DNA of 64,000 bases from Punctularia strigosozonata HHB-11173 SS5 (taxonomy: Eukaryota > Basidiomycota > Agaricomycetes > Corticiales > Punctulariaceae). Below the pieces are notes generated by a model. That model saw only the letters and a program-made list of their open reading frames with translations, did not search any database and was not told the DNA's origin. Made by a program: the position numbers and the translations under genes. The stretch covers positions 140,272-204,271 of the forward strand of contig NW_006767453.1 in the NCBI RefSeq assembly GCF_000264995.1, in the 5' to 3' direction. Of the stretch, positions 1-64,000 are shown piece after piece; the first letter of the stretch is position 1; each line of letters begins with the position of its first letter.

Positions 1-729
1 GTGACGGCCGTGGTGTCCTCCCAACTGTCTGCCCACCCTGATTATACCATCGTCACCTCCGGGCACTCACTCGGCGGGGCACTGTCCTCGATCGCCGCTG
101 TGTCCTTAGCGGAGAACTTCCCGAAAAGGTTAGTCGATCCTCCTATACTCATCGGGATGTACTCATGCTTTGTGTAGCCCCATTCGTATGTACACGTATG
201 GGCAACCTCGAACCGGCGATCCTTCGTATGCGTTCTGGGTGAACGACAAATTTGGCGCGAACGCGTTCAGAGGTGGAAGTTCTCGTTAGCTTCCGTCACC
301 TCGTGCTGATCATGTTTCTCATCGTGATGGGCAGTAACGCACACCAACGATGGGTAAATCAGCGGTTTGCTAACCTCTGTTATCCCAGTAACTCATCCAG
401 TGATCCCTAGCGTACCGACTTTGATACCGCAATTGATCGGGTACCGGCATCATGGTACGCATCGTCATGTCGGTCGCATGCCCACATTCTAAAAGTACGT
501 TGTCAGGCATTGAGTACTGGCAGTTCCAAGATCCCGCAGCAGCAGCCAACACCACACAGTGCGCTGCTGATGGGGAAGATCCGAACTGCTCCGCTTCCAT
601 AGAACCGTCTGGAGGCATCAACGACGCGCATCATACCTAGTTTGTGATTGTATACCGTCATAGAAGACGTTGACTGACAGTAGCTTCTATAGTCTCGGGA
701 TCGACGCTGGCACAGCGTTCTGTTCTTGA
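1..729 (+). CDS. Class 3 (alpha/beta hydrolase) lipase, 5' truncated by window edge
   Basis: Secreted-type triacylglycerol lipase of the Rhizomucor/FaeA class 3 fold; only the C-terminal half lies in the window. Exons read as 1-128, 178-272, 335-353, 411-454, 507-639 and 693-729, all joined by GT..AG introns that keep frame. The first exon holds the nucleophile elbow GHSLGGAL (catalytic Ser). The second gives TYGQPRTGDPSYAFWVN, the strand after the elbow. The split VTHTNDGVP supplies the likely catalytic Asp, and the last junction gives INDAHHTYLGI with the likely catalytic His. Stop is TGA at 727-729. The 5' exons with signal peptide and lid are outside the window. The last intron starts GTTTGT, an unusual but plausible donor. 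The full triad suggests a working enzyme; substrate cannot be told. Confidence 0.9.
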
Positions 730-981
730 GGTGCTTAACACATCGTTCACTGAACGGATAGCCTATATGATTCTCGGACAACATTGATACACTCGCTCCA
801 TCCCCACAAGGACGATTCAGCAATAAATACACGGTCGTGCTGCTAAGCCTGTGATTTAGGCAGTTACAACGATATTATTGGCATATAAGCGGTCTGCGTA
901 TATACACGTTTGAAACGAGTGTCCGGGAATGAGTACAAAAGCGTATAGCCGATACACGCAGCATGGAGAAGTCTCTCCGGT

Positions 982-1794
982 TCATATGGATGCCTGCGCG
1001 GCTTTCCGCCCCTCCTCGACCTCCTTGCGGAACTGCGTCGTCTCAGAGGCAATAGAGCGGACCGTCTGCACCTCATCCGGGACGTGCCAATGAGCGGGAA
1101 AACGGTTCTCCCCAAACCATGCCTGCGGGAGGCCGGAACGTGTCAGCCTCGGAGATGCACGAAGAGGTAAAGCTAATTTTACCTCTAGCCCCTCCTTCGT
1201 GAAAGTCCCCGTTTGGGGATCTCGGACACGGTCGAAGGCCGAGACGGCCTCCGACGCCGCTAAGATAGATCTGAAGAGATTCAGAGGCTTGCTGAGCGTG
1301 AGCTCGCGACGGACGCGAGCCCGAACGAAGTCCTCCTTCGTCATCCCACCCGGCGGACAAGAGGCGACAAACTCGTGGTATAACGTCGGGTCGACCTGAC
1401 GCGGCGCGTATTTGGCGTGGGGGGCCGCGTCCGCGTGAACGATGGAGGCGTCGTGTTCGATGCGGTTGTGCAGCGCGAGGTTCTCGAGGTCGAGAGTCCA
1501 GGAGGGTGCGAGCCCGACGAAGCGGAAGGTGCCGCAAGCGATGAGACCGGTCAGGGCTAGGATGTAGCAGAGGGGCGTAGACAGGTTGTAGGCGACCCGA
1601 AGTCCAGAAACGAGCTGGCCTAGGGAGATATTCTTCCCATTGTGCGGTCTGACGTTAGATCATGCGTTAGCTACCGGGAATTGGACCGTTCAAATGGCTA
1701 CACACAAGATATGGTAGTTGGAGAGCGTGTTAAGAGCAGGGCACGGCGATCGCGAATCCGTGGGTCCGGGAGGCGTCCAAGAAAAGGCGTCCAT
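982..1794 (-). CDS. Heme-thiolate peroxidase / short unspecific-peroxygenase-like (peroxidase family 2)
   Basis: Heme-thiolate peroxidases of family 2 use H2O2 to halogenate or oxygenate organic substrates. The gene reads as two exons with an intron starting GTGTGTAGCC and ending CAG near 1,650-1,710; splicing gives about 251 aa. The N-terminus has SRSPCPALNTL, where Cys18 would be the axial heme thiolate. Then follow HNGKNIS, and LALHNRIEHDAS with the metal-binding EHD motif at about residues 94-96 and the following Ser. A FGENRFPAHW segment near the C-terminus fits the family's Glu-bearing helix. The order PCP-EHD-S is that of the short UPO group. No signal peptide is seen from the chosen ATG at 1794, so it may act inside the cell unless an upstream exon was missed. 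It lies tail-to-tail with the lipase. Confidence 0.88.
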
Positions 1795-3183
1795 GGCTGG
1801 GGAAGTGCCGTGAGTGATCCAGCATTGCGGTTTATATATGGCGGACGAGTCCGCCGCTGGCATGATGACGGAATCAAAAGGTTATCCGTCGCCGCCGGCA
1901 CCCAATCATACTCAGTCATGCCCGTTCGAAAGCCTGTCTATAAGAGGCTCGAGACGTCCCGCGCGAGTCGAAATGCTAGGAATGCCGCGGAATGTAGGTG
2001 ACACCGGTGGAGGTTCAATGTTCATTTCCTGACATCCATTTGTTCGAACACAACCTGGGGTACAGAGCGAGCCTCATGTGGGATTCCGTCGCCCTCAGGG
2101 GTCGGTGGACGGTTCTCGCAGAGAAGCTTCTGGTAGGCGTGCTACGGCGCCGGTCCTGAGAACGCAGTGTTTCCCGCTCCAAGGCTCACTGAACGGGGCT
2201 ACGATCTTCTCGGAATTCAAATGGACACTGCCACATGCCACCATGGCGTCAAGGTCGGCGTTGTTATCCAAGTGGTTGCCGATTGGCCGCGGAAGTGGCG
2301 TACGTGCTCCCCGGCTATGGCAAGTCCCGGCGTTTACGAGAAGGATACGAATGGGCGCGTCTCGTACTGAGCTCTGACGCGGACAATCGAGTTCTACGAC
2401 GTGCCTTGTCACCGAAGAGTCCCCGTTGCTTCATCCGGATGCCACCACCGTGCAAGGAGTTTCATGCCGTCACCATCCAACCATCATTCTCAAGGCCGCG
2501 GGACGGTACATGCATGGGATCGGGCCGCGCAGCCAAGTGACAGTTGGCAATTGGACCGTAGAAGACAATTCCGATGTGGTAGGGGCCAAGGTTTGCTGCT
2601 TTAGCGGGCCAGAGATAGTAGCACGAAGGACTGAATTCGTTGTAACCGACTTCAGTTGTGAATCGGATTACTTGCTCCCGGTGCAGTAGGTTGCGATGCA
2701 GAGTCAGACGCAACGCACGCCTCTGGGGTCACGTGACACAGCTCCGTCTACGTCGGATGCGGAGGACCAGAGTGCAGTAACGACTTGCAACAAGCAGAGG
2801 CATAGAGAGATGAGGAACTAAAGCGATGGCAAGCACGAATTGAAGTCGCCAGCCTCGACCCGACATATCGAGGCGGTGATCCCTGAACATCGGCATGTCG
2901 TCCAGGTCCAGTCCACCTTGGTCCCTGCAGCGAGGAATATATGCGGTATAGGATGCTCCTCATCATCCTGAAATGGGATGGTCGAGTCATCGATACATCT
3001 TTCGTTATACGCATTGAAATGTGCTGAGATGAAGTGACGGACAAAGCAAAGACAAGGTTGATTTGCCTGCGCAAGATCCCAAGTAACCCTGGGAACATTC
3101 TCGTCACGCTGTATAGTTCCACGCCTCCCATCCTTGCGACCTCATCGACGACCCGCCGCAAGACAAACGCCGAAGCCGACGCC
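1795..3183. other. Intergenic 1.4 kb with weak, broken coding signal
   Basis: This stretch separates the peroxygenase gene from the L11 gene. Between about 2,060 and 2,690 short plus-strand frames look more protein-like than random sequence, for example around DTATCHHGVKVGVV and then GRYMHGIGPRSQVTVGNW. They lie in different frames and no convincing splice sites join them. I do not recognise a family. It may be a decayed gene or an unmodelled intron-rich one. The end nearest 3183 should hold the ribosomal-protein promoter. Confidence 0.3.
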
Positions 3184-3873
3184 ATGGTCAGTGGACTCAT
3201 CCTGAAGTCTTGCTCGCGGTCAACTCAATATGCGCTATCTAGGCTGACAAGACCGCCCCCGCAAACCCTATGAAGGAGCTCAAGCTCGAGAAGCTTGTCA
3301 TCAGTGCGCAATACCATGTCCGTTGTTCTGTATGCATATCGCTAACCGAATTTTGCAGACATCTCCGTCGGCGAGTCTGGTGATCGCTTGACGCGTGCCT
3401 CGAAGGTGCTCGAGCAGCTCACCGGTCAAACCCCGGTCACCTCGAAGGCCCGTTACACCGTCCGTACCTTCGGCATCAGGCGTAACGAGAAGATCGCGGT
3501 GCACGTCACCATCCGTGGCCCGAAGGCTGAGGAGATCCTTGAGCGCGGCCTCAAGGTCAAGGAGTATGAGCTCCGCCGCCGCAACTTCTCCGAGACCGGC
3601 AACTTCGGTTTCGGTATCCAGGAGCACATCGATCTCGGTGCGCGGTACGACCCGGGCATCGGTATCTTCGGTATGGACTTCTACGTCGTGATGGGCCGGC
3701 CGGGGATGCGGGTGGCGAGGAGGAAGCAGAAGAAGGCTCGCATTGGTTTCTCGCATCGGGTAAAGAAGGAGGACACCATGGCATGGTTCAAGCAACGGTT
3801 CGACGGTATCATCCTCGTGCGTATCATTCCATTTTGCTGAAGAAGGAGGGCTGATCGGTCTCCTCAGAAATAA
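3184..3873 (+). CDS. RPL11: 60S ribosomal protein L11 (uL5)
   Basis: Large-subunit protein uL5, which contacts 5S rRNA at the central protuberance. The coding exons are 3184-3186 (ATG only), 3243-3303, 3359-3816 and 3868-3873. The product begins [19 protein letters not shown] and contains [47 protein letters not shown] and the end [10 protein letters not shown], all hallmark L11 stretches, at about 175 aa. The start codon stands alone before the first intron, and the last intron (3817-3867) leaves only Lys and the stop in the final exon. A read-through of that intron would end in a different tail, so the spliced end is preferred. Expected to be strongly expressed. Confidence 0.96.
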
Positions 3874-6582
3874 TCGTCTCGCCCCTCATTGCTTTCGCTT
3901 CTTCTATGTTATGGCTATCCCATGTACCATGCATGCCACACCAAAATCCATGGTCACACTCTGTGCTGCCGGATATCATCGTACCGAGTGATTCATTGTG
4001 TTTCACTGGAAAACATAGACGGCTCGGAAGGCCAAAGCAGTGGCAATATACGAACGTGCAGCTCTGATTCGCAAACTCCTGCCGTTGCTGTCGAATATAC
4101 GACCGCATGCTGACCACTGAAGTGGGCGTAAACGGCCATCGCAACTGGTGTTTACGAACATGGTATAGACTTCGGTTGCTGCGGCAATTGCGGAATGTTG
4201 CGCTACGTGAGAAAGATGCTCACGTAGCGGGTTGATGTTGATTACAACGCTTCGTCAGTGCTTTCGATCTACACTGAGCTTTTCTTGAAATCCCGATCCT
4301 GTCTCGACTATTATAATGGACATCCGCTGCTCCTGCGTGTCTATGAATCCTCGCTTTGGGTCAGGATGGCAGTGTGCGGAACGGAGTCAATGCACATAGC
4401 CGTCCGGAAGCGCCTATGTTTGATACACCGACTCATAGCCTCGGACTATGACTCGCCCCAAGTCCCGGATATGGTATGTACTTGCTGCGGTCCGGGCTCG
4501 TTCTAGTAACTGAGGAACGTCGATGTTGTATAGCTTGCCCACGTTGTTCCTTCGGCGCAGCATGCGGGGTACGTGTTATCGCGGAAACTCGGGTGCGCCG
4601 ACGCGACGGGTAGCTGGATTATGCTACTTAAACCGCCGCCGTCATGTCTCGTCGCCCACCGTCCACCATCACCTTCACAGTTCACTCTGCCCATGCCTCA
4701 TTTCGAGAGCAGTACTTGTGCGTAACACGGATCACAGTCTGCCAGCCAGATACTGTAGTTCTGACCGGCCCTTTCTCTAACATACGCAGATCGCTCGCTG
4801 ACAATGCCCTACGGGTATCCGCCTGAACTCGGAACCTTCTGTCCAGGACCATCTGTTCGTATCTCATACCATTGAGCATACCTACGCGCCCGCTGACCCT
4901 GTGTTGCCACAACAGTGACAACGCGGTGGTAGTTGACTCGAGTACGCGACACACACACCCGTAGCAATGGGTAAACCAACTCGACCCTCGTCCGGGCACC
5001 CCACCGTCAGGCCTCGGCCTCGATGACGGAATGAGCGGAATTAGCTCCACCGCCTCAAATTGTGGTACGCTGAGCAGCGACAAACGCCCGTACCTTACCT
5101 CCTGGTAGCAGGAGAAGAATCCACCATCCCCACGCGGCCCTCCAAACGTGGCGGTATCCCGTCGACCCAAATTTTCACCACGCCGCTTGTGGCATCGCTA
5201 CTTGCGCATCAGTATATTCTTTGGGATACCCCATCGTCACCACCACCCTGCAGGGACCCATCTACATCATGCCGCTGGCACCGCCTTGACCTTCTTGTTG
5301 GGCCCAAGTGTCGTTAGAACATATACAACCCCATCCCCACCCCTTCGGCTCGAATTCGAATTCGACGTACCTCCGAGTCGGAATCACAAAGAGACCCAGC
5401 AATTATTACGCAGGACTATCATCTCAGCCTTCATCCTCGTCGTGCCTATCTATGTATTCTTTTCTGCCGTGCATTGTATGCAGTATGAGCAATCGAACAG
5501 AAGCGCCTTTGATATACTCGAAACCCGTTAAGACCGAGTCCACTGCTACTAGAAGGCTACATTTAGCTAAATACAGCCATATCTGGTGCATCACTTGCCT
5601 AATGCGGCGATGTGAGAGTTGTGGGCGGAAGCTGTGAAACTGCTGCCACTCCTGCCCAGCTGTGCAACGCGTTGATCTCAACCCAGACTCCCAGCTGATA
5701 TCATTCTATCCATCCACAATATGCAGATACAGTTGGCTCTGCTGTCATCCAGTTGGCAGTGCACTCCACGAAGGCTGGCTGCAGCCTTAGTTCCAACGGA
5801 AACGCGGCAATGTTCTATGCAGTCCTGTATGATGATTGCGACGTATTCCACTGCCATTAATCACTCACGGAGGGAGTATATGAGCCCCCGGGCTTAAGTG
5901 TTCGAGGACAACGTCAACTCGATCTCCCCTCGAAGACATCCAGGCATTCGTATTGATATTGGCATCAATCACCGGCCATGTACCATATATTGAAGACAGA
6001 CTATGTGCCTGAGTACGTACCATCCATGACTGAATAATAGAAACAGTATTCATCGCTGCCAAATACAGGGCCGATGACGAGGAGTGGTTCTCCAGGGCTG
6101 CATCCGAACCTGTTTCTATCCCTGTGGACCGTCGGTGAGGGGGTGATTCTATGAGCGTATAGGTATCCTCATTGCTAAAGGGATTTGTTCCGAAAGGTGC
6201 TTAGGCAGCCAATCAAGTACAGGGGATTGTCGTCCTCGTCCGACTAACAAGCCCCGTCCTAACACATCTCGAACATAAGTGGCAACCTCTCGAAACGTAG
6301 TTCATCGCCTTCTCGTCGGGCCAACCATGACTCTTGCATTGTTTCGAGCTGTTGCAATAATATAGATCGTATTTCGAGTTGACTATGATATATGAGAACG
6401 TGCGATACCTCGATGTTACACTGGTCTTCGACTTGAGACTCACTGTTGCACAATCACCGCGCTGTGACGCTTTAACCCGCTTTGGAATGGAACCCAGGAG
6501 CAACCCAACGTCAAGAAAGGAAAGACATAAGGTGCAGATACTAGGCTACATACTATGCATACATAGATTAGAACAAGTAAAC
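3874..6582. other. 2.7-kb region without a confident gene
   Basis: No open frame here shows a recognisable family apart from a weak CBM48-like fragment at 4,644-4,826, listed separately. Frames at 4,258-4,506, 5,148-5,637 and 6,213-6,503 are short, compositionally ordinary and lack good start and splice contexts. The right end is the 3' flank of the NTO1-like gene. It could hold decayed genes or a non-coding RNA, but I see no structure that supports either. Confidence 0.4.
4644..4826 (+). pseudogene. Possible remnant of an AMPK-beta/CBM48-like glycogen-binding domain
   Basis: A 60-residue open frame contains ITFTV near the start and QPDTVVLTGPFSN further on. The spacing of a beta-strand and a VVLTG.F turn resembles the start of AMPK1_CBM/CBM48 domains (pattern V-V-V-T-G-x-F-D-x-W). 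The aromatic Trp that normally follows is not visible and the frame ends soon after. Downstream sequence to about 5,300 gives no clear continuation. This could be a degenerate gene, an unresolved intron structure, or chance similarity; the last cannot be excluded. Confidence 0.22.
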
Positions 6583-9500
6583 CTAAGAAGCCGCATCCAG
6601 TAGATCCTTGTCGACGTCCGCATCTCCGTCTGCAGCATGTTCCACCTCTGCTACCTCATCTTGACCTCGCTCATCGTGATCCTCTGCGACAGGGGCGGGA
6701 GCATCCTCCATAGGTGTATCTGGGTTAGTCGGGCTTGTAGATTGATCGTCCTGCTCTTCAGACTCTCTTTCTGCCGCCGCCCGATCCTGAGCGGTCTCCA
6801 TCTCCGCCTTGGCCTGCCTATCAACCATCCCAAGAGTACCATATCAGTAACAAGCGCGATTCGCCCATTTACATGGATCCAGAGATTGGAGGTGCGGTTG
6901 CGCGAAGAGACCATCGACACATACCGATATGAGTCCCGGCATTCTGCTCGAAATTTCTTGTTCTTGAAGTGCTGTATTCCATTTTTCCCATCAATCATCA
7001 TCATATCCAGTTCTGTCGAGCAATCAACAGCCACAAATCGCAGGTATGCTAGCACACTGACTGTCGTCCTCCCCCAGCAGCTTAAGCTTGTCTGGAGGCA
7101 AAAAAGTCCTATAGACAACAGTTACCAACGGCGTGCTTATGAGAACTTGCTTCGTGATCGGACACACATACCACGTCCTCTTTTTATCATAGAATTGAAT
7201 CAGAGTCAAAGGTGGCTTTCCTGCTTTCTTCGCTTCTGCATATGCCCATGAGAAATCACGATCGACATCGGCAGGAATGGCGGGATCGGGAGCCTCGAAT
7301 ACCACGGCAGCCCACCACGGGTAGGCGTCTGCATGGGATACGTTCAACGATCAGAATACGTTCATGTAGTCAAGACATGGGAATCACTCACGGGCCTTGG
7401 CCCATACCAGCGTGCCAGGCTCGAGGGGGTTGTCGTAGTCGATCACGACATCAAAAGGCTGGACTTCGGCTGGTGCTTCAGCCTTCTCTGGTTCTTCGCG
7501 TTGCGCGGAATCCCCAGATGACGCCTTGGAGGACGGAGGGTGATCGTCTTCTCCTGGAGCCGTCTGTTCGCCGCCATCATCCTGCCCATCTACAGCGCCG
7601 TCTTGCTGATTGGTCTTTCCACCTTCGGAAACCCCGTGTTCAATCCCTTCGCCGCCCTCGCCCTCGCCCTCGTTGCTTTGCTGCCCGGTTTGGCTGTCTT
7701 CGCTCAGGTCAGTCAATTCGCTTAGTTCGCTTGGTTCGGACATGACAGTAGAGCCATCCAAGTCCGCAATAGCCTTTTTGGGTCGCCCCCGCTCCGGTCC
7801 CCTCCTGCGTCGCTGCACCGGTGCCCCTCCGGGATTCTGCGACGCTTTGAGACGCTCCCTCTCTTCCTTCTTTTGACGAGCTTTCTCCCGTCTAGTCGCC
7901 GGGGTTTCAATAACATCGATGACGATTGGCTTCTGTTGCTCAACCTTCCTCCGTTTCGTACCGGAGCCACGTCCCTGAGATGCACTGTCGCCCAAATCAT
8001 CGACATCGTCGACGGGCTCTGCCATAACCTCGTCAACGTCTCCGTCTGCTGTCGGCGCGGTGGGCGACACGGAAGAAAGTTTGCTCGAGCTCGCCTCCGC
8101 AGTGTCCTCTTGTAACGTCTGATTCGCAGAAACCGATGTCGCGAGGGCCAGCGATGTATTCCGCTTGCGTCTGCCTTTCCCTGACGTTGCGCGTGCACCT
8201 AGCGAAGGCAGTCGCGTGAGCGTCGTCACGAAGATGGAACCAAAACAATTTACCGCCGCGGCTCGCGGATGTTGCTTGGGTGATTGGCGTACCGCTGGAT
8301 GCATGCCGCCGCCCTCCTCGCCCTTGCCCGTCTTCCAAGATCCAACCACTGTCGAAGTTGGCGAACATGCTGCGGTTGTCGAGTTCAGTGACCACAGGTG
8401 CTGCGCCTGCTGCGGAGGCCGCTTCAGCGTTCTCCGCTGCTTTATTGGCCTCAGCAGCAGCAGATTGGCGCGTGCGTCGTGTCCGGAATCCAGGAGCGGC
8501 GTCCAGCTGCTCCACGTCTTGAGCGATAGGCTTCCGCACAGAGGCAGTTTTTGTTTTTCTGGGGGCCCTGGGCTTGGGGGGCGGAGGTGGTGGCGGCGGT
8601 TTGTCCTGCGGCAGTTCGTAGCTGGTCAACGCTGCTATGGGGTTCGACTCCAAGATAAATTCGAGTTCTTCTTTGATGCCCTTGTCCGGTTGCTCAGCGA
8701 GAAGCATCTCAACAACATCCATTTCCGGCTCGAGGTCCCCGACAGTACGATCGTCGATAGCCGCGGCCTCGGAGTTTGGCCTGTCCAGGTTGCTTAGGAT
8801 AGATATGGCATGCGTGTGGATACGAGATGCTGTCCGATAGAAAAGGGAGTCTGGCGCGTTATACTTCTTGGCATTGTCTAGAACAAGGAGAATATCCTCC
8901 TGACAGGCCATGAACAGGCAAATTTCGGATGAAGACGTGGACGCCTTACCTTGAAGGATTGAACGTCCCAGTATCCATGCCGATCCAACTTGTTCTCAAT
9001 CCAGGTCCAACACATGGGTTTCTCGATGACTTCAAAGTAATCTGGCACGTCCACCCTTGATACTGGATTCTTAAAATGATCATGTGTGTCCTTCCTAGAC
9101 GTCTTGTCAGTAATCTCATTGAGTAAAGCAATTTGAAAACGCTTCCTACGCGATTATCTTCTCGAAAGCAGCACGCAGCGGAGTTTCGTGAGCGAACAGA
9201 AAAGATTGCAGTAGCTCCTGGATCGCTTGCGCTTGTTCCAACTTGATGTTCTCGCGTTTGGGTATCATGCCAATGATCAAGCGCACGTATTCGAGGTCCG
9301 CACGTAGACGTCGCATGTGCTGAAGTTTGATCGCCTTTTCCTCGTCCGTTTGTCCGTTGCCGCCCTTGTTCGCCGTCCACGGCTCGAGATGTAACCTCTT
9401 CAAGAGCGGCGCGCCCCTTCTCGCCTCCCTCTTCAGACTCCAATACCTGCATACCATATGAACAAATTCTGTTTTCTTTCGTATGGACACTTTGGCGATG

Positions 9501-11008
9501 TACTGGAGGATACGAGAGACGATGATGGCAGGAACCAAAGGAGCACCCTGTTTGTATGTTTTTGCATATGCACGAGCCGTGCGAGAGAGCGTCGAATCCG
9601 GATTGTCAGGGCCAGACTGGTGCTGCGCGAGGGCGGCTTCACGAGCGTCGGCTTGTTCTTTCTACATCCAGTAAACGCTCGTTTAGTTCCGACGTCCACG
9701 GAAACGAACTGAAGCACCTACCGGAAGATGCCTCTCGCAATAACACGTCAGCATACCGGGTTCTACCCCAGCTGCGCCCTTCATAGGCATCAGGAATTTC
9801 TCTTTCCTAGCACAGGTGGGGTGAAAGGCGACGAAGCACGACGACTTGCTACACTGAATGCATGCACCCTCTCGAACGTCGCAAAGGGAGCATTTCTGAC
9901 AAACCTCGACTTAAGAAGCAGGTCGGGCGAGTAAATCTTGTCCTTACCAGCTTCCAACGTTGCTTCGGTATCTTTTCGACGCCTGTGATCGGCTCCATGA
10001 AGACTTCGTTAGCGACGCGGGTCTCGGGTACCCATATGGCGCATAGGAGGTGGGCCCAGTCGCCGGTAACAGTCTGTTTGAATGCGCCGCCTTCATTCGG
10101 GCAGAGGATACAGGACTGAATGCGTAACATGAAAGTCTGAGCATGGGTTGATATATGCGACGTGATGTCACGCACCACCGGAATTTCTGGCGATACCGTG
10201 CATTTGCGGCAAAGCCACTGTCCTTCGGGGATGTAAGGGACACCGTAGCAATCTGATATGCGAGACGTCAGTCGCTGTTCATCCTGAAGGCGAGGGTGCG
10301 CGGCGGACGCACCCTGATGCACAGCTAGGTTGCAACCATCGCAGAACACAATTGCGTTCATGTTCTCGCCCTCGGAATCGTCGCAGATAGCACATGTCGA
10401 GTCTTCGGAGGGTAGGTCCATCTCGGGCCTCGGTATATTCTTCGTCTAGACATTATGTCCAGGATGTGTTGCTCAGCTCAGCGGAGGTCGCTCGCGGTCG
10501 GGTGGACGCACCAGGTCAAACCACTCTTTCTCCAGGCGATCCATGATGACTTCGAACATCTCATAAGATACTTTGTCCAACTGATCGTTGTGCCGTTCTG
10601 TGTTGACCTCGTCCAACCACTCCTGGTCTAAGACTATCAAAGGCAACCTTCTGAAGCCAGCGCTACTCTGCGTACCTTGTTCGTCCATGTCATACTCTAC
10701 CTGGACGGCCAACTCGCTCTCCAACGGTTCTATGGCGAGGTAAGGCGCGAAATGGACCTAAAGCTGTATAGCTCACGCACCGATGTATCGGATGTACCCG
10801 CTCGGTCTCTTGAAGTCAGAGAAGTCATTGTCTGGATACAGCTCATGTCAATGCAGGTTGCCGTGCTTCCAGCGAGAGACGTACATCCAAAGGTCCTTTC
10901 CGTTTTACTGTCGACCCCACCCGGTCTGTTGTACTCCTTGTCATCAATCCTGGTAAACGAAACCACCGGTAATGACACCGGTGCTGGAGACTGTTTGCCG
11001 CGAGCCAT
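6583..11008 (-). CDS. NTO1: NTO1/BRPF-like chromatin reader (PHD-ePHD-bromodomain-PWWP)
   Basis: Scaffold of MYST histone acetyltransferase complexes (yeast NuA3, animal MOZ/MORF-BRPF). Reading from the ATG at 11008, the N-terminus [10 protein letters not shown] is followed, after splicing at GTACGT, by [18 protein letters not shown] conserved EPL-like segment with [17 protein letters not shown] comes next (10,473-10,724). A PHD finger with [11 protein letters not shown] and [11 protein letters not shown] and an extended PHD with [14 protein letters not shown] and [12 protein letters not shown] lie at about 9,900-10,420. Helical EPL2-like sequence lies at 9,150-9,540 and a bromodomain with [12 protein letters not shown] and [14 protein letters not shown] at 8,800-9,100. 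A long low-complexity basic/acidic linker follows, then PWWP sequence with GTLVWAKAR and [14 protein letters not shown] (7,250-7,450) and an acidic tail ending at 6583. Many introns. It sits head-to-head with the SNT2-like gene. S. cerevisiae Nto1 lacks a PWWP; here it is on the same chain, as in animal BRPF. Confidence 0.9.
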
Positions 11009-12225
11009 GTTCAAGCACAAGACGATTGGTGGATGATCTCAGAAGGAAAAGAGATCGTATCTTCGGTTCATTGATGAGCTGCGGCACGACAGATCGAAGG
11101 GAGGCTAGTAGGCGCTCAGGCGCTCGAGGAATACGAGGCTGAGAGGCTTCGACGCGATAGTCATAATTCCACTTGATACGCGTAGCCCGGGCGCCTAATG
11201 ATTCGACCTAAGGACTTTCTGCCGTTCTTCGACTCAACGCTTATTCCGGTTTTAGACCATATATTCCACGTCTTTCGTCCTCATGCACACAGACAATTCC
11301 ACCGTTATACTGGCAAGACAGGGCTAGACGTAAAGGGTAAAGCACAAAATCACGTGACCCACATGATAGTAAATAGGCGACGGGAGTGGGATGCAGGTCC
11401 GTAGCGACCCGGACAAAACATGACAAAGACGTCGGAGGGTGAGAGGTGATGTAGGAATGAAGGAGAGGAAGGGATCAAGATATGTGGCCCGCGTTATCCA
11501 CCGAACGTGCGGTCTAAACACAAAAACGCGTCAAGCAAGGCCGCATGTATAAATATTGGCACCAATACAAAACGCAAGTATGATGTCGGTAACAGGCAAT
11601 TGATGGCACCGGACGCCAGAGTTATGGCAAAGATACTGGCATCCAAGATACCTTGGACAGCCCTGAGTCGCCACAGAAGGTTCCCCAACACGTAAGGCAG
11701 TAACACGGTTTCATCGTACAGGGAATAACATGAAGTCCCTGTAACCCGTAGCCAGCGATTTGAGGTAAAGTTATCACAGGAGTAGAAGAACGATTCTGAG
11801 GAGGATATACGTTGAGTCGTGGTATGTTGTAAAGCGGCAACCACCGGCGACGGATTCACCCGCAGTCAGTCTCGAACTCAAACATATCCTAAAAAAGCAA
11901 TTAGCATAGAGCAGAGCTTTGACATATCTGACCGGGGTAGAGTAGCGATACATTAGCTATCGAATACAATGCTAGCCGTATGAGGAACATACACAGGAGC
12001 AGGATTTGCCGCCGAGTGGCGGAGTTTCGTTCCAACTAAGAAGCAGCCGTCCCCCAGACGGCTCGCTCGCATCTTACCCTGAGCCTCCACCACACCCCCG
12101 AGCTCTGCTACCTCACGCAGCAAAGCTCGCCATTCTACCTCTTCGTGGGCCTCTATCACTCCTTTTTCTTTCGCTAAACGCATACTTTTGATTCACGTCG
12201 CCGTAGCTACGATTTTTTTGCCCAC
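11009..12225. promoter_or_regulatory. Shared divergent upstream region between the NTO1-like and SNT2-like genes
   Basis: About 1.2 kb separates two start codons pointing away from each other. A minus-strand frame at 11,494-11,859 contains hydrophobic segments but has no supporting homology or splice pattern, so I do not call a gene. A pyrimidine-rich stretch at about 12,080-12,185 precedes the SNT2-like ATG, as is common in fungal promoters. Whether both genes share control is inference from the layout only. Confidence 0.35.
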
Positions 12226-15200
12226 ATGTCGTTCCAAATCACGCTCAAGAACGGGGAGAAGGTCAAAGTCAACGGTAATATACCTACCCGAGAGCTGACT
12301 AGCGCTTGAAACTGATCCTGTCATTTTTCAGACCATGTCTACTGTTCCCCCAGTTGGGCAGCCAGAGATGGTACTCCCTACTCGGTGGCGCGTATCATGG
12401 AATTTCTCCCACCAGCTGATGCCGATCCGACCATCAGCAAGAGCAGCGACTCTTTTACACGGGTGAGACTAGCCTGGTATTATCGGCCAGGCGACGTCAG
12501 CGAGCGAACTGTGGCGGACAACCGCGTCCTGCTCGCCGCGATCTACTCGGAGGTCTGCGACATCACTCAGCTCCGCTCTAAATGCCACGTCATTCATCGG
12601 GACAAGATATCTGATTTGGCTGGCTGGAAAAAGCGTCCCGATCGGTTCTACTTCACAAGGCTTTTTGATCCCTACATCAAGAAGGAATTCGAAGTCATTC
12701 CATCTACAGCAGTCAAGAATGGTAGGTTTACTAATAAGGCCTGGAAAACCCCCGAAATTCACACTTCAATTATAGTACCTCCTGAGGTACGGGAGCCGCT
12801 GATCAGTCGCTACGAATACGTCGTCGCCGAAAAGGAGGTGGTGTCGGATCTCATAGACGACATCAGGCTGTGCGAAACATGCAGACAATGGACTCCAAAG
12901 TAAGAGATTCCGTTTCTGCATTTCATCGGTCTTCTAACCTGGGACACGTGTAACTGTATCAAGTCCCGAGGCTGTCCAGTGCGATCGATGCAAGAAATAC
13001 TTTCATATGGGATGTGTTTCGCCACCTTTGGCGTCGAAACCCTCCAGGGGCTACGGATGGACATGCGCACCTTGTGCCCAAGAGCACAACGATGTGGTGG
13101 TGGATAATCATGGCCCGCGTCATGGGACTCCTGGCGGGGCAAAACCGAGGACGACCGTGCCGGCGACGCGTGGGCGCGGACGACCCCGCAAAGACCGAGC
13201 CCAAGCGGAACGCGAGGAGAACATGGAGATCAAGCACTTCCGGATGTGGCCCTTCCGATATTTTGGGTAAGCCTCCTCAGGCCTGCCGAGCGCACATCTA
13301 AAACGAGTTTCATAGGCAGTATACGGTCGCGCAGGACACCATAGGTACGACATATGCAATATATCCGGGGATCATGCCTCTCACTTTGGTGCCCAGACGA
13401 GGATGATTTCATCTTCCCTCGCGCGGCGACACGCGTCGGCGCCAAATACCAAGCGACAGTCCCTCCGGCGCCGGGTCCAAGTTCCATTCCAATTCCAACG
13501 CGTGCGTAGCTGCTTTGTCTTGGGATCCGACTCGTTCACAGCGAAAGCAGCGGATATGCCAGAGCGAGGTGGAGACGACACGATCGAGGTTCTGAGCATG
13601 GTCGTTCACATGAAGGAGGAACACGGTGAGAACCCGATTCGTCCGATTCCCACGCCCGACCCGATGTTGATACCCCTTTGGCTTTAGTGGCATGGCGTGA
13701 GTTCGAGAGCCTCGTCTATCGTCTGGGTGTCTAACGATGAGTTACAGTGGAAAAACATAAGGACTGGATGACCATGAGGCTCGAGCGACTTCATCAAGTT
13801 GCTTGGCTGACAGAAGCCATCCGTCGATTAAGTGAAGCATGGATGATTGATCCTCGGAAGATGTCGGCCGTGGATATGAGAAACCCCGTTCGCGTAGAAA
13901 AGGTACACTTATTCACAGCTGAATAGATGGGGCATCGCTAATCTCGACCAACAGTGGAAGAAAACCGAGACTCGGTGCGTCGACAAGGACTTTAGTATCA
14001 AGGAATGCGCGGCATTCGAGGAAGCGATGAAGAAGCACGGCGCCGAGCTCCGCGCTGTGCGTGACGAAGTGCGCACCCGGACTATGCCCGAGATAGTTCG
14101 GTACTATGGCGTGTGGAAGAAGTTGGTCTTTACTGCAGAAGTTACCTTTTTGTCGCGCTGATGGTGCGAACAGCGGCAAATTGCGTGAAGAACATCGACT
14201 CAAGGACGCCGGTCATGTAGTCAAGAAAGAGGATACTATACAATCAGACGACGAAGGGTCCATTGTTAAGCGATTGACGAAGGGCAACAGCAACTGTGCC
14301 GCATGCCGCACCAAGGAATCCCCTGTATGGTGGAAAGCACCTAAGGGTCTCGCCACCAACGTTCTATGCGATAACTGTGGGATGGGCTGGCGCAAATATG
14401 CCGACCTGAATGTTCGTGCGATTCGCGAGGACCCCCCACCCTCAACTACTAAGGGCAAGGCTGCCGAGAACAAGCGCGACGGGACTCCTTTGACCGCACC
14501 GCCTGCGAAGCGAGCACGGGTATGTTGCGTTCGTCGCATGCGAGCTGCACTTTTCTGACGTCGGGTCATCGCACAGACAACAGCCTCGGCAGCATCCACT
14601 CCCCCTCCCAATGTTCCACATCTACGCTGTGTCGCATGTAAGCGTAATGGACCTGTCGGAAAGGTCCTTAAATGCCAGCAGTGCGGCTTTCAATGCCATG
14701 CGGGCGAGTAGCTTTCATATTACATAGAGCTTTGCTCATCGGTTATCAGGATGTTGCGGTGCCTCGATAGACCCAGCGAAGATTGACACATGGGTATGTG
14801 ATCTCTGCGAGAATGTGAAATCTCAGGAGTCATCCTTGGTGAGGTTGCTTCATGCTGTCTCATCGGATCGACGCTCATTGCCTCTTAGAATACCCATTGT
14901 ATTCTCTGTCCTCGCGTGCCACCCGCCAAACGGCAGGAGGATGTCAATCCCCCCTCCGATTCATACTTTCGAGCCTTGAAACCCACTGAGGGTCAGAACT
15001 GGGCGCATGTGCTCTGTGCAGTTTTCGCACCAGAGACCTCGTTCACGGATGTTGAACGACTACGGCTGATAGAAGGTATTAGCGCCATTCCGCCTTCTCG
15101 GTGGTTTGCGGAATGCAGCATATGCCACTCTTCCGGGGGTGCTTCGTTCCGTTGCTTCGACTGCACACGAGAGTTCCACATATCCTGCGCCTGGAAGGCG

Positions 15201-15772
15201 GGGTATTCTCTAGGGTTCGAGTTCGTGCCTGTCAGTGACACAGTTTTAACCAGTGATTCCGGTACTTAACAACCTTCACGCAGGCAAAGCATAAGAATCG
15301 AGACGTCGTCGTCAGCTTCAGGGGCGAGACAGGCTTCATGTCCCCAGTTATTCGTTGCCCCCAACACTCCCATGACAAGACGCAGCGAGAGATATTTGGA
15401 CTATGTGAAATGGATGACAACGGAGAGGTATGCGCTCGCCTCCCGCAAATGACATGCAGTCTGATCCCTCGAAAGACGGCTTTGCAGGTGTACTGCAAAA
15501 ACTACAAGCGCGTGCAAACTGATCAGTCGTACGGTCTTTTGCGCAAGGCTCGGAGGCTGGACGATCTGTTGACGGAGACGGACCCTCAGGTGAACGGGCA
15601 ACGTACCCCAGCCGACGACTCCGGACCGTCATGCGCATCTTGTCACACACGATTCTCGCCATCTTTTCATCCCACAGCCGGGAATTTGGGTTCGGGGAGT
15701 TTGCTGTGCCATAAATGCTACTTCAAGCCTCCTAATGGCGTCAATGGGGACGCCTCCGTTGCTATAGCATGA
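12226..15772 (+). CDS. SNT2: SNT2-like chromatin regulator (BAH-PHD-SANT/GATA-PHD-ePHD)
   Basis: Snt2 proteins are nuclear chromatin readers that work with histone demethylase/deacetylase partners (S. pombe Lid2 complex, yeast Rpd3L-related Snt2C). From the ATG at 12226 (MSFQITLKNG) the order is: a BAH domain (DHVYC...ARIMEFLPP, RVRLAWYYRPGDVS, SEVCDI, FYFTRLFDPY; about 12,340-12,750); PHD1 (LCETCRQWTP, QCDRCKKYFHMGCV; about 12,880-13,100); an RGRGRPRK hook at about 13,170; a SANT-like helix region (DFSIKECAAFEEAMKKHGAEL; about 13,960-14,110); a GATA-like finger (CAACRTKESPVWWKAP then LCDNCGMGWRKY; 14,290-14,410); PHD2 (CVACKRNGPVGKVLKCQQCGFQCHA); and an extended PHD (CILCPR, WAHVLCAVFAPE, CSICHSSGGASF). 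It ends with a CASCHTRFSP...LCHKCYF zinc motif and the stop at 15770. Many short introns. The architecture matches the family; exact exon ends between 13,270 and 13,900 are tentative. Confidence 0.88.
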
Positions 15773-16041
15773 GAGGGGTATGATAGATAATTCATGGTAT
15801 TTATAGAATTGAGAATGTACTAACAACACGGCGGAACTGTTAATGGGATGTGATCGACGTTAGGCTATCTGGATGGGGTATTTGCAGCTCATCCCTCCTC
15901 ACAAACGCGTGTCAAGGCGGTGGTATTACGCTAATAATCTTACATGCGGATCGTAATACTGGAATTGTACCTTAGTGCAGACAAATACAGATGAAAACAG
16001 AGTCGGCCGTTGCAGCGGTAAATGGACAAGCCGATTGGAGT
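15773..16041. other. 3' flank of SNT2-like gene running into the duplicated contig end
   Basis: Short non-coding stretch after the SNT2-like stop. From 15977 the sequence is identical to the start of the block after the gap (17212 onward), so this is where the contig-end duplication begins. No independent gene is seen. Confidence 0.5.
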
Positions 16042-16891
16042 TTAAGCTTTGACGCGCTTGTAGAATAGGACGTACGCCGGTTTACCCTGACATTCTGATA
16101 AGCAGCTACACAGGACCAAGGTCGCTGATTACTTACGACCACTTCTTTGGGATCAGCCTGTACGACCCGGCTGTCGTCGCAGTAAAGCCATTGGTTGCGG
16201 GAAGATATGAACGCGGTGTCTGCTCAGAACGTGAGCTGTGACTGGAGTAGCGTGAATGCGGATGATACGCACAGTGCCCGCTACTGAGGCTGCCGAAGTG
16301 GTTCGTGACGGCGTAAAGGTCATACTTGTAAGGGGGTATTTGACGTCTGGGATCGTCCAAGGATAACTGCTGGGCACCTGGTATCCCATTGTCCACGCCC
16401 GGCGGCAACGGCGGCGGCATGTAGTTCGTCAAATCTAATCCCTTGGTCGGGAAGTCGACAAACGTCTCAATCTTGTCAGCCGCGGCTCCCTTGGATGAGA
16501 ACCGCTTGAGGTGGATGAGTAGGATGGGCGGCAAGCGGGATAGTGATAGCTGCTTGGTTGCTCGACGGAGTGCTTTGCAATGTGGGCAATTCCTACAACA
16601 TTCGATTGAATGACCGTACACCGGCGCGGAACAATAAATACGCACCATGCATCGGACTTTTCCATGATCTCTTCCTTCACGAACGCGTCCAGGCACTGCT
16701 GCAGGGTGACCTTGCTAAGCCGGCCGGTGGGCACAGGCAGGGTTAGGTACATGAACGTGTTGTACGTCGTCGATGTGTTCTGGCACGTCAGGCACTGTAG
16801 CCGATTCCGGAATTGACCTTGGAAGAAGTCCACGATCAGGCTATCGTTGCGCATGCGGTAAATGTGCCATTCTTGCTCGCTCGCGATCTGT
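15977..16891. repeat. Left copy of a 915-bp direct duplication flanking an N gap (assembly overlap)
   Basis: Every base I compared from 15977 to the gap matches 17212-18126, the first 915 bases after the gap, in the same orientation. The copy ends exactly at the N run and its partner starts exactly after it. That is the pattern of two overlapping contig ends scaffolded as a gap, not of a biological tandem duplication. It contains the last exons of the deubiquitinase (minus strand; copy stop at 16042-16044) and would be mis-annotated as a second truncated USP gene. Confidence 0.9.
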
Positions 16892-17211
16892 NNNNNNNNN
16901 NNNNNNNNNNNNNNNNNNNNNNNNNNNNNNNNNNNNNNNNNNNNNNNNNNNNNNNNNNNNNNNNNNNNNNNNNNNNNNNNNNNNNNNNNNNNNNNNNNNN
17001 NNNNNNNNNNNNNNNNNNNNNNNNNNNNNNNNNNNNNNNNNNNNNNNNNNNNNNNNNNNNNNNNNNNNNNNNNNNNNNNNNNNNNNNNNNNNNNNNNNNN
17101 NNNNNNNNNNNNNNNNNNNNNNNNNNNNNNNNNNNNNNNNNNNNNNNNNNNNNNNNNNNNNNNNNNNNNNNNNNNNNNNNNNNNNNNNNNNNNNNNNNNN
17201 NNNNNNNNNNN
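16892..17211. other. Scaffold gap (320 N)
   Basis: A run of N. Because both edges carry the same 915 bases, the true distance is probably negative (an overlap) and no sequence need be missing here. Confidence 0.97.
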
Positions 17212-18126
17212 GCAGACAAATACAGATGAAAACAGAGTCGGCCGTTGCAGCGGTAAATGGACAAGCCGATTGGAGTTTAAGCTTTGACGCGCTTGTAGAA
17301 TAGGACGTACGCCGGTTTACCCTGACATTCTGATAAGCAGCTACACAGGACCAAGGTCGCTGATTACTTACGACCACTTCTTTGGGATCAGCCTGTACGA
17401 CCCGGCTGTCGTCGCAGTAAAGCCATTGGTTGCGGGAAGATATGAACGCGGTGTCTGCTCAGAACGTGAGCTGTGACTGGAGTAGCGTGAATGCGGATGA
17501 TACGCACAGTGCCCGCTACTGAGGCTGCCGAAGTGGTTCGTGACGGCGTAAAGGTCATACTTGTAAGGGGGTATTTGACGTCTGGGATCGTCCAAGGATA
17601 ACTGCTGGGCACCTGGTATCCCATTGTCCACGCCCGGCGGCAACGGCGGCGGCATGTAGTTCGTCAAATCTAATCCCTTGGTCGGGAAGTCGACAAACGT
17701 CTCAATCTTGTCAGCCGCGGCTCCCTTGGATGAGAACCGCTTGAGGTGGATGAGTAGGATGGGCGGCAAGCGGGATAGTGATAGCTGCTTGGTTGCTCGA
17801 CGGAGTGCTTTGCAATGTGGGCAATTCCTACAACATTCGATTGAATGACCGTACACCGGCGCGGAACAATAAATACGCACCATGCATCGGACTTTTCCAT
17901 GATCTCTTCCTTCACGAACGCGTCCAGGCACTGCTGCAGGGTGACCTTGCTAAGCCGGCCGGTGGGCACAGGCAGGGTTAGGTACATGAACGTGTTGTAC
18001 GTCGTCGATGTGTTCTGGCACGTCAGGCACTGTAGCCGATTCCGGAATTGACCTTGGAAGAAGTCCACGATCAGGCTATCGTTGCGCATGCGGTAAATGT
18101 GCCATTCTTGCTCGCTCGCGATCTGT
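17212..18126. repeat. Right copy of the 915-bp gap-flanking duplication
   Basis: Partner of 15977-16891. This copy is continuous with the rest of the deubiquitinase gene on its right, so it is the one to use for annotation. Confidence 0.9.
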
Positions 18127-21100
18127 TGAGGCAGCCTTTCAAGCTCGCGCTCCCGTTCCGGCGTCGGTTGATAAGTGGGCTTCTGCAAGATGCGGTTCAT
18201 GTCCTCATGGAGGCTGTCCAGGAGCGTGCTCAGGAATTCTTGGCAATCGTGCTGCTCCGAGCCATCGAACTGGTTGGCATGGCGGATGAAATCAGCCTAT
18301 TAAATATATCAGCACCCGGAAATACACTGGTGACCGCAAGATGTGCGCACGCGGAACTTGACTGGGGTTAGATACGACACGGCGCCTTGATTGATGTCTC
18401 TGAGCAACGTCGCGAAACCGGCTGTAACCGCCCCCTTCGTCCCGAGCGGGTTCACCATGTTGATTGCATGCTGCCAATACCCATCTGTCAAGGTTCATCA
18501 GTCCATATTGTCCTGAATCGACAGCACGAAAACTCACCGAGGAAAAAACGGGCGAAGGGGACTGTCGCATTCAGGCATTGGATGGTCGAGTTCATGTAGC
18601 ACGTGTTACCCATGTTCTTCAGGCCTGCAGGGCTAATCTGCGAATCGCCCCAATAATGAACAGGGTAATCAGATTGGATCGTCGGTGCCCTGGGTCCGGT
18701 GGGCAATGAAGCGACCGGTGGTGGTTGCATCACCCTCGCTGGACGCACATCCTGCCTTTCGAGAGTGGATGCCGCGACGGCAGGAGGCGGTCGTAAGACA
18801 TGATGCGAAGACAGGTCGGGATAGTCTATTTGCTGTCGCGGCATGCTGGATAACGCTTCTTGGGACTGATCGACGAAGTCGCTCCGCCGTCTCGAGAGCG
18901 GCGAAGGATTAATAGAGGCTTGCGGAGGTGGCGAGACCAACCCGAAATGTTCGCGTGAGGATGAAGCGAAGGAAGTAGATGAACCAGAAATGGTGGGTGA
19001 CATCGGTCGGGCAAATGCGGGGTATTGAATTCCAGAATTTCCAGGTGGTAGAGTTGGTATAATAGATGGTGATGACTGATGGTCAAGGTATGTTACCGGT
19101 TACGTCAAGGTCAAGGGACGAAAAATACTACGCACATATTCGGCAGAAATCGGTTTTGGACTGAAGGTTCCCGAAGGCGGGCGAGAGAGCGCCGGTCGGC
19201 GCGACAAACCGCGAGTAGCGGACAACACGCCATTCGCGTCGTCCATCGCGGTGCTATGGAAAACCTCGTTAGCAAAGTGAAGAAACAAGGTCAAGCACGC
19301 GCACCGAGAGGGACCAGCCAGGGGCTGCTGATCGACGGAGGGACGGTACTGGTGCTTCGGCGTGGGAGGTGTCCTCGTAGTGGCATCGGTCTGAGCCCTG
19401 CCCCTTCCCAGGATCACACTCTGCGGGTCGGACTGCGCCGGGGACCTCGAATGTGATGGAGGCTGCTGAGCTTCTTCCCTTCCGTAGGCAGAGATCGAGC
19501 TCGTCCCGTTGACGATCCCGATCCCACTTGAGCTCGCGCTGTGCAAGGCGCCCGGCGCCTTCATCGACCCGGACCCGACCCCATCGGCCATTGTTCCGTC
19601 TCCTTTGACCACCTCGCCTTCGCCAAACTCCGCCTTCCACGCCTGCAGGCCGCCCTCGAGCAGCACCGGGATTTTCTTCAGCATCTTCCTGAACGCATTT
19701 TCGTAGATGGCGCGGCCAAGCGACATGAACGGCGAATTGAAGGGACCGAAGTCGGCCGAGGCGTCATCGTACATGACTACGAGATCGAACTTGTCACGAT
19801 TCGAGAACGGTATGCGTTCGTTCTGTGGGGCGATGGACAGGGAATCCTCGATCATGTCTCCGGTAAGACTGGACGCAGCGATATATCAGCACCAAGCCTT
19901 GCGTAGGAAGCTTTCGACTTACTTATCCCTCCGCAAGACCATCGGCTCCAAACACACCACCGGTTCGCCCTTGATGTGCTCTCGCTCGAACTCCGCTCGC
20001 GTCCTCAGATCCAACAACAACACCTGAATGCCAGGATGATACATATACTCATATAACTGCCTCGGGGTCGTGGTATTGGTCTGCGGGAGCTCCGGCTTTT
20101 GCAGTTGGGGCGAGTTTGAACTGCCCGTTAGTCGGGGTGACCGTCCAGGCACGGGAGAGGAATTCAGAGAAAGAGCGGAGGGTTTGCGTGGGACGGAAGG
20201 GGAGGCTCGGGAGGTGGGAGACATGCGTGCTGGAGAAGATGGGCGACTGATGGAATATGTCTCGATGTTGGATAGACCGGAGGTGCTGGAGATGCGTGTC
20301 CCAGTATCCGTTGGCAAAACGGGGAAAGCTTTGGGCGTGATCCCGTTCGGTACTATGACATCGTCGATTCGTGGATTACTATGGGTGCTTGAGCCGGTGC
20401 TCCCTGTACCACCCGTGGCAGCCGGAGGTATGTGCAAGCCTTGTAGCTCGTCAAGCTCGTCAATGGAAGGGAACTGTTGTTGGAAAGTGTCGAGATTGAA
20501 ATGTGACGTCCGGGGTGATGAGGTTGTTGAAGACGTTGGTGAAGGCGGTCCAAGCGTTGACGCTGGAACGAAGGCCTGGGTACCAGCGGTGGTGAACGGC
20601 GTAGACGCGGATATGACAGGGGACATGAGGCCGGCTGGTTGACCAGGTGAGGGCGAAGAGACATTGAAAGAAGGAGGCAATGGTGAGGAAGAGTGGGTAG
20701 ATGGCGGTTGAGGTGTGGTCGTCGTTTGGATGGAGAGGTGCTGGGGTCCCACCCGGTTTGGACGGGGAGATGACGGGAGCGACGTTGGTATCGACGGCAG
20801 CGTCGTCGGGGCCTTGGGAAGTTCACGAGAGATGCGCTTCGAGGTCGTATCAACCGTCATTCCTGCGTTCTGTAATGAACGCATGCGGTCAGCTATGCTA
20901 CCTCCTGATTCCTGCACAGGACCATCTACACCGCCATTGACCTTCCTGGGACTGCATAGCGGGGTCAGTTCGAACCGATTTATATCGGATCAAAAACGTA
21001 CAGGCCAGCAGCTTTCTCCATTTCGACGAGCCTGTTCTCCACATCCTTCGTCCGCTCTTGCAGCCTGCCCCCGCCATACTGCGGTATTGTTAGCACGGTC

Positions 21101-21552
21101 CTTCAATGACCAGAGACGCTACATACTTGTTGGAATTCCTTGAACTCCATCGTCAGGACGCCCTTCGCATGCTCCGCCTTAAGCTCCGGGTTGTCCATGA
21201 ACATCTTCACCAATCCTACCGCCCGGTAGTACTTGCTCAACGCCGCCTTCAAGTCCCCGTCGTTCTCCGAGTCTTGCGCTTGAATCACCAGTGCCCTCGC
21301 AGTCTTGATGAGGCTGATGGCGGATGCGCCGCGCGCGGCAGTGTAGGTGTCGTGGAGGGCCTTTTCCTTGATCTCCGCCACGGTCTGCTCGTGCGTCGGG
21401 GATCGCAGAGATCCATTTTGCATTGGTGCTGAGCACGGCGGGCGTGGAGTGAGAGTCTGTCCGATGGAAGCGAGCTGCCACTGACCATGAAATGATCGAC
21501 CGAACGTTGGCGAAAGTGCGGACTGTGCTGGTAACACGGAAACCCCGGGCAT
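17277..21552 (-). CDS. Doa4/USP8-like ubiquitin C-terminal hydrolase (N-terminal helical + rhodanese-like + USP)
   Basis: Cysteine protease that removes ubiquitin; Doa4/USP8-type enzymes act on endosomal cargo before its entry into multivesicular bodies. Start ATG at 21552. An intron (GTCAGT..CTCAG) joins GRSFH to PMQNGSLRSP, followed by a helical MIT/USP8-dimer-like region with AARGASAISLIKTARAL and YYRAVGLVKMFM. A Ser/Pro-rich linker leads to a rhodanese-like domain (LLLDLRTRAEFEREHI and, after an intron, FDLVVMYDDAS). The catalytic Cys position reads Asp there, so this domain is non-catalytic. After another linker come the USP Cys box GLKNMGNTCYMNSTIQCL (about 18,600), CLTCQNTSTTYN, the zinc pair NCPHCK, LPPILLIHLKRFS, and the His box SGHYTAF completed across an intron. 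The last exon ends YVLFYKRVKA and the stop is at 17277. All catalytic elements look intact. The false duplication left of the gap repeats its last exons. Confidence 0.92.
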
Positions 21553-22285
21553 GTGAACTAGGGCCGGTTGAGGCGCTGTGCTTCTGCTTCTGCTTCTGGT
21601 GCTCTACGGCGAGTTGCTCGTCTGTTGTAAAGTATCGTGCTGATAAAAGGGTATATTGAGCGCGACCACTGGGTTATAACGTCGTAGTTTAGCGTCGAGA
21701 ACGTGGGGTCGCAGGCGGTGACACCACCAAGCTTGCCTTACTTCGGTGGCACTGTGCGCAGTCGATCACAAAAACTGCAATGACCTCTTTACTCATCACT
21801 CTCATCTACCACTATCAGCGTAAAGCCGTAAAGATAAAGCTGGTCCTTATACAAAATAGTACATGCCGCACTGATCATGAGGCAGATGCATGGTTCGTAC
21901 ACCGCCAGAAGGCGGAGGGGAACCGCGGCTGGCGTCGTCGAAGCCGAAAGTCCGAGTCCGATAGGCACGTCGTATCCCACACCATCCGTCCGTTCTGGCG
22001 CTCGCGGAATCCCCGGAAGCAGATTGACATCACCGCACGTCCTCTGCGCCTGCCATACCCGTACCTGCAAGGCGCGAAAGCTGCAGGGTGTCCAAAAATA
22101 CGAGCGCGACAGCCTCGCAGTTCCGCCGACCTCCGCGCCAAGCCCTCCAGGGCCGTGCTGGAGTTCACGGGCGTCTGTTCAGGATAGGCAACCTGGCGAT
22201 TGGCTTTTGCGCCGTGAATCCGGTGCGCGGGTTCCAAAGCAACGTGGTCTTGATAATGCGACCCGACTCGCACATGTCGCCGTCG
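21553..22285. other. Intergenic 0.7 kb, unassigned frames
   Basis: Lies between the 5' end of the deubiquitinase gene and the 3' end of the coiled-coil gene. Minus-strand frames at 21,789-22,273 are open but show no family and no clear splicing. Probably the deubiquitinase promoter plus the neighbour's 3' UTR. Confidence 0.35.
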
Positions 22286-25200
22286 TCACTTCCGACCCGG
22301 TCCTTTCGTAGGCAAGCTTTCTGGAGGCAAATCCGCGACGGGCACACGCTTGGCGCCCCCCGGTCGTCCAGCGATACTGGGCTTGGACGCTGCGGCGATG
22401 GCAGCACCCGCTCGACTAGCCATCCTCGAGCTCGACCGCGTAGGTTGAGCGGATGCCTGAGCCGCAGCTTTAGCCCTCTTACTCGCCGCGCCGTTCTCCT
22501 TCTCCCTTGGCCTCTTCTCACCAACGACTGCGGACCCGGCCTTGCTGTTCGTCGCAGGCGCGGACGTCTTCGCAGTCCCGGTCGTCGATGACGCAGCCGA
22601 AGCCTTGCCCTTGCCCTTCTCCTGCGCCGTCAGCCTCCGGCCTGGTTTTTCCTTATCGATCCCTCTTTCCTTCTCCCTCTCCTTGGACGGCGCGTGATTC
22701 CACTCGGTCTTCTTGTCCCTCAGCGGGCTCTCCTCGTCCAGCACCTTGTTCATCAGCATTTGCACCTGCTTCAGCCCTCCGCCGCGGGCGTCCTTCTCCG
22801 CGCCCTTCTGCCTCGCCTCGATCACGCTCTCCATCGGCGGCGCGGGAGTCGGACTTTCCTCCACGACGCCGCCATCCGCGCTCTCATCGGTTTCCATCAC
22901 CGCGTCCAAACCGCCGCCCATGGCATCGGTTGGCGAATCCGCGAGCATCAAGATCCGACTCAATGGACTCGGTTTTGCGGGCGAGTATGCGTGTATCATG
23001 TGCGGGGCGAAGGGCTTGGCCATAGGAAAGCCGCCGGGGTTTCGCGAGGGGGTGATTTGAGGTTGTGCTTGGGCGGGCGGAGCTAACGTAGGAGGAGCTT
23101 GAGAGGGCACAGGCGCGATCGGATTGTTAGGAGGGCCAGCTTCGGCCTGCATTGTCATCATCGAAGACATCTTCGGTAACTCGAACGCGGGCAACCCGAG
23201 ACCAATGAACGGTTTTGATGCTGTCGGCTGTACGTCCATCGGTGCCGGGTTTGAAGGAGCTGCTATTGAGAATATCCCGGACGGTCCTGGCGGCAAACTC
23301 GATTGCGGACTCTTTGGCGGGAGGACGAAGGCGCCTGGCACGAGCGGCCCTGCGGGTTTAGACGACGGCGGCGGTATAACCTCCGTCTCGAACGGCGGAA
23401 CTATTTTGCCTGTAGGAAATCGGTCAGCGATCTCAGATTTTGCGAGTTATACCGGATGAGATATCGTACCTTTGGTTGGTGATAGTAAGTTTAGCAATCC
23501 CATAGAACTCCGCCTGCCATGACGAGACTTCTTGCCCCCCGCGCCTACGCGCACGGGCGAGCGCACCTTCTTCGCGGGTGACCCGTGCCCTTGCTTGCGT
23601 TTCTCCTTTTTGGGAACAGCGGCAAGATCTCCAGGACCTGCCTCGACGATGTCTTTGACCCTCGACGGCCCCGGCTGGGGCATCCGATCCGTGCGCTGGG
23701 GCCTCTTTCCTACATCCTGCTCCCGCTTCTCCGTCTTCTTCGCTTTCTTCTCTACCTTCAACGCCGACACACCGTCTTTGTCCCCCTCACCCTTATGTCC
23801 GGGCGTGGGCGGTAAAACGTCCAGCATCTTCTCCACCCGCAACCTCCTCTTTTCTTCTTCAAGCTCCTCTCTTTCCCGCCTGAGCGCCTCCCTCTCCTTC
23901 CCGAACCTGACCGCCTTCTCCGTAAATCGCCTCCTCTCCTCCTCCAGTTCCTTCACCCTGTCCTCCAGCATGATCTTCTCCTCGTCCACCACTGGGGCCG
24001 TTATCAAATCCACCGACATCTCGTGCGCGGCCTGCTCTGGCGGGAGGTGACCGGCAAGGTCGGATTCGGATTGCGCTTCGGCTAGCTGGGAGATGAGCGC
24101 CTGCGTCTGCGCGGCATATTCCTGCGCCTGCTTGCGCGTGACTTCCAGCTCGGCGGTCAGCTTCGCCACGATAGCCTCTGATCGGTCGGCGTTGGGGGCT
24201 GGCTTGCGCTCTGATGTTGCTTGCGCAGCCGCAGGTGATGAAGACGAGGCCAACAAGTTGATTGAGGAGATGGCGTTCCGTAACGAGACAAACAGATCTG
24301 TCAGTTTGGCTGACGCCGCATCCGGCGTTGGTGGCGTCAACGGGAAGAGCTCCGTTTGCGAAATATGCGATATCTTCAAAAACAGAACAATGGGATGGAT
24401 CAGTAGTTGCCAGGTCACCCAGATGTATTGGGAAGCACCTGCTCGACGTCCATGTGAGAACTGCCCTCGTCCACCGCCTTGGCCTGGCATGCATATATCA
24501 TCTCCTGGACGTTCTTGGCAGTTTGCATTGTCAACTCGCGAAGATGCTCGTTCTCGCGAGCAAGGCCCCTTCGCGCGGCCTCCGCATCTCCCAGGGCGCT
24601 CTCCATGAGGCTGTCGGTCGAGCACAGGATCTTCGCAGGATCGGCCACGAGCGAATTTGCGCACTTTGGGGCGTTCAGGGTTCCGGGGAGACTCTGCAAG
24701 TATCGGGTTTGAGCGGAGAATAAAATGCAGAGTGATATGGTTTCCTACCCCGATCTTCAGTTGTGTGTCGGACAGCTTGGACCAGCGCTCCACCATGCGC
24801 TCACACTCGCGTTCTTTTTTCTTAATCTCGAGCTGGTGCTGGGACCGAAGCGCCTGGATTGCGGTGCGTGTGCGCGAGAGTTCGGCGTCAGCATGCTTGT
24901 GTGCCAACTCGGATTGCTGCAGCGACCGATTTGCTGTTCTAAATACAATATATGAGCATATATGCAGGTGAACTGCAGAGGGAAAGACGCTGACGCTAGC
25001 CGGGACTTGAACACGTTCACTTCGCGCTCTGCATTGGCGGCTTTATCGGATACTTCCTTGTGTTTCGAAGTCAAGCGTTCGTAGTCGTACGAGAGAGTGC
25101 GGAGCTTGGTAGTGAGCTCCTCCGTCCGAGCCATGTCTTCCTACACATACCACCATTCAGCCACTCCTCCGACTATATGCTATCACATGGAGCTACTCAC

Positions 25201-25440
25201 AATCCTGCAGCTCAACATGCCGAGCAAGCATTTGACGACTCTCGCCTCGTCCTCCCTCCCAAGTCCATCCAGAGAAAGCGGGCTTCCGTAGATGAAGCCA
25301 TGCGCGAGCAGCTGAGCGTTGATGAACTGCAGCGACCCCTGCGAACCCTGAGCAAAATCGGAGGTAATGTCACCAACAGACGACTGTATGTCGGATATCG
25401 TGTCGTTCACGACAAAATGAACGCCTTTCGGTCGGGACAT
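22286..25440 (-). CDS. ADIP-type (afadin- and alpha-actinin-binding domain) coiled-coil protein
   Basis: ADIP/SSX2IP-type proteins are coiled-coil scaffolds at microtubule-organising centres or cell contacts in animals; the fungal role is unknown. The ATG at 25440 gives MSRPKGVHFVVND, then LQFINAQLLAHGF..GSPLSLDGL and RVVKCLLGMLSCR, the conserved N-terminal block. After splicing, MARTEELTTKLRTLSYDYER and a long heptad region continue through HKHADAELSRTRTAIQALR and KKKERECERMVERWSKLSD. Helical sequence runs to about 23,900 (DRVKELEEERRRFTEKAV). The C-terminal third is disordered, rich in Pro/Ser/Lys with basic tracts (GEKRPREKENGAASKRAK) and ends PTKGPGRK at 22286. The family was recognised from the N-terminal block; the C-terminus is not informative. 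The length (about 900 aa or more) suits fungal members. Confidence 0.78.
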
Positions 25441-25710
25441 CGTAGAGTCGACCGCTTGACGTTTGCGGAACGTGTGCGCCGGGAATATCGCGAACCCTCA
25501 ACGCGGTCACGTGCTCGCCTGCCAGCGTGTTTCCCGCGCGTTGCAGCTCGTGCCAACGGGTACGCTCGGATCAGACTATTAACAGATGAGAGATTATCGG
25601 GGTCATCCTGAGCAGTACAATACATAGATACAGAGCGTACAATATCTGTAGCAATATAATATCACAGTCCACCCCAGTCTCGACGATACGCCAGCAACCC
25701 GGTGCTGTTC

Positions 25711-27308
<1,598 letters not shown>

Positions 27309-27492
27309 TTACGTCGGGCGACGACGTTCCCATCCGCTCGCCTTGAAGTTTAGTTTTGTGTCCACAACGAAGAGTGAATGCATATCGGGTAGTCGGCCGA
27401 CGAAGCAGAATGTCGGGCGAAGAGCCACGTCCGATAGTCAAATGAGACAGGATATGTGTTGACAGAGCTAAGTTCTTGCATGATAAAATTAT

Positions 27493-27616
27493 TGGCCAAC
27501 GCCGGGGTCGAACCGACGACCTTGGCGTAACCCTCATTTTCAATTGGGTGAATTGCGCCACACAATTGAAAGTGAGTGTATTAGCACCACGCTCTAACCA
27601 ACTGAGCTAGTCGGCC
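27493..27616 (-). tRNA. tRNA-Ile(AAU) with a 50-nt intron
   Basis: The reverse complement folds as a cloverleaf. The acceptor stem GGCCGAC pairs with GTTGGCC plus discriminator A. The D-arm is GCTCAGTTGGTTAGAGC and the anticodon stem TGGTG pairs with CGCCA. The loop CTAATAA gives anticodon AAT (inosine-modified IAU), the variable loop is AGGTC and the T-arm is GTCGG TTCGACC CCGGC. A 50-nt insert sits at the canonical 37/38 position, after CTAATA. Its ends and an internal CAATT..AATTG helix fit a typical tRNA intron. The mature length is 74 nt before CCA. Box A and box B match the consensus. Confidence 0.93.
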
Positions 27617-28516
27617 ATGTTGGAGTAGAATTGTATGCCATACCTGGGTACAATGACACGAGCAGGTCATTCTTTCCTTATAAGTGTGCCCCGTGCGTGC
27701 TTCCATAGGTACTCTCTACACGCAGAGAAGCGCCGTCAGCGGGTCATTGATTCAGCAGGTCGCGTGACTGACCTTGTGTGTCGACGGTACACAATCCGGA
27801 GGAAGATCCGGAAACGATTTGACTCCAGTCGGGATAATCCTCACGCATCAGGATCGATGACGCTTGACGTGGGTGTCATAATCATGCTTGAGGTTTGGTC
27901 CAAAGGCCCCCAAGTCGCCCTCCGAGCGTAGCTTGGTAAAGCAGAAAGGGACCGGTATGCCATGCTATAGCTCGAGAGCAGGGGGCGCGTTGGGTCGGCT
28001 GCGACAGATCCAGACCGTGCAAGAACATGGGCCAGTGTTTTGTCATCCCAGTCGCATGCTCGCGGTTCAGCGAAGTGATATTGAATTGGCCGCGAGGAAC
28101 GATTGGGCCGAGATTGAGGACAAGTCAGCCTCAGCTGGGTTCGCATGGGAGCACGAGAGAGTCTGGTTGCCAAAAAAGGGAATGGCAGCGCAAAGGCTGA
28201 TCCGTCGGTGCTCGTCGAATCTAAACGTCGCTGGGCCGGCCTTCGCAAGAACCAGCGACGACTAACTCGAACGGGCAGTCCAGGATTCACGCTCACCCAG
28301 GGGGCGACGACCCAGATAGCCGGAGATAGAGGGACAGCACGCGACTCCACCGACCGTGCTGGATCACCGGACATGTCGTCGTCGTCAGCCCTGCCCATTC
28401 TGCCCCGGAAAGGAAGTCTTCCACCACAGCCCGAGCTCACTAGCCGCGATCACATAAAAGCGGCCCGACCAATCGAGCACACCGTCATCCGTTCTCCCCT
28501 CTGTCGATAGCCAGCC
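27617..28516. other. Intergenic 0.9 kb upstream of the FAD monooxygenase
   Basis: Contains a 199-codon minus-strand open frame (27,841-28,440) that lacks recognisable domains and lies over the promoter region of the monooxygenase. I treat it as chance. Nothing else is supported. Confidence 0.4.
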
Positions 28517-31004
<2,488 letters not shown>

Positions 31005-31450
31005 ACACGGATGCTCCAGTAGAATCGTAAGTAAATCTACCAGGTCTGGACATATTTGCTGTAACTGTAGTGTCGTCGTAATACGAGCACGTTTTTCAAG
31101 CCTGTCGCCGTCGAAGACAGAGCTCGGTTCACTCGGACAAGTGCTCCATGCACGTGCACGTGCACGTGCACGTGGACGACGCGTCAAAACACGCGTCTCG
31201 CGGCCACCACCCTACAGTCCGTACTTGACGCTCACGCTCACGAACACTCGCCGCGTCGCTGTGTGGCGCTGTGTCCCTGACTGCGAAGGAGTTCTCAAGT
31301 ACTCAAACACCGCGCCCAACGCTCGATATCGGACCGTGAAGACAAAGCATCCGGGACGCCACACTTCGGAAACGCCACATTTTCTGCAGCGCATACTTGC
31401 AGGATATAGCTCGTCTCAGAGTACACTAAACCGCGGCGACGAAATCTACA
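31005..31450. other. Intergenic 0.45 kb with a CACGTG repeat
   Basis: Lies between the monooxygenase stop and the F-box gene start. The only notable object is the four-unit CACGTG array listed separately. A candidate ATG upstream of 31451 in another frame is not supported. Confidence 0.4.
31151..31174. repeat. (CACGTG)4 hexamer array
   Basis: Four perfect tandem copies of the palindromic E-box core CACGTG lie about 280 bases upstream of the F-box-like ATG. CACGTG is the core of Cbf1/Pho4-type bHLH sites in fungi. It may be a simple microsatellite or a homotypic binding-site cluster; the sequence alone cannot decide. Confidence 0.6.
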
Positions 31451-33351
31451 TGCCCCAGCTGCTTAACGGAATGCAGCCTGGACCTGAAGCGCTATCCATA
31501 GGGGATGAGACAGGCGCATCAACGGCGTTCAGACCATCTGCAAACATTACGACGCTTCCCTTCGAGGTACTCGATGAGATATCATCACAGCTGATGAACA
31601 AGGATCCCTTCGAAGCGGAAGACAAAGCCGAGGTGAAGGATATACGTGCAATGAGCGAGACATGTAAGCTCTTCAAGCTTGTGTTCCAACCCCTGGTTTT
31701 CAGAAAGATAACCGTGCGGGACCAAGAGCAAGTGGTGAGTATTCATGCGGATGTATCTATCATCGCTGTTTTGAACTGTGCACCAGGAAAACTTGTACTG
31801 GACGCTCAATGGCTCACATTGCTACGTCTTCGCTCCGCCTCCAACCGATGTGGATGAGAGGGCACGCAAACTGGTGCGTTTCCCCTTCATCGCCGAGGCG
31901 AGATGCGAAATTGTGACGATTGAACTATCCTACCAGCTCTCGATCCCGAACGTCCAACTTACGGCCGATATCGTCCCCTACTCTACCGATAGGGCATACC
32001 TCCGCAATGCTGTCAAGCGGCTGATGGTGCGGCCGGATGGCAATGGGCCTATCGGGGTCGGCCCGCTCGACATCCGATTCTTGCTGCAAATGATGCCACG
32101 CCTGAAGTGGCTAGCGATCCTTGATTTTGTAGATAAGCATACCTTGTTCAAGGTACGACGCAATTCTCCGTTCATCTACTCTTTTGCGTGACTAACCACT
32201 CTTGAAAGTGCGTGCGCATGTTGAGAAGGCTTCCTGAAATCGAGTTCTTTGCCTGCAATGGCGGTGAAGATCTGCATCGGTTCGCCGGCGCCCTAACATT
32301 CCCGCGGGCGGTGGCGAATATGACGCGCCTGTCGGAACTCGTACTCGCCAACCTGAAGGTAGGTGAGAATCCCTGGATCATGCCTGAGGATCTGGGCTTC
32401 GGGAAGTGTCCCACGGATTCAGAACGAGAGGCTATCGGGCCCGTCTCGAGGTACATCTGGTTTGAACCACAGCTCATCCTGAAGGACTCTCCGAGCTCGT
32501 CATGGTTGCCGAGGGGATTGAAAACACTGTACTTGACGAATGTGTCATTTGAACCGGCACCATTCACTCTTCAAGTAGACGAAGACACTCGTCGGTTATT
32601 GCGGGAGAACTGGAAGAAGAACGCGGAGCGCGAAGGGCGAGTTACAATGGAACAATGGTCAGATGATATGCAGAAGTGGCCGCTCGATTTCGCAAGTTAC
32701 CTTCCCCATATACATGCTCAAATAACCCAGCTAATACGCATGCGCCTTAGCATCCTTTTGCAAGACTTGTCCTGAGCTCCCAAAGGACTCTACATACACT
32801 GGGGATGACTTCGGTCACCGGGGTTCCGCAAGACGTGGTGATGCATGCCTTTAGTGTAATCGGACCGCAACGTACGTCGCGGTGGTAATTGCTACATTTA
32901 TTCTCACTGATGCCGAGTAACCGATCTGTCAGTGAAACACCTGTCGATCAAGCGGTATAAAGGCGACCTCTGTGATGTGCTCAAGTGCTGCCCAATCTTA
33001 TCATCCCTAGACTTCGACGGGCACGAAATGGACGACGAACGCCAAACGGAGCTGCTTGAGAGCGCGCTGCCGCGCGGCGTTCGTGATTTATCGATAGATC
33101 CGCCCTGGAGACTCAAGGACCTCTCGCGCTGGATACGGTCTCCGAATTGGGAAAGAATGACTCGGTTGCGAAAGATATCCCTGAGAGGATGGGAAGAGGA
33201 TGACTGGTGCTATTCCGACCTCCTTGTCAATATTCGGGATGCGATACGGAGGAGAAATGAAGAGCAGAGGGGTGTGGTGGAGTTGGAATGGCCAGAGGAT
33301 GTTCGTGAGTGGATAGAGGAAAAAGCATCTAGAAGCCCCGATGACTCCTAG
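31451..33351 (+). CDS. F-box-like / LRR-like protein of a basidiomycete expanded family
   Basis: F-box proteins are substrate receptors for SCF ubiquitin ligases. The N-terminal segment ITTLPFEVLDEISSQLM with a later CKLFKLVFQPLVFRKI fits a divergent F-box. Downstream are irregular leucine-rich stretches (LRNAVKRLMVRP, FLLQMMPRLKWLAIL, RMLRRLPEIEFFAC, MTRLSELVLANLKV, VKHLSIKRYKGDL, PILSSLDFDG). Exon junctions at about 31,734, 32,152 and 32,700-32,935 use GT..AG. An exon in the 32,735-32,880 interval is probable but its limits are uncertain. The last exon ends EKASRSPDDS, with the stop at 33349-33351. The function beyond a presumed SCF adaptor role is unknown. Confidence 0.65.
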
Positions 33352-33694
33352 CTGTCCGGAGGTAGTCCATGCATGAGAGGATGATGCCACGGGCCCTCCG
33401 CGATGTACCGCTCTAGTACTGAACCCTGCTGAATCGATAGTGCCAGATCAATGCTGATCATAATCAAGGGATACATAACAAGTGACAGCCTCGCGATTAA
33501 CGGAGTACGTAGGAAAGGAAACGGAATAAGATTATGTACTTTCACAGCATCACTTTCCATCGATGAGGTGTTTGGCCCGTCACCCAAGCATTCGTTGAGA
33601 ACGAGCTCTGGACTCGCGTACTTGAGCGCCATATTATCACGATGCAGATTCCTCACGCTACGCCTTCCTTTCTCTACCGCCATCCGCTATGGTT

Positions 33695-34950
33695 TTAGTG
33701 GGAAAGCCCGGGATGTAATTCTTCGACTGAGGAGACATAAATTTTACGTCATTGGGTGTCCAAGCTGGATGCAGCATGAGCATACCATGTTTTTTGAGTT
33801 GATCTGTCCGAGTGGGTAGAAAGGATTTGAAGCAGTAATCGCATTGGAGGCGAGGTCGACCAGCGTGCTTGTCTTGAAAATGCCTCGAACAGTCTCGTTT
33901 ATTCTTGTACTGCCGCTGACAGGAACGAGTTGGGCAGCCGTATTTCCCGTTGTCCAGCTGCACGGGCTGTTCGTCGAGGTGGCGTGATCTGTCATCGGGC
34001 GATGAGCAAGATCAACAAGGTTTCCAGGAAATGGCATACGATAAGAGACCCGTATCAGCAGCAGCAGCTTGGTCAACAGCCTGCGGCTGGTCCATTTCAG
34101 TCAAGGTCACGATATCCGCAGCATAATCCGACGTTGTTTCGGGAGGAGAAAGCGAGATGAGACGCCATGGGTAGTCAGCAAACCCATTCATGCCATTCAC
34201 CGGGGTATCGGCGATGCTGTATGTACCAATCCTAGATCCATAATCGCTGGCTTGGTGCGGTTGAGCGACAGAAATGTATGAGGGTGAATAACCATCCCAC
34301 GCGCTAAGCAGGACGTACCGAGGTTAGCGAAGCTTGCCACTCATGGTATAGCGAAGACACCTCACCTCTCACCAACTTCACTCGATGAGCCGGGGTACTG
34401 GTTGAGCGGTGACGGATTGCTATTGAGGAACGGCACTGCCAATTCGTGGGCCGGAACGCCAGAGCTAGTAACTTCTCCTACAGCCCTTCCCCGGGCATGG
34501 CTGTAGCCAAACTGCGAAAAGGTTCCAAGCTGCTCCAGGGGGTACGCTTCTGTGAACGGAAGTTCACTGGGACAGTGCTCGTGTCTGGCACGGCTGGGCG
34601 GAACATAGGTGCTGTCGCAGTCTGTCAGTGGCAACTGGGGCGGTAAGCTCGACGACAGACCGCGGGGTAGAGCCTGCGTTGCGCTCCCAACCTTCCACCA
34701 CTGGCGCTGCTTCGTCCGTGTCGAATCTCGCTCTCATGAGCGCTCGCTTTGGTTCAGAGGAACCATACCCATATCCCAGCGTGAAATTGCTGGGAGGAAG
34801 CCTGTAGCCAAATGGGAACGCGACGTTACGATCCCATTGTGGTATGTTCAGTGGAGTGTGAAACGGTTCGTCGCTATCCGAAGCTCCGTCGAAAGCTGCA
34901 CCCTCGTTGTCGTTGGATGTAAATCGCCCCACGTATGCGGGTTGGAACAT
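33695..34950 (-). CDS. C2H2 zinc-finger protein 1
   Basis: Probable nuclear DNA-binding protein. The N-terminal part (MFQPAYVGRFTSND from about 34,950) is low-complexity and Pro/Ser-rich. Its exon structure around 34,640 and 34,370 is tentative. Two fingers lie at the C-terminus: YGCPTRSCQRQYKNKRDCSRHFQDKH, and LQCDYCFKSFLPTRTDQLKKH. The second finger's last His is supplied only when an intron (donor GTATGCTC, acceptor CTCAG) is removed, giving KKHVEELHPG and then a stop at 33695. The same intron position and phase occur in the paralogue at 41,097. The unspliced frame would leave the finger one ligand short, which supports the splice. Targets are unknown. Confidence 0.72.
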
Positions 34951-36329
34951 GTCGGTGTGGGTGAGAGAGCGCGGATGATTCTTCGGGAACGGCGCGGTTA
35001 CGAGATTTGTTGCAGTTTAAGTTTCAGCGAAATCTTCGGGGGGCGCCAACTGGAGGGCAGCGGTGATGTCCGCACATCAGGAGCGTTTAACGATTACACA
35101 GGTGTAATCCAGTTCATTGTCATCGAAGACGATACCGCCGCCGACTCAAATCAGGCAACGCCCCCGCCCCTCGATGAGAGCGCACATGGGCAATACCTTA
35201 GGCAACCTTGGGCCCGACTTCGACGGAGGTAGAGGTCAAAGGACGAACCACTGTGGACCTTCCATGCAGCCCCGTCTTTATAAGAGACAGAGTACCTGGT
35301 GAGGAAGTACGACGCCACCAACGCGGATAGCCTTTGGAAAACCGAGGAGGCCCCTTATGAAGGCACTTATCTGCGCATTTCCCGCTGAGTGCAAGGTGCA
35401 CGTCGAACCTTCAGCGACCGTGGAACGCTAACTGCGTGGCATGATGCGTCCTTGCCAGCAAGCGAATTCATGTACGGCCGTCGTACAAGTCACTGTTCAG
35501 CAAGAGGGAGATCCGGAGGAGTACGAGGGTGTCCTGCTCAGGGTCGTTGTTCGCCCGCCGAATATTATCTCGCCGGCCTTGTGTCGTGGTCGACGATTGA
35601 CCAAAAACAGGAGGTTCTCTGGTCCAAGTTCCGATATTAACACACGGGCCCAGACAGACGCAGCCGGAGAAAGACTACGAACCTTCGGGCAGCTATCAAT
35701 GAAACGCCTCGAGCGATCGCTTGCCTCATCCAATGTCAACGATCTAAGCTAACGGCCCGCGACATGGCTTCGACTACCAACCGGGAGGCTCTTCTTCCTC
35801 ATGTAATGGGGTGTCACTTCAACAGGAGCATTAACTGAGGGCCAGAGCCCGAAGTCCGACGCTTGTGCCACGAAAGTGGGAGTGGTGAAAACAGAACAAG
35901 ACCTCATGAGCAGTTGTGAGTACCTTTCCCTTTTCGGGAGGAGGTTTCTGGCTAGGAGGTTTAGGTCTATTGTCGGAATATGTTTCGGGAAGTACAACAT
36001 GTTGTTGTTTCTGTAGCCACCAGCACTAAGGAACCGACAGGATTGACCAAGCGCTTGCGAGGGGGAAGACAAACCTAGGTGGACGAGCAAGCCCAAGCCC
36101 GCGCCTCGCGGCGCCGGCGAGGCGCGGCCTCGAGGCGGCAGCTCGCTTCGACTTAACCTTCAACGTTCAACAACTATTGATATGACCCAAACGTTACTGT
36201 ACTACGCGAAGAATGCTCTCTACCAACTTCGACAAGTTCTCGGATAATGCGGGAAACTGATCGTACATCCTCACGAGTTTACGCTGCATAATCTCAATAG
36301 TCAACCATGGAGAATATGCTTCAGCATCT
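34951..36329. other. 1.4-kb region without a recognised gene
   Basis: Short frames at 35,117-35,752 and 35,749-36,096 have no domain, start context or splice support. A GC-rich perfect hairpin at 36,100-36,126 is listed separately. It may include the upstream region of the zinc-finger gene and the 3' flank of the BTB gene. Confidence 0.4.
36100..36126. repeat. GC-rich perfect palindrome (10-bp arms, 7-nt loop)
   Basis: CGCGCCTCGC and its exact complement GCGAGGCGCG are separated by GGCGCCG. A related CGAGGCG..CGCGCCTCG pair occurs near the left end of the LTR-like insertion at 38,699. It may be a fragment of a related element or an isolated hairpin. Confidence 0.6.
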
Positions 36330-37396
36330 TTAATTCAGCAGAACTTCATTCTGGACAATCTCTACCACGGGAGGCCTGGTGAGCAGCGGTACAATATAGC
36401 TCCAATATGAGTCTTTCCTCGTGATTATTTGGTCCACGTCAGACGCCAGCCAATTCACGAACGCCTTCATGGCCTGAATTCCTTGGTACGAGCAGCACGT
36501 CTGACAGTTGCGCTGAATAAAGCACGGTTCTAGCAAATCCGGCGCGCGGATTGCCTCTCCGCAAGGTGTCTCTGACAGTACCCTCTGCGCCCTCTCCATA
36601 AAATCCATCCACCATTGCATCACCGTAACGGGAATATGTTGCGGACCATATGTCATGGAATGATTGTGCTCCTTGCAGACAAAACAGCCGATCCAAGGCG
36701 GGCTTCTTGCAGCGTCCCAATGAATGGTTGGGGAATCGACATCTGACCGTTCAGAGGGTGTGCCCATGGGAACCCATCCCAGGTCCGAAGAAATCGCGGA
36801 GAACTGCTGACGGCACTCTAAACCGTACTGCATGAGGAGTTGATAGTGGTGAGATGGAATAGCGCAGAGCTCAGGCACATCCTCGGTGACGACCTTGAGC
36901 AGTGGGTATCGGAGTGACGCCCTCGCTGAGTGGCGCGCCACGGCCTCCAAATCGTGGCGTACAGCGAAGCCGTAGACCCGAACTGGGGCTCGTCGGGCAT
37001 TCTCCAGGAGCATGTCCTTCAGCGGGCCATTGACGATATCCATCTCATACTTGATCGCCGCTGACAGGACGTCCATCACCTCCGTCAGATTGTCCGGCGC
37101 GGGGGTTCTGTGCGGATAACAGAGCCGGAGCAAGAGTTCTACGGTCTTTGCGTTCTCGCTCATGGGGATGATCGGGAGTCCGTCCCTAAGCTCCTTCTTT
37201 TTTGTTGAAGACTGGTCGTCCCTCTCTTCGGACGCGGAAGATGGCGCTTGAGGCAAGAAAACATCGACTAGAAGAAGAGCTAAACTTCCGCGAGCAGACA
37301 TTGGTGTACCCGGAAGTCGACCTTGTCTGTGGAACGAATGATCAGGTCCGCCGTGGCTTTGTTGAAGGGAGGACCGGCGTCAGTCACGTCGGACAT
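36330..37396 (-). CDS. BTB/POZ domain protein with an apparent frameshift
   Basis: Basidiomycetes carry many BTB proteins of this type. The ATG at 37396 (MSDVTDAGPPFN) leads to ATADLIIRSTDKVDFRVHQCLLAEV, the start of a BTB fold. The match then continues in another frame as VDVFLPQAPSSASEERDDQ and LPIIPMSENAKTVELLLRLCYP. The two frames meet at about 37,260-37,290 with no intron long enough to explain the switch, so a one-base indel (real or sequencing error) is likely. After the BTB come the helical stretches LENARRAPVRVYGFAVRHDLEAVARHSARAS and a Cys-containing C-terminal region ending EIVQNEVLLN at 36330. If the shift is real the gene is a pseudogene. Partners are unknown. Confidence 0.7.
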
Positions 37397-38353
37397 GATG
37401 TGGAGAGGTCTCGGGGGATGGTACGAATCCTCGTTTGACACGATCCTTCTATACATACCTATACATACGGGAAAAAACGGCCTCGTGTTCTACATCCCTA
37501 GCTCAGGGGCTCAGGTAATGCAGGTACAAGGTTTACCTAGAAGGGATGCGGATTGCACTGTGTGCGAGATATACAGAGAATGCTTTGCAACGTGTTCTTA
37601 TCATCGAGAATCGAAGACAAACCTTACCGTCATCTGGTATCCATACCCGTTAATCAGCTTGTTATCCAACGAAGATTAATGGCCGACGACCACCCGCACT
37701 GACCGTGGCGGCAGACAGCTCGAGACATTGTAGTTCTGAGCCTGCAGCAGGAGCATGTGTACATTACTAGCACTAACATAATGCAGCAGTGTGCGGTATC
37801 TCCATTCTACGATCTCAGGGCAACTGGGTTTTGTCTTCCCGAACAATTGGCTCTCCGCTATCAGAGGCAGCAAGCTTGACAAATGGAAGAAGCGGATGCG
37901 CAAAAATTGAAGCTTCGATGGATACGATCTCCACTGTCGAACTCGGACTCGCCTCGAAGACTCACTGCTTGACGCGTTTTCTCGTGCGCCTGCCATTTTG
38001 AAAGCCGTCATCCGTGCCCGGATTGTATGGAAGAGGATGACGACTGGTTCTCGGCTTGGCGCATTGATTGGGTCTATCTGGAGATAAAAATTGTGAGGTG
38101 CATTCTACCTATACTATATGAGATCATCACTTCGGCCACATCGTCGAATCGGCCACCCTGCTATATGTCGTGCTCCGCTGCGTTTTTTGGCCCCATACTC
38201 TGACTGTGTTCATGTAGTGTACTCTCAGTGACATCCCAGGAATAATATCCTGAGTTACATTGCTCGAGAGTGTGGTGGACGACACTGTCCAAGTAACGCT
38301 GCGTGATGAGGTGCCGACAATGCCGGATGACAGCCGGGCGGAGTTTTAATACT
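37397..38353. other. 1-kb region without a recognised gene
   Basis: Open frames on both strands (for example 37,676-38,011 minus and 37,920-38,090 plus) show no domain. The plus-strand region near 37,990-38,130 reads somewhat protein-like but has no clear start or splice sites. It could be a decayed fragment. Confidence 0.35.
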
Positions 38354-38382
38354 CAACGCGTCGCGAGCGTCGCGACGCGTTG
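38354..38382. repeat. Perfect palindrome (13-bp arms, 3-nt loop)
   Basis: CAACGCGTCGCGA is followed by GCG and then the exact reverse complement. It lies inside the open frame of the SAP-like coiled-coil gene and would form a very stable hairpin. It may be a terminator-like or cruciform structure, or the remnant of a small mobile element. Confidence 0.7.
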
Positions 38383-38698
38383 GGCACAAATGCAAAGGTA
38401 GACACGTCTTTGATCGTTCCCGTGTTATTATTGCTCTGTCGATGGGTGCAGACCGTAACCAACGGTGTAGCAAAGCGAACGGTACCCAACTTGGACGACA
38501 GCATCAAAGCAAAACAGATGATCTGTATGAAAGCAAGGGCCGGATTGTTGTTGCCCAAGAGCTTAAGGCTCATTTTGAGGAGGAAGAACGTGTTGCTGCC
38601 GAGAAGGAGAGGAAGGCACGCGAGAAGGAGCATGCAAAAGCTGTTGAAGCCGCCGAGCGTGAGGCTCGTATTGTACAGGCTGCGTCATCGAGGGTTTT

Positions 38699-39016
38699 TG
38701 TAAGTTAGGCGTAAGGGGGGCGAGGCGGGCGGTGGCGGTGTCACGACGCGCCTCGCAGGCAACAGAGCAGGATCCGGTAGTATAGCAAGAATGAATGTAG
38801 ATACAGGCGTGCAATCGAGTCTTTATAGTCGAGACGCCATAGATATCAGAGATAATCATATCTCAGATATCAGGCGCCCGGGGAGTAGAGGTAAGCACGC
38901 AAGGTTTGACCATATGGCGCCCAACGGGCGCGTCAACATTGTGATTTCTCAGTCGCGGCGGAGCCGCGACCATTCTAAGTTTACTCTACGGCTAAGCTAC
39001 GGAGTACTCCGTTACA
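38699..39016. mobile_element. Solo LTR-like element, 318 bp, with 5-bp target duplication
   Basis: The insert begins TGTAA and ends TTACA (TG..CA type ends). The same five bases GTTTT lie immediately outside both ends (38,694-38,698 and 39,017-39,021). This is the signature of an LTR-retrotransposon LTR left as a solo copy. It holds no coding region. It contains several short hairpins: a GATATC-centred pair near 38,844, GCGCCC/GGGCGC near 38,921, GTCGCGGC/GCCGCGAC near 38,952 and GGAGTACTCC at the right end. The family (Copia or Gypsy) cannot be told from an LTR alone. The intact target duplication suggests a fairly recent insertion. Most of it is repeated at 39,638-39,939 by the assembly overlap. 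Confidence 0.65.
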
Positions 39017-39267
39017 GTTTTCGACCAGCCACTGAGTGCCTACAGAACCAGAGAGGACGTCGTCGGGCTGGTGCAGGCACTGCACATCAACGACAAGGGC
39101 CCTGTCTGGGCAATCATCCCAAGGATTCGTGAACATCTCGAGACACACCAAGATCTTGCTTCGAACCCTCGCTTCACAGGCCTATTCAAGCTCTCCAGAT
39201 GCTCCGCCCATGGAGCCCGCCCCAAATCCACCCCATATCCAACACCTCTCGAGACACATCGAACAGA
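38715..39267. repeat. Left copy of a 553-bp duplication flanking the second N gap (assembly overlap)
   Basis: Matches 39,638-40,191 throughout, apart from one missing base close to the gap edge (ACACAT versus ACAACAT). It ends exactly at the N run. A single difference in the low-quality last bases before a gap points to a read-end error and an unmerged contig overlap. Confidence 0.88.
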
Positions 39268-39637
39268 NNNNNNNNNNNNNNNNNNNNNNNNNNNNNNNNN
39301 NNNNNNNNNNNNNNNNNNNNNNNNNNNNNNNNNNNNNNNNNNNNNNNNNNNNNNNNNNNNNNNNNNNNNNNNNNNNNNNNNNNNNNNNNNNNNNNNNNNN
39401 NNNNNNNNNNNNNNNNNNNNNNNNNNNNNNNNNNNNNNNNNNNNNNNNNNNNNNNNNNNNNNNNNNNNNNNNNNNNNNNNNNNNNNNNNNNNNNNNNNNN
39501 NNNNNNNNNNNNNNNNNNNNNNNNNNNNNNNNNNNNNNNNNNNNNNNNNNNNNNNNNNNNNNNNNNNNNNNNNNNNNNNNNNNNNNNNNNNNNNNNNNNN
39601 NNNNNNNNNNNNNNNNNNNNNNNNNNNNNNNNNNNNN
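39268..39637. other. Scaffold gap (370 N)
   Basis: A run of N between two copies of the same sequence; probably a negative gap. Confidence 0.97.
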
Positions 39638-40191
39638 GGGGGGCGAGGCGGGCGGTGGCGGTGTCACGACGCGCCTCGCAGGCAACAGAGCAGGATCCGG
39701 TAGTATAGCAAGAATGAATGTAGATACAGGCGTGCAATCGAGTCTTTATAGTCGAGACGCCATAGATATCAGAGATAATCATATCTCAGATATCAGGCGC
39801 CCGGGGAGTAGAGGTAAGCACGCAAGGTTTGACCATATGGCGCCCAACGGGCGCGTCAACATTGTGATTTCTCAGTCGCGGCGGAGCCGCGACCATTCTA
39901 AGTTTACTCTACGGCTAAGCTACGGAGTACTCCGTTACAGTTTTCGACCAGCCACTGAGTGCCTACAGAACCAGAGAGGACGTCGTCGGGCTGGTGCAGG
40001 CACTGCACATCAACGACAAGGGCCCTGTCTGGGCAATCATCCCAAGGATTCGTGAACATCTCGAGACACACCAAGATCTTGCTTCGAACCCTCGCTTCAC
40101 AGGCCTATTCAAGCTCTCCAGATGCTCCGCCCATGGAGCCCGCCCCAAATCCACCCCATATCCAACACCTCTCGAGACAACATCGAACAGA
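39638..40191. repeat. Right copy of the duplication flanking the second N gap
   Basis: Partner of 38,715-39,267. It includes most of the LTR-like element and the SAP-like coding segment, which here continues to a stop at 40,252-40,254. Confidence 0.88.
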
Positions 40192-40254
40192 GCCTTCTCT
40201 GATTGCCCGGGGTCGTCGAATCCAAACGTACTTGTTGCGAGGTTCGAATCTTAA

Positions 40255-41096
40255 TCACTACAGTACATGCTCATATCATATTGTGAATCTCTTTCTTTAT
40301 TGTTACCTGCACATACTATTCATTACTGTAGCGTACATCTTCGTAATCGACCGCAAGTTTCAGCTTGGTACGACGGCGCGACGACGAATCGGCCACCTCG
40401 AGCGGAGTACGAAATCTTTGAGCGTGGAGGTGTGACGTGTGTGTGACTGGCCGATTCGACCATCCGGCCGAAGAGACGATATCATATAGTACTCGAGCGC
40501 AGCGTGGATGGTTTGTGGGCTATACACATTGAACTATGATTTAGGGCGGGCTCAACGAGGTCCACTCCTCACGCTGCATCTAATCCGTCAACAGAATCGG
40601 TGGCAAGCCTTCTCGCAATACTCGAATCTCATTTCCGCCTCGGACATCGTTCTCGTTGATTTTGCTCCAATTTTGGCCCACCACCGCGCGGGACCCAGCT
40701 CAAGTTTCTCGCTTCATCTATTTCGGACACTACTAAGCATACACGGGCGTGGTACGATCAAGAAGTTTGTAGGTAGTACAATTCGATAGCAAAGGATTGT
40801 TTGATATACGCTAGTATCAAGCCTATGTCGACGAAGCGCCAACACATAACAGGAGCCAGCGCTAATATACATTTAGGGTACCTTGTCCGTAACAGGAACG
40901 GGTAGTGAGGACGACCCATTCAGACAGCAAGGAGTGAGAGCTCGAGAAGCAGTTGGAAAGCATCGACGTAAAGCAAGACTACAACACTGATGGGCGTTAA
41001 ATGCGCCGACGATGGGGGAGATGAATGTCGTGGGGGACGGAAAGGCTGACGAGAGTCCATTGAGATGCAGATGACAACGACGATAGCCCGATGCGT
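40255..41096. other. 0.8-kb region without a recognised gene
   Basis: AT-richer stretch near 40,260-40,350, then short frames with no domain. Probably the 3' flank of the SAP-like gene and of the second zinc-finger gene. Confidence 0.4.
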
Positions 41097-42695
41097 TCAT
41101 CCGTCCATCTGGGAGGAAAGAAAGGAGAATACTGTGCAGTCGGTCTCCGATGAGAGAACGGAAAGGGCGTCCCCGTGGACATCGTTCACTGCAACACGAT
41201 TAGTAAGGTCGGACACCCCATTTCCGTCGAGCAACGTGGCTTACCATGCTTGGCCCGTAGGTAAAGACGGCCAGGTAAGAACGTCTTCTTGCAGCCGGCC
41301 ACGGGGCAATGGAGGCGCGAGCTCCCGGTGTGGTGGTCCCGGTAGTGCCGATAATACTCTTTCTTTCTTGAGTACGCACGCTCCACCCCCTTCTCCGCGC
41401 AAACGGGGCAGATGTGTTTCTTGTCGGCGCGCTGGAACGGATTGGGGTAGGAAGCTGCAGCACTGGCACCCAGAAATATCGTGAGGATACAGCAAGTGAA
41501 TGGGTAACACTAGCTTACCGGCGCAAACAAAGCTTTTTGAAGGACGCGACAATGACTTGGTTCGGTCCACCCCGTACGCCGGCGGGATCGCTCGGAGAGC
41601 CCCCGCCATTTTCAATCATTGCGGCGATGCCAAACGAGGAAGAACCGGGAGGACCCAAAGTCCTATGATTGATGTCAAGAACTGCTACATCAAAATGATC
41701 AGGTACGCCGACGTACGCGTCGAGCTCCGCTTCAACATAGGCAGCCGCAAGAGGGGGGCCCGGGCCGTTGATGGTCATAAGTTGAGATGAAGAAACGATT
41801 GCATCGTTGCGACCTGGTCCGAGGAGTTGTGGATCTCTGGAAGGAGGAGCGTCAGTAGGGACACGATGACAACAACAACAGGCACGAACATGTACTGATC
41901 CGGTCCTTCGCCGCCTACTGGATCGTTGTTGGGACCGGAATTTGCCGCGTGTGCGACCAACGCAGATCTACGACGCGCCGTAAACCGCATGCAACGAGAG
42001 TCTAGAGCATACTGGGAGGCATACCGCGACGAGCGAGAACGAGGGATTTGCAGCGGGTCATAGAAAGTAGTGAAAGACGAGAAATCCTCCGAGTCGCCGG
42101 AGGAACCCTCTGCAGTTTCGGGTTCGTTTAGGCGCGCCCCTACGTTGCCAGGCCAAAGAGCGATGCCGTTCTGCGCGGTCGCATAGCCCGGGTGCAACGA
42201 GCTGTTGTTGACCTGTGCAAAGCTGTGTGGACTTGACGCCGTCGAAGCCGGGTCGTACTCCTTGTCTTGTATAGTATCCAATAACCTATTGCTGCGATCA
42301 GGTTCGACATGTTTCTCGTGAAATGCCGGTAGAAAAGCCGACCTGTGCGTGAAGACGGAGTCTCTCATTTCCGCTCCAGTCTGAAGCCAAGTACCTCTGG
42401 ATAGCTTTCGTGAACTACTCGGACCAGCGTCTAATCTCACTCAAAGGACATACGCGAAGAACTGATTCCCAGAGCCAGGGACGGTCCCGCCGTCCTGGCC
42501 AAGGGGTACCGCCATCACCCTGGCGGGTTCCGCACCGACGGGATTGCGCGCTGCAAGAAATCGCACGATGCACTCCAATTCTTCGTTCGGTGTGGTCACC
42601 ACCGGCTCGTACAGTCCTCCAGACATATGGGACTGAGTGTGCGCGCACATTGCGACCAGGGACAAGAAGGAGAGCGAAGGGGTTGAGGGTTGCAT
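41097..42695 (-). CDS. C2H2 zinc-finger protein 2, paralogue of the gene at 33.7 kb
   Basis: Probable DNA-binding regulator. C-terminal fingers read KHICPVCAEKGVERAYSRKKEYYRHYRDHH and LHCPVAGCKKTFLPGRLYLRAKH. The last His of the second finger is contributed by the next exon (KHVNDVHGD) after removal of an intron with donor GTAAGCC and an acceptor near 41,190. The protein then ends VFSFLSSQMDG with the stop at 41097. The upstream exons (41,515-41,778, 41,775-42,440 and 42,441-42,695) encode low-complexity sequence. One segment, MFVPVVVVIVSLLTLLLPEI, looks like a membrane span; either it is real or that exon is partly intron. The probable start is near 42,695 or at MSGGLYEPV. Same finger spacing, FLP motif and intron phase as zinc-finger protein 1. 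Confidence 0.68.
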
Positions 42696-44815
42696 GAGTC
42701 AGACGAATTTTGTAGTGGCCACAACGCCAACGCCAAAGCGCGAACCCGGCCGGCCACGCCGACCGTCCGGGGCCGACGTTTTCGAGTCCTGGATCTGGCA
42801 GGTGCGGCAACCTCACGCGCGTTGCGCTTGGGCACGATTAACCTCCTTTGCCGCATTTACTGGAGAGCGCCAGTCCTGGTTCCCATGAACAGACACATTG
42901 AGCCGAAGGACGGTCAATTGAAGCTGCTGATGACCACCGGAGCATCCATACGGACATGTCGCGGCGACCAGCTTTTGCGGGGGAGGAACACCGTGAGGTG
43001 GGGGATCAAGTTGTAGACTGTGCTAGCGCCTTTCCCGTTGGATTCGTTCGGTTGGGTACGGCGGGAGACTATATATAATACACAGCCTCGCGTCGGCATG
43101 AGAGAACAACACCGCCTGGACGAATGTGGTTCATTGCGGGATCATGTGCGTGTCCTCAAGAATTCCGTAAGTACCCCGCTGTTCTGATTCCTGAACATAT
43201 CTTCACTCACCTGTCCCTCTTCCAGGAGGAAACACGGACGCACGGATTCGTCTAACACGCAGCTCTCAATTGCTTTAGCTGACAATGAGCTCGGCCTGCA
43301 TAGGCACGGGAAAGCCACCGACCGCGTCCCGCAATTCCGGCAGCATACTCTGCGAAGGACCCTGATTAGCCCGGCCTAGAGCAGCGGTAATCAACGCCAA
43401 CGGACGCCCTGCGATCAGGCAAGCCATCGGGTACACGGTGCAAGCCCTTGCTGGTCTCATGAGTTGTAGTCATTGGCGAACCTCTGATCACCTCGATTGC
43501 TGGCGTTGATATATTCATATTGCTCCGCGACGACTACGAAAAGCTTCGGCCTTGGCATTCCTCGGGCGTTGGTTTGTTAAGTCCCGCTTGATTTCCATCG
43601 TGGAGATTTGCCGGCGTTCAGCTCGAGGATAAGAGGATCTTGCAGTGTCGACGCAGGCCGTTGCCCGACGCTAGCTTGTAGTGAGAGGCGATGGATGATT
43701 GCAGTTGCAAGAGGAGAGGCGAGAAGGTTCGAAATGGTGCTAGAGCTGCTCAGGCTCAGAGTCACAGCGTTCGTCAGCAACGTGGCCGACCCCGTCATTG
43801 CAGCTGGTCGGCAGGCTCCCCGTAACTCATGCCACGGTCACAGTTCCACGGTTTCACCCCTCACACGCAGACAAACCATCATCCTTGCAACCGGCGAGTG
43901 GCATGAACGGAATGACCTTTGAATGTCTCTGCTAGTGTTCTATGCGATGGAGCTCTTCGACATATCGTTACCCAAGGATTAAGCTTGGCAAGGGAAGCGG
44001 GTGCCACAATGCTTGAAAGATTCGTCGAACTTTGTATACGCGCCAACGACAACGTCTGGTGGCCGGACAGTATCAGAAGTACGTTTTCGGCTTGGATGGC
44101 ATCTCCGAGGGCGCTTGAATCTTGCATGGGACGTGGATATTTATGTCCGAGAACCGAGGTGAAGTCAATATGTCAGTGCTAACCCGCCGTAATCTCGTCG
44201 AGCTCAAACCGACGCTCAGACAGATAAGTCTGAAGCCTTGTGGGCAATGCACCCGATCGCATGCCTCTTCGTCTTGTATTCTCGGTGCCTCAGCGCCGGA
44301 GCCTCTGCCTCTGATGCCCCGTGCCTCTGATCTTTAGCGCCTCATCATTGGCCGGTCTCTGCTCAAGACGCTGGCGAAATCGCATTCCATATCAGTTTGA
44401 TCTGCTCGCAGATCACTCCCAGCACCGCCCAGTACGGTTATTTTCTATCCATTGCATTTACTAGCTCGGTTGACGATGATACAGTTCTATCTATACAACC
44501 GGTTAAAGATCCTTGCAGAGCCGGATGTCCCAGATCATCTACGGCTGGAAGATTCCAAAACACGCCTTGACCTCACATCCGGCGGGACCATTCTGATTCC
44601 TTCGAAGTTAATGTCCATGGCACGGGTCTGGTTACGACCTGTTGCAATCGTCGGCAACGAGATCTCGGTAGAGGGTCCAAATGCATCTTGTTGGGACAGC
44701 TAGCGTGCCAACTTGAAGTATAAAGGAGCGCCATCCTCACCAAATGTCCCTCATCAGGTGTTCACGCCTGCCTCAGCAGCTACGGCAACTGCAAAGTTCC
44801 TCTTCCACGTCCAGC
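42696..44815. other. 2.1-kb region without a confident gene
   Basis: No long conserved frame. On the minus strand at 43,275-43,798, segments such as TISNLLASPLATAIIHRLSL and ARACTVYPMACLIAGRPLALI recall the membrane spans of the fungal DUF6533/6534 families. They are short and discontinuous, so a decayed membrane-protein gene is only a possibility. A small intron-bearing candidate at 43,098 is listed separately. The last 100 bases are the promoter of the first aspartic protease. Confidence 0.35.
43098..43256 (+). CDS. Possible very small spliced gene (32 aa)
   Basis: A TATA-like run CTATATATAATA near 43,068-43,079 lies about 20-30 bases upstream of an ATG. The open frame runs 23 codons to a perfect donor GTAAGT at 43,167. 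It resumes in phase after CTCTTCCAG at 43,226 for nine codons and a stop. The product (MREQHRLDECGSLRDHVRVL...) has no CaaX end, so it is not a mating-pheromone precursor, and no domain. The promoter and splice signals are better than chance, but coding is doubtful; it may be a spliced non-coding transcript or the first exon of something longer. Confidence 0.25.
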
Positions 44816-46365
44816 ATGTTCTGCAAAGTCACTCTCCTCGCTCTCGCTCTCGTACTGGTTGGATCCGCCTCCCCTGTGGTGCATGATAACCACGGCGTCC
44901 GCATCCCCATGTCGCGACGCAGTGGTATCACCACCGTCAACGGCGTAGTCGATCAGTCCAAGCTGAAGGCAGCCACGGCCAACGCCATCAATAAGCATAG
45001 GCAGAACTTGCTCAACCTCCTGCATAACGTAGGAAGGCTGCCCAAGGTATGCGCGCGTCGTCATGTCAGCATCACCCCCAACGAACTGATGCCGATTACC
45101 TCTTCAGGGAGCGCACGTCAAGGAATTGGTCACGGTTCCCCCGCCTTCCGGCAAGAAGCGCCAAAGCGAAACGCTCACAGACGTAGGCGACGCAGAATGG
45201 ACTGGCGACATCACCATCGGCACTCCGGGTCAACCTTTCGTGGTAGATTTTGACAGTACGTGCTGCAGTCTTCGGATCTACGCTCATGATATCAGGGTCT
45301 GATGCTGCACGACAGCGGGATCCTCTGACCTCTGGGTCCCATTCTCCACTTGTTCAAGCTCGACCTGCACATCCAAGAACAAATATACCGCGCACCAGTC
45401 CTCCACGTCCTCCAAGAAGGACGGCACATTCACGATCGAATACGGCGATGGCTCTACGGTTTCCGGGCCCGTCTACACTGACACTGTCGTCGTCGGTGGG
45501 GTCAACGTCACCGACCAATACTTCTCCCCTGTCACCAAAGACACAAGCACCGTTTCCGGTGATCCGTCCGATGGGTGAATACCTTCGACGGTTTAGACGT
45601 ATTGACACCGATTGAACCTTCGTATGTTTCAGGATCATGGGTATGGCCTGGCCAGCCATCTCGCAACTCGGCCACAACCCCGTCGTGAACAGCGCGTTCA
45701 AAGCAGGCGCGATCCCCGCCGAGGTCTTCGGCATGAAGCTCGCGTCCAACAACTCGGAGCTCTTCCTCGGCGGGACGAACAGCGTGCTCTACACGGGTTC
45801 GATCGAATACCACGCCATTGACACCTCCAGCGGTTTCTGGCAGGCGCAAGGGGCGAGCGTGTCGGTGGGATCCAAGACCGTGGTGCAAAACTTTGACACG
45901 TAAGCCTTTGGATAGCCGCGTGAATGCACACGAGCTTATATGCGTGCCGCATAGCATCATCGACAGTGGGACCACCCTCATGTACGGCCCGCCCTCGGCC
46001 GTGAAGGAAGTGTACGGGTCCATCTCGGGTTCTTCCGTCGTGGACGAAGAGGAAGGGGCGTACGCGTTCCCGTGCGACTCCTCGCCTACGGTCTCGTTCT
46101 CGTGGGGCGGCAAGCAATGGACCCTCTCCGCAGACAGGCGAGTTCTTCCCTCGCAAGCAACCACCTGACAGAACGCTCATGGGTCATTCGTAGCTTCAAC
46201 GCGGGCGAGACCGAGGAAGGCTCGGGTCAGTGCGTCGGGGCTCTCTTGGGCCAGGACATCGGCTTCGGCGATAACGTCTGGCTCCTTGGGGATGCGTTCA
46301 TGAGGAACGTCTATACCGCGTTCTCCTTCACGGACAGCTCCGTTGGCTTCGCCGAGCTGGCGTGA
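44816..46365 (+). CDS. Secreted aspartic protease 1 (pepsin family A1, polyporopepsin-like)
   Basis: Extracellular acid protease. The ATG at 44816 gives the signal peptide MFCKVTLLALALVLVGSASP. A propeptide (SKLKAATANAINKHRQNLLNLL) and the mature enzyme follow. The first catalytic Asp lies in VVDFDT/GSSDLWVP across an intron, the flap is IEYGDGSTVSGPVY, and the second catalytic Asp is IIDSGTTLMYGPPSAV. VWLLGDAFMRNVYTAFSF..VGFAELA ends the protein at 46365. At least six introns. All catalytic residues are present. It is about 60-70 percent alike by eye to the protease at 49.6 kb in the same orientation, with the same intron positions, so the two look like a local duplication. Confidence 0.92.
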
Positions 46366-46826
46366 GGGGGGGCAGGCTGCGCCTTCGGGATATCTCGCTC
46401 GGACACGGTTTCAAGGACCGTTCGAGGCGCGACGCGATTTGATTTGATCTGGTTGTGATCGTGGGGGGTTCCGCGGTCTGATTGCATCTTATGGTGAAAT
46501 CGGTATAAACTCGGAACCGCGCCTGTTCCTGTGTGTGCTCAGCCGTGCCTTTCGTGTTATTCGTCCTCAGGAAGTCATCCCGTTTTCGTCCGCTTTCGTG
46601 TCATTTCCCGTATCACATCGTGTATACAAGATTATCATATTTATAAAATGGATGATTGAGGGGTGCCGTACGAATACATGGGTGAGCCGCGTGAATATGA
46701 GGAGGTATTCCGTACACATGAAGCATGTCCTACATTTACACTTGACGAAACGGGGACGAGCAAGAATAGTTTACAGTCAGATATCGTTCTATATGTGGTA
46801 GTCGCGGTGGTGATGATAGTGTACTG
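46366..46826. other. Intergenic 0.46 kb (convergent 3' flanks)
   Basis: Lies between the 3' ends of aspartic protease 1 and RING gene 1. AT-rich with TATTCG/TATACA runs near 46,500-46,700, consistent with 3' UTRs and polyadenylation regions. No gene seen. Confidence 0.45.
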
Positions 46827-48063
46827 TCAATCGGCAGAGACCGGCGACGACTCCCGCTCTTCGTTCCGCAGGTAGGTCGCGACCGCGGCCATCGCCTCGA
46901 GCTTGCGCTCGCTCGGATGCCGCCGCAAGATCGACTCGGGCAAACGCGATAGCGACGGGCCGAGCTTGCACCGTTTGAACGGCGGCGGGGTGACAGCCTC
47001 GGACGAGTCAGACCCTGTATCGGATTCGTCGGCGGACTGGGAGGAAGTGCGCTTGAGGACGGAGGGGAGGCGGCACGTCCCTGCAGAAGGCGTGTGCGGG
47101 AGGCTGCAGACGCGCGGGGCGGGAGACGCCGGAGGGATGATGGGGGACGGCGGAGAGACGAAGGTGGCGAGCGCGGCGAGCGTGTCGCTCGTGGATGGTA
47201 CGCCGATGGGTGGGCTCGGGCTCGCGGCGGGGCTCGAGGCGTCCGTATGGTCGGATGCGGAGGAGGAAAGGGTGGGCTCGGAGCCGTCGCTCGTGAGCGT
47301 CTTGGAGCTGCTCTCAGAGCCATTGTCAGATTTCCTATGAGCCGAATAGCGGGTCAGCACAGAGGCCCTCCCTCGCCCCGACGCAGAGGCACGCACATAA
47401 TCTCGCACTGCCGCTTGAGCTCGAGGTAGCGCTTCTGGAGCTGGTTGCGCTCGGCCTGCATCTTCAGCGCGTGGTCCCGCGCAAGGCGCGCGAGGCCGAC
47501 GAGCCCGAGCGTCGCCGCGGCGTGCATCTGCGCGCGTCCGCGCCAGGCATCGCACATCAGGCGCAGCCGAGCTTCCTTCAGGTGCGGAGGGAGGGACTCA
47601 GGCACCTGCTGATCCGAATGTTTCTCGGTTCCGCCGAGGGAAGGCGATTTCTTTGCTGACGCCTGTTCGTGCGGATTGGGCGAGAGGTCGAGGTAGACTT
47701 TCCGGACGGCGGGGAGGATGTGTGCGCGGAGTTCTTCCGGCACGATCGAGGGGTCCACGCCTGCTGTTGAAGTGTTTAGCGACGCCGACCGGGTTTCTGG
47801 GTATCTGTGAGGAAATAATACTCACCGATGCAATATGGCGCTCTGCAGGTCGGACATTGGTGTTGGGTCATGAACGGCGCGATGGCCATGACGACCCGTT
47901 GAAGGCACTGCTGGCAAAAGACATGCCCTGGACAAGTCATATTATTAGGATCGTCTGCAACTACACTATGGCCGACCGCGTCATGCGACGGTTTCGGCTA
48001 CTCACCACAAGGTAACGCCACCGGTGATTTGAGGATGTCAAGGCAGATGATGCAGGTCGGCAT
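46827..48063 (-). CDS. RING-finger / coiled-coil protein 1
   Basis: Probable E3 ubiquitin ligase. From the ATG at 48063 the first exon gives MPTCIICLDILKSPVALPCG. After an intron come GHVFCQQCLQRVV and HQCPTCRAPYCI, completing a C3HC4 RING. The next exon starts VDPSIVPEELRAHILPAVRKVYLDL, a segment also found in the RING gene at 53.97 kb. A helical region follows (ARDHALKMQAERNQLQKRYLELK) and then a Ser/Pro-rich tail with PPFKRCKLGPSLSRLPES, ending at 46827. Zinc ligands are all present. The GC-rich tail makes long antisense frames. Substrate unknown. Confidence 0.82.
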
Positions 48064-49631
48064 CACGTTGATACACACCTCGAGCTGCGAGTTTTGATTT
48101 GTATGACGTTGAACGGTGGATTGGATGAGGAGGGCGGTAACCCGGAAGACTTATTTTATAACACGGTAGCGCAGAGTCACTCCGAGGTGAGTGCAGTGGG
48201 TATGACTCCCGAAGCTTGCCGAGCGCACACGCGGCAGGACCGCCCAGGAGTACATCTAAAGGTCGACCCGGTTCCCCACATAGAGTGGAGGCGAATAGCG
48301 CGCAGGGTGGCCCAGGATGCGGGGATAAACACATGTGGCGGGCTCCGAGGCTGAACAGGGCGCGTCGAGGCTGGATCGAGAATGCGGCTGAATGCGGCGG
48401 TAGGTGATCCTGCCTGACCCTCGCAAAATCGCCGTCATGTCCAGCACTCCGAGATCCGGCAATAGACGACAACAGGGGAACAGCACCCGTGGACAGATGC
48501 ATTGCTGGATTTGTTTGTCTAGAGTCCCCGGCGCCCCTTAGAGATCGTGCCAGCCTCCTGCCTATGAACCCGAGAGGGGCCGACTCGCGAGCGCTTCCGG
48601 GGGTAGCCGGGTTGCGCCTGCCTCCGAGGGTATCATGGCGCCTCGTCCAGGCGCAGTGTTGCCACATGTACACTTTTATTTGTCGGTGTAGAGTACAATC
48701 GCGTTTTGCATAGACATCACGGAGCAGTGGAGTCGGTTTGCTTGGATGCTGGAGAAGTAGTACAGGTGGGAAAAATGACGTCATATATGTGACTCACCTG
48801 CGTGACTTCACGTGAGGTCTTTTGGGTCACGAGCGTGGCGGTGACTCTTCGCGGCCGGGCACATGCAGGCTCCGGAGTCTCGTCGCCAGCTCTTCCGCTA
48901 CCCATGATACCCGAGGACTTTGTCTACACGATACGAGCACAAGGCAACCACCCGTACGTGGTCCGCTGAATGGAGGTATCAGGGTGTGGCGCAGCTATAT
49001 CTTTCCTGCGTTATGGAGCATCCATATGGTCACCCAGGCTTCCTGCCGCAAGTTGGCTGTACCGGAATACTAGCTTTAGCATCCCGCTCTTCTTTTACCC
49101 CGCGTTTGCTGTTCCCTCTTGTAAATCCCCGGAGCAGCGCCTTCCCGACGCGTTCTTCTGGCAGGTGCGGCATGTGCGCGTTGCGCTCGGGCGATGATAG
49201 AAGCTGCTGATGCGTGGACGACCGCGCGCCGGCTGTTCGTCGCGAACGCGCCAGATGAGGCGTCCACGCCTCGGGCAATGTGCGCCACCGCCTGTGCAGG
49301 CTTCGAGGGGCGAACAGCGATGCCATCTATGGCCTGAACGTCGGTTCTAATTCGGGAGCTCCATTGCTCGGAAACGGCGACGAAAATAGACCGGGCGAGT
49401 GAAGCATGGTCCACGGTTCTCGAGTATGAACGACGGTCGCGGATTGCCTGAACGTACAGCGGGGCGCCTGTGCGCCGGAGTTTAGGACACTCCTCGTGTG
49501 CGAAAGCGCGTTCACCATGCGCGGTACAAAAGCCAGGCGTTCGCGACGAGGGACCGACAGGATCCCAGTCCTCTCTGCAGCTAGCTCAGTTCTCCAAGGC
49601 CTCAGCCAGTTGATCACCCTCCGCTTTCGCC
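48064..49631. other. 1.6-kb region without a confident gene
   Basis: A 248-codon minus-strand frame at 48,038-48,784 overlaps the RING gene start in another frame and has no domain. Other frames (49,030-49,617) are likewise featureless. The region probably holds the RING gene promoter and the promoter of aspartic protease 2. Confidence 0.4.
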
Positions 49632-51135
49632 ATGTTCTGCAAAGCCACCCTGTTCACCCTCGCTTTGGCGTTCGCTGCCTCCGCCTCGCCCGTCGAGCGC
49701 GACACCGGCGTCCGCGTTGCTTTGCCTAAGCGCAGCGCCCTCACCAAGGCCGACGGCACCTTCGACCACGCGAAGGCCGTCGCTGCCTCTGCGCGGACTC
49801 TCAACAAGCACCGTCAGAACCTGATCAACCTGCAACGCAACACTGGTAGCCTGCCCAAGGTAATCAATCATACTCAAATAACTTCCGGACTGAGGCTAAC
49901 TGAACACTCTTTTTCTTTCAGGGTGCCTCCATCAAGGAGCTCAAGGAGGTCCCTACCGTCGAGAAGCGCCAGAAGGAGAGCCTCACCGACGAGGACTCCG
50001 ATGAGGAGTGGGCTGGCACGATCTCTATCGGCTCCCCCGCTCAGAAGTTCCTCATCGACTTCGACAGTAGGTTTCGTTCTTCTTGTATGTTACAATATGT
50101 GCTCAACTGTCAATCTCCTAGCCGGCTCGTCTGACCTTTGGGTCCCCTCGTCGTCCTGCTCTAGCTCGACTTGCTCGTCCAAGAGCAAGTACACCGCGTC
50201 CAAGTCGTCCACGGGCTCGAAGAAGAGTGGTACCTTCGAAATCGAGTATGGCGATGGCTCGACCGTTTCCGGCCCCGTCTACACCGAGGACGTCACCGTC
50301 GGTGGTGTCAGCGTGACGGGCCAGTACTTCTCCCCGGTCACCACCCTCTCTTCCAGCTTCAAGGATGACCCCATCGACGGGTAAGCGCCGCTGAATCCAG
50401 CAATCGCGTTACCAGTCTAACATCCTCCGCGACTAGTCTGCTCGGCATGGCCTGGCCCCTGATCTCCAACCTCGGCAAGAACCCGTTCTTCAACACCGCG
50501 GACTCGGCCGGCGCCGTCTCGTCCAACGTCTTCGGCATGAAGCTCGCCTCGTCCGGCTCGGAGCTCTACCTCGGCGGCACCGACAGCTCGCTCTACTCGG
50601 GCTCGATCGAGTACCACTCCATCGACACCTCCACCGGTTTCTGGCAGGCGACCGGCGCGAGCGTCAAGGTCGGCTCGAAGACGGTCGAGAGCGACTTTGA
50701 CACCATCATCGACTCGGGCACGACCATCATGTACGGCCCGCCCTCGGCCGTCAAGGCCGTGTACGCCGCCGTCTCCGGCTCCGCCGTGTACGACTCCTCG
50801 GAGGGATACTACTCCTACCCCTGCGACTCGCCCCCGACCATCTCCTTCAACTGGGGCGGCAAAGACTGGGAGATCTCCTCGGAAAAGTGAGCCCTCCCCC
50901 CGAAACCCGTTCGCGCTGACTGCATATCCCATCGTTGCTGACTCTCCTGCGCGCCATTCTTAGCCTCAGCCTGGGTGAGACCGAGACCGGCTCGGGCAAG
51001 TGCGTCGGCGCGCTCGCCGGCCAGGACCTCGGCCTCGGCGACGACGTCTGGCTCCTCGGCGACAGCTTCATGAAGAACGTCTACACCGCGTTCTCCTTCT
51101 CCAAGAGCTCCGTCGGCTTTGCGGAACTCGCTTGA
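49632..51135 (+). CDS. Secreted aspartic protease 2 (pepsin family A1, polyporopepsin-like)
   Basis: Extracellular acid protease, paralogue of the gene at 44.8 kb. The ATG at 49632 gives the signal peptide MFCKATLFTLALAFAASASP and a propeptide with ASARTLNKHRQNLINLQ. The catalytic Asp lies in LIDFDT/GSSDLWVPSSSC, the flap is IEYGDGSTVSGPVY, and the second Asp is IIDSGTTIMYGPPSAV. The C-terminal VWLLGDSFMKNVYTAFSFSKSSVGFAEL ends at 51135. Six introns at the same places as its paralogue. Very high GC3 suggests strong expression compared with paralogue 1. Confidence 0.94.
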
Positions 51136-51588
51136 TGCGATCGTCTGAGCTTGCGGTCATCAAAACGGCACTTTATAAGTTATCGCACGCGCAATACCCC
51201 AGACTTGTCTTGTAGCATCACGTCCCTGGAAATGTATTTCTTCACGCTTTGCACGAATCAAAACGTTTTTATATTTTGCGTTCATATACGTGATTTTGAT
51301 GTTGCTTCATGGACAGCATATAAGCAAGACATTCGGATTAGCTGTCAGCCCAGTCGCGGGAGGCGATCTCAATGTGTTGCGCAGGCACCCGGGAACCTCG
51401 GTGCACATACAGTCTGCCATGCCATTGGAGGAAAAGGTTGGAACACATGAAGTGTAAATAATAACGAACGATGCGACGTGCGGTTGCGACAGAAAGCGGG
51501 GTATACTTGCGAGGGATGTCGATTTGAGAGAGAGGATTGGAGGGAGGATCGATGCGCGAATGCCCTGTGTGCGATTATAGTATGTAGA
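51136..51588. other. Intergenic 0.45 kb (convergent 3' flanks)
   Basis: AT-rich sequence between the stops of aspartic protease 2 and the coiled-coil gene. Short frames only. Confidence 0.45.
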
Positions 51589-53405
51589 TCATGCTGATAC
51601 TGTCCCTGCTGGAGGCTCCTGTATTGGGGTATTTGAATCCGTTGGTGATGAAGGGCCGCGGCCCGCGGCCTGCATCAACCTCCTCAAACGGGCGAGTTCC
51701 ATGGATAGAGATCTGCATATATGCGTGATCAGCATCGCCCTCACCAAGACCAAGTCTGGAAAGAAGTCGGAACGCACTGTGCGATTTTGAGTGCTTCCTC
51801 GCCATCCTTCCCGCTCTTTTCCATATCGCCCTTCAAGCGTTCAATTTCCTCCCTCAAATGCTGCTCGATCTCCTTCTGCACCCCGGTATGCTCCTCCATC
51901 AGCTGCTTCACAGTCATCTTCTCAGCCTCCGCCTTCTTACACTCCTCCACCATCGCCCTGTACTTCTTCCCCATATTTTCCGCCTCTTTTCGCCACCGTT
52001 CCTCCCTCTTCTTCATCTCCTCCCTCAGCCCGTTCGTATCCGCCTTCCAGCTCTCCTTCATACTCGCCAAGCTGTCCCTCAAGGTGACATACTCCCGGTC
52101 CCTCCGCTGCGACAGCGCCGTCGCCTCCGATAACTGGCTCTCCATCTCCCTCAACGACTTCTTCGCCGTCGACGTCTCCGTCTTCAGCTGCGCCTTGAGC
52201 ACGTCCCGCTCCTCCTCCGCCTTACGCGCGCGCGCGATCGCCTCCTGCAGCAGCCGCTCCTTGCGCGCGACGACGTTATTGAGCCCCTCGTTCTCGAGCC
52301 GGAGCCGCTCGCGCGCCTCCTTCATGTCCTCCGTCTGCCGCGTGAGCGTCGCGACCGTGCGCTGGCTCAGCCGGAGCTGCGCCTTGGTGTTCTCGAGCGC
52401 GTTCCGCGCGTTCATCACGCCCGTCTGCAGGTCCGCGAGCACCTTCGTCGTACCGCCCGGCGTGAGCGAGAGCCGCTTCGAGGACGGGCTCGTACCATTG
52501 GACGGCGACGGGGGCGGGTGCAGGGAAGAGGAGCCGTGGTGCCCCGAATCTTGGCCTTCGTCGGCTAACGCGCGCGCGTTGCCTGTGGGGATGCTTTTAC
52601 ATAAAAACGTGAATTTTTCGAGATGCGCGCTGCGCGGACTCACCGACCGATGAAACCGGTATTCCTGTGTGAGAAGTGGACACGTAATGAGCATGCCATG
52701 AGCAGGAACGTGCAGGGACGGAAGCGCGTACGACTCAGTGTTCGTGTCGGGCTTGAGACGCGCTTGTGATGCGTGGGGGTCGCGGATCCTACGCCAAAGT
52801 CCATCGGAATTCCTTCTCTGATGCCGCCGTCTTGCCTGAGATTGGAGGAAGACGCAGAGTTGCGCGGTAAGGGTAATGGAAGACTGGATTCAGGGCCTGC
52901 GATTTCTTGCAGCGCGTCGTAGGAATTGCGACGAGAGAGCTTAGTGGCGGGTGACGCGGGAGAGAAGGCAGATGGGGGTGAGCTGCTGCTACTGCTGTGG
53001 GAGAAGGAGATCTCGAGGGTAGGAGAGGTGGACGGGGACATGATTTCAGGAGGGAGTGGTCGTGGACCGCGTAGAAGCTCGGTTTCGTATTTGTGCAGTT
53101 GGGCTTGTTGCTGGCGGATAGAATGTTTTAAGGTTGAAAGGTGCTGGCGGAGGGCAACTGAGAGCAAGTTCGGAATGAGCGACCGGCGAGCAAGACACGA
53201 AAACAGGGTGCATCGAAGGTAGGGAATGGCGGAACGCGTGTGACGATCAGGCGAAACGCGACTTACCAGGGTCGTCCAGAGACACCGAAGGGCTGTGGCG
53301 TCCCGATCGCAATGACGTCCGTGAGGAACTCCGCGATGCCGATCTCGGAGGTGGGGAGAGAGGCGAATTGGAAGAAAGGACAGACGACCGCAGAGGCGAA
53401 GACAT
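51589..53405 (-). CDS. Coiled-coil protein of unknown function
   Basis: The family is not recognised. From the ATG at 53405 the N-terminus is Ser/Arg-rich (MSSPLRSSVLSSNSPLSPPP). It is followed by a short helix (LRQHLSTLKHSIRQQQAQLH), a Ser/Pro linker and then a long continuous coiled coil (about 51,780-52,420: LRLENEGLNNVVARKERLLQ, LREEMKKREERWRKEAENMG, LREEIERLKGDMEKSGKDG). The last exon, after an intron with an acceptor at about 51,720, encodes SLSMELARLRRLMQAAGRG and stops at 51589. Four or more introns. The layout (disordered N-terminus, long coil) suits a structural or scaffold protein such as those at the spindle pole or septum; this is inference only. Confidence 0.75.
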
Positions 53406-53965
53406 TCAAGTTGGGTATGAACGAGGGGAATAATCAAAGCTGCCGGGCAACCAAGCTGAAATTCGGACCGGGGACAGCGTGAGGCTTCGGCGCACAGCAA
53501 CGAAACCGTTTGGCAGATGCCCTTCGTTGGTGACGGGAAACGCGCGACACAGAAATCCAAGGATATCCTTGAAGGTTGCCTGCATTCCGAGTCATGAGAA
53601 TCATGTTGACATCGTATACTTATTCGCGCATTAACATACGTGAGCCTGCTTGCGTCGCGAGGTTCCTCGCGATCGACTGGTCGTCATAGCAAGTGAGGAT
53701 TCAATATAGGTCACTAAACCTGTAAGGACGTATAGGTCACTCACAGATCCTAATGAACGCTTTGTCCGTCTCTCGTTATGTACCTCCAAGCCGGTGGTTC
53801 ATTGATCCCAGAGACCGCCGTCAGCGCTTGGTCGAGCAGCAGGCACGTGCACGTGCACCGTTCTGTCTTTCTTTCTTCTGCTCCCGCGTCAATATAGCCG
53901 CCCTGTGTCAGGACGATCGACGGCGCTATCACATTCCCTTTCCATAGCTTAAATTCTTGCTGTTA
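53406..53965. other. Divergent promoter region between the coiled-coil gene and RING gene 2
   Basis: About 560 bases. A small hairpin TCGCGAG..CTCGCGA lies near 53,656-53,673, and CACGTGCACGTG occurs near 53,844. No gene. Confidence 0.4.
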
Positions 53966-55055
53966 ATGTCTGCAACCTGCTCGATATGCTTGGAGGCCCT
54001 GAAGAACCCTGTCGCTGCGCCGTGTGGTAAGGATTATATTGCCAAGTGGCATATGTGTGGCGCGTTCGTGCTGACGACGGGATACTCTACAGGCCATGTG
54101 CACTGCAGTAAATGCTTGAATGGGCATATAAATGCAGGAGCAGATGCGTGCCAGTCGACTTGCCCGACATGCCGGACCCCATTCAGTATCGGTAGGTCCA
54201 TGCGGGTCCATGCATATATGCGTCTATCTGACCTCCGGACTGTATACAGCCATACCCGACTTGAACTTCGTTCCCAAGAAATACCACCCCTTTATCATAC
54301 CCAGCATCCGTAAGGTGTATCTTGAGGTCGATCCGAACGCCCCAAACACCGCCGCTCTGGAAGCCAAAGTGAAGCAGCTGGAACAACGCATCCGGGGACT
54401 CGAGACCGACAAGAGGCTCCTTATGGAGAGGGCGGAGAGTAACATCGCAAAAGCCAATATCCTCGCCGAGAAGGAGAGAGATGCTCGGGAAAGAGCCACA
54501 AAAGCCGAAAACGACAGGGACATATGGAAGCAAAACCACGATGCGCTGTTGAAGAAGTACAATGCTCTGAAACCGTAGGGCCTCTTGCTTTGCAGCATAC
54601 ACTCGCTCATCACGCAGTTCTACAGCAACAGTAATGGCAGAAAGTCGCCCAGCACGGGAACGCCTACCCATGTGGAGCTGTCCGTAGCCACCGGGGCGTC
54701 CATCTCTGCCGCGATCGCTAAGTCCACCAAAATCGCCCACCATCGCCCGTTATCGTTGCAAATGTGTCCGGGCTCCTCGCCAGCGTTACCGGTTGGTCAG
54801 ACCAGAGTCATCCGCTCTCTTCCGAAACGCACCCGGCGCGACGTCCATTCCATCGCCGACGAGCTGGGACGCGAGGTCGAGATCCCGAAACGCCCTCGTC
54901 TGACAACACGCCGATCTGAAGCAGCCCTGTCAGCAGAAGCTGTCACCAACCCGACCAGAGACGATGGCTCCTCGCAGGGCAGCCTTCCAACGCGTGTCAG
55001 CCATCGAGTCCGACGTACTCCCTTCCCCACACCCCAATCAGTCGAAGCCTACTAA
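53966..55055 (+). CDS. RING-finger / coiled-coil protein 2
   Basis: Probable E3 ubiquitin ligase. MSATCSICLEALKNPVAAPCG is spliced to GHVHCSKCLNGHI and CPTCRTPFSI, giving a complete RING. Then come FVPKKYHPFIIPSIRKVYLEVDPN and a coiled coil (LEAKVKQLEQRIRGLETDKR to NHDALLKKYNAL). An intron (donor GTAGGG, acceptor CTACAG) leads to a basic Ser/Arg tail with RSLPKRTRRDVH and IPKRPRLTTRR, ending at 55055. Same order and junction segment as RING protein 1, so the two are paralogues. This type is common in Agaricomycetes. Confidence 0.85.
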
Positions 55056-55840
55056 TTGTTCATAATCCGTAACCACTGCAAGCATTCTCAAAACCCATTT
55101 CCCCTCATTAGCACGTAAACAAGAAATAACACCATCATATGCTTATTCCTATTACCTCCCTCACATTCGCTCCTCTAATCATCCATCACCATCGCATTCT
55201 CACCTGGTACATCGCATTTCATATTCTACACACACTCAGTACATTAGGCGTGAGATTGCTCCTGTAGACTGACTGGCAACTGTACCGAAGATACCATTGC
55301 TCTGTAATCACGCACATATACCGGCACCTCGTTTTCAAAAGCGGGGGTGGTACCATTCCTAAATCGGCCATGCGCCCCCCTAATCTGGTAATTCGCGCTT
55401 ACATGGCGTTATCCCGACGCGTTATGTCGATCACCCTGCTGCGCTCCCCGGCCAGCTCCCGCCAACCTCAGTCTCTATTACCACTTTGCCGACCAAAAAA
55501 TGTTCAACAAACGATCAAGGACGAATATCATTCAGCCAACACCCAACTTGGATCCCGGTTGATCTCACACGATCGGAGGCGCGGCACCCGGTGATTTGCC
55601 TTCAATCGAGCAGAAGGCAGATGATAGCCCTCAGAGAAAGTTCAATCCCCCTCAGCGCTCTCCAGACTCTCACCCCACGCAGCCCATCATTTTTCCCTCT
55701 GACGCCACTATACCTCCGAGGGAGCCGCGATAAGAACCTTGCGACAGGTCTGCGTGTCTCCTCTCACTACGACGTCCTCCAGGCTATACGATTACCAGCG
55801 AAAATCCAAGTGACGTCCGTGCCTCGCAAAATCGGCGACG
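55056..55840. other. 0.8-kb upstream region of the permease
   Basis: Low-GC, pyrimidine-rich stretch after the RING gene (55,060-55,240), then short frames without domains. A long 5' leader of the permease is possible. Confidence 0.4.
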
Positions 55841-57917
55841 ATGTCTTCTTCTTCTTCGCGGGCCGAATCCTTCGAGGGGGCGAAGGAGGACATGGAGAAG
55901 CACGGGCCTGGTTATCAGCCAGGGACGACCGTAGAGGTCACCGACGCGACGGACGACGACGCCTACCTCGAGCAAATGGGTTACAAGCAGGAGTTCCGTC
56001 GTGACTTCACGTTCTTGGGCCTGTTCTCTCTCGTGTCTAGCGAGCTTGCCGTGCTGCCCGGTGTTGCGGGAACGATATGGTGCGTGGTCGTTGTTGTGAC
56101 TGTCCCGATAAGCTACTCACGGCGTGCAGGTACACTATGGGGTACATGGGGCTCATCGGCATGACATGGGGGTGGTTAGTCGCGGCGGTCATGGGCCAAG
56201 TGCGTATCTCTGCAGTCCTGGTACTGCTTGTGCTGATTATATGCATGCAGTTCCTCGTGTATTCCCTCGCTGAACTTTCTTCTGCCTACCCTACGTCGGG
56301 TGGACTGTACTATTGGGCGTATATGACGGCCTCTCCCAGATGGAGAATGCTGTCCTGCTACGTCGTGGCTTGGTCGATGATCATATCTACGCCTCTCGCC
56401 TGCGTATCCATCACCTATTCAGTGAGACTTGCTCATCTTGCGCTCCCGAAACTATCACTGACTCGTCGTGGGCTGATTAGGCAGCCCAACTGCTCGTTGC
56501 GACCGTTCAAGTCGGGCTGCCAGATTACGAACCTGCCTCGTGGCACATCTACCTGGTGTATTTGGCGATGATGTTCGCGTCGTACCTTGTCATCTGTCTG
56601 CCCACGCGCTACGTCAGCTGGTTCAATATATGGGCGTACTTCATCGGCACAATCGTGCTGATCATCGTGACCATCCTTCTACCCATCAAAGCCGACCATT
56701 TGAACTCTGCCAAAGACATCTTTACCAAGGTAGATCTTTGTCTACATGGTCTACATGAACCATCGCAATATGCTAAATACGTGGCCAGGGTGAAAATCAA
56801 ATTGCTTGGCCTGCGGGTTGGTCCTTCTGCATGACGTTCCTTTCCGCTACTTGGACCCTCAGTGGGTACGATGTGGCCGCCCACGTCGCGGAGGAGACCC
56901 ACAACGCTGCGATCACCGTTCCACGAGCGATGGTGTGGAGCACCTGGTCCAGTGCCTTCCTGGGATTTGTCTACCTTATCTCCTTGGCTCTCTGCGCCAC
57001 TGACATCGACTCGCTCATGGCGAACCCCCTGGGACAGCCCGTCGGCACGCTTATGGCCGATGTACTGGGAACCAAAGGCGGTATCGCCCTCATGACCATA
57101 AACGCTTTCACACAATTTGCTTGCGGCGTCGCATTCGTGAGTATCGTCTCTCTGGATCAAAATGCTATCGCGCTGCGCCGCTATTCTGAGACCACCTTAT
57201 CTTTCCGCAGTTCGTCGCGGCGTCCCGGATCTTCTTTGCCTACTCCCGCGACAAGGCCCTACCGTTCTCGGACTGGCTCAGCCGCGTCTCGCCCCGCACG
57301 CAGACGCCGAACAACGCCTCGCTCGTCGTCTTCATCCTCTCGGCCGCATTCGGTGTGATCTCCGTCGGCTCCGACACCGCCTTCGAAGCATTCTTCTCGG
57401 GGAGCACGCTGGCCGGTCAGATCGGGTACATCCTCCCGGTCCTAGGTCGGTGCCTGTACGAGAATAACCCGGAATACCGTAACGGACCGTACAACCTCGG
57501 CCGGTATTCGCGCGCTATACGTTGGACGGCTGTGGCGTGGAATGCATTCATCATGCCTCTCGTCAGCTTGTGAGTACCCTCTTCTCTCTTCAGAATACGG
57601 AGTTAGCGGTCTAATCACTGTGGCGTTGCCTTCTACAGCCCGGAAGGCCCGATGCGTCAGTTGTCTTCTTACATCTTCCGGAACAATTCCATGTTGACGA
57701 TATCGCTGTACAGCTGACCCCGTGGACATGAACTGGGCTGTCGTCATATATGTGTAAGTTTGTGTTCCGCATTTTGCCACGCACGGGTCTGAAGCGAATG
57801 TGGCGCTCTTTCAGTCCATTCCAGATCATCGCCTTCGGCTACTGGTGGTTCAAGGGCTACAAGACGTTCACTGGTCCCCGACCGAACCTGCAGGGGCTTC
57901 CCCACAAGAACCAATAG
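55841..57917 (+). CDS. APC-superfamily amino-acid/GABA permease
   Basis: Plasma-membrane proton-coupled amino-acid or polyamine transporter. The ATG at 55841 (MSSSSSRAESFEGAKED) leads to a hydrophilic N-terminus and EQMGYKQEFRRDFTFLGLF, the conserved start of fungal GABA/choline-type permeases. TM1-2 follow, then SLAELSSAYPTSGGLYYW (the consensus loop after TM2), ICLPTRYVSWFNIWAYFIGT and SATWTLSGYDVAAHVAEETH (TM6 motif). Next come FVAASRIFFAYSRDKALPFS and IPM-type spans near 57,500, and it ends FKGYKTFTGPRPNLQGLPHK with the stop at 57915. About eight introns and 12 predicted spans. Splicing near 57,570-57,760 is tentative. Substrate not known. Confidence 0.87.
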
Positions 57918-59460
57918 CATCAAAATTGTCACCTCAAGGCGATACTCGTCAACGATAGACTTTAAGATGCGCCGTTGTCTTTTGTACGAAAATGATGTCT
58001 GCTTTGCATGTATACCAGTCACCTTTCTTGGATGCGAATATAATGGATATACCCTCCATCAGGATTGGTGTCGTGAACTATGGCAGTTGGGAAAATTATA
58101 AGTACTATCGACGTGTATCACAACGGAAAGCAAGGCTGGAGCTGCATGTTGAATTGAGGAAGGTCAAAACAGAAGATAATCGTATTCTGGGCCTTCCTGG
58201 CTACGCTTAGGTCGCGGACGGGGGCGAGGGCGGCTCGGACCAAGCGGTTCAGGTCGCGGACTGAGAGGACGGAGATGTGAGCGCGGATCCAAGGAATCAG
58301 AGCCAACATACGCACCCGAAGTTGATCGGTAGGACGTGGATCACAGAACTTCCCGCTGACAGGGAGCTTCCATTCGAAGTACTAGCAAAAGGGTCGTGAA
58401 TACAATGAGCTTCATAACAACAGCGGCCGGTCAATATACTGACCTTCCGTAGCTGACGGTGGAATGGTGGATGATCACGGTCATTGTGAAGCTTGCGCTG
58501 ATGAGCAGATGAGAGGGTTTTGCGCTTGCCTTGGACATAATAAGTTGCAACGCTTTTATGTCTCGCCGAGCAGTGCCATGTCTGTGCGAGATCGCGAGAT
58601 GACCGGCGCTGTGCGGCGCTGTCGGGTAACAGAGCATAGCCTGCACAATGATAAAAAGACCAAATAAACCGTCGTATGCCCAAGCCCTGGCGGAGTGGCT
58701 CAGATCGAGTCAGCCCGAGACAGTTCGCGCCCGCATCTAAGGTGCTTCTATGAGTTTCATGCGTTGATGAGGCGCCGAATAGCCGCGGATGGGTCGTGAG
58801 TTATGCTATGCACACAGCCCTCGTTCCCGGTAGTTCCGTGGGATGAGCCGTCAAATCCGAGCCCATGAACCATGGATCCGATATGCATGAGGCACAGGAG
58901 GCAGGCATTCATGGGTGGCAGTCCGTTTCTGCAGGCAGTAGACTAGCCACTGGATGGAGGAGAGCCACCAGAGGGATCCATCGATCCTGGTACCGCGATA
59001 GTGCGCATCCTCGCAGAGTCCACTTTCCCGAATTTGTCGTGCTTTGACCACCTATGCCTCTAATAACCGTCCTTCGAGTTGAGACTAGCAGCCTGCGCGA
59101 ACCCAGTTGGCCTTCACGAGAACCTGCACTGTCGTCAGTCGGTTATGGCTCGGTTTGCTGTGGTTTCGCAAATAAGTAGTACAGTGCAACAAGGCCGACA
59201 GAAGCGCGAAAGCCAACGCGGTAGGCAGCCGTTCAAAATGAGAGCATCGGAAACAGGAGAAAGCAGGCCGCAACGGCATGACGGTCCGGTCCAAGTGGCA
59301 ATTGTCCCCTGCGCGGTGCTACACAGCCTGCCGAAACCAACATCTCATGTACTTCAATCTTTAAGGGCTTCTATTGGCATTGAAAAATCATGGCGAATAC
59401 ATCACGCGCGTACGGCATCTCTCTCTTTGATGCTGGGTAAAGGTGTTATATCCGGCAAGT
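57918..59460. other. 1.5-kb region without a recognised gene
   Basis: Short frames on both strands with no domains or splice patterns. A sequence at about 58,688 (GGCGGAGTGGCTCAG) resembles a tRNA box A, but no cloverleaf can be formed. Confidence 0.4.
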
Positions 59461-60653
59461 TCATCGGCTCTTCGCTGCTGGACTCATCATGAGCTCTCGA
59501 CTGTAGAATCTCTCCCAAGGAACGGGTTCCGCAAGATACGGGTTGGAAAAGAGAAAAGACACAAACGACGCTGGAGGTAATTCCGCGGAGCTGCCTTCTT
59601 CCTTCGCCTCCATCACCTTGTCCGAGTCTCCTCCACCAATGTGGTACTGGGATAGAAGGGTCTTTCGGGTGCGGCCGGTGTCAAGTTCTGCCCGGTGAGC
59701 CCAAGATGTACGGCTTGAATCCAGAAGTAATGGAACTTGCGCGCGTCGGTTTGAGTCTTAGTCATGGCCAGATAGTGCTGAATGCCGTCGAAAATTTCGT
59801 CCTTGCCTTTCTGACGACCGCGGAGCTTCAGTAGAACCTAGGCAACACGCAAATGGGTGTAGTGATCCCAAGAGGGTTAGTCGGCGGCCTTGAATTGCTC
59901 CAAGAACCGCTCATCGGGCATATTGGCTTCATCTGCGATTGCACGTTTCACGTATCGCGGGACGCGGTCCGTAGTCGTAGTTTGACCGTCCTGAAGAGCC
60001 GTCGTCTGCGGATTACTTGTGGTGTCCGAGCTCTCCTCCCTTGGCGCCGATCCGTCACAGAGCGCTTGGCAGAGCCTTCTGAGGGCAGCTTTGACGCCGA
60101 CGTCCTCGGTGCTGGCAATGGACACGGGGATCATGTTCCACGAACATCCCTGGCATGCGGCGGAGAACGTGGCATGGAGTTCCGAGATACGTATGGCGTC
60201 CGAGGGGTCTTGCTTGTTCGCCAGACTAGAGACTTGCATCAGCCTTCGGCGAGCTCCATGAAACGGTTTCGACACGACTCACATGAGGAACGGGATCTTT
60301 CGAGCAACCCGGGCGCCAAGCTCTCGATCGAGTCCGGTCTTCAGCTACTTGAGTTCTATGACACTTTCCTCCAGGAAGTTTCTTTCCATCGAGTCAACCC
60401 ATCCATATAACTCCAGGGAGGGAGTACCTGGGGAGGTCGCGCATGGTCCCGCTGTAACCTACACGGACGTCTCAGCTGACGAATGCGTCGTTCGAGTCCG
60501 GAAAGTGTAGCGATTCGAGGTTGATGCTGTTCGTCAGTACGCGGCCGTTTTTCGAGCAGGTATAGCAAGATAGTCTTGCCCGCCACATCGATACCTGGGA
60601 TGAGAACTTTGTGCACCCGTCTAGGGCCCTTGAAAAGGTCGAGAAATAGACTA

Positions 60654-60728
60654 CAGCTGATTCGGAAAATCATGAGCTGCGCCACTTTTTTGCGCGTTGC
60701 GTCGTGTACGAACCCTACGTTGGGGTTG
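60654..60728 (+). repeat. Left terminal inverted repeat (75 bp)
   Basis: Starts CAGCTGATTCGG next to the TA target. Complementary to 63,779-63,853 at 74 of 75 positions (G/A difference at position 52). Confidence 0.95.
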
Positions 60729-60778
60729 TCTGTGTCAAGAGCGCAGACACGCCAGCGATACACGTTGATACGCTCCCC

Positions 60779-61906
60779 ATGGGCTTCCGAACGATTAGTG
60801 ACGACGTCAAACTACGTGCTTTGCATCTGATTGACAGGGGACTCGAACGCGAAGCGATATGTAGCATTCTTGGCGTGTCTCTTGCTAGCTTGACACGATG
60901 GAAACACAATTTTGAGGAACATGACTCCCTTGCTCGACCTCCCCGGTCCATTCGTGGCCGACCCTCTCGGACGACGGGCGAGCAGCGGTCCGACATCCTG
61001 AATCTACTTATAGAGGCTCCAGACCTCTATCTTGACGAAGTCCAGCAGTGGCTTGCTATTGCCCACGAATTGGCTCTCTCGAAGACCGCGATTCATGACC
61101 TCATCAACGACTCTGGCTATACCTACAAGAAGCTGCAGAAGTCTGCCATTGAGAGGGATGAAGGACAACGGGCTACGTGGCGTCAGACTGTGCAGCAACA
61201 CTTGCGTGCGCGGATGATCGTCACGGTTGACGAATCAAGCAAGGACGGGCGGACTCTGTGTCGGGTTTACGGTCGTTCGCAGGAAGGGGATCGAGCTCCG
61301 ATGGCAAATCCTTTGGCCAGAGGAGTAAGATATAGTGTTGTAGCAGCCCTGTCCCTCTCGGGATACGTGTCGACGCGTGTTGTGGAGGGCTCCGTCAACG
61401 CATACGAATTCTTTGACTTCATTGTCGAGGAAGTGGTACGTCACATCAGGAAATGCATTTGAAGTAGTCTGACGAGTGCATAGCTTCCGCGCATGAACCC
61501 ATATCCACAAGACCAGAGTGTCCTCATCCTCGACAACTGCTCGATCCACAAAATGGACACGCTACGTCGTGTTGTTGAGGGACAAGGTCTGTGTCTCATG
61601 TTGCAATCTCTCATCCCACGACGGTCCTGATGTTATGGCAGGATGCCTTTTAGTCTTTCTCCCACCATACTCACCGGATCTCAACCCTATTGAAGAGAGT
61701 TTCAGTGCATGTGCGTGTGCAATACACTTTGTCGCTCCAACTCAGTCGCTAACTTTATGCCAGTGAAGGCATGGCTTCGCAGAAGCTATCGACATCTTCT
61801 CAACAGCAATAACCCAATTTTAGATATACACGAAGCATGTGCTCATGCTGTCACTGCCGACAAGGCAATAGGCTGGTTTAGACATAGTGGTTACCGTATC
61901 GGATAA
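60779..61906 (+). CDS. Tc1/mariner-type DD34E transposase
   Basis: Cut-and-paste transposase that binds the inverted repeats and inserts at TA. The ATG is 60779-60781. Exons 60,779-61,435, 61,484-61,586, 61,642-61,710 and 61,764-61,906 join in frame to 323 aa. The N-terminus has two helix-turn-helix units (DDVKLRALHLIDRGLEREAI..SLASLTRWKHNF, then LSKTAIHDLINDSGYTYKKL) linked by RGRPSRT. The DDE_3 core has MIVTVDESSKDGRT (Asp151), VLILDNCSIHKMD (Asp236) and LPPYSPDLNPIEESFS (Glu271), with 34 residues between the last two. All three catalytic residues and all splice sites look intact. The start inside the left repeat (MYEPYVG) is possible but less likely. Confidence 0.93.
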
Positions 61907-61910
61907 TGAT

Positions 61911-63736
61911 CTACGCGCTATTCATTTTCTCCTTGTACTTCATGTTTGCCCGAACAACACTTCCCCACCCAAGCTTCTCAAATCCTTTCTCCTTCCAATC
62001 ATCCTCCGTAATCTGAGCCAAACTCATTCCAGGCTGAAATTCCATCCGCTCAAGCCGATCACGGATAGTTGATGATAGACGATACTCTGCGCAAAATTCT
62101 TCCAGCGACACTGGATCCATTACCGGTGAAGATTCCCGATCATCAAACGATCGCTTGTTACGGAGCTGTGGAGTCACGAATCCGCTGCCGCTCGGGTAAC
62201 TAGAATGGGGCGCAAAGCCAGGTGAATATGGGAATGGCATCGGCATGAACGGGAAAGATGGAGCAAATGAAGGAAACATGTATGGTTGACCTGGCGTCGG
62301 CGTAGATGGCTGCATGGAGGTAGATGGTTCCGGCGCAGCAGATACAGCAGACTTCTTCAAGGCAGTCCGGACATTGAATGTAGCAGACGGAATCTTTGGA
62401 CATACAATCGAGGCCTCGCCTCGTACCTGTACAATCTGAGTCAGATTGCAACCCCGCTTGATTGAATGCATCACATACAATCTGTGCTGCCCACGCAAGG
62501 CGTGCCGGCTCCTTCAAGTCAAAGTGAAGCTGTGATTCGTGACCAAAGAAGCATGGAATCTTGGGATGTTCTTTGCACTTTCCAATATGCCATGTCTCGA
62601 GGATCCTCTGCGCATAATGCTCGATAGGTTCATCCTTTCTTCCCCTGCTAAGTATGCTCTTCCGGTCTAAGTCTGCATCACCTTCGTCACTTGGTGAACT
62701 GCTATCGTCCGCCTTGGCGGCCCAAGTCTGGAATTCGGGCGTTAGAACTATAGACAGCAATCAGTGTGTTCACATACAGGAGTATCAGGTTTGTCTCTCT
62801 TTGGCTTTGCCATGCGAACGAAGATATTACATTGCGAAGGCTTCTTGCCGTCAAACTGCGCAAGCATTGCTCGATAGCCCTCGGGTTTGCTGAGTGGGAG
62901 GAAGGGAGCATTCTTCGGTCTGACAAATCTCCACATGAACGATGAGATTGGGAGTTGATCGACGGAACCAACTCCCTCGATCGTGTCTGCAGTTCGTGCA
63001 AGAAATGCCTCCCACGAGAAGTCCATGGGAATTTCCGCGGGGCCATCGTGATGGATGGTTTCTTTCTCCTTGGGATTTTGCGACCTTCCCCTGACACGTG
63101 TCCCAGACGAGGCTGGCACCACAATCTCGTAGTAGACATTGAATGCCTGCTCTTCTACATCATCACCACGCGGGACCGGAGGCTGTTTACCACGTCCTAA
63201 AGTTGTAGACGTACGACGGACTGCGATAGGCGTGATTGGAACCTCGAGCTCCGAGTTCGGCCATGGCGTGGCACCGCCAGTCTCTTCCAGGTCCCAATTG
63301 AATGGAGACTCGGAGAACGGATCCCCCTCTTCCTTCTCCTTCTCTTCTTCTTCTTCCTCCTCCTCCTCCTCCTCTTCACGTTGCACAAGAACATCCTCGC
63401 GGTGCTGATGGTCCTCATCACTCGAGCTCGAGTCTCTATCACTGGACAGCTCGACTTTATGGATAATCAGTCAACAATGTCATTCTGAGCAAGGACAATC
63501 TCGTACTCGGGTCGGATTTAGCAAGCGTGGGTGCCGGAAGCTTGATGAAAAGCTTCTGAGAGCCTGGAAAGGAGAGTATGAAACCCATAGATAGCAGTGG
63601 AGACCGAGAACAGCAATAGCCTCTCCATACCTGACCTCGCATTTTCCTCCTGCTCGCATGGTTCTTGATCACTTGCCCTAGCCTTGGGGGGCCGTCTGCT
63701 GCGAGATTTGGAGACTTTCGACCGTTTCGGAGGCAT
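61911..63736 (-). CDS. Second transposon gene: basic/acidic protein with SAM-like C-terminal domain
   Basis: Unknown function, carried within the Tc1/mariner element. The ATG at 63736 gives a basic nuclear-type N-terminus (MPPKRSKVSKSRSRRPPKAR). Splicing (donor GTATGG, acceptor TTCCAG) yields GSQKLFIKLPAPTL. After another intron comes IELSSDRDSSSSDEDHQH and a run of glutamates (about 63,335-63,376). A folded region follows (FNVYYEIVVPASSG, IPMDFSWEAFLART, SFMWRFVRPKNAPFLPL, YRAMLAQFDGKKPS), then RILETWHIGKCKEHPKI and a His/Cys-bearing stretch, and a Pro/Phe-rich linker. A SAM-like domain (LEEFCAEYRLSSTIRDRLER, ITEDDWKEKGFEKLGWGSV) ends the protein at 61911. About 500-560 aa. Continuity near 62,750 and 62,410 needs very short introns or small indels, so integrity is less sure than for the transposase. 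Confidence 0.72.
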
Positions 63737-63778
63737 GATTCAGTGGGCTATCGAGCGCGTACACGGTGAAACGGACGT

Positions 63779-63853
63779 CAACCCCAACGTAGGGTTCGTA
63801 TACGACGCAACGCGCAAAAAAGTGGCGCAGCTCATGATTTTCCGAATCAGCTG
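63779..63853 (-). repeat. Right terminal inverted repeat (75 bp)
   Basis: Inverted partner of 60,654-60,728, ending CCGAATCAGCTG next to TA at 63,854-63,855. Confidence 0.95.
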
Positions 63854-63869
63854 TAACTGCCGTCGCCAT

Positions 63870-64000
63870 TTGGGTTCCTGTGAGGCGAAGCTGGGGCTGA
63901 GGTGTAGAAGTCGAGTCCGTCTCGGCGTTATATCCTGGCAGCAAATACGCATTATATTAGGCTGTTTATAACACAAGCGCATGTAAGTGACACGAATACC
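63870..64000 (-). promoter_or_regulatory. Upstream region of the ARF-fusion gene
   Basis: Sequence 5' of the ATG at 63869, cut by the window edge. A TATA-like run (forward CATTATATTAGG) at about 63,951-63,962 lies some 80-90 bases upstream of the ATG. Confidence 0.3.

Follow-up and report, generated by a model that had tools for sequence, protein, structure and literature searches.

The window (the whole stretch of DNA that was analysed, 64,000 nucleotides in length) contains at bp 60654-63853 a complete-looking element of the IS630/Tc1/mariner (ITm) group, which is 3.2 kb long, is bounded by TA on each side and carries a transposase gene and a second gene, referred to as gene 2. The following features were located in the element and in its left flank.

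60356..60651, minus strand: putative start of a flanking Arf-like small GTPase gene (Pfam Arf 0.0077 and, for the joined-flank peptide, 0.0028, both below the curated cut-off; PDB Arf1 0.019)
60652..60653, no strand: TA target duplication, left copy, read from the sequence
60654..60728, plus strand: left terminal inverted repeat (TIR), 75 bp, 74/75 complementary to the right arm
60779..61906, plus strand: transposase gene, four exons (60779-61435, 61484-61586, 61642-61710 and 61764-61903) and stop codon (61904-61906), 323 aa
61907..61910, no strand: spacer of four bases that separates the stop codons of the two genes in the sequence
61911..63736, minus strand: gene 2, convergent with the transposase gene, five exons (63736-63631, 63563-63507, 63454-62778, 62727-62479 and 62435 (or 62426)-61914) and stop codon (61913-61911), 537 (or 534) aa
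61914..62162, minus strand: last 83 aa of the gene 2 product, modelled as a SAM-like bundle of helices by single-sequence AlphaFold2 (mean pLDDT 73.8)
63779..63853, minus strand: right TIR, 75 bp, 74/75 complementary to the left arm
63854..63855, no strand: TA target duplication, right copy, read from the sequence

Comparison of the two ends identified inverted arms of 77 nt (60652-60728 and 63779-63855) with a single mismatch, made up of the 75-bp TIR and of the TA target, which is itself a palindrome; the repeats and the TA on both sides had been reported in a preliminary description of this DNA made from the letters alone. The match is far above chance, because the three remaining inverted pairs in 60400-64000 are only 15-20 nt each. 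TIRs at both ends and a TA target duplication, the latter as read from the occupied allele alone, are features by which ITm elements are recognised, and both are present; a single transposase ORF, which is typical of such elements and not strictly defining, is not what was found, as gene 2 occupies 63736-61911. No terminal repeats or nested ends were detected inside the element, and on these grounds it was not read as two elements joined or as one inserted into another. Hairpin folding of the TIRs was unremarkable (z -1.15), and Rfam gave no match at gathering thresholds in 60400-64000. Scans for sigma-70 promoters (2 found, 2.2 expected) and for terminator-like sites (4 found, 1.8 expected) use bacterial patterns and were set aside as evidence.

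No second copy of the element and no MITE was found elsewhere in the 64-kb window, where the best match to the TIR had E=0.57 and the best matches to the proteins had E values of at least 1.8. Searches of viral_contigs returned 600 pattern stretches for gene 2, none of them a relative, and no matching stretch for the transposase; searches of genome_contigs returned 20 pattern stretches for the last exon of gene 2 and 21 for the transposase, again with no relatives among them. The terminal 18 bases of the TIR matched one contig of viral_contigs (L001), which was taken as chance, as similarity beyond these 18 bases was at chance level only. Neither a copy lacking gene 2 nor a stand-alone gene 2 turned up in these searches.

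The exon ends of the transposase gene were inferred from GT..AG boundaries and the reading frame, and the spliced frame encodes 323 aa without an internal stop. Its product contains an N-terminus matched by several helix-turn-helix (HTH) Pfam families and a DDE_3 catalytic domain (Pfam, E=2.8e-27). Residues D151, D236 and E271 were invariant in an alignment of three sequences that included two bacterial IS630 transposases (L003 and L004); a third candidate (L002) was left out because its annotated stretch contains stops. The spacing of 34 residues between D236 and E271 is that of the DD34E group, to which the preliminary description had already assigned an intact-looking 323-aa protein. Translated searches (tblastn) of plasmids matched 922 records, all at less than 60% identity, and the ten listed were annotated IS630 family transposases, 28.7-34.4% identical. 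Three PDB sequences were matched at E<=1, namely two chloroplast ribosomal proteins (0.42 and 0.62) and Sleeping Beauty (0.67). Judged from its domains and residues, the assignment of the transposase to the ITm group, DD34E, is safe. Among the matches listed, the bacterial IS630 transposases are the closest, and they differ from this element in that no second gene was present in the three stretches viewed (the match with 100 bp on each side). Bacterial IS630 elements have no introns, as is usual for bacteria.

Gene 2 is an uninterrupted spliced reading frame that occupies the rest of the element, and its introns of 67, 52, 50 and 43 (or 52) nt are all of the GT..AG type. The abundance of short introns suggests that the host is a fungus. 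The ATGs of the transposase gene and of gene 2 lie 50 bp and 42 bp, respectively, inward of their TIRs. The convergent arrangement, the position of the second ATG (63736) inward of the right TIR and the separation of the two stop codons by four bases all agree with what the preliminary description had reported.

Several analyses were used to assess the coding capacity of gene 2. Of 20000 mononucleotide shuffles per exon, 0 were stop-free for exon 61914-62435, 1 for exon 62778-63454 and 244 for exon 62479-62727. The codon score of the gene 2 frame was the highest of the three on its own strand under all three training sets, and it was tied with that of the in-phase antisense frame (-0.115/-0.116, 0.001/0.008 and 0.002/-0.009), so that codon scores back the phase of gene 2 but not its strand. 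When the host segments were each left out in turn, their own frame outscored the other five in 4/4 cases; the transposase frame was outscored by its own antisense under host training (-0.157/-0.085). The longest opposite-strand open frame listed wholly within gene 2 has 89 aa. In a first coding control, 0/470 random segments scored as well as gene 2; this control was weak and was set aside, because stops were penalised, the segments were not selected for open frames, and other open frames in the window reached scores per codon of up to 0.065, above the 0.039 of gene 2.

GC3 was nearly the same in gene 2 (0.525) and in the transposase gene (0.529), and was higher in four short host segments of the window identified by Pfam (BAH, aminotransferase, aspartyl protease and ribosomal L5), in which it was 0.634, 0.750, 0.822 and 0.847 when listed by increasing value. 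The 24 listed open frames elsewhere in the window, which are mostly unproven, had GC3 values of 0.448-0.793. The agreement of gene 2 with the transposase gene, below the four host segments, argues against recent capture of a host gene, within the limits of a small host sample. On the basis of its long stop-free exons and of a GC3 matching that of the transposase gene, gene 2 is very probably real. The TIRs, the catalytic triad, the stop-free exons and GC3 together support the earlier view that the ITm element looks complete and that its second, convergent gene is probably genuine.

The second protein is predicted to consist of a basic N-terminus, an acidic poly-Glu tract, a Pro-rich linker and a SAM-like C-terminus. 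The IELSSD stretch and the poly-Glu tract noted previously are present in the translation; the basic start, the acidic tract and the IELSSD stretch may be motifs of the nuclear-localisation or SUMO-interaction type. The whole protein matched 0 Pfam families at E<=1, and searches with pieces of it yielded only weak matches to Nop14 (E 0.3) and KIF1B (0.61), both on the acidic stretch. Two acetyltransferase sequences in PDB (E 0.45) were dismissed. Searches with the C-terminus found 0 Pfam families and 0 PDB sequences at E<=10. Mushroom genomes may contain multi-copy hypothetical proteins with a C-terminus similar to that of the second protein.

Structure prediction was carried out with the C-terminal 83 aa folded alone, and the AlphaFold2 model contained helices at residues 20-26, 31-39 and 53-61 and a long helix at 66-82. 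Compared with the five-helix SAM fold, the model has four helices of at least four residues and one 3-residue turn (pLDDT 73.8, pTM 0.53). Foldseek returned 27 chains at E<=10 with this model, of which 17, including ranks 1-11, were SAM domains by description, and none was significant (best E=2.0, highest probability 0.60). Of the SAM-like C-terminus in the preliminary description, the order of helices thus stood in the single-sequence model, but the fold matches were non-significant and neither Pfam nor PDB gave a match. The model hints, with moderate confidence, that the C-terminus may be a SAM-like helical bundle. A beta-grasp (PB1-like) reading of the middle region encoded by exon 3, made by eye, was tried, and the model of that region was too poor to judge it (pLDDT 46.6).

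Tec elements occur in the genus Euplotes. Tc1/mariner is the textbook case of a transposon for which its own transposase is typically sufficient. Two sources describe Tc1/mariner elements as typically having one ORF and a size of about 1.3-2.4 kb (PMC7325037, PMC4188875). The element described here shares with such one-gene DD34E elements the TA target, the TIRs, the HTH and DDE_3 transposase and the 34 residues from the second D to E; it differs from them in its length of 3.2 kb, its second convergent spliced gene and its 75-bp TIRs. The premise of the preliminary description that canonical Tc1/mariner elements carry one gene therefore holds as a rule, but not for the ciliate TBE and Tec elements, which belong to the DD34E elements of the Tc1/mariner group and have three ORFs according to PMC7325037 and PMC12242761. 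The same sources describe the TIRs of TBE (Oxytricha) as about 80 bp long, its accessory ORFs as being under purifying selection, its extra ORFs as encoding a zinc-finger/kinase protein and a 22-kDa protein, and the extra product of Tec as a site-specific recombinase (PMC7325037, PMC12242761); PMC12242761 terms the accessory proteins of TBE surprising for Tc1/mariner. The likeness to TBE and Tec lies in the extra genes, and the difference in three ORFs as opposed to the two genes found here; no recombinase or zinc-finger/kinase domain was found in gene 2, which had 0 Pfam families at E<=1.

Accessory genes beside the transposase are also a feature of other fungal DNA transposons. According to PMC12730594, Kyakuja, Zisupton, Plavaka, IS3EU and others in mushrooms, rusts and morels are DNA transposons that bear TET/JBP genes. 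They differ from the present element in belonging to other superfamilies and in their accessory gene, as gene 2 contains no TET/JBP domain by Pfam; the word 'mariner' occurs 0 times in the main text of that paper. Tc1/mariner elements with several genes are already known from ciliates, and other DNA transposons of mushrooms are already known to carry accessory genes. A Tc1/mariner element with two genes in a fungus was not found among the matches listed in a search of titles and abstract beginnings, the scope of which left most subscription journals outside. For Marasmius oreades, PMC9674265 names a mariner family with a length of 3,972 bp and, in the text consulted, does not give its gene content; this length, which would leave room for a second gene, is a lead only.

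We consider it fairly probable that the element is a potentially autonomous ITm DD34E cut-and-paste transposon belonging to a lineage that stably carries two genes. The best explanation of gene 2 would then be that its product is a dedicated partner of the transposase, as suggested by the layout and the matched codon composition. Since the ATGs lie only 50 and 42 bp inward, each TIR with its short leader probably carries or adjoins a promoter, and each would supply or adjoin the promoter/leader of the gene facing inward from it. The transposase would bind the TIRs and excise and insert the element at TA. The second protein, with its basic N-terminus, acidic tract and putative SAM-like oligomerisation module, may be a nuclear, chromatin- or complex-associated accessory that aids the transposition of the element itself or its persistence against silencing. 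As the stop codons are 4 bp apart, the two transcripts must either overlap at their 3' ends or end within the opposing coding sequence, and overlapping antisense transcripts would be expected from the abutting 3' ends. A more specific proposal, which we advance tentatively, is that a fungal ITm lineage exists which cannot move without a second subunit, a chromatin-associated SAM-domain protein, and whose tail-to-tail, TIR-driven genes have a central antisense overlap.

If a dedicated partner exists, the element would represent a Tc1/mariner system of two components outside the ciliates, and no published example of such a system was found in the literature searched. Retention of a second gene in a fungal lineage would imply that some hosts make a helper necessary, be it for targeting, for repair or for escape from silencing. 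The two genes would in addition form a compact pair for testing, unlike the ciliate TBE, for which PMC12242761 gives more than 34,000 germline copies.

One version of the dedicated-partner explanation, plausible in outline and doubtful as it stands, is that gene 2 serves silencing escape or regulation, for example by binding chromatin or SUMO-modified host factors, and not the transposition reaction. The acidic tract and the IELSSD stretch, the latter resembling a SUMO-interaction motif, would fit such a role, but resemblance of a motif proves nothing. The TET/JBP genes carried by mushroom DNA transposons are thought to counter methylation (PMC12730594), which would also be in keeping with silencing escape; in gene 2, however, neither a TET/JBP domain nor that of any other enzyme was found, with 0 Pfam families at E<=1.

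Somewhat less probable, and on the whole unlikely, is a one-off or young capture, in which a one-gene element came to enclose a host gene within its ends, so that gene 2 would be confined to this copy or a few siblings. Just one copy was identified, with no other in the window, and Tc1 elements are generally single-ORF elements with a mean length of ~1300 bp (PMC7325037), both of which are compatible with capture. Against it, gene 2 fits its space exactly, from an ATG 42 bp from the TIR to a stop 4 bp from that of the transposase gene, no host flank of its own is visible, and its GC3 equals that of the transposase gene and is lower than in the four host segments, a small sample beside unproven window frames of 0.45-0.79. 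That gene 2 is not functional, being either open frames strung together by chance or what is left of a decayed gene, is very improbable: it has no Pfam or PDB homologue, its antisense codon score is equal and some other open frames of the window score higher per codon, but two long exons lack stops although hardly any shuffle does (0 and 1 of 20000), the GT..AG introns are in frame, the C-terminus is helical in the model and the longest opposite-strand frame listed within it is short (89 aa).

The insertion site was analysed by joining the flanks across one TA, upon which an Arf-like minus-strand frame runs on to an ATG in the right flank. The resulting 49-aa peptide matched Pfam Arf (0.0028), and Arf1 ranked first (0.019) among 42 PDB sequences at E<=1. 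The same peptide without its right-flank residues matched Arf equally well (0.0024), and the Arf homology is thus confined to one side. Further along the Arf-like reading, frame changes and stops were seen by eye, and two pieces of it gave no Arf match; the gene has likely decayed, introns being the alternative. The element, with its own two genes open, appears to sit at the 5' end of an Arf-like gene that is dead or dying. Its CpG observed/expected ratio was 0.97. The ratio for the remainder of the window was 1.11, and 19 equally sized blocks gave 1.03-1.24. The element thus has the lowest CpG ratio in the window, with mild depletion at most and no heavy CpG decay.

Elsewhere in the window, a 915-bp perfect direct repeat was found at 15977-18126 around a run of 320 N (16892-17211), which is most likely a scaffolding duplication and not biology, and a 554-bp direct repeat of 99.8% identity at 38715-40191 around a run of 370 N (39268-39637) is an artefact of the same type. 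A 44-bp inverted repeat (86%), which begins TACTATATG, is located at 38112-38155 and 40448-40491, about 2.3 kb apart around the gap at 39268-39637, and its arms are possibly the ends of another DNA transposon. The regions 45314-46365 and 50120-51135 are about 70% identical and are probably a paralogue pair, because an open frame for an aspartyl protease overlaps the latter of the two.
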